A stretch of DNA of 24,991 nucleotides. Origin: a virus. Made by a program: the position numbers and the translations under genes. Below the pieces are notes generated by a model. The model was not told the DNA's origin and searched no databases. It saw only the letters and a program-made list of their open reading frames with translations. Location of the stretch: the IMG/VR virus record IMGVR_UViG_3300042691_004259, positions 1-24,991 of that record; one strand, 5' to 3'. Shown in pieces: positions 1-24,991 of the stretch; positions within the stretch are counted from its first letter, which is position 1; each line of letters starts with the position of its first letter.

Positions 1-2
1 AT

Positions 3-632
3 GTAGGAAGAAAAGAAGTGGACGGATTTAAAGCATACAAATATTACATTGCAATTAAGTTGCATTTCTCCAAGGATAACTTTGATGTTTTTAAAAATCG
101 TGGGGCTGTTAAAGGTACTCGTGAAGCATTTAATGCTAGGAATGATAGATATATTTTCGAAAAGCTGGCTCGTAAATACCCAGTTGACAAAGACATTATC
201 CAATACTTCGTCGCAAACTTTGCCTACGGTAGTGACTCTGTTGTCTATTCGCAAGATGATGCAGAATCAAACCTTATCGAATGGACACGCAGAAAAGAAT
301 CAATCACAAAGATATTCTCTGATGATTGCAGCACTATCCTTATGGATGCTTACAAGAAAAAGCTCAAAGAAAGTTCTGTGAAAAACTTTACTTTTAATCA
401 ATATCCAAGTATACTTACACTGTACCTCGGAAAACAGATATCGTTAGAAACATTGAGAATCATAGATGACTTTGAACCTGTTATTGAAACGTGGAAGAGT
501 AATTCTTCTATGATATTGTTATGGGAAAATGAGATCCGCAGAGTTGATAAATCTCGCGGTTTTGTAAAGTATGATTCGCAAAAAGTGCAATCAATCTATC
601 AATCTTTTAAAGAGGAACTCGCAGAGTTGTAA
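3..632 (+). CDS. 59: DNA helicase loader gp59 homologue (5' partial)
   Basis: This is the T4 gp59 family. The protein binds fork DNA and gp32 and loads the replicative helicase gp41 in the phage replisome. The open frame continues to the left edge of the window with no stop. Residues just before the GTG at 18 (V-G-R-K-E-V-D-G-F-K-A-Y-K) line up with the T4 N-terminal stretch containing I-D-G-K-S-V-Y-K, so the GTG at 18 is probably internal and the true start lies upstream of the window. About 209 residues are visible, against 217 in T4. The R-N-D-R-Y-I-F-E-K-L segment matches T4 R-R-D-K-Y-F-F-Q-K-L. It sits two genes before gp32; in T4 gene 59 lies directly upstream of gene 32. The family call comes from remembered similarity to the T4 sequence, with no search run. 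Confidence 0.85.
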   Translation, partial: VGRKEVDGFKAYKYYIAIKLHFSKDNFDVFKNRGAVKGTREAFNARNDRYIFEKLARKYPVDKDIIQYFVANFAYGSDSVVYSQDDAESNLIEWTRRKESITKIFSDDCSTILMDAYKKKLKESSVKNFTFNQYPSILTLYLGKQISLETLRIIDDFEPVIETWKSNSSMILLWENEIRRVDKSRGFVKYDSQKVQSIYQSFKEELAEL

Positions 633-635
633 TAT

Positions 636-848
636 ATGGGCAAGACCTATAAAAAGAATCCGTCAGATGACTATTCTGGTGGTAATTCAGGAAAACCAAA
701 GAAGCATGTCAGTGGTAAAAAAACTGGTGGTATGCGAACGATAAATAGTTATGTTGAAGAAGATTATGATTTTGATGACGATAGCTTCAATGATGAGATC
801 GAGATTCATGATGATATACAAATTCAACATACTAAAAATACACGTTAA
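636..848 (+). CDS. 70-aa basic/acidic hypothetical protein between gp59 and gp32
   Basis: I do not recognise this protein. It starts 4 bases after the gp59 stop and is followed 26 bases later by gp32, so it is very likely co-transcribed with the replication genes. The N-terminal half (residues 1-35) is rich in Lys, Gly and Ser. The C-terminal half is strongly acidic (E-E-D-Y-D-F-D-D-D around residues 41-49). It has no membrane segment and no cysteine. In T4 the small late-transcription co-activator gp33 is also encoded next to gene 59, so this could be a highly diverged gp33. No recognisable clamp-binding C-terminus supports that, and a small disordered replication or transcription accessory protein fits equally well. 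Confidence 0.7.
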   Translation: MGKTYKKNPSDDYSGGNSGKPKKHVSGKKTGGMRTINSYVEEDYDFDDDSFNDEIEIHDDIQIQHTKNTR

Positions 849-860
849 TACATTTAATAC

Positions 861-865
861 AAGGA
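861..865 (+). promoter_or_regulatory. Shine-Dalgarno AAGGA of gp32
   Basis: AAGGA lies 9 bases upstream of the ATG at 875, in an AT-rich, apparently unstructured leader (849-874). In T4 the gp32 protein represses its own mRNA by binding an unstructured A/U-rich operator over the ribosome binding site, next to a pseudoknot. The leader here has the right composition for such control, but I see no convincing pseudoknot, so autoregulation is inference. Confidence 0.6.
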
Positions 866-874
866 AATACTAAA

Positions 875-1789
875 ATGGATATTCAATCACTACGCAAAAT
901 GCGCAACTCTGACTTCGGTGCTATCACTAGCGCATTCGAAAAAGTTGCCAATCCCCAACAAGACTCTAAGTCTTATCAAGACAATCGTTTTTGGCGTCTC
1001 GAAGGCGACAAGGCAGGCAATGGTACTGCAACGATTCGTTTCCTCCCTCGAGTAGAAGGTGATGAACTCCCATGGGTTCGTATCTTCAGCCACGGATTCC
1101 AAGGTCCGACTGGCAAGTGGTATCTGGAAAACTCCCTGACCACTCTTGGTGAGAATGATCCAGTTAGCGATCTAAACACCAAACTGTGGAACTCTGGTTC
1201 TGAAGCAAACAAAGAAATTGTACGTAAGCAAAAGCGCAAGCTGGGATTTACTGCAAACATCTTGGTTGTATCTGATCCAAAGCATCCAGAGAATGAAGGT
1301 AAGGTATTCTTGTTCCGTTTCGGCAAGAAAGTCTTTGACAAGATCATGGACAAAGCACGTCCTACTTTCGAGGATGAAAAGCCTTTGAACGTATTTGATC
1401 TGTGGGAAGGTGCTAACTTCAAACTGCGTATGCGTAAGAAGGATGGCTACTCAAACTATGATGAGTCTGCATTCATGGAGCCATCTGCAGTATCTGATAA
1501 TGAAGACACTCTGTTGAGCATCGTTAACTCTCAACACAAGTTGTCTGAGTTTCTTGATCGTAAAAACTTCAAGCCTTACGATGAACTTAAGAAGAAGTTG
1601 GATCAGGTATTGTCTGGAGATTCTTTCTCTGGAAAGTCCGCTGCAGAAATGGCAGAAGAAGAAGATCGTCCATCTGCGCCAGCGTTTGTACCAAAGGCAT
1701 CAAAGCCTGCACCGCAAGCTAAGTCTGCTGATGCAGACGATGATGAAGACGTTATGTCTTACTTCAAGAAAATTGCCGCTGAGCAATAA
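875..1789 (+). CDS. 32: Single-stranded DNA-binding protein gp32
   Basis: This is the T4 gp32 homologue, which coats ssDNA during phage replication, recombination and repair and recruits gp59 and the polymerase. It has 304 residues; T4 has 301. The OB-fold core is clear: G-N-G-T-A-T-I-R-F-L-P near residues 48-58, S-H-G-F followed by G-K-W-Y, A-N-I-L-V-V with P-E-N-E-G-K-V-F, F-R-F-G-K-K, and W-E-G-A-N-F with Y-S-N-Y-D-E-S. The C-terminus is acidic (D-A-D-D-D-E-D-V), like the T4 protein-interaction tail. There is no cysteine anywhere: the T4 zinc ligands Cys77, Cys87 and Cys90 are missing, while the His of N-H-G-F is kept as S-H-G-F. A late-promoter-like GATAAATA occurs at 740-747 inside the preceding gene but could be chance. 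The gene is followed at once by a terminator. Confidence 0.96.
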   Translation: MDIQSLRKMRNSDFGAITSAFEKVANPQQDSKSYQDNRFWRLEGDKAGNGTATIRFLPRVEGDELPWVRIFSHGFQGPTGKWYLENSLTTLGENDPVSDLNTKLWNSGSEANKEIVRKQKRKLGFTANILVVSDPKHPENEGKVFLFRFGKKVFDKIMDKARPTFEDEKPLNVFDLWEGANFKLRMRKKDGYSNYDESAFMEPSAVSDNEDTLLSIVNSQHKLSEFLDRKNFKPYDELKKKLDQVLSGDSFSGKSAAEMAEEEDRPSAPAFVPKASKPAPQAKSADADDDEDVMSYFKKIAAEQ

Positions 1790-1791
1790 AG

Positions 1792-1817
1792 AAAAGGGAG
1801 CTTCGGCTCCCTTTTTT
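1792..1817. terminator. Bidirectional intrinsic terminator between gp32 and the tape measure gene
   Basis: A ten-pair hairpin (AAAAGGGAGC, loop TTCG, GCTCCCTTTT) is followed by two more Ts on the plus strand. It starts 3 bases after the gp32 stop codon. On the minus strand the same stem is followed by TTTTC after the GCTCCC arm. The stop codon of the convergent minus-strand gene (1816-1818) falls in its flank. The UUCG tetraloop closed by C-G is an especially stable form in RNA. It should end both convergent transcripts. Confidence 0.9.
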
Positions 1818-3993
1818 AATAAGCGTATCTAGAGTTTACGTAGTTTGTTAAACTAGGATCCGTATTTCTAGTTGGCATTTTGGTCACTTGCGTAGTGTTG
1901 TTGTTAACGTTAGTGGTTGGAGCTACAACAGTATTAACAGATCCACCAGCAGGTTTCTGTGCAGCGCCAGCATTGTCAGCAGACTTATTGTATACTGCAC
2001 CGCCAGCTTTTGATGGTTCAACTGCAGCTAGTTCTGTAGCTTTGGCGAGACCAAAGTCTACCTTACGCTTGTCTAAGAAGCCAAGTTTCTGATATGCGTC
2101 ATCTTCTTTAACGATCTCAGCAACTTTATCAGCAGACCCACCTTCTTTTGCATTAGCTTTAATTTTGTTAAATGCACGCTTTGAAATTTCTCTTTCACCA
2201 TCTGCTCCAGCAGCATCTCCAGTGAGAAATGATTTTCCAGTCTTAGGATCAAATTGAGCAAAGTTATCTGTGAAGGTTGATTTACCGTTTACAGTTTTTT
2301 CACCCACAGATAAAACGTTGGTTTTATCTTCGCCGTATCTAATACTACCATCTTTATTTTTGTAAGCAGTTTTACCACTTGTTACGATGTTTTGATTGAA
2401 TGAATCTTTTTCACCACCAGCAGAAGATGATGATGACATCTCTTTATTCGATGCTACACGGTTTGTTCCTTGTTCTGGTCTGAATGGATAGAACGGACCA
2501 ATAGAAACTTTCTTATTGATAACTGGGATAGTGAAACCGATCTCAGGAATACCAAAGTCTTCTAAGAATCCAAATACCTGCTCTTTAATCTTCTTAAAGA
2601 AATCTGCTACTGGAGCAAAGAACTCTTTAACTGGATTGATGATATACTCAGTGAACAGGTTACCGATATACTCAAAAGCACCAAGGATAGGTTCTTTGAT
2701 GTACTTGTCGAATGACTCACCCAAGAATCCAATGAAATTCTTTATTGGTTCGATAACATACTCATCTACGAATCCACTTACGGCACCTACTATGTTCTTG
2801 ATGGTATCTGCATCAAACAAGCCAAATGATAAGAATTCAAGGACACCGCCTAATCCAGCAATGATAACATCAGAGAATGAGCCACCTTCTATAAATGCAT
2901 TCCATCCATCCATGATGCCGTTGATGATACCACCAATTAGCATGGCAGGAGCTAAGAACTTAGTTAAGAACTTTAATAACACAGCTGGATTGAATAGTGC
3001 TTTAAATGCAGTCATTAGAGACTTACCCAGCATGCCCATTATTCCACCTAGGAATCCTCCACCTGAACCTTCTTCCGCTCTTTTTTTCGTGGCAGCCAGG
3101 CTTTTGTCACGAGTATTTTCTTCAATACTACGCAGCAGTTCTGTTTGTTCGTTCATCAAACGAGAATTTTCAAGTTCGTTTTCAGATAAATCTGCTTCAG
3201 CGGCTAGCTTTTTAGTATTGGACTTGACTAGTGGACCTTCTTTTTCAGTTTCTTTACTAGGGCGAACTCGTGTATCTGATTTGATTAGTTGTTCAGCTAG
3301 TACACCACGTTCTTTGAATGCATCAGATCTTTTTATTTGAGTATCTTTGAATCCTAGCTCTTCATAACCTTTTATTACAGACTCATTCTTTCTCATCTTT
3401 CGTTGAGTATCCTGCTGCTCATCGAACTGACGTGCAAAAGTCTTTTCATCGCCAAAGGTAGTTCCCTTTGTTTCCATTCTCGCCTTGATATACTTTTGTT
3501 TTTCTTCACGACGATCTAGAGCATCAGAGAAAATCCCACCAGTACCACGTTTAACGATTCCTGTTTTATCTAAGAATCCACGAACAGAGAAAAAGTCTTT
3601 TAGCTGATCCTTGACACCTTCTACACGTTCACCAACACCACGGTATGTTCTTCTTCCCATTGCTTCACCAGTTATTGATTTAGCTTGATCTGCAGTCAAT
3701 GCAGATTTTGGTGTTTTTGCCTTACCCGTTTCTGGTAGTGCTTTTGCTGTATTCTTTTTAATCCAGTCAGCCAGTTTGATAACGTTACTGTTTAGTTTAC
3801 CTTTGTCCCCAAGAGTATCTTTTAAAGTTTTATCAATCTTTTTAAGATTGACATTCATCTCTTCATTCTGCTTGATCTCACTAGCAATAGAAGAATTGTT
3901 GCGGCTAGCATTTAATTTATATACATTATCTTGGTTGTTCAGCACCTCAAGTTTTTTTAAATGCTCTGCTTGCTTGACTGTTATGTTCTTCAT
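1816..3993 (-). CDS. 29: Tail tape measure protein (gp29-like)
   Basis: This 725-residue protein probably sets tail length and is threaded inside the tail tube, the role of T4 gp29 (590 aa). The N-terminal 300 residues are highly charged and helix-prone. A Gly-rich hydrophobic stretch follows at about 305-400 (G-G-G-F-L-G-G-I-M-G-M-L, then A-P-A-M-L-I-G-G-I-I-N-G-I). After it come repeated amphipathic helices of the type Y-I-x-E-P-I/N-P-V at about 410-470. The C-terminus is Asn/Thr-rich. This profile, together with its place directly after the two-ORF tail chaperone, identifies a tape measure better than sequence identity does. The start ATG overlaps the upstream stop as TAATG, suggesting translational coupling. 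At roughly 0.15 nm per residue the length would predict a tail of about 105-110 nm. That the gene corresponds to T4 gene 29 specifically is inference. Confidence 0.82.
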   Translation of the reverse strand: MKNITVKQAEHLKKLEVLNNQDNVYKLNASRNNSSIASEIKQNEEMNVNLKKIDKTLKDTLGDKGKLNSNVIKLADWIKKNTAKALPETGKAKTPKSALTADQAKSITGEAMGRRTYRGVGERVEGVKDQLKDFFSVRGFLDKTGIVKRGTGGIFSDALDRREEKQKYIKARMETKGTTFGDEKTFARQFDEQQDTQRKMRKNESVIKGYEELGFKDTQIKRSDAFKERGVLAEQLIKSDTRVRPSKETEKEGPLVKSNTKKLAAEADLSENELENSRLMNEQTELLRSIEENTRDKSLAATKKRAEEGSGGGFLGGIMGMLGKSLMTAFKALFNPAVLLKFLTKFLAPAMLIGGIINGIMDGWNAFIEGGSFSDVIIAGLGGVLEFLSFGLFDADTIKNIVGAVSGFVDEYVIEPIKNFIGFLGESFDKYIKEPILGAFEYIGNLFTEYIINPVKEFFAPVADFFKKIKEQVFGFLEDFGIPEIGFTIPVINKKVSIGPFYPFRPEQGTNRVASNKEMSSSSSAGGEKDSFNQNIVTSGKTAYKNKDGSIRYGEDKTNVLSVGEKTVNGKSTFTDNFAQFDPKTGKSFLTGDAAGADGEREISKRAFNKIKANAKEGGSADKVAEIVKEDDAYQKLGFLDKRKVDFGLAKATELAAVEPSKAGGAVYNKSADNAGAAQKPAGGSVNTVVAPTTNVNNNTTQVTKMPTRNTDPSLTNYVNSRYAY

Positions 3994-4175
3994 TAGGTTT
4001 TACTCTCTAATCTTTGTTTTTCTTCTTCTAGGAATTGGATCAGCATAGCAATGTAAATTTCGCGCTCGAATGGCATCATGTCTTCGATATCAGCTAAAGA
4101 GTACTTGTGATATTGCATAAGTGCGAAATTTAGCTTGTAAAAATTATGAAGACTCTCGTGTCCGAGCGATATCAA
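3993..4175 (-). CDS. Tail assembly chaperone, frameshift-encoded C-terminal part (gp51/GT-like)
   Basis: This short frame lies in the -1 phase relative to the preceding 243-aa ORF. It has no ATG at its beginning: the first codon that could start it is a TTG, a TGA in the same frame sits at 4187-4185 just before the slippery run, and the first in-frame ATG comes about 20 codons in without a visible ribosome binding site. The encoded sequence is helical and charged (residues S-L-A-D-I-E-D-M-M-P-F-E-R-E-I-Y), ending E-E-E-K-Q-R-L-E-S-K-T. The simplest reading is that ribosomes shift -1 at 4181-4175 and make a fusion of about 303 residues. This parallels the G/GT chaperone pair of many long-tailed phages, which is also encoded just before the tape measure gene. 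The stop overlaps the tape measure ATG. Confidence 0.75.
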   Translation of the reverse strand: MISLGHESLHNFYKLNFALMQYHKYSLADIEDMMPFEREIYIAMLIQFLEEEKQRLESKT

Positions 4176-4187
4176 AAAAAACTTTCA
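4155..4187 (-). other. Programmed -1 ribosomal frameshift site
   Basis: Read on the minus strand, the zero-frame codons are AGT TTT TTT TGA. The heptamer T_TTT_TTT (4181-4175) is an ideal X_XXY_YYZ slippery site and abuts the zero-frame stop (4174-4172). A -1 slip continues as TTG ATA TCG into the downstream 60-codon frame. The window in which a shift can work is only 12 bases, between the -1-frame TGA at 4187-4185 and the zero-frame TGA. Eight bases after the heptamer there is a small inverted repeat, CTCG-GACA-CGAG (4166-4155), which could act as a weak stimulatory hairpin. Its stem is only four pairs, so its role is doubtful. Confidence 0.75.
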
Positions 4188-4903
4188 AGCCCTTCCATTG
4201 AAACTTCATGATGCTTGCCACAAACTGGGCAATTATATTCTACCATATGTGATAATTTCGGTAGCGTCTCAAAGAATGCTTGAACCCTTTTAAACTGTTC
4301 CGAAGATAGATTTTCAATAAAGTCTATCAACTCTTGTTTTGTTTGCTCTTTTGCATGGTACACTTCACTTGAATCGTAGATATAGTCAATGCATTCTAGC
4401 ACAATGCTAAAGACAGATTCGACTTCTTGCTCTACGATGGCATCAATTGATTCTAGTTTCTTTAGAATGTCAATTGACGGATACTTCATAACGATTCCAA
4501 CATCATCAAACAATGGAATTTTATTTGTGTGATTTTCGTTTATCGTTACAGCTAACTTGGTTAAGTCCACGTTAACCTTTACTTTAGCCAACTTATCTTT
4601 TTCGCCGTGGTCTTCATCGCACGACATAATAAGTTCTACGATTTCACCAACTGATCTTGCACGCAGCTGGGTAAAAATGTATTCAAGATCAAAGATAGCT
4701 AGTTTGTCTACTTCAATAGGATCCTTGACGCATGACTTGATTACAGACTTTAGCGTGTCTACCATTACCTTTGAATCTTCACTTTGTTGGGCAATCAGTA
4801 GTGCTTTTTCTTCCCTAACTACAAATGGTCTAAATCTAACATTTTGATTCGTGGAAGGAATTGTAAGGTTGTAAATGGGTGTGTTGTTTAATGGTAATGC
4901 CAT
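4172..4903 (-). CDS. 26: Tail assembly chaperone / baseplate hub assembly protein (gp26-like)
   Basis: This 243-residue protein resembles the T4 gp26-type baseplate hub assembly family (Pfam T4_baseplate as I recall it). The N-terminus carries the F-R-P-F-V-V-R-E-E-K-A-L-L signature at about residues 26-38, followed by a helical domain. The C-terminus has a metal-knuckle-like C-P-V-C-G-K-H-H motif (about residues 223-230) and ends E-S-F-F, whose two Phe codons form the slippery site. Its position immediately upstream of the tape measure gene and its frameshifted extension indicate a chaperone that coats the tape measure before the tube polymerises. The start is fixed by AAGGAG at 4918-4913, nine bases before the ATG and inside the end of the gp16 gene. 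The gp26 versus gp51 label is uncertain. Confidence 0.8.
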   Translation of the reverse strand: MALPLNNTPIYNLTIPSTNQNVRFRPFVVREEKALLIAQQSEDSKVMVDTLKSVIKSCVKDPIEVDKLAIFDLEYIFTQLRARSVGEIVELIMSCDEDHGEKDKLAKVKVNVDLTKLAVTINENHTNKIPLFDDVGIVMKYPSIDILKKLESIDAIVEQEVESVFSIVLECIDYIYDSSEVYHAKEQTKQELIDFIENLSSEQFKRVQAFFETLPKLSHMVEYNCPVCGKHHEVSMEGLESFF

Positions 4904-4907
4904 AATG

Positions 4908-5321
4908 TTATTCTCCTTTAGCCATATTCTTGATCATTTTACTCAATTCAGATGTGCTACCTACAAAGATAGCGTTATTGTTTGTCACATTTTTTGCTGC
5001 TTCTGCCTTTGACGGAGCATCTAGCTTTTGTTTCTGCTGATGTATATCCAACAACTGCTGGTTGACATCAGCTAGTTGCTTCATCAAATTACCAACAACT
5101 TCAAATGCTCTTGGGTGCTCGCTTTGTTTAGCAACATCAAGAGCATAATTAAGAGCTTCTTGCCCCTTTATCAAAAGTTCATGTAGATTAGTTCTGGACT
5201 TATCATAATCAGATTCAATCTTGTCATTAACTTGCAATGATGTAGTTGCATCAATAACTAATGGAACCGTAGTTGTAGGTTCCAAATCAAACACCTCAGA
5301 TAATCTATCATCAATTTTCAT
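4908..5321 (-). CDS. 16: Terminase small subunit gp16
   Basis: This is a homologue of T4 gp16, the small terminase that helps the gp17 motor recognise and cut concatemeric DNA. It has 137 residues against 164 in T4. The central helical hairpin is recognisable: D-Y-D-K-S-R-T-N-L-H, then H-P-R-A-F-E-V-V-G-N-L-M-K-Q-L, then N-Q-Q-L-L-D-I-H, matching T4 D-Y-G-V-V-R-R-N-M-H, S-P-R-H-M-E-V-F-A-T-L-M-G-Q-M and N-R-E-I-L-K-L-H. The C-terminal N-N-A-I-F-V-G-S-T-S-E-L matches T4 N-A-T-V-F-M-G-S-P-T-E-L. It is shorter at both ends. It lies directly after the holin and directly before the tail chaperone. The large terminase gene 17, its usual neighbour, is not in this window. Confidence 0.92.
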   Translation of the reverse strand: MKIDDRLSEVFDLEPTTTVPLVIDATTSLQVNDKIESDYDKSRTNLHELLIKGQEALNYALDVAKQSEHPRAFEVVGNLMKQLADVNQQLLDIHQQKQKLDAPSKAEAAKNVTNNNAIFVGSTSELSKMIKNMAKGE

Positions 5322-5322
5322 G

Positions 5323-5784
5323 TCAATCGTTTCTTGTGTTTCTAACTTGTGGATCTCCAGGATCTAAGTCAAAGGTTGTAGTTGTGGTTTGTCTCATCAT
5401 TGGCATTGGTCTTGGTGCCACTGCAGGAGTATTTAGCCCCATTGGTTGTGGACTTTGCATCGGGCTTCCCATTGGAGAACTAGGCATAGCACCTCCACCA
5501 ACAGCTGCGCCAGCCATCTTTTCTTGTCCGCGAGACCATGCGGCAATACCTAGAACTGCACCCATTGCCAAGTGGAATAATCCAGCACCTTGTAGTGTTA
5601 GTGGATTCCATTGGCTATTTACTTGACCAGAACTTAATGCTTGTAGTAAACTCCATAAAACTGGGAATACTGCCATGTCTAAGATACAGATTACCATGTA
5701 TGTCCAACCCATAGCTGGACGCCACTTTTTAACCATCCAATCTTCTTGGGCGATTTTTAGTTCTTCTTGTTTGTTATTTTCCAT
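5323..5784 (-). CDS. Putative holin (3TM gene-transfer-agent-holin type)
   Basis: This 153-residue membrane protein has a charged N-terminus (about 1-22), hydrophobic segments at about 25-50 (W-T-Y-M-V-I-C-I-L-D-M-A-V-F-P-V-L-W) and about 62-84 (G-L-F-H-L-A-M-G-A-V-L-G-I-A-A-W), and a soluble Pro/Met-rich tail ending in an acidic stretch. The R-P-x-x-x-W-T-Y-M pattern at the first membrane segment matches my recollection of the Holin_3TM family (PF11351), proteins that permeabilise the inner membrane at the end of infection. AAGG lies 9 bases before the ATG. It is not related to the T4 holin t. No endolysin gene lies next to it. Another small membrane protein with a structural role cannot be excluded. 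Confidence 0.65.
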   Translation of the reverse strand: MENNKQEELKIAQEDWMVKKWRPAMGWTYMVICILDMAVFPVLWSLLQALSSGQVNSQWNPLTLQGAGLFHLAMGAVLGIAAWSRGQEKMAGAAVGGGAMPSSPMGSPMQSPQPMGLNTPAVAPRPMPMMRQTTTTTFDLDPGDPQVRNTRND

Positions 5785-5794
5785 TTTGTTTACC

Positions 5795-6532
5795 TTACCC
5801 GAAAAAGTCTTTTAATGAGCCCAAATTAGTATTTACAAAATTACCAAGACCTTGCAAATCTACTAATTGTTGGGAAATAAAGTCACCTGGATTCATAAAT
5901 GTGTCCATATTAAATGGTATCTCCAACTCTGTTGTTAGTTGTGTGAATGGATCTGCTACACCTTGTAACGGACCTTCTTTTGTTAAATTTGCAGATGATA
6001 CCAATTGAGACTGCCAATACTTGTAGTTCATAGAAACTTGAAGTTGCATAACTTCTTTTTGATCATACCCAATAGTTATTGGTGAGATTGTTTTTGGATA
6101 TGCTTCAAATAACTTAACAATATACGTGGTGGTTTCACTAACGTCTTGAATACGTATTTCAATATCTGTAGTGTACTGATCATAATATTCAAATGTTCTG
6201 GTAGTTGGATTTTGAATACCATCAACCCATGTATCAAAGAATTTCTTTATGTACATATCTCTGTCTACATAAAAAGAAAGGGATACGTTATCATATAGCT
6301 TATCGTATGGCATTTCTCTAGTTTCACCAAATGTTCTAGATTGAAATGTAGAAATGTTAATTCCAGGTAGCTGCGCTGAGTTACAATATAGCAGCAGTTT
6401 GCGCACCTGGTTGCTAGAGTTTAATGTAGTTCCAAAGAATATATTAGGTGGTGTGAAATTTATGGAGTAATGGCTTGTCTTTGCCAGAGCTCCAGTTTTA
6501 ACTTCTGATATAAATGATGATAGTGTTGTCAT
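5795..6532 (-). CDS. 54: Baseplate tail-tube initiator gp54-like (tube-fold protein)
   Basis: This 245-residue protein belongs to the tail-tube fold superfamily. Evidence is the segment C-N-S-A-Q-L-P-G-I-N-I-S near residue 50, M-P-Y-D-K-L-Y-D-N-V-S-L-S-F-Y (about 74-88), F-F-D-T-W-V-D-G-I, and a later Y-P-K-T-I-S-P-I-T-I-G-Y-D, all typical of T4 gp19 and gp54. At 245 residues it is longer than a tube protein (gp19, 163 aa) and shorter than T4 gp54 (320 aa). Since the tube cap gp48 is encoded in the facing operon, the likely role is the first tube ring on the baseplate. A tube protein gp19 variant is the alternative. The ATG overlaps the previous stop as ATGA and has AGGA upstream. Confidence 0.7.
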   Translation of the reverse strand: MTTLSSFISEVKTGALAKTSHYSINFTPPNIFFGTTLNSSNQVRKLLLYCNSAQLPGINISTFQSRTFGETREMPYDKLYDNVSLSFYVDRDMYIKKFFDTWVDGIQNPTTRTFEYYDQYTTDIEIRIQDVSETTTYIVKLFEAYPKTISPITIGYDQKEVMQLQVSMNYKYWQSQLVSSANLTKEGPLQGVADPFTQLTTELEIPFNMDTFMNPGDFISQQLVDLQGLGNFVNTNLGSLKDFFG

Positions 6533-7125
6533 ATTTTCCTACGTGAGTCTAACCATACTTGATCTTTTCCTGCCTTGACAAATCTCTCAACAGGCATCAT
6601 CATAGCAGTTCCCCAATCATTTGCTTCGACTCGAACAAACGGAGATTGAACATGAGAATACAGATATTGCTTCACGCACGGTTTTGCTAAACCAAACTTT
6701 GCTATACCATCAATTAGCTGCCAAGAATAACGAAGTTTTGTTGTTTGATCCATCTTATCGTTGTTTCTAAACACCAATAAATTGTCCATTAGCTTTACTC
6801 TAAGCTGATATGGAAGGTAATGCATATTCAATCCAATAAACCCATCTTTGTTGGCTTTCCATGGGAATACCATTGGAAACCTATCATAGTATGGTAACGT
6901 GTCTTTTGTTTTAGGATCGTAGTAATATAAATATAAGTTACCTGGCAGCACCTTTGTACCAAGGGAGCTTAAATTGTTTTGTAGAATTTTATTTGGAGTT
7001 ATGCGTTTTCCAGCCATAAGTGCAACTTGCTGGTTGAACCATGCAGAAGACTTACGGCGCATATTGTCCATGTCGTAATGGTGTTTTACGAACAGATCTT
7101 GTAGTGGTTTATTAGTGCTTGCCAT
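6529..7125 (-). CDS. Probable DNA end protector (gp2-like)
   Basis: This is a 198-residue soluble protein of a family conserved in T4-like phages. It contains N-L-Y-L-Y-Y-Y-D-P-K near residue 64, then P-Y-Y-D-R-F-P-M-V-F-P-W and G-L-N-M-H-Y-L-P-Y. I associate this family with gp2, which in T4 protects the packaged DNA end from host RecBCD. The assignment rests on memory of annotated relatives and on the neighbouring gp4, which also adjoins gene 2 in T4. T4 gp2 is longer (about 274 aa). Without a search, a conserved virion structural protein is the safe description. It is basic at the C-terminus (D-S-R-R-K-I) and its stop overlaps the gp54 start. Confidence 0.5.
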   Translation of the reverse strand: MASTNKPLQDLFVKHHYDMDNMRRKSSAWFNQQVALMAGKRITPNKILQNNLSSLGTKVLPGNLYLYYYDPKTKDTLPYYDRFPMVFPWKANKDGFIGLNMHYLPYQLRVKLMDNLLVFRNNDKMDQTTKLRYSWQLIDGIAKFGLAKPCVKQYLYSHVQSPFVRVEANDWGTAMMMPVERFVKAGKDQVWLDSRRKI

Positions 7126-7132
7126 TGTTTAT

Positions 7133-7567
7133 TTATTTGATACCTAAGTGGTGTTCTGTTAGGATTGTAAACCCATATCCTCGGTCTTTAGCCCAGTTTT
7201 TAGCAGCTTCCCATTTAGCTTGGTTCTTTATATACGTAGCACTTTCCATTAGATATCTTTTGGTCTTTTTACCTGGAACTGGAGGGCGAGTCTGAGCATC
7301 TGGCTTGATCTCTATCAAATAGGTTTTTAACACACCGTTTTTGTCTTTTATTTGAATTTGAAAGTCTACGAAATAACGATGTATTTTGTTATCTAAAGGA
7401 CATCTGTATGGAACGATGGTTTCCTCAGATTTCCACTTTATTACACTAGGATTATGGTCGCACCATGAGGCGAACTTAGTCTCCCAAGACGAACGCATAA
7501 TTATGTTCGTTGGGTCGCCGCTATACTTTTGTGCATTTACAGGGATGTATCTTCTCTTGTGGAACAT
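7133..7567 (-). CDS. 4: Head completion nuclease gp4 (PD-(D/E)xK / TnsA-like fold)
   Basis: This is a homologue of T4 gp4, which is needed to finish filled heads before tails join. The sequence shows a PD-(D/E)xK nuclease core: a conserved Glu in S-S-W-E-T-K-F, the Asp in Y-F-V-D-F, and the E-I-K triplet in Y-L-I-E-I-K-P-D. The pattern N-A-Q-K-Y-S-G-D-P-T-N-I-I-M-R-S-S-W-E is typical of the family. The longest frame begins at a TTG at 7585, but relatives start close before the N-P-Q-K-Y-like motif, so I choose the ATG at 7567, giving 144 residues. This is the first gene of the minus-strand late operon, facing gp48 across a very short divergent region. Confidence 0.85.
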   Translation of the reverse strand: MFHKRRYIPVNAQKYSGDPTNIIMRSSWETKFASWCDHNPSVIKWKSEETIVPYRCPLDNKIHRYFVDFQIQIKDKNGVLKTYLIEIKPDAQTRPPVPGKKTKRYLMESATYIKNQAKWEAAKNWAKDRGYGFTILTEHHLGIK

Positions 7568-7611
7568 AAATAATAGTGATTGCAATTTACCAATAACTAT
7601 TTAGGGTTAAA
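7568..7611. promoter_or_regulatory. Divergent late-promoter region between gp4 and gp48
   Basis: Forty-four bases separate the two divergent late operons. T4-type late promoters are the octamer TATAAATA read by gp55. On the plus strand CATAAATA (7565-7572, 7 of 8) lies 39 bases before the gp48 ATG and overlaps the gp4 start codon. On the minus strand CCTAAATA (7605-7598, 6 of 8) lies 30 bases before the gp4 ATG. Both spacings suit late promoters, but in DNA this AT-rich such near matches are common. Function is therefore inference, supported mainly by the need for two divergent promoters here. Confidence 0.45.
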
Positions 7612-8787
7612 ATGGATTTATTCTCCAATGCATTTGAATCATTATCGCTAGACCAATTCGGCTCACTAGGTGATCTTTCATCCACTTCAATGATTGGTGG
7701 AACTGCTGCAGGTTCTAATCCCAATCAACAAGAAGGCAGATTTTCAAGTCCTGTAGATAAAAAGTACAGTATTGATCAACTAACGTATCCTGAAGACTTG
7801 TTTTCATCTCGACAAATTTATGGTGGCAACTACGTTGTATTCTATGTAAACGTTCCTGAAGACTCGAAACTACTTAAAGATGAAAAACAAGAAACTGTAG
7901 ATATTGGCGACTCTGAGCGTTTTCGAGCTAGAATAAATCAAGAAGGCTATGGTACTGCTGCTGCGCTGGGTGGGGGTTTTGCTGTCGGTGCATTGGGTGG
8001 TACTATTTTAAGTAATTTGGGTGGTAGTGGCAGCTCTTCTTCCACTTTGAAAGATGCTTTAATTGCTGGTGGTATAGGTTCCGCTGCAGCTGGAGTTGTT
8101 TCTGGTCAAGTCGGTGGTAAGATGAGTCGCCAGCAAAAACGTTTAAAGACTGCTATCGCCTTGCACGTACCAAACCAGTTAACGGCTAACTACAGTATGC
8201 AATGGGACGCTGAAGATACTGGATTATTTCAGGTTGGTGCTAAATTGGGTGAAGCTGGAGCCAAAGCTGTGGCAGAAATGTCTGTCAAACAACCCGCTAA
8301 AGATGCTGGTGGTGTAGTTGGAAGTGCACTAACAGGTGCTGCGCTTTCTTTACCTGGAGTTGGTGGCGCACTTTCTGCCATGTCTGGATTGGCATACAAC
8401 CCAAAGAAAGAACAACTGTTTAAGGGTGTTGATTTTAGAACATTTACATTCGATTACCAATTTGCTCCACGTTCGTCAACCGAAGCTGCAAATATTATGC
8501 GAATTGTTGAGATGTTTAAGTTACACATGCATCCAGAATTTAAAGACCAGGATAGCTTTATTTACATCTACCCGTCTGAGTTTGATATTCACTACTACCA
8601 TTTGATGAATGAAAATAAAGCTATATTCAAGCATACGTCTTGCGTATTGACTAACCTTTCTGTTAACTATACCCCAAATGCTAATTTTGCTACATTTGCA
8701 GACGGTTCTCCTACTCAGATAAACATTCAAATGACCTTCAAGGAACTAGCTATCTTGACTAAGAGTGAAATCGCTAAGGGATATTAA
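7612..8787 (+). CDS. 48: Baseplate tail-tube cap gp48
   Basis: This is a homologue of T4 gp48 (364 aa; here 391), which sits on the hub and starts tube assembly together with gp54. The C-terminal half shows F-D-Y-Q-F-A-P-R-S-S-T-E-A-A-N-I-M-R, matching T4 F-T-W-D-L-T-P-R-S-T-E-D-L-M-A-I. It also shows V-N-Y-T-P-N-A-N-F-A-T-F followed by M-T-F-K-E-L-A-I-L-T, matching T4 F-D-K-T-P-N-G-N-F and M-R-E-I-I-T-L. The middle carries two Gly/Ala-rich, mildly hydrophobic stretches (about residues 115-170 and 235-265) that T4 lacks in this form. It is the first gene of the plus-strand baseplate operon, followed three bases later by gp53. Confidence 0.88.
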   Translation: MDLFSNAFESLSLDQFGSLGDLSSTSMIGGTAAGSNPNQQEGRFSSPVDKKYSIDQLTYPEDLFSSRQIYGGNYVVFYVNVPEDSKLLKDEKQETVDIGDSERFRARINQEGYGTAAALGGGFAVGALGGTILSNLGGSGSSSSTLKDALIAGGIGSAAAGVVSGQVGGKMSRQQKRLKTAIALHVPNQLTANYSMQWDAEDTGLFQVGAKLGEAGAKAVAEMSVKQPAKDAGGVVGSALTGAALSLPGVGGALSAMSGLAYNPKKEQLFKGVDFRTFTFDYQFAPRSSTEAANIMRIVEMFKLHMHPEFKDQDSFIYIYPSEFDIHYYHLMNENKAIFKHTSCVLTNLSVNYTPNANFATFADGSPTQINIQMTFKELAILTKSEIAKGY

Positions 8788-8790
8788 TAT

Positions 8791-9573
8791 ATGTACTTCG
8801 AAGAATTTAATAAGATACCATACGATTTTCCAGCTAAAGTAGATGGAAGTAATGAGTTTATCTTTGTTAAAGACATAACAAAGAATGTTCGTTTTAGAAA
8901 AGACTTTTTACAGTCGCTATTGTTGTATGAAGACTATCGTATAATTGATGGAGAAACTCCAGAAATTATATCAGAAAAGCTATATGGAACTCCATACTAC
9001 CATTGGGTTCTAATGCTTGCTAACTCTAAGTTTGATTATATACAAGACTTTCCACTTTCTGTTAACAAGTTAGATATAATGATAGAATCTAAGTATGGTG
9101 ATAGAAAGCATGACATAAGTTACTTCACTAACACCCAAAGAAATAGAATACAAGGTAATCAGTTTATACTTGCTGAAAATGTTTATTTGGAAGAAGAAGG
9201 GCAGTACTTGATCAATAAGATTAAAATTGGTACTGTCATTAAAAAACAAACTAAAAATGGAATTTATACTGGCTATGTTAAAGAATTAGACGCAGAAAAC
9301 TTAAGATTAGATGTTCTTTTGTCTACCAGTGGGTTTAAAACTGGTGAGTTAGTTCAAGCATATAATTATGTTGAAGATGCTGCAGGTGCTACTGTAGAAG
9401 AATATCTTGGAGAGTTTCGAGCAGAAGATGTACAATATCCATTGGATGTTTTATCTGTAACTAACTACGAGTATGAGATTTTACAAAATGAAAAGAAACG
9501 CATCTTAAAAGTTATACCAAAGATATACTTAGATCAGATAATTAGCGAATATTCAGACATGATGCAAATTTAA
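8791..9573 (+). CDS. 53: Baseplate wedge subunit gp53
   Basis: This is a homologue of T4 gp53, a LysM-like wedge protein that bolts wedges to the hub. The hallmark is I-I-S-E-K-L-Y-G-T-P-Y-Y-H-W-V-L-M-L-A-N near residues 66-85, matching T4 Y-G-N-P-Q-L-Y-W-V-L-L-M. The C-terminal Y-E-Y-E-I-L-Q-N-E-K-K-R-I-L-K-V-I matches T4 Y-E-A-A-V-L-E-N-E-K-L-R-Q-I-K-I-I. At 260 residues it is about 60 longer than in T4. The extra length is a small beta-type module at about 145-190 (T-K-N-G-I-Y-T-G-Y-V-K-E-L-D). AAGGGA at the end of gp48 serves as ribosome binding site. Confidence 0.9.
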   Translation: MYFEEFNKIPYDFPAKVDGSNEFIFVKDITKNVRFRKDFLQSLLLYEDYRIIDGETPEIISEKLYGTPYYHWVLMLANSKFDYIQDFPLSVNKLDIMIESKYGDRKHDISYFTNTQRNRIQGNQFILAENVYLEEEGQYLINKIKIGTVIKKQTKNGIYTGYVKELDAENLRLDVLLSTSGFKTGELVQAYNYVEDAAGATVEEYLGEFRAEDVQYPLDVLSVTNYEYEILQNEKKRILKVIPKIYLDQIISEYSDMMQI

Positions 9574-9574
9574 T

Positions 9575-10876
9575 ATGGCAGAAAATACACAAACATTAAG
9601 TTTTGCAGGTGATGTTACAGTTCAAAAATGTTCTGTTATATCATCTGCTGGAGTAGAGTTCTCTGTTAAAGGACAACTGATAGGTCTACAGATTTTCGAA
9701 GATTTATATTCTCCATTTATTAGTGGTACTGTAATTTTCAGAGATTCCTTAGACTTTGTTAATGCTTTACCATTCGTCGGACAAGAAACTCTCAGCCTTA
9801 TTGTATATACTCCATCATTAGAACGCAATGGTGGAAAAATAGAAGGGCAATTTTATATTCATAAAATGAAGGATCGTGAATATGATGGTGACCGAAGTGT
9901 TGTATATGAAATGTCTTTTATATCCAAAGAATTCTTAAATGATGTAAACGTTAAAATGAGCCGTGGATATCAGGGAAAGGTTTCTGAGATTGCACGAGAG
10001 GTATTGACGGATAAATCTGCAGCATTCGATACTGTTAAGAAATTAAACATTGAAGAGAGTAAAAATAGTATAAAGTATGTTTCTAATTATTGGTCACCTG
10101 TACGAAATATGAATTATCTTGCAGATAGAGCATTGAATAAAACAGGATCTCCTTCTTATGTATTTTTTGAGAATCGCGATGGCTTTAACTTTGGTTCATT
10201 AGACTTATTGATGTCAAGTGATAATAAACCCGTTCAGAAATTTAATTATTCAAATTCAACTCGTAATATCTCTAATTCTGGTTCAGCCAATAGAGACTTC
10301 AATCATGATTATAAAAAGATATCTACATTTTCAGTCACTGATGGCTTTAATACCATGGAACGTTTACGTAATGGTATGATTGCTTCTAGATTGCATTCGT
10401 ATGATTTAACGAGTAAACAAATAGACATCAGAAACTTTGATATATTCAACAACTTCAAAGAAAAGAAACACTTGAACGCATTTCCAACTGTTTCTACTAA
10501 CCTGCCTGCATACTATACATCAAAGATGTTGCTTGTTCCAAAAAGCACTATGCAATTTACAGGGTTTGATGACGTATCCAATATAAAGTTTTTACAAAGA
10601 AGAATATCTGAATTAAATCAAGCGAATGACTTCAAGCTAACTATAACAGTTCCTGGTCGACTGGATTATACTGTTGGTCAAACTGTAGTTATTCAATCTT
10701 TTCAAGTAGAGCCTATTAAAGACAGAGATACGTTATCAGAAATATCAGATAAGATTTTCTCTGGGCGTTATCTGGTCTCGGCAATCAATCACTTTATCAC
10801 ACAAAAGTCTCATGAATGCACAATTGAGCTTATAAAGGATTCATATATTAAAGACGTTTTTAAGGGTGGTAACTAA
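9575..10876 (+). CDS. 27: Baseplate hub subunit gp27-like
   Basis: This 433-residue protein fits the gp27/gpD hub family, which forms the trimeric ring that joins tube and central spike and holds gp5. Its context is decisive: it is encoded between gp53 and gp5 and its stop overlaps the gp5 start (TAATG). Visible features include I-F-E-D-L-Y-S-P-F-I-S-G-T-V-I-F near residues 39-54, a two-layer beta-rich profile, and near the C-terminus V-P-G-R-L-D-Y-T-V-G-Q-T-V and F-S-G-R-Y-L-V-S-A-I-N-H, features typical of gp27-like hub proteins of aquatic T4-like phages. T4 gp27 is 391 residues. Confidence 0.85.
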   Translation: MAENTQTLSFAGDVTVQKCSVISSAGVEFSVKGQLIGLQIFEDLYSPFISGTVIFRDSLDFVNALPFVGQETLSLIVYTPSLERNGGKIEGQFYIHKMKDREYDGDRSVVYEMSFISKEFLNDVNVKMSRGYQGKVSEIAREVLTDKSAAFDTVKKLNIEESKNSIKYVSNYWSPVRNMNYLADRALNKTGSPSYVFFENRDGFNFGSLDLLMSSDNKPVQKFNYSNSTRNISNSGSANRDFNHDYKKISTFSVTDGFNTMERLRNGMIASRLHSYDLTSKQIDIRNFDIFNNFKEKKHLNAFPTVSTNLPAYYTSKMLLVPKSTMQFTGFDDVSNIKFLQRRISELNQANDFKLTITVPGRLDYTVGQTVVIQSFQVEPIKDRDTLSEISDKIFSGRYLVSAINHFITQKSHECTIELIKDSYIKDVFKGGN

Positions 10877-13800
10877 TGTTATATACTGGTGTTGTTGAAA
10901 ATAGAAATGATCCACTGAAACTTGGTCGTTGCCAAGTTAGAGTATTAGGTCTTCACACAGATGATAAAAGTATTCTTCCAACGGAAGATTTACCATGGGC
11001 GCACCCGTTACAACCTATCACTTCTGCTGCCATGAATGGTATTGGGCAATCTCCACTAGGAGTTGTTCCTGGTACTTGGGTTGTGGTTATGTTTAGTGAT
11101 GGAGAAGATCAGCAACAGCCTATCATCTTAGGTTCTCTTGGCGGAATTTACTTAACTAAAAATGCTACAATTGACGGTGGTGGTGGTGATATTGTTGTAG
11201 ATGAAACACCAAGTAATGCAGTTAAAGATAGTTCTGGTAATGTAGTGACTGATGGTAGCGGTAAACCTATCACAACAACACCTAATCCTGAACCACCAAC
11301 TCCATCCAACCAACCAAAACAAGAGCCAGTAACTGCCCAAAACGTAAATAGTAATGATTCTATTCCTACAAAGCCACCTGCAAATTCAGTGGCAAAAGGT
11401 TCTGAAGGTAAAGCAGAACAAGGTATCAAAGCACTAATCGCAGCATGTGATAAAGTAGGTTTATCTACGAGATATGCCAAAGCTGCATTGCTGGGTATTG
11501 CTGGTGGAGAATCTACTTGGATTCCTCAAAAGGAAATGTACAACTATTCTCCAGATAGATTACGTCAGATCTTCAAAAGCGTTACTGATGCTGATGTTGA
11601 AAAATATAGCTACGCTCAACGTAAAGGTATGACCAGAGAAGAATTCTTTAAGTTTTTCTATGGACCAACCTTTAGAGGTAAGGGATTCCTTGGTAATTTA
11701 ACTGATGAAGACGGTGGTAAGTTTTACGGTCGAGGTTTTATTCAGTTGACTGGTCGTGGAAACTATGAGCAATACAAAAAGCTAACTGGTATTGATATTG
11801 TTGGTAATCCAGATTTACTTGATACTGATTTAACAGGCAGTGCTATAATTGCAGCTACCTATCTAACCCGTAGAGTAAACTCTTGGCAGAAATTGATGTA
11901 CGAAGAAGGATTCTATGGCGCTGCTAAGTCTGCTGTTGGATTTAACTCACCAGACATTGCAGCCAAGAAAAAGGCATACTACGAATACTTCATGAATGGA
12001 TTGAAGTCTGTAGACACGACAAATAAAGAGGCATCAGCTGGGGATGAACCACCATCTCAACAAGCCATCGAAGCGGCACCACCAGAAAAGCGTGCTGCAC
12101 TTAAAGAAGATAGATCTCAAAATAAGGTTAAAGGATTTACTGATCCTGATGGAAAGTATCCACTTAGAGACTATGCCAATGAAGCAGATACCAATAGACT
12201 ATCACGTGGTGTTTTAGAAGGCACATGCTTTGAGTTTAAAGACCAAACTTTGATTAAGGACGTGCCATTAGCCAATGGCGGGACTTGGTCACAACCACAA
12301 TCAGCTTACTCAGCAGTTTATCCATACAATAAAGTTATGGAAACTGAGTCTGGTCATATCATGGAGTTTGATGACAGCCCTGCAGCTGAGCGCATTCATA
12401 TGTACCATAGAAAGGGTACGTTCTTTGAGATTGATCCAAATGGTTCTCGTGTCACTCACATAGTAGGTGATGATTACCATATATGCGATCGTAACGGAAA
12501 TATCTACTTTGGTGGTAACGTCAACATAACTGCTGGAACTGGTGCTAAGATATTGGTTCGTGGTGATGCTGAGATACAAGTAGAAGGTAAGACAAATGCA
12601 GTATTTCAAAATGACGTAACTATTGGTGCTGCCAACGATGTTAAAATTGCAGTGGCAAATGACTTGCAAATTAAAGTTGGCGGAGAATTTACATTAGATG
12701 TTGGAAAGAATGCATCTATTTTAACTGCCGCAGATCTAACATTACAGACTGAAGGTGACACGAACATAGTTACTACTGGTGATAACTTATTTGCTTCTGA
12801 AGGAGACACTAATATTGCCGCATCTGGAGACGCTATTGTGTTTGCTGATGGAGATACTGGAATTGGTGCTTCTGGTGACATAACTATCAAAGCTGGTGGA
12901 GATGCTGGATTAGGTGGTGGTGGCAGCGTTGATGTTTCAGCTGGCGGTGTTGTTAGTATTGACGGTTCGTTAGTTGATCTAGGTAATGGAGCATCAGTTG
13001 GAGATGTCGAGAAAGCAGAATCACCAGAAGCAATTGAAGCATTAGAGTTGACTCCACCTGAAAAGGCAGAACCAGGTGGTAGTGCCATGGAAAACTTGGA
13101 ACCGCCTGCGCGAGTTGGACAACCTTCTACAAAGTTTGAAACACCAGATGAATGGAACAGTGAAGAAGGTAAAGCGCAATCAGGTGATATCAGTTCAAAT
13201 CCGCAAGCTGCAAACCCAGCAAATGCTCCATCTTCTAGCGCTAATGAAGAGTTGGCTCAACCAGCGCCAGGCAATAATGTACAGGGTACAGATGTTAATC
13301 GAGAAACTTATAAGAATGCTGACCCTAAAGCGTTCACTAGAGATTATAAACTGTCTAAGAACTTTACAATTGGTCACTTGATGAGTGCTCAAACTATCTT
13401 GCGTGATGCTGAATTGCCACCAGGTAAAGGTGACTCTTTCTCTGGTTATAAGCTGTTTACTCAAGCGGATCTTGTTGCGAACATGGCTGACTTGGCACAG
13501 AACATCTGTGAACCTATCTGGGATATTCTTGGACCACCAGCTGGTGTGCATAGAGTTTCTAGTAAAACTGGTCGTTGGGTTATCACATCAGGTTTGCGTA
13601 ATGCAGGAAACGTTAAACAATCTGGCGATACTTCGGATCATAACAAAGGTCGTGCGTTGGACTTCCAACTTTGGCCAGGTGGTCGTTACCTAGAAACATT
13701 GGATCTGGCAGCTCAGTTAGAAAAGATCTTGCCTTATCATCAAATGATTCTAGAATACAGAGACCCATCCGCATCTAAGGGTGCATGGCAAAACTGGATT

Positions 13801-13923
13801 CACATTGCTTACAAGCAAGGCGGATTGAAACAGGCATTTACGATGTACAACGATAAGACTGTAAATGCGCAAGGAACACCTACTCCTGGAGCACGTGGAT
13901 TCTTCTTATTTGGTCCTAAGTAA
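10876..13923 (+). CDS. 5: Baseplate central spike gp5 with GH19 and M15-peptidase-like domains
   Basis: This 1015-residue protein is a gp5-type spike, needed to pierce the outer membrane and open the wall. Domain order: OB-fold (about 1-92, with V-P-G-T-W-V-V-V-M-F); a Pro/Asn-rich linker to about 178; a GH19 (chitinase/lysozyme-like) domain at about 180-378, with a probable catalytic Glu212 in G-G-E-S-T-W and the family signature G-R-G-F-I-Q-L-T-G-R-G-N-Y at 285-297. The gp5 C-terminal domain begins near 430 (Y-S-A-V-Y-P-Y-N then E-T-E-S-G-H). A beta-helix needle of short Gly-Asp repeats covers about 535-712, followed by a disordered linker. Last is a peptidase M15-like domain with S-D-H-N-K-G-R-A-L-D (His922, Asp929) and W-I-H (His976). 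T4 gp5 (575 aa) has a GH24 lysozyme instead and nothing after the needle. Confidence 0.93.
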   Translation: MLYTGVVENRNDPLKLGRCQVRVLGLHTDDKSILPTEDLPWAHPLQPITSAAMNGIGQSPLGVVPGTWVVVMFSDGEDQQQPIILGSLGGIYLTKNATIDGGGGDIVVDETPSNAVKDSSGNVVTDGSGKPITTTPNPEPPTPSNQPKQEPVTAQNVNSNDSIPTKPPANSVAKGSEGKAEQGIKALIAACDKVGLSTRYAKAALLGIAGGESTWIPQKEMYNYSPDRLRQIFKSVTDADVEKYSYAQRKGMTREEFFKFFYGPTFRGKGFLGNLTDEDGGKFYGRGFIQLTGRGNYEQYKKLTGIDIVGNPDLLDTDLTGSAIIAATYLTRRVNSWQKLMYEEGFYGAAKSAVGFNSPDIAAKKKAYYEYFMNGLKSVDTTNKEASAGDEPPSQQAIEAAPPEKRAALKEDRSQNKVKGFTDPDGKYPLRDYANEADTNRLSRGVLEGTCFEFKDQTLIKDVPLANGGTWSQPQSAYSAVYPYNKVMETESGHIMEFDDSPAAERIHMYHRKGTFFEIDPNGSRVTHIVGDDYHICDRNGNIYFGGNVNITAGTGAKILVRGDAEIQVEGKTNAVFQNDVTIGAANDVKIAVANDLQIKVGGEFTLDVGKNASILTAADLTLQTEGDTNIVTTGDNLFASEGDTNIAASGDAIVFADGDTGIGASGDITIKAGGDAGLGGGGSVDVSAGGVVSIDGSLVDLGNGASVGDVEKAESPEAIEALELTPPEKAEPGGSAMENLEPPARVGQPSTKFETPDEWNSEEGKAQSGDISSNPQAANPANAPSSSANEELAQPAPGNNVQGTDVNRETYKNADPKAFTRDYKLSKNFTIGHLMSAQTILRDAELPPGKGDSFSGYKLFTQADLVANMADLAQNICEPIWDILGPPAGVHRVSSKTGRWVITSGLRNAGNVKQSGDTSDHNKGRALDFQLWPGGRYLETLDLAAQLEKILPYHQMILEYRDPSASKGAWQNWIHIAYKQGGLKQAFTMYNDKTVNAQGTPTPGARGFFLFGPK

Positions 13924-14591
13924 TGACTGAACTTGTATTTAATTCTAGCGTTGATATTTCTGATGGCGATGATATCGAATTACAAGTCCCTGACGTATCT
14001 AGTGGTGGACAAGTCAAAGTAACATACTCAGAACATGTTGGATTTCCAAGTGGAATTCCAGGAGATAGATATCTGACATTTTCTGAAGATGGTCTTTCAT
14101 TGCCAGCTAATCTGATACCATCTGTATATCAGGGAACTACATTTTCTATTAAGATAACATTTAGTGTTTTAGATGAGTTACTATCAACAGAAGAAGTTCC
14201 TGTATACATTTCTCCTACCTTAGTCACATGCACCACAAATACACAAGCCTTTGGTATTATTGCTCAAAGCAGTTCAGTTAGTTCTATGGTTTTGTCTGGA
14301 ACTGCAGTTCGTTTATTTGAAGATGAATTTTATACATACTTAACTAGACCTAATGAAACTGTAACTTTATCTGCGATAAATAATACTGAAGTTGCAGAAT
14401 TCTACTCAGTTGTTAACTATCAAGAACCTGCTTCAAAAGAAACATCTAGAACTTACAGTTTTAACGTTAATTATACAGATTCTTCTGGTATTCCAAAAAC
14501 TGCAACTAAAAATATACAACAGTACTTCTACTGGAACTACGCAATTTCAATGGCTAATTTCTCAGTCGAAGTAGATAAAGGGGTTAAATAA
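13923..14591 (+). CDS. Hypothetical beta-rich protein encoded between spike and PAAR tip
   Basis: I do not recognise this 222-residue protein. It is rich in Thr, Ser, Val and Tyr, with alternating hydrophobic residues that suggest a beta-sandwich. It has one cysteine, no membrane segment and no signal peptide. Residues about 1-35 contain a D-G-D-D-I-E-L-Q-V-P stretch that reads like the edge of a beta domain. Its ATG shares a base with the gp5 stop, and its own stop overlaps the PAAR gene start, so it is translated within the spike cluster. A structural role at or near the central spike, or a chaperone for spike or tip assembly, is inferred from position only. Confidence 0.8.
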   Translation: MTELVFNSSVDISDGDDIELQVPDVSSGGQVKVTYSEHVGFPSGIPGDRYLTFSEDGLSLPANLIPSVYQGTTFSIKITFSVLDELLSTEEVPVYISPTLVTCTTNTQAFGIIAQSSSVSSMVLSGTAVRLFEDEFYTYLTRPNETVTLSAINNTEVAEFYSVVNYQEPASKETSRTYSFNVNYTDSSGIPKTATKNIQQYFYWNYAISMANFSVEVDKGVK

Positions 14592-14905
14592 TGCCAGCAG
14601 TAGCAAGATCTAGTGGTAGTGATAAAGTTATGTCTCCAGACGGTACTGGTAAAAAATGTAGATTTCCTGTTAAAACATCAACAGGTGCACCAGGACAAAG
14701 TAAAGTTCGTGTGCAAGGCATATTTGTTGTAGTTAATGGAGATACTGTAGCACCACATTTGAAATCAGGATGTAGCCCTGATACATCTACTTTGGGTGGT
14801 GGCTCTTCTAAAGTTCATGCTAATGGAAGACCAGTAGCTAGAATTGGCGATAGTTATGGTGATAATATAATAACCTCAGGCAGCACTAAAGTAATGGCAG
14901 CATAA
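14591..14905 (+). CDS. PAAR-motif spike tip protein
   Basis: This 104-residue protein is of the PAAR family, the sharpened cone that caps the gp5 needle (T4 gp5.4). It shows the Gly/Pro-rich turns and metal-binding residues expected: M-P-A-V-A-R-S-S at the start, V-V-V-N-G-D-T-V-A-P-H in the middle, and S-K-V-H-A-N-G-R-P-V-A-R-I-G-D near residues 75-89, ending S-G-S-T-K-V-M-A-A. His57, Cys62 and His77 are candidate metal ligands. The gene overlaps both neighbours by one base and precedes gp25, as is common in contractile-tail loci. Confidence 0.9.
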   Translation: MPAVARSSGSDKVMSPDGTGKKCRFPVKTSTGAPGQSKVRVQGIFVVVNGDTVAPHLKSGCSPDTSTLGGGSSKVHANGRPVARIGDSYGDNIITSGSTKVMAA

Positions 14906-15297
14906 TGGCTACTAAACAAGCAATATTTTCAGATTTAGATCTAAACTTCACGAGACATCCAATAACAGATGATGTCTCGAGAAAAACCGATGCCGCAGCA
15001 GTTAATCAGTCACTTAGAAATTTAATTCTTACTGCTAATTATGAAAGACCGTTTAATAGTAATATTGGTTCTCCAATACGTGCTCTGATGTTCGAGCCAT
15101 ATTCACCTATGCTTAGAGTATTACTTAAGACTGTCGTTGAGCAAACTGTTGAAAACTTTGAACCAAGAATTTCTTTGCAGGATGTTATCATCTCCCCAAA
15201 TGAAAGTAATAATTCCTTAGAGATAAACATCTATTACTACATACTTAACTCAACGAGTCTACAGTCATTCCAGATGACACTAGAAAGAACACGATAA
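14905..15297 (+). CDS. 25: Baseplate wedge subunit gp25
   Basis: This is a homologue of T4 gp25 (132 aa; here 130), the wedge and sheath-initiator protein conserved in contractile machines including type VI secretion (TssE). Key features are F-S-D-L-D-L-N-F near the N-terminus, N-L-I-L-T-A-N-Y-E-R-P-F near residues 38-49, and the E-P-R-like core N-F-E-P-R-I-S-L-Q-D-V near residues 83-93, which contacts the wedge core in T4. The start overlaps the PAAR stop by one base and the stop overlaps the gp6 ATG. Confidence 0.93.
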   Translation: MATKQAIFSDLDLNFTRHPITDDVSRKTDAAAVNQSLRNLILTANYERPFNSNIGSPIRALMFEPYSPMLRVLLKTVVEQTVENFEPRISLQDVIISPNESNNSLEINIYYYILNSTSLQSFQMTLERTR

Positions 15298-17129
15298 TGG
15301 CAGAAACAAATAAAAAGATTAAGGTAGATGAATTAAGCTACGATGGTATAAGAACTAACCTTAAGAGTTTCTTGAGTGCTCAAGAAACATTCAAAGATTA
15401 TAATTTTGACGGTTCTGGTCTTTCTGTTTTGGTTGATCTGTTAGCATATAACACGCATTACAATGCATTATATACTAACATGGCATTGAATGAGATGTTT
15501 TTAGATTCTGCCAGCAAAAGAGAAAGTATTCTATCAATAGCTAAAATGCTAGGATATACTCCACGTTCTGCACGCAGTTCAAAGGCAAATGTTACATTGA
15601 CAGTTTCTGGTTTAGTACTAGATCCGCAATTAGCAACATTGCCAGCAAGAAGTGTATTTACAGCAAACGCAACTGATGGAAGTAGTTATTACTTTTCAAA
15701 TAAAGACGAAATGACTGTACCATTGTCAAATGGTGTTTATACATTTGATAGTTTTGACATTATGGAAGGTATATACCAAACTGAACAATACGTATATCAA
15801 GTCGGTACGAAATTCATCTTAAATAATTCGCCATGTGATACATCTTCATTAGAAGTTTATGTTCACCCATCAATAGCTTCAGCTGAATCTTCTTTATATT
15901 CTCTGGCTGACGATGTTATTGCATTAACACCTGAGAGTAATGTATACTTCATAAAAGAAATTGAGGACGGAAATTACCAAATTGAATTTGGTGATGGTAT
16001 TGTAGGTAAAGCATTAAGTGTTGGTAATTATGTGCGTATTGTTTATAGAACATCTTCTGGTACTGATGCCAATGGTTCCAAGACATTTAAATTAGATGGT
16101 TCACTATTCTCTAATGGTACAGTAACTTTAACTACTAATAGTATTGCTATGGGTGGTGAGGATGCAGAAGAATTACCTAGCATTAAATTTAATGCCCCTC
16201 GTCATTTTTCTACTCAGAATAGAGCAGTTACAGAAACTGATTATAAAAATCTTATCTTTAAGAATTTCGGTAACGTTAAATCTATACAAGTCTGGGGTGG
16301 AGAAGATAATGTACCACAACAGTATGGTAAAGTTTTTATCTCAATCCAACCAAAGACTAAAGATTATCTAAATGACAATGAAAAAGATTTCATCAAGAAT
16401 GTTATACTAAAGCCAAAGTCTATAGTAACAACATTTGCTGAGATTGTAGATCCAATATATTTGAACATTATACTTGAATCAACCGTTTATTATAATCCAA
16501 AATCTACTTCTAAGTCAGCATCTTCTATAAGTGGTTATGTAGCAGAGGTTCTTAATAATTATAGCGAAACTGAGCTGATGAAGTTTGATAGTGTTTTCAG
16601 ACACTCAAAGGTTGTTCGTTTGATAGATTCTGCAGATCAGTCTATACAAAATAACGTAACTAACGTTTCATTATCTAGAGAGCTGTATCCTAAATTTAAT
16701 ATAACAGCGCAATATAAAGTAGATATTGGTAATCCTATTTACTATACTGGTGAAAAAGAATCTGCGTTTGTTTCTACTGGGTTTTATATCCAAGGTAGTG
16801 ACTTAGTTCACTATCTGAAAGACAATGGCGATGGAATAGTTTACATGTATTATATTAGTTCTGGCGAAGAAATTATCGTAAAGTCTAATATAGGTACAGT
16901 TGACTATACCAAAGGCATAGTTTCTATAGAAGGGTTAAATATAATAGCACTTGCTTCAGATAATTTTATGTTTTACTTTAAGCCATCTTCTTATGACGTT
17001 GTTGCGCTAAGAGATCAAGTTATTCGAATTCAACAAAGTGAGACGAAAATTATAACTGTTATCGATCCTATCTCTTCAGGTAGTGCTCGTGGTGGCTCTG
17101 CGTACGTATTTACTCCAAATAGAAAATGA
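15297..17129 (+). CDS. 6: Baseplate wedge subunit gp6
   Basis: This is a homologue of T4 gp6 (660 aa; here 610), the protein that forms the ring of the wedges and holds the baseplate dome together. The N-terminal region L-V-D-L-L-A-Y-N-T-H-Y-N-A-L-Y-T-N-M-A near residues 46-64, followed by D-S-A-S-K-R-E-S-I-L-S-I-A-K and L-G-Y-T-P-R-S, is the family hallmark (related to gpJ/TssF-type wedge proteins). It also has F-G-D-G-I-V-G-K near residue 230 and a T-D-Y-K-N-L-I sequence near 317. The last 4 bases overlap the gp7 start. Confidence 0.93.
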   Translation: MAETNKKIKVDELSYDGIRTNLKSFLSAQETFKDYNFDGSGLSVLVDLLAYNTHYNALYTNMALNEMFLDSASKRESILSIAKMLGYTPRSARSSKANVTLTVSGLVLDPQLATLPARSVFTANATDGSSYYFSNKDEMTVPLSNGVYTFDSFDIMEGIYQTEQYVYQVGTKFILNNSPCDTSSLEVYVHPSIASAESSLYSLADDVIALTPESNVYFIKEIEDGNYQIEFGDGIVGKALSVGNYVRIVYRTSSGTDANGSKTFKLDGSLFSNGTVTLTTNSIAMGGEDAEELPSIKFNAPRHFSTQNRAVTETDYKNLIFKNFGNVKSIQVWGGEDNVPQQYGKVFISIQPKTKDYLNDNEKDFIKNVILKPKSIVTTFAEIVDPIYLNIILESTVYYNPKSTSKSASSISGYVAEVLNNYSETELMKFDSVFRHSKVVRLIDSADQSIQNNVTNVSLSRELYPKFNITAQYKVDIGNPIYYTGEKESAFVSTGFYIQGSDLVHYLKDNGDGIVYMYYISSGEEIIVKSNIGTVDYTKGIVSIEGLNIIALASDNFMFYFKPSSYDVVALRDQVIRIQQSETKIITVIDPISSGSARGGSAYVFTPNRK

Positions 17130-19777
17130 TAAAGAATAAATTATCAGATCTTATCTCTACACAACTCCCTGATCATATCAGGGAGAGTTATCCAACATTT
17201 GTAGAATTCCTTAAAGCATACTATAAGTTTTTAGAAGATGAACAAAAAGTTTATAGAAACTTAGAGAGTATTAGAGATGTTGATGATGATATACATAAAA
17301 GTTTAGATGTTTTTATAGATCGTCTAAAGAAAGAATTCGCAGTCGATTTTCCAGAATTTTCTAAAACTCCTCAGTTTTTAAAAAATACACCACACATTTC
17401 TGTTGCTCATGGAAGTGAAGAATCTTATAAATTTCTTTTTAGACAGATGTTCCAAAAAGAAGTTGATATTCGTTATCCAAGAGAACAACTATTAACTATC
17501 TCAGATTCTAAGTGGGTTCAAGATTTTTCCATTTTCGTCAAGCTAACTTCTGGTGATATAGCATCATTACAGAATAGTACAGTATTCTTAAACACTAAAG
17601 TTAATGGTATTTCAACTAAAAATAGAATCTATGTTAAACGTGTAGAAAGTTCTTTAACATCTGAGTCCATCTATGAATTGTTTATCAATAAAGACGTTTA
17701 TGGTAAAGTATTATTCGGCGATACCATAAATCAAGATGGTGTAGTTGCAAGCGTAGTAAATACTACAACTTCTATAAAAATTAAAAAAGCAGGGTTTGGT
17801 TTTAAAGTTGGTCAAGTTTTTAATATAGAATCAGATGTTGGTACTGGGTTAACTTTCAAAGTGACTGAAGTTACTGCCCTTGGTGGTATAAAAAGCACGC
17901 AGATTATAAATTATGGTATAAATTATAAGTCTACATTTTCCTTTGATTTGCCATCTACGTTTTTTGTAAATGACGTAGTAGAAACTACATTGGGCACACC
18001 AATAAAAATAAATGCATACTCTTCAGTACAACGTTACATAGATTCTGGTATAGTATCAAAACAAAATTACTACACCAGCGATTACAGTACTGATTATGTT
18101 GGTGAAGTTATGACTTCCTTCAATTCGGTCACTGTGGCTGAAGAGATAACAGCAAACTCTGCGCAGTTAGAAGTTGTATTAGGAACTGTGGCAAAGTATC
18201 AAGGATACTACGAAAATTCAACAGGTTTAGTATCATCTCCAGATAGCGTTATTCAAGATAACAATTACTATCAAAAATACTCATATGTACTACGTATAGA
18301 TGAAGCATTATCATCATACAGAGAAACTGTTATTTCTCTGTTGCATCCTATTGGAAGAAAGCTATTTGCTGAGTATGTTGTAGATAATATATTTGAATTG
18401 AACTACGAAGTCGTAGAACCAGTATTTAGAATTTTACTGCCGTTATTTGCAGGTGTTCCTACTGTTGTTAATATGTTGAGTGAGTTGAGTATGGTGATAG
18501 CCAAGCCCATATCTTCAGTTCAATTGGTTGAAGCAGATTCTTTATACTTATTCCAAAAGCCTACTACTACAGTATTAACATCGTTTGATGATCCTACTTT
18601 ACTAGATGTAATATCAGGTGCAGTAAAGGGTTCTGTTAAAACTTACCTATTTGATTCTGCTAAAGGATCTAGCGTTACTCCAGAATCTGATGAATATTGG
18701 TTATTTGAACAATCACTTTCATCATCTACTCCTCCTACTACAGAGATAGTATTTTTAGTAGCAAAGGATTCTCAATCTGAGCAAGTTGTATCTTCTTCTA
18801 GCGTTTACTTATTTGATTCTCCTAAAGAATCTATTTTAAGTACTCCAGGATCTGACGACTATTGGTTGTTTGATTCTGCTAAAGGATCTAGCGTTACTCC
18901 AGAATCTGATGAATATTGGTTATTTGAACAATCACTGAGTTCATCCACTCCTCCTACTACACAGTTAGTGTTTTTAGCAGAAAATGTGCTAGAGTCATCG
19001 CAGAGTTTATCTTCTTCTAACGTTTACTTATTTGATTCTGCTAAAGAATCTATTTTAAGTACTCCAGAATCTGATGAATACTGGTTATTTGATTCTGCTA
19101 AAGAATCTATTTTACCACAGCAATCTTTCTTGTTATCTTATGATATGAGTCAGATTCTTAATACTTCGTTGGCAGATCAATCATTTGTTGCTGCAATTAC
19201 AACAGAACGACCAGCTGAAAGTTTTATAGATACTCCAACATCTCAGATGTCTGCAGAAACTGGAAAATTTTTAGACTCGAGTATATCTAGTCCAACTAGC
19301 GCCATTACAGATATTGTAGTTGGGCTTGGTCCAGATTCTCCTGTTATTATGAGTTCGCCAGCACCAATCTTAGAAACTGGATTAGTTCAAAATTCATCTT
19401 TATTGCCACTGTCATCTACTGCGATAAATAATTCTATTCTGCTGACGACCAATACAGATACCTTTGGTAGCGCAACTACATATGTATTAGAACCATCTTA
19501 TGCTTCTGATATTAGTCTGGCATTTACATTAGAGTTTTTAAGGGGAACACTATTAGAGTCATCAGTTGCAACGACAAGCAGCCCCTCACTAGATTTCGCA
19601 CCACCAATTTTAATATCACCAGTATTTACAACTGATGATGATACGTTGTTGGTCGATAATAGCATTTCTTCTAGCACAATAAATAGTGATAGCGGGAATG
19701 TGTTTTTCAACCAATATAATGATACCTTTAGCTATTTTGCTGATGAAACATACCTTGCAAGAACAAGAACTTTTTAA
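17126..19777 (+). CDS. 7: Baseplate wedge initiator gp7-like, with repeat-bearing C-terminal extension
   Basis: This 883-residue protein occupies the gene 7 position after gp6. The N-terminal L-P-D-H-I-R-E-S-Y-P-T-F-V-E-F-L-K-A-Y-Y (about residues 15-34) is characteristic of the gp7-like wedge proteins of aquatic T4-like phages. The conserved part ends near residue 425 (H-P-I-G-R-K-L-F-A-E-Y). The rest is unlike T4 gp7 (1032 aa): a Ser/Thr/Pro-rich, low-complexity region built on F-D-S-A-K and S-D-E-Y-W-L-F motifs, with an exact 68-base direct repeat and a 73-residue period at about 509-654. A strong ribosome binding site for the next gene lies at its stop codon. The wedge role of the N-terminus is inferred from family and position; the extension has no known function. 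Confidence 0.82.
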   Translation: MIKNKLSDLISTQLPDHIRESYPTFVEFLKAYYKFLEDEQKVYRNLESIRDVDDDIHKSLDVFIDRLKKEFAVDFPEFSKTPQFLKNTPHISVAHGSEESYKFLFRQMFQKEVDIRYPREQLLTISDSKWVQDFSIFVKLTSGDIASLQNSTVFLNTKVNGISTKNRIYVKRVESSLTSESIYELFINKDVYGKVLFGDTINQDGVVASVVNTTTSIKIKKAGFGFKVGQVFNIESDVGTGLTFKVTEVTALGGIKSTQIINYGINYKSTFSFDLPSTFFVNDVVETTLGTPIKINAYSSVQRYIDSGIVSKQNYYTSDYSTDYVGEVMTSFNSVTVAEEITANSAQLEVVLGTVAKYQGYYENSTGLVSSPDSVIQDNNYYQKYSYVLRIDEALSSYRETVISLLHPIGRKLFAEYVVDNIFELNYEVVEPVFRILLPLFAGVPTVVNMLSELSMVIAKPISSVQLVEADSLYLFQKPTTTVLTSFDDPTLLDVISGAVKGSVKTYLFDSAKGSSVTPESDEYWLFEQSLSSSTPPTTEIVFLVAKDSQSEQVVSSSSVYLFDSPKESILSTPGSDDYWLFDSAKGSSVTPESDEYWLFEQSLSSSTPPTTQLVFLAENVLESSQSLSSSNVYLFDSAKESILSTPESDEYWLFDSAKESILPQQSFLLSYDMSQILNTSLADQSFVAAITTERPAESFIDTPTSQMSAETGKFLDSSISSPTSAITDIVVGLGPDSPVIMSSPAPILETGLVQNSSLLPLSSTAINNSILLTTNTDTFGSATTYVLEPSYASDISLAFTLEFLRGTLLESSVATTSSPSLDFAPPILISPVFTTDDDTLLVDNSISSSTINSDSGNVFFNQYNDTFSYFADETYLARTRTF
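18650..19116 (+). repeat. Tandem in-frame repeat, 219-bp period, within gp7
   Basis: Unit 1 is 18650-18868, unit 2 is 18869-19087, and a partial third unit begins at 19088. The first 68 bases of units 1 and 2 (18650-18717 and 18869-18936) are identical. The remainder is similar with substitutions. The period is exactly 73 codons, so the reading frame is kept. Each unit holds two related sub-motifs of the form L-F-D-S-x-K-x-S followed by T-P-x-S-D-x-Y-W-L-F, which indicates an older internal duplication. Confidence 0.92.
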
Positions 19778-19781
19778 GGAG
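19776..19781 (+). promoter_or_regulatory. Strong Shine-Dalgarno AAGGAG of the 159-aa structural gene
   Basis: AAGGAG overlaps the gp7 stop codon and ends five bases before the ATG at 19787. It is closer to consensus than most ribosome binding sites in this operon, which suggests that this protein is made in larger amounts than its neighbours. Confidence 0.7.
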
Positions 19782-19786
19782 TTAAT

Positions 19787-20266
19787 ATGACCCAAACTGA
19801 AACCCAAAATGCCGTTGAAGATCTACTAGACCCAGTAGGTTATTTGACGATCGAGAAATTTAATGCCGACGGTAAATTAGTCGACGTTCGTAAAGTTAAG
19901 AATACTGTTGTTGCCAGCGGCAAGACCTTTATTGCTGGCTCTATGATTAAGACTACTACCAATACACCAACAGCTATGACCCACATGGCTATCGGTACTG
20001 GTACTGTTGCAGTTAACGCTGCTACAGACACTGCTCTTGGCACTGCCGCTGGTGCACGTGTTACGTTCTCTGAAGCTGCATCTTCTACTACAAACCAAGT
20101 TACTTACAAAGCAACTTTTGGTTCTGCTTATAGCGGTGCTATCACAGAAGCTGGCGTATTCAATGCATTGACTGGTGGTACAATGTTATGCCGTACAGTA
20201 TTCGGTGTAGTTACAAAAACTACTTCTGATACTATCACTATCACTTGGACAATCACTGTAAGCTAA
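19787..20266 (+). CDS. Small virion structural protein (tail/fibre-associated family)
   Basis: This 159-residue protein resembles a family often found in phage tail regions, with the pattern V-K-N-T-V-V-A-S-G-K-T-F-I-A near residues 36-49, M-A-I-G-T-G-T near 66-72, D-T-A-L-G-x-x-x-G-A-R-V near 80-91, and E-A-G-V-F-N near 119-124, ending in a beta strand I-T-W-T-I-T-V-S. The family's exact role is not known to me; tail, baseplate or fibre attachment are all plausible. Codon choice is less AT-rich than in gp7 (more C at third positions) and the ribosome binding site is strong, consistent with a high-copy virion protein. It is inserted between gp7 and gp8, which are adjacent in T4. Confidence 0.75.
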   Translation: MTQTETQNAVEDLLDPVGYLTIEKFNADGKLVDVRKVKNTVVASGKTFIAGSMIKTTTNTPTAMTHMAIGTGTVAVNAATDTALGTAAGARVTFSEAASSTTNQVTYKATFGSAYSGAITEAGVFNALTGGTMLCRTVFGVVTKTTSDTITITWTITVS

Positions 20267-20273
20267 TATTCAA

Positions 20274-23200
20274 ATGGCAACTTCAATTCTAAAGAATGCG
20301 ATACATTCTTCTTTAGCTAAGACTCTCTTAGATGAGATTCTTAGCAAGAAGAACAAGTATTACTATACGTTCGGTAAAACAGATCCATGGGATCTTGCGG
20401 AAACCCCACAATCGGCTATTGAAACTTTAGAATATGAATATACTGCCAGAAGCAATATAGTTACATGTCAAGAGATTTTATCAAATGATGTATGTTTAGT
20501 TATTGATCGTATCAACTGGGTCTTAGGCGCAGTATACGATCAATACGACAACTACAGTGAAACTAATGTGGCGTTTTCTGGAGCTACATCACTAGATACA
20601 GCAAACTTTTATATCTTAACTGATGAGTTTAACGTATACAAGTGTATCTCAAACAACAGAAATAGTGCGTCTGCTGTAAGACCTACAGGACAGTCCACAG
20701 GATTTATTAATATCCCAGAAGATGGTTATGTGTGGAAATTCATGTATAACATTCCACTATATCTTCGAAACAAATTTTTAAACTCATCACAGATGCCAGT
20801 TGTAAATGCTTTACAAACTGGGTACTACAGTGATGGTAGATTATCTCAGGTTATCTTTAATCTTAAAGGTACCAAGTATCATGAAAACACAAGTCTTGGT
20901 AGTGTAGCAACTAAGACTGTTAGTGGAGTTACAAACTTAAGAAAGTTTTATGGTACAAACTCAGCAATCCTTTCGCTAGTTGCTACAGACAGAATTGAAG
21001 TTAACGGTGAAGTTAGATCCGTTGCATCTGTAGCTACTGAAGTTGTGGAAAGTGTTACATATTATGTAATAACAACTGCAAGCAATGAGCCTCTATTAAG
21101 AGTAACTTCATTATCTCCAGCAAAAAAATTAAACACTGAGCTGGAAATTATTGGCGATGGATATAAACAAGCAAACCCGTATTTAATTACAGCAGCTAAT
21201 GTAATTGACGGAGGCTCTGGCTTCGTTACTAACAATGGACTAGCACTTAGCTTTCCTGCACCTTACCAAACTGGTAGTGTTGCAGCAGGTACTGTTACAG
21301 TTAACGTCAACGTTCTTGATTTAACAGTATCTAGCGCAGGTTCAGGATATACTCAAGTTCCTACTGTAGAAATAACATCTGGCGGCGGCACTGGTGCTAC
21401 AGCAACAGCTATATTAGGATTTCCATTAAGCTCAACAATCAGTATCTCTGCTAGTGGTTCTGGGTATACTACACCTCCAACTATTACTTTTAATGGTGGC
21501 GATGGAACAGGGGCTGCAGCAACAGCCATAATATCTGGAACTATTGAAGCAATAGAATTCACTCCAGGAAACGGGTATGCAACTGCACCTACAATCACAA
21601 TAGGGGCGCAATGGGCGCAGACTACTGCTTTAGTAGTAGACCAACAAATTGCATATGGTGGTGGATTATATACTGTAGTTGGCGCAGGAACTACAGGAAC
21701 AGTTGCTCCAACACATACTACAACTACAGTCACAGCTGGTTCTTTTGTTGTTGGATACAAATACACAATAGCTGCATTAGGTACTACTACAAACTGGCAA
21801 TCAATTGGTGCTCCATTGGGTGCAGTAGTTGGTACATCTTTCGTTGCAACAGGTGTTGGTTCTGGTAATGGAACTGCTACCACTACGTATGCTTCTAATG
21901 GAACTTCTGTATTATCTTATGCTGGAGTAGCAGCTTCTGGTATAGTCACTATTTCCGCAGGTTTAGTACAAAGCATAGCTCTTATTGGTGGTTCTGGATA
22001 TACATCCACCCCATCAGTTACGTTTAGTGGCGGCTCGCCAGCAACAGAAGCAACAGGAACTGCAAAACTTAATGCATATGTAGCTTCTATAGTAGTCACT
22101 GATGCAGGCTCTGGTTATACATCAGCACCGTTAGTTGTAATTACTCCTTATGGGGTAGATATTAGTGCCACTATTATTCCTGCAGAAGCACTTGCTACCT
22201 TGTCGCCTATTAACGGTTCTGTTAAAGATATAACCTTGACGAATGCAGGTGTGAATTATACATCAGCACCAACTGTTACCGTCCAGGCACCAACTATTAC
22301 CTTTAATGGTTCTACTGCAGTAAGCGTTGCCAATGATACAATAACTTATATTAACCACGGATTCCAAACAGGAGCTGCTGTAGTTTATTCCAATGGTGGT
22401 GGAACTAGCATAACAGGATTGACTAGCGGAACCACATATTACGCAAACGTGACTTCTACAAGCGTCATTAAGTTATATGACACTCAAGGAAATGCTGTCA
22501 CGGGAGGAGCAACTGGTTTAATTAACATAACAGCTACAGGTGTAGGTTCAAATCATACACTCACTAACATGACTGCTGGTTTTCAAGCTACTGCAACCAG
22601 TGTAGTATCTTCAGGATTTATAAAGAGTGCTATTTTAACAGATCCTGGTTATGGTTATACCGTTGTCCCTACACCATTCTTAACGTTCACTAATGGATGG
22701 GTAGCTGGCGGTATCGTTGCGTTAAATCAAGAAGTTACATATCAGAATAGAATTTATAAAGTAACAGCTGTTACAAACCCATACAATTTGGGATCTTCGC
22801 CACCTTCGCACACAACTGGTGCTGTAGTCAATGGTGATGCTACACTTACATATTTGTCTACAGTATCTCTGCCATCTTTCCAAACTATTGCAGAGAAAAC
22901 AAAGGCATATATTGATCCAATTGTAGATGTAACAAATGGTGAGATTCGTGGTGCTATTATTATTGATGGCGGTACTGGATACACATATGCTACATGTGAG
23001 GTTAAAAGAAATAAACCACCAACATCTGGAACTGGACTTGATGCTCAATTAACTATTGATACATCTATTGGAACCGTGAACTCAGTTCAAGCACAGGTTG
23101 AACTTTCTGCTATCAATGGATCATTAGATAATTACCAAGTTATTGCTGGTGGTGTTGGATATGTACAAGCAAGCACAACAGTTTCTATAGTTGGCGATGG

Positions 23201-23882
23201 AACAGGAGCTACTGCTACTGCCACTGTAGAGTCTGGCGCAATTACAAAGATAAACATTATAACTCGTGGTAAAGATTATACTAATGCTACGGTGACTATT
23301 GCTGGTGTTGGATCTGGTGCTCAAGTTAGAGCAATAATTGGACCAATTGGAGGACATGGAAGAAGTTGTATAGATGAATTAAATGGTCGTACTGTTATAA
23401 TGTACAATCGTTTATCTCAAATACAGGTAAAGGGAATCGCACTTGATGCTTTGACCAATATCCGTCAGGTTTGTGTATTGAAGTCACCAAACCTTTTCAA
23501 TAGCGTGTTCAATTATAATAACTTTGCTGGTAGTACTTGCTATAAAATCACTCTTGCATCTACACCTACCACAGCAGCGTTAAATTCCACAGTTACTGTA
23601 TACACATCGTCATCACCATCTCCATCTTCTGTAGCAGTTAAATTCAGAGTTATAGCAAAGTCTGGCAATTCTTTAATCTTACAGGCAATAGATAACAATG
23701 ACGAATTGATAAAGTCAGGATACTTTATGAGAACCTCTGCTGGAGTTTTCCATCCATTAACATATGTAGAAAAACCAGATGTCGACAGATTCTCAGGCGA
23801 CTTAATTTTCATCGACAATAAGTCACCATTTGCACCAACTGTTGATCAACCATTGGTGATTACAACTAGATTCAAGTTATAA
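20274..23882 (+). CDS. 8: Giant baseplate wedge subunit gp8-like with beta-repeat insert
   Basis: This 1202-residue protein has gp8-like ends. N-terminally, Y-Y-Y-T-F-G-K-T-D-P-W matches T4 I-F-I-T-F-G-R-S-E-P-W, and P-E-D-G-Y-V-W-K-F-M-Y matches P-G-D-G-Y-V-W-E-Y-L-F. The C-terminal F-S-G-D-L-I-F-I-D-N-K-S-P matches H-S-G-E-M-I-Y-M-E-N-R-P-P. T4 gp8 has only 334 residues. Between about 340 and 1020 lies an insert made of G-x-G-Y-T-x-x-P-T repeats (near 352, 392, 429, 571, 610, 656, 790, 898, 958 and 997), two Y-x-x-x-x-Y-x-V modules (about 455 and 812), a G-T-T-x-x-W-x-x-I-G-A module (about 489-536) and an N-H-G-F-x-T-G module (about 694-763). A G-G-H-G motif marks the return to the core near 1025. 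The gp8 core binds gp7 and gp10 in T4; the insert probably faces outward. Confidence 0.87.
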   Translation: MATSILKNAIHSSLAKTLLDEILSKKNKYYYTFGKTDPWDLAETPQSAIETLEYEYTARSNIVTCQEILSNDVCLVIDRINWVLGAVYDQYDNYSETNVAFSGATSLDTANFYILTDEFNVYKCISNNRNSASAVRPTGQSTGFINIPEDGYVWKFMYNIPLYLRNKFLNSSQMPVVNALQTGYYSDGRLSQVIFNLKGTKYHENTSLGSVATKTVSGVTNLRKFYGTNSAILSLVATDRIEVNGEVRSVASVATEVVESVTYYVITTASNEPLLRVTSLSPAKKLNTELEIIGDGYKQANPYLITAANVIDGGSGFVTNNGLALSFPAPYQTGSVAAGTVTVNVNVLDLTVSSAGSGYTQVPTVEITSGGGTGATATAILGFPLSSTISISASGSGYTTPPTITFNGGDGTGAAATAIISGTIEAIEFTPGNGYATAPTITIGAQWAQTTALVVDQQIAYGGGLYTVVGAGTTGTVAPTHTTTTVTAGSFVVGYKYTIAALGTTTNWQSIGAPLGAVVGTSFVATGVGSGNGTATTTYASNGTSVLSYAGVAASGIVTISAGLVQSIALIGGSGYTSTPSVTFSGGSPATEATGTAKLNAYVASIVVTDAGSGYTSAPLVVITPYGVDISATIIPAEALATLSPINGSVKDITLTNAGVNYTSAPTVTVQAPTITFNGSTAVSVANDTITYINHGFQTGAAVVYSNGGGTSITGLTSGTTYYANVTSTSVIKLYDTQGNAVTGGATGLINITATGVGSNHTLTNMTAGFQATATSVVSSGFIKSAILTDPGYGYTVVPTPFLTFTNGWVAGGIVALNQEVTYQNRIYKVTAVTNPYNLGSSPPSHTTGAVVNGDATLTYLSTVSLPSFQTIAEKTKAYIDPIVDVTNGEIRGAIIIDGGTGYTYATCEVKRNKPPTSGTGLDAQLTIDTSIGTVNSVQAQVELSAINGSLDNYQVIAGGVGYVQASTTVSIVGDGTGATATATVESGAITKINIITRGKDYTNATVTIAGVGSGAQVRAIIGPIGGHGRSCIDELNGRTVIMYNRLSQIQVKGIALDALTNIRQVCVLKSPNLFNSVFNYNNFAGSTCYKITLASTPTTAALNSTVTVYTSSSPSPSSVAVKFRVIAKSGNSLILQAIDNNDELIKSGYFMRTSAGVFHPLTYVEKPDVDRFSGDLIFIDNKSPFAPTVDQPLVITTRFKL

Positions 23883-23885
23883 ATA
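23878..23885 (+). promoter_or_regulatory. T4-type late promoter TATAAATA
   Basis: A perfect TATAAATA overlaps the gp8 stop codon and lies 31 bases before the ATG at 23917, a normal distance for a late promoter. It falls in one of the few intergenic gaps of the operon. In T4 this octamer is read by sigma-like gp55 with gp33 and the sliding clamp. Several such octamers are expected by chance in DNA of this composition, so the intergenic position is the main support. Confidence 0.6.
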
Positions 23886-23916
23886 TAATAGCTAAAGTTA
23901 TTAAGAAGGCTAAGAA

Positions 23917-24991
23917 ATGACAATCAACTTCAATGCAGAACCATACTATGATGATTTTGACGAAAACAAGAAGTTCTTAAAGATATTATTCCGTCCTGGT
24001 TACGGTGTACAAGCAAGAGAACTAAATCAACTTCAAAGTATTCTGCAGTCGCAAATCTCTAGAGTTGGCGACCATTTATTCAAAGAAGGTTCTGTTATCA
24101 TTCCAGGTGAAATTGGTTTTGATACTTCACTGTCTCATGTTAAATTGACACCAACCGTAGGCACTTCTGGTACAGATGGATTTTTACCAGCATTAGTTGG
24201 TAACATTTTAGTTGGACAAACTACAGGCGTTCGCGCAAAAGTTTTAACATATACAACTAAAACTTCAACTGACCCATCAATGGTTTATGTTAAGTATATT
24301 AACTCTGGAACCAACGGCACAACCAAAGTATTTGCTGCTTCAGAAACTCTTGTATCTGAAGAAACTGGTGTCACAGTAACAGTTCAATCTAGTGCTGCAA
24401 CTGGTGTTAGCTCTGGTGCTACAATTCAACAAGGTGTATTCTATGTAAAGAAAAACTTTGTTTTGGTTGAAGCCCAAACAATCGTTATTGACAAATACTC
24501 AAAGACACCTACTGCAAAGATTTGCCTAGAGATCGTAGAAGATACAGTCACACCAGAAGAAGATGAAACGTTATTGGACAATGCTGCTGGGTCATATAAC
24601 TACTCTGCACCTGGAGCGCACCGTTATACTATTTCTTTGAATCTTGTAAAGAAGTCTTACGATTTTACAATCGATGAAGGCACTAACTTTATTGAAATCC
24701 TTAGAGTTAAAAACGGTAACATAGAGTACTTGGTAAACAAGACTCTATACAACGAATTAGAGCATACGCTAGCACGTAGAACATATGATGAGTCTGGAAA
24801 TTACATAGTTAAAAATTTCCCAATTAACATCAAAGAGTTCCGCAATAATGACCGTGGAACATATGCAGTAAACAAACCATATCTAGCAAATGATATCGTT
24901 GCGCATACAACAACTGGTGGTGTCAAGAGTTTCTATCGTGCGTTAAATACTGGATTTTCAGATTCAAATACAACTCCACAAAGCACTGCTA
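23917..24991 (+). CDS. DUF4815-like virion structural protein (3' partial)
   Basis: The open frame starts at the ATG at 23917 (AAGAAGG 8 bases upstream) and runs off the end of the window with about 358 codons and no stop. The start M-T-I-N-F-N-A-E-P-Y-Y-D-D-F and then L-F-R-P-G-Y-G-V-Q-A-R-E-L-N-Q-L-Q-S match the DUF4815 family as I know it from T4-like phages of aquatic bacteria, where it is a large structural protein near the baseplate genes. It stands where T4 has gp9 and gp10. Near the window end a segment with N-D-I-V-A-H and F-Y-R-A-L-N resembles the small modules seen in the gp8 insert. A role at the baseplate rim or in fibre attachment is inference. Confidence 0.85.
   Translation, partial: MTINFNAEPYYDDFDENKKFLKILFRPGYGVQARELNQLQSILQSQISRVGDHLFKEGSVIIPGEIGFDTSLSHVKLTPTVGTSGTDGFLPALVGNILVGQTTGVRAKVLTYTTKTSTDPSMVYVKYINSGTNGTTKVFAASETLVSEETGVTVTVQSSAATGVSSGATIQQGVFYVKKNFVLVEAQTIVIDKYSKTPTAKICLEIVEDTVTPEEDETLLDNAAGSYNYSAPGAHRYTISLNLVKKSYDFTIDEGTNFIEILRVKNGNIEYLVNKTLYNELEHTLARRTYDESGNYIVKNFPINIKEFRNNDRGTYAVNKPYLANDIVAHTTTGGVKSFYRALNTGFSDSNTTPQSTA

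Follow-up and report, generated by a model that had tools for sequence, protein, structure and literature searches.

The stretch of DNA analyzed here (the window; 24,991 nucleotides) is a 25-kb fragment of one IMG/VR virus record. Its minus strand carries a gp26-like open reading frame (ORF) from 4903 to 4172, whose 3′ end reads GAA AGT TTT TTT TGA, with the stop at 4174 to 4172 (Table 1). Direct reading confirmed the original prediction of a T_TTT_TTT heptamer at 4181 to 4175, right at the end of this 243-codon ORF; counting the T of the TGA, there are 8 T's in a row (4181 to 4174). The −1 frame opens 10 nt upstream of the gp26 stop and stays open to a TAA at 3995 to 3993. Since the −1 frame is closed upstream by a TGA at 4187 to 4185 and the zero frame ends at the gp26 stop, the possible shift region spans about a dozen bases, as had been proposed, and the upstream TGA does lie 3 bases before the run of T's. 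A −1 slip at the heptamer would add 60 codons and give a fusion of 303 amino acids (aa), the size originally predicted, with the junction ESFF-LISLG. The CPVCGKHH knuckle that had been assigned to the unshifted form is present; it lies upstream of the shift and would occur in both forms. The ATG of the next gene (3993 to 3991) shares one base with the TAA of the −1 frame. The original prediction called this gene the tape measure gene. The adjoining ORF (3993 to 1816) is there as described, and its position, its size, and a hydrophobic segment make it a possible tape measure gene; a family search with this ORF gave no significant match (best tape measure hit, E = 0.11).

Table 1. Features of the gp26-like locus, in window coordinates
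Feature	Position	Strand	Basis or remark
gp26-like gene, short tail assembly chaperone (TAC-N), 243 aa	4172..4903	minus	PF12322, phrog_150, model fold
Shine-Dalgarno-like GGAAGGG, likely stimulator	4190..4196	minus	8 bases before heptamer, read directly
TGA closing the −1 frame upstream	4185..4187	minus	separated from the T run by one codon (AAG); upstream limit of the shift region
Slippery heptamer T_TTT_TTT at C-terminal Phe-Phe	4175..4181	minus	read directly; conserved in relatives
−1 frame extension, 60 codons (4175-3996) plus TAA (3995-3993)	3993..4175	minus	phrog_634; C-terminal part of phrog_150
Next gene, 725 aa, possible tape measure gene	1816..3993	minus	position and hydrophobic segment only

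The zero-frame product matched PF12322 over its full length (positions 2 to 218 of 219; E = 5.8e-63) and also phrog_150, "baseplate hub" (E = 1.4e-67), which is the T4 gp26 family. The −1 extension matched phrog_634, "baseplate hub assembly catalyst" (gp51; E = 2.3e-25). It also matched positions 238 to 276 of phrog_150, the C-terminal end of that family, indicating that some phrog_150 members carry the extension in one chain. The −1 coding sequence is conserved, with a mean column identity of 63% in the aligned tail family. An alignment of 29 gp26 proteins was too diverse for scanning collections. In cyanophage annotation, the extension, here the C-terminal tail of a predicted long chaperone, appears as a "short gp51."

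The original prediction proposed that conservation of the Phe-Phe run and of the −1 ORF be checked in related T4-like loci. We fetched loci by gp26, by the tail, by T4 gp51, and from named phages, and ran profiles of both parts (gp26 and tail) over all six frames. Outside the Ackermannviridae and the phages with a gene pair, all 128 scorable loci (128/128) had an in-frame T_TTT_TT(C/T/A) at the C-terminal FF with the tail in the −1 frame; the tail query contained the FF residues and presence of the heptamer was a condition for counting a locus, and the only −1 loci omitted for a missing heptamer were those of the Ackermannviridae, phiKT1024, and one broken contig, L088. This constancy, together with the phrog matches of the −1 extension, shows that the arrangement in the window is no accident. 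The zero-frame stop of gp26 came 0 to 2 codons after the heptamer in 122 of the 128 loci. Retaining loci with <90% identity left a nonredundant set of 107, with T_TTT_TTC in 57, T_TTT_TTT in 47, and T_TTT_TTA in 3. Elsewhere in the same genes the heptamer was rare (14 of 25,331 codon positions; 7 of 96 other FF pairs).

The same layout was found in the isolates S-PM2, P-HM2, S-ShM2, S-SSM7, Melnitz-3, Vibrio V05 (KVP40 type), ZPAH1, Aeh1, DLP6, BUCT608, PhiW-14, ACP17, Astolliot, and Atu_ph04. These isolates infect very different hosts. We considered whether a sequencing or assembly error had split one gene in two. Homopolymer errors are known in such contigs, and L088, an apparent exception in the survey, carries a frame error within its gp26 (the junction reads AGT TTT TTC GGC TAA and is intact). 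However, the same frame relation is present in the finished isolates S-PM2, P-HM2, V05, Aeh1, and DLP6 and across the 128 loci, which refutes this explanation; we regard its probability as essentially nil.

Conservation of the heptamer extends to the synonymous level. The codon preceding it encodes a variable amino acid (Ser, Asp, Asn, Ala, Gly, or Thr) and ended in T in 107 of the 107 nonredundant loci, where codon use in the individual genes would give 61 (log10 P, −29, taking loci as independent). On the same assumption, the first Phe was TTT in 107/107 loci, compared to 70 expected (log10 P, −23). With a 50% identity limit (34 loci), the corresponding log10 P values were −11 and −10.

A different reading is that the tail is a separate small protein, a stand-alone gp51 that either has its own start codon or is translated by ribosomes that terminate at the gp26 stop and reinitiate there. 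A separate gp51 coding sequence is listed in many GenBank records, an ATG is found near the front of the tail in 33 of the 107 loci (about 31%), and the gp26 stop overlaps a start codon as TAATG in Limestone, K382, and Vibrio 1.255.O and as TGATG in PhiW-14. However, 46/107 loci (43%) lack any ATG, GTG, or TTG as far as tail codon 12. The original prediction had named relatives with an ATG and ribosome binding site for the second ORF as evidence against it; an ATG with a Shine-Dalgarno (SD)-like sequence in place was found in only two of the 107, PhiW-14 and BUCT608. In P-HM2, the annotated gp51 starts within the conserved core because there is no start codon further upstream. As predicted, the tail ORF in the window lacks a usable start: the sole start-like codon near its front is a TTG formed from the T run itself, and no SD sequence was found at start-codon spacing for that TTG. 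A stand-alone gp51 would also leave the invariant heptamer and its synonymous conservation unexplained, and T4 carries the tail in one protein with a gp26-like domain. We therefore consider a stand-alone tail protein very improbable.

We looked for elements that might stimulate slippage. Anti-SD pairing across the 107 loci peaked approximately 12 nt upstream of the heptamer, with a mean of −6.3 kcal/mol compared to about −2 to +1 nearby. A conserved Glu-Gly accounts for part of this peak. Codon choice at these residues was biased: the conserved Glu was GAG in 41 of 75 cases (26% elsewhere; P = 4e-7), and the conserved Gly was GGA or GGG in 56 of 107 (compared to 32%; P = 9e-5). From these sequence patterns, the SD-like element upstream of the heptamer is likely a stimulator, at a dnaX-like distance. 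Folding of the 60 bases downstream of the site was somewhat above that of shuffled sequences (mean z, −1.0), and stems of at least 8 pairs occurred in 29/107 loci, compared to 4.5 in shuffles; S-SSM7 has a 12-pair stem beginning a few bases past the site. The conserved peptide may by itself account for some of the stems at +15 to +37, and we therefore do not claim the stem excess as a proven stimulator. The window itself has a good upstream element, GGAAGGG, and a weak downstream stem.

The two frames could also be joined by transcriptional rather than ribosomal slippage on the T run. The 8 consecutive T's of the window are enough for some polymerase slippage. However, 60 of the 107 loci (those with T_TTT_TTC or T_TTT_TTA) have only 6 T's, which is short for this mechanism; moreover, codon phase is preserved at every locus, and the SD-like element lies at ribosomal spacing. 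We consider slippage by the polymerase less probable still than a stand-alone tail protein.

The Ackermannviridae keep the −1 tail and lack the heptamer. The original prediction had named loss of the slippery run in close relatives as evidence against it; the missing heptamer of this family counts against the prediction, whereas all 128 scorable loci outside it and the gene-pair phages have the heptamer. The junctions read GAG ATT TTC ATT TAA in Cba120, GAA ATT TTC ATT TAA in Limestone, CAG GTT TTC ATC TGA in Serratia 3M, TCA CTT TTT CGC TAA in Vibrio 1.255.O, and, in the similar case of K382, TCA CTT TTC AAG TAA; NTT TTY is common to all five. The G_GTT_TTC of 3M resembles the T7 gene 10 site. 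No usual start codon was found at the gp26 stop in Cba120 and 3M.

An AlphaFold2 model of the window gp26 (mean pLDDT, 87.6) was compared with known structures. Residues 1 to 95 matched 3fgx (Z, 7.7), HK97 gp13 (2ob9; Z, 7.6), YqbN (3klu; Z, 7.2), and 5ir0 (Z, 5.3); the next row of the comparison, an unrelated structure, had a Z of 3.6. Foldseek E-values for this model were nonsignificant on their own, and HK97 gp13 had the top probability (0.84). Three of these structures, 2ob9, 3klu, and 3fgx, have been treated as tail assembly chaperones (PMC9603447). The model thus predicts that the N-terminal domain of the gp26-like protein shares the tail assembly chaperone fold of HK97 gp13 and YqbN, both of which are superposable on residues 1 to 95. 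Unlike those proteins, the gp26-like protein has a further C-terminal domain (about residues 100 to 243) without such a match. A PDB sequence search gave no significant match for either protein, and a T4-like gp51 model based on just 7 sequences had no informative match among known structures.

T4 gp26 (208 aa) and residues 1 to 201 of T4 gp51 (249 aa) are each a full PF12322 domain. The predicted fusion, in which PF12322 and the gp51 tail form one chain and which in the window presupposes a −1 slip, gave an alignment to T4-type gp51 that runs through the junction and covers 238 columns (hhalign probability, 99.7; E = 3.7e-25). Because T4-type gp51 aligns end to end with this fusion, T4 gp26 and gp51 correspond to the short and long forms encoded as two genes. 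T4 itself has separate genes 26 and 51, in line with the original prediction that it does not use a frameshift. Sullivan et al. (2010; PMC3037559) noted that the gp51 proteins of cyanophages and vibriophages lack their ~200 N-terminal residues and that Aeh1 alone has no gp51. Joining to gp26 by the predicted −1 frameshift would account for both the "missing" residues and the Aeh1 gap. In Aeh1, we found the junction GAT TTT TTC GAC TGA and a −1 tail that lacks annotation. In many records, the locus is entered as two separate proteins, or as a single one, where a short and a long chaperone would be expected.

Together, the heptamer, the −1 tail, the SD-like element, the missing starts, the fold, and the relationship to T4 gp51 support the originally proposed frameshift between tail chaperone ORFs. 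We conclude, with a probability of roughly 95%, that programmed −1 ribosomal frameshifting yields a short (243-aa) and a long (303-aa) chaperone, as in lambda G/GT. That ribosomes slip here, at what rate, and with what role in tail assembly, we infer from the anatomy, conservation, homology, and predicted fold. Most ribosomes on the gp26-like gene would halt at the TGA and release the short chaperone. A minority at U_UUU_UUU would shift one base backward, with both Phe-tRNAs pairing again in the new frame, aided by the SD-like element just upstream and, in many relatives, perhaps also by a hairpin just downstream; these ribosomes would translate the 60 further codons to give the long form. If the two forms work as lambda gpG/gpGT do, the tape measure protein would be bound by many copies of the short form and few of the long one, whose extra tail would recruit tail tube or hub subunits; both forms would depart before completion of the virion. 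T4 would make the same proteins separately, the short one from gene 26 and the long one from gene 51.

Lambda gpG/gpGT likewise comprises a short chaperone, a −1 slip near the 3′ end of its gene, and a long form with an extra C-terminal part, encoded among tail genes (PMC5009743). The window proteins have no detectable sequence similarity to those of lambda and, unlike in lambda, the heptamer is T_TTT_TTY directly at the stop and the chaperone is larger (243 aa). G-T frameshifting has been described as conserved in long-tailed phages "except T4" (PMC5009743). Direct literature searches on gp26/gp51 frameshifting found nothing relevant; prior work surfaced through the PRFect and Adele papers. 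As cited in these (PMC10885494, PMC12846349), Vladimirov, Gautam, and Davidson (2022; Virology 566:9-15) identified the chaperone genes of T4-like phages. The PRFect paper (PMC10885494) cites that study for a short gene plus a fused long gene in some T4-like phages, and in the Adele paper (PMC12846349) it is the reference for polyT −1 signals in the TAC-N genes of this phage group. The T4-like gp26/gp51 proteins belong to the same family, PF12322, and have the same short and long forms; T4 uses two genes, whereas a single gene with a predicted −1 shift serves in the window and its relatives. On the Adele paper's account, the mechanism was already recognized, and the locus described here is a further example. 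What is new here, possibly published in part, is the conservation survey, the synonymous-level evidence, the SD-like element, and the corrections for Aeh1 and P-HM2.

A tree of PF12322 domains placed T4-type gp26 and gp51 as sister clades (support, 95/89), consistent with origin of the two genes from one duplication. The tandem gene pair of Vibrio phage phiKT1024 fell elsewhere in the tree than the T4 pair, a placement made unsure by long branches with possible mutual attraction. One scenario, plausible though not one that we would quite favor, is that the frameshift is ancestral in PF12322 chaperones, that a gene pair replaced it at least twice (divergent 26/51 in the T4 lineage and tandem in phiKT1024), and that the Ackermannviridae moved to a weaker N_NTT_TTY. 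If so, the family would be a natural experiment on keeping a fixed short:long ratio with and without frameshifting; its frameshifting and nonframeshifting relatives make it useful for asking why that ratio matters. Bacillus phage 0305phi8-36, which belongs to an unrelated lineage and has a layout that is not that of the window, encodes its tail chaperonin in two genes (PMC2147016); it is a precedent for a pair of genes taking the role of a frameshift, as genes 26 and 51 do in T4.

At five surveyed loci, from Ackermannviridae and their relatives, the slippery heptamer has been lost and the −1 frame extension matching the C-terminal part of T4 gp51 has been kept. NTT TTY precedes the stop in all five, and TAATG is present in some. 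The extension may be expressed there by a slip at a weaker site or by reinitiation. Vibrio phage phiKT1024 carries a gp26-like gene and a full-length gp51-like gene in tandem, and the slippery site is absent from these genes. This arrangement is possibly a second, independent substitution for the frameshift.

The predicted frameshift also accounts for annotation errors in two phages: gp51 of P-HM2 is annotated as a 30-aa fragment, and that of Aeh1 has no annotation call.

The tail tube and chaperone genes of the window have between them a terminase-small-subunit-like gene and a gene encoding a holin-like membrane protein, an odd mix for a single run of genes. Elsewhere in the window, two stretches of the gp5-like hub protein, residues 150-333 and 824-1002, give additional matches to endolysin families, and the protein hence possibly has two wall-degrading domains. 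The 883-aa baseplate-wedge-like protein contains a tandem repeat that has a 54-bp sub-repeat within it.

Coordinates of the loci and window genes discussed
Feature	Sequence	Position	Strand	Detail
Ackermannviridae/relatives	L043	2438-3400		
	L049	2489-3444		
	L164	446-1353		
	L165	488-1380		
	L050	2342-3260		
phiKT1024 gene pair	L048	1311-2653		
P-HM2 gp51	L166	1288-1380		
Aeh1 gp51	L163	1500-1680		
Terminase-small-subunit-like gene	window	4908-5321	minus	phrog_445, E 1e-39
Holin-like membrane protein	window	5323-5784	minus	
gp5-like hub protein	window	10876-13923	plus	1015 aa
Tandem repeat	window	18648-19109	plus	219-bp unit, 2.1 copies, 87% match

Follow-up and report, generated by a model that had tools for sequence, protein, structure and literature searches.

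An inner GH19 domain and a predicted M15-like peptidase domain beyond the needle of a T4-type central spike

Introduction

The closest described counterpart of the protein analyzed here is the central spike gp5 of phage T4 (1k28/5iv5), in which an OB fold, an inner wall glycosidase of the GH24 type and a needle of 8-residue repeats are combined in one chain. The last strand of the T4 needle is bound by a separate PAAR protein, gp5.4 (PMC4576200). The gp5 gene can be split, as reported for Agrobacterium phages Atu_ph04 and phiM9 (PMC6630229). Related spikes of the type VI secretion system (T6SS), the specialized or evolved VgrG proteins, carry an enzyme appended after the needle and may also have a PAAR tip (PMC10433429). 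One of them, VgrG2b, bears a C-terminal zinc metallopeptidase that showed no hydrolysis of peptidoglycan (PMC6899460). Paired glycan and peptide cutters have been described on the trimeric tail hub of a diffocin, the hub-hydrolase CD1368 (PMC10996793). Here we analyze a 25-kb record of an uncultivated virus (IMGVR_UViG_3300042691_004259, 24,991 nucleotides, hereafter the window), whose gp5-type spike holds two putative wall-degrading domains of different kinds.

Spike gene and baseplate locus

The window contains a T4-type baseplate cluster comprising gp48-like and gp53-like genes, a 433-aa protein in the gp27 position (phrog_350), the spike, a 222-aa ORF, a PAAR gene, gp25 and gp6. The nearest cultured relatives of gp6 belong to Pelagibacter, Methylophilales and Synechococcus phages (35–38% identity), several of them in the Kyanoviridae. 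After gp6 lies an 883-aa ORF (17126-19777) whose C-terminal half contains imperfect internal repeats (LFDSAKGSSVTPESDEYWLFEQSLSSSTPPTT). The spike ORF (10876-13923, + strand) has the length, and all of the residues, named in the sequence-only reading that preceded this work. It matches Gp5_OB (PF06714) at E 2e-25, above the Pfam cut-off (90 vs 25 bits), and phrog_430, 'baseplate hub subunit and tail lysozyme', at E 5.7e-104. Three stretches poor in hydrophobic residues separate its folded parts, the first of them following the OB fold.

10876..13923, + strand: gp5-type central spike, 1015 aa (Gp5_OB Pfam match, phrog_430, neighbor genes)
10876..11151, + strand: OB fold, residues 1-92 (PF06714 over residues 30-100; T4 gp5 alignment)
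11152..11409, + strand: flexible linker 1, residues 93-178 (15% hydrophobic, 14% Pro)

Judged by its sequence, namely the Gp5_OB and phrog_430 matches, the alignment with T4 gp5 and the neighboring genes, the protein serves a T4-like myovirus, related to Kyanoviridae, as its central spike. Both the Gp5 OB domain and an 8-residue-repeat needle are present, whereas a GH24 lysozyme 3' of the GF-DP-YP segment, a trait that varies within the T4 gp5 family, is missing; membership of the spike in the family therefore stands, but its possession of the T4 lysozyme position does not. In T6SS VgrG, a toxin-delivering protein encoded at a T6SS locus, one chain unites a gp27-like with a gp5-like part; the window instead encodes the gp27-position protein separately, in the baseplate locus of a phage, and its machine is a tail.

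Inner GH19 domain

The first enzyme-like domain lies between linkers 1 and 2.

11410..12009, + strand: GH19 muramidase-type domain, residues 179-378 (PF00182; model pLDDT 90.8; endolysin fold; profile matches)
11509..11511, + strand: E212, predicted catalytic Glu, within GGES (93/97 non-redundant domains; three of the remaining four are gaps)
11533..11535, + strand: E220, predicted second catalytic Glu (95/97 non-redundant domains)
11728..11766, + strand: GH19 signature GRGFIQLTGRGNY, residues 285-297 (G285, R286, G287, T292 and Y297 each in 96/97)
12010..12123, + strand: flexible linker 2, residues 379-416 (8% hydrophobic)
12133..12162, + strand: GFTDPDGKYP segment, residues 420-429, which is 5' of the lysozyme in T4-type gp5 (alignment, control, 85/85 relatives)

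PF00182 is matched above its curated cut-off (E 8e-8, 32.8 vs 25.5 bits), and 44 of 48 relatives match it at E <= 0.01. A profile of the domain from these 48 relatives retrieved phage GH19 endolysins, including the SPN1S endolysin, at E ~1e-33. Alignment to the SPN1S endolysin places the catalytic Glu pair and the GRG-x-IQLT signature. The predicted model (mean pLDDT 90.8) resembles GH19 endolysins and the T6SS effector TseP, with a Foldseek match to 8p8e at E 1e-6 and TM scores of 0.66–0.70 with 8p8e, 9eoi and 4ok7. On the Pfam cut-off and the endolysin fold of the model, the GH19 assignment of residues 179-378 is secure, and the sequence-only reading of a GH19-type domain with Glu212 and a signature at 285-297 is thereby confirmed.

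The same reading had placed this domain where T4 holds its GH24 lysozyme, a point that has to be corrected. By alignment, T4-like gp5 proteins have the OB fold, then the GF-DP-YP segment and then the lysozyme; in gp5 of Aeromonas phage 25, used as a control, the motif is at 85 and the lysozyme at 168-292. In the window the segment is downstream of GH19, as it is in all 85 unique complete relatives (upstream in none); a strict GF-DP-YP pattern missed 54 of these 85 proteins, and the relaxed pattern matched every one. The position of GH19 before the segment indicates that it entered the spike at another point than the T4-type lysozyme.

Needle, tether and PAAR tip

Beyond the GF-DP-YP segment the chain continues into a needle and a long tether, and the PAAR protein is encoded separately.

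12316..13011, + strand: needle of triple-stranded beta-helix type, residues 481-712 (8-residue periodicity; sub-threshold DUF2345 and Gp5_trimer_C matches)
13012..13329, + strand: flexible tether of 106 residues, 713-818 (12% hydrophobic, 13% Pro)
13923..14591, + strand: 222-aa ORF between spike and PAAR (no Pfam or PHROG match)
14591..14905, + strand: PAAR tip protein, separate gene, 104 aa (phrog_281 E 8e-17; Pfam PAAR E 7e-6, just below cut-off)

When the needle is compared with itself, identities number 52 for a shift of 8 residues and 44 for one of 16, vs ~10–21 for other shifts, and residues 471-631 align with T4-like gp5. A separate PAAR ORF lies within 1.2 kb downstream in 102 of 107 relatives. 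The 222-aa ORF, for which searches of Pfam and PHROG returned no family, is retained only in the nearest relatives (44–81% identity); most others have different-looking ORFs of 149–178 aa in its place, and loci L017, L019 and L041 have none.

A folded enzyme after the needle had been called odd, on the ground that PAAR must cap the needle. The comparison does not bear this out. Seven other needle proteins carry GH19 3' of the needle and no M15 domain, two of them (L203 and L193) with a downstream PAAR ORF; proteins of this layout occur at L208 (2486-4513), L173, L203, L209, L193 and L174. In several cultured phages (PA5oct, Astolliot, vB_PpuM-Aura and Vibrio phage 1.244.A) a homologous M15-like domain is fused to the needle-tip protein itself, being borne by PAAR rather than by the needle chain. 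The coordinates of these fusions are 4338-5360 (L004), 4380-5369 (L005), 4365-5372 (L007) and 4374-5378 (L008), and the PA5oct record carries an ESI-MS/MS note. Both groups make the combination of PAAR with an enzyme beyond the needle an ordinary one, with a parallel in the specialized VgrG and PAAR proteins (PMC10433429). The 106-residue tether could leave the PAAR-bound site sideways, and its length would be compatible with a PAAR cap.

C-terminal M15-like domain

The chain ends in a domain whose assignment draws on predicted fold and residue conservation.

13330..13920, + strand: M15-like (LAS-fold) zinc peptidase-type domain, residues 819-1015 (model pLDDT 94.8, pTM 0.91; best match 1lbu)
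13639..13641, + strand: H922, predicted zinc ligand (74/74)
13660..13662, + strand: D929, predicted zinc ligand (74/74)
13753..13755, + strand: E960, predicted catalytic Glu (74/74)
13801..13803, + strand: H976, predicted zinc ligand (74/74)

Homologues are found in 40 phage records, 37 of them at >=80% coverage. The window domain matches phrog_894, 'endolysin', at E 7e-10, but scores 13.6–14.4 bits against PF08291 (Peptidase_M15_3), below the cut-off of 23.2; the homologous domain of the Astolliot PAAR fusion passes the same model at 24.7 bits. The HMM comparison thus reveals the expected M15 similarity at a level that falls short of the Pfam cut-off, and the domain is filed as M15-like, not as PF08291. 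Searches against sequences of known structure were uninformative: phmmer against the PDB returned only TPR repeats, aligned to query residues 130-173, and the A3 profile gave no sequence-level match (ribosomal L26 and ChiX at E ~0.6–0.9). Foldseek of the model against the PDB found nothing at E < 0.001. VIA-align ranked 1lbu, the Streptomyces albus G zinc DD-peptidase, first (Z 10.3, rmsd 3.4, 131 residues), followed by hedgehog domains, ChiX, LysECD7 and Ply500, with VanY also among the neighbors.

Nine residues (R908, S920, H922, G925, D929, Q956, E960, W974 and H976) are invariant in all 74 covering sequences of a set of 75 non-redundant ones. They include the zinc ligand set of LAS/M15 enzymes, S-x-H-x(6)-D ... 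H, as H922, D929 and H976. Fold match and invariance together bear out the domain proposed past the needle on these three residues. Some M15 enzymes have an acidic residue three positions before the last zinc His; it is absent both in the window, where the residue is N973, and in the family, where the column holds V31, N21, P6 and C5 among non-redundant relatives. Such a residue is not universal in the fold, as the S. albus G enzyme and hedgehog illustrate, and hedgehog proteins have a Glu just upstream instead. E960 may take this place near the metal, a prediction from its invariance, the model being zinc-free. N973 had been offered as a hint of a binding domain; a variable column 973 beside an invariant E960 instead makes a working zinc peptidase likelier than a relic kept for binding. 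Sequence and model thus favor a probable zinc peptidase, with activity as a prediction.

Distribution, pairing and selection

Scans of IMG/VR for the two domains gave at least 414 relatives for the M15-like one and at least 516 for GH19. The fetched loci contain 104 complete ORFs with the order OB–GH19–needle–M15 and 16 further ORFs lacking the OB part, which a separate upstream ORF encodes in 15 of the 16 cases. Because several of the loci overlap on a single contig, unique and clustered counts are preferred: the two-enzyme layout is found in no fewer than 85 unique complete proteins, which form 56 clusters at 90% identity, and also in the cultured phage BUCT-ZZ01. At loci reached through the GH19 scan alone, M15 is the last domain of all 29 complete proteins in which GH19 precedes the needle. 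Between the window and a 95%-identical relative, dN/dS is 0.038 for GH19, 0.038 for M15 and 0.040 for the OB fold; both enzyme-like domains are under strong purifying selection, about equal to that on the OB fold. The number of unique complete proteins and this selection on both domains rule out chance or a frame artefact as the source of the layout.

Where the gene is split, an OB gene of ~224–229 aa precedes a needle–M15 gene carrying GH19, as at L041 (2466-5789); further split loci are L060, L065, L073, L075, L092, L095, L102, L108 and L114. In Methylophilales phage Melnitz (L002, 3965-7008) the OB gene is 346 aa and the second gene has no GH19. At L044 (5995-8444), a record close to L024, the spike gene falls into three overlapping ORFs, either by sequencing error or as a real split.

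Related phage spikes

The Synechococcus phage BUCT-ZZ01 protein (ON615601, 939 aa) has the complete set of OB fold, GH19, GF-DP-YP segment, needle and M15-like domain, although it shares 34% identity with the window spike and its sole annotation is 'baseplate hub subunit'. Caulobacter phage Cr30, Pseudomonas phage pf16 and Melnitz likewise have a homologous M15-like domain after the needle, but the inner enzyme differs: Phage_lysozyme2 in Cr30, none detected in pf16, and in Melnitz apparently a VanY-like peptidase, judged by eye, in the separate OB gene (L002, 3965-5005; SSWHNYASAIDL ... DAGHFY). By sequence, the Melnitz spike genes may thus hold two different M15-like domains. The inner enzyme is CHAP in LIMEstone1, and D479 has none. 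In gp5 of the marine cyanophages S-RIM2, P-SSM3 and ACG-2014f, neither GH19 nor M15 was found. A GH19 match in phage OBP was rejected as a central spike; it resides in a 7.3-kb 'tail fiber/structural lysozyme' gene.

Discussion

Relative to T4 gp5, the window spike keeps the OB fold, an inner wall glycosidase, the 8-residue-repeat needle, the separate PAAR tip and a similar gene neighborhood, and differs in having GH19 for GH24, in its placement 5' of the GF-DP-YP segment and in the additional tethered M15-like domain. The picture first drawn from the sequence, of a gp5 spike whose inner domain is GH19 and whose outer one is M15-like, is supported, by Pfam for GH19 and by fold and conservation for the M15-like part. 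As the whole explanation, we give a probability of roughly 0.7 to a two-enzyme T4-like spike that cuts glycan and peptide on entry. By analogy with T4 gp5 the spike would be a trimer. Every tail would then have three copies of either domain: GH19 next to the OB/needle base, and the M15-like zinc peptidase on a ~106-residue tether from the needle end, still attached in mature virions. The separate PAAR protein would presumably cap the needle. Sheath contraction would drive the spike into the periplasm, where GH19 would cut glycan strands and the M15-like enzyme peptide stems or cross-links, and both cuts together would open a hole for the tube. The diffocin CD1368 pair differs in placing its enzymes, a lytic transglycosylase and NlpC/P60, on the hub, and in its Gram-positive target.

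Three other readings concern the C-terminal domain. It could lack activity or serve for binding, keeping hold of peptidoglycan or some other envelope ligand and leaving the cutting to GH19; N973, in place of the acidic residue of some M15 enzymes, points this way, as does the shared fold of hedgehog proteins, which act mainly as ligands. Yet invariant zinc ligands, R908, Q956 and E960 in 74 diverse sequences, beside a drifting position 973, form the pattern of a catalytic site, and the structure closest in fold is that of an active DD-peptidase; we regard a purely binding role as improbable. Alternatively, the domain might aid in-register folding of the needle and be cleaved off before or during assembly, leaving a mature spike with GH19 only. 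Cleaved-off C-terminal folding domains do occur in phage fibers (PMC4576200), and the gene splits in 16 relatives and Melnitz imply that covalent continuity is not essential everywhere. The splits, however, adjoin the OB or inner-enzyme region, and none separates the needle from M15; conservation extends to the active-site residues, T4 gp5 needs no such domain to fold, and elsewhere the homologous domain sits on PAAR, where needle registration is impossible. These points leave a discarded folding aid unlikely, if a little short of improbable.

Third, the domain could be an active protease directed at an envelope or spike protein. The spike-borne metallopeptidase of VgrG2b showed no peptidoglycan hydrolase activity (PMC6899460), which means that a position past the needle is no proof of a wall substrate. 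The fold neighbors, hedgehog ligands aside, are nonetheless wall peptidases (1lbu, ChiX, LysECD7, Ply500, VanY), and every complete protein with inner GH19 in the GH19 scan also carries the M15-like domain, so this reading is very unlikely. For the preferred two-enzyme spike, the PF08291 score below cut-off, the absent acidic residue and the VgrG2b example together counsel caution about the predicted wall activity of the M15-like domain.

Each part of this spike is of a known kind, and the combination seems to be a widespread, apparently undescribed variant of the T4-type spike. The possibility that the layout was already described in close relatives turned out half true: relatives, cultured BUCT-ZZ01 included, have it, but searches of the open-access literature turned up no account of a T4-type gp5 bearing the two enzymes, which is weak evidence of absence. 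Since BUCT-ZZ01 is cultured, enzyme activity, presence in the virion and tip geometry are directly testable. A review states that jumbo-phage PAAR proteins stand alone (PMC7824862); the PAAR–M15 fusion of jumbo phage PA5oct qualifies that statement.

More broadly, the T4-type spike appears as a modular carrier whose inner enzyme may be GH24, GH19, CHAP, Phage_lysozyme2, apparently a VanY-like peptidase, or none, with room for a second enzyme beyond the needle, attached either to the spike chain or to PAAR. This modularity ties the spikes used for phage entry to the specialized effectors of the VgrG and PAAR kinds. Tentatively, and at somewhat less than even odds, the needle end with PAAR may be a general landing place in phages for interchangeable wall enzymes, as in T6SS VgrG and PAAR proteins, and the inner GH19 and outer M15-like domains of this sizeable clade of uncultivated T4-like phages may be an obligate pair that would cut glycan and peptide together at entry.
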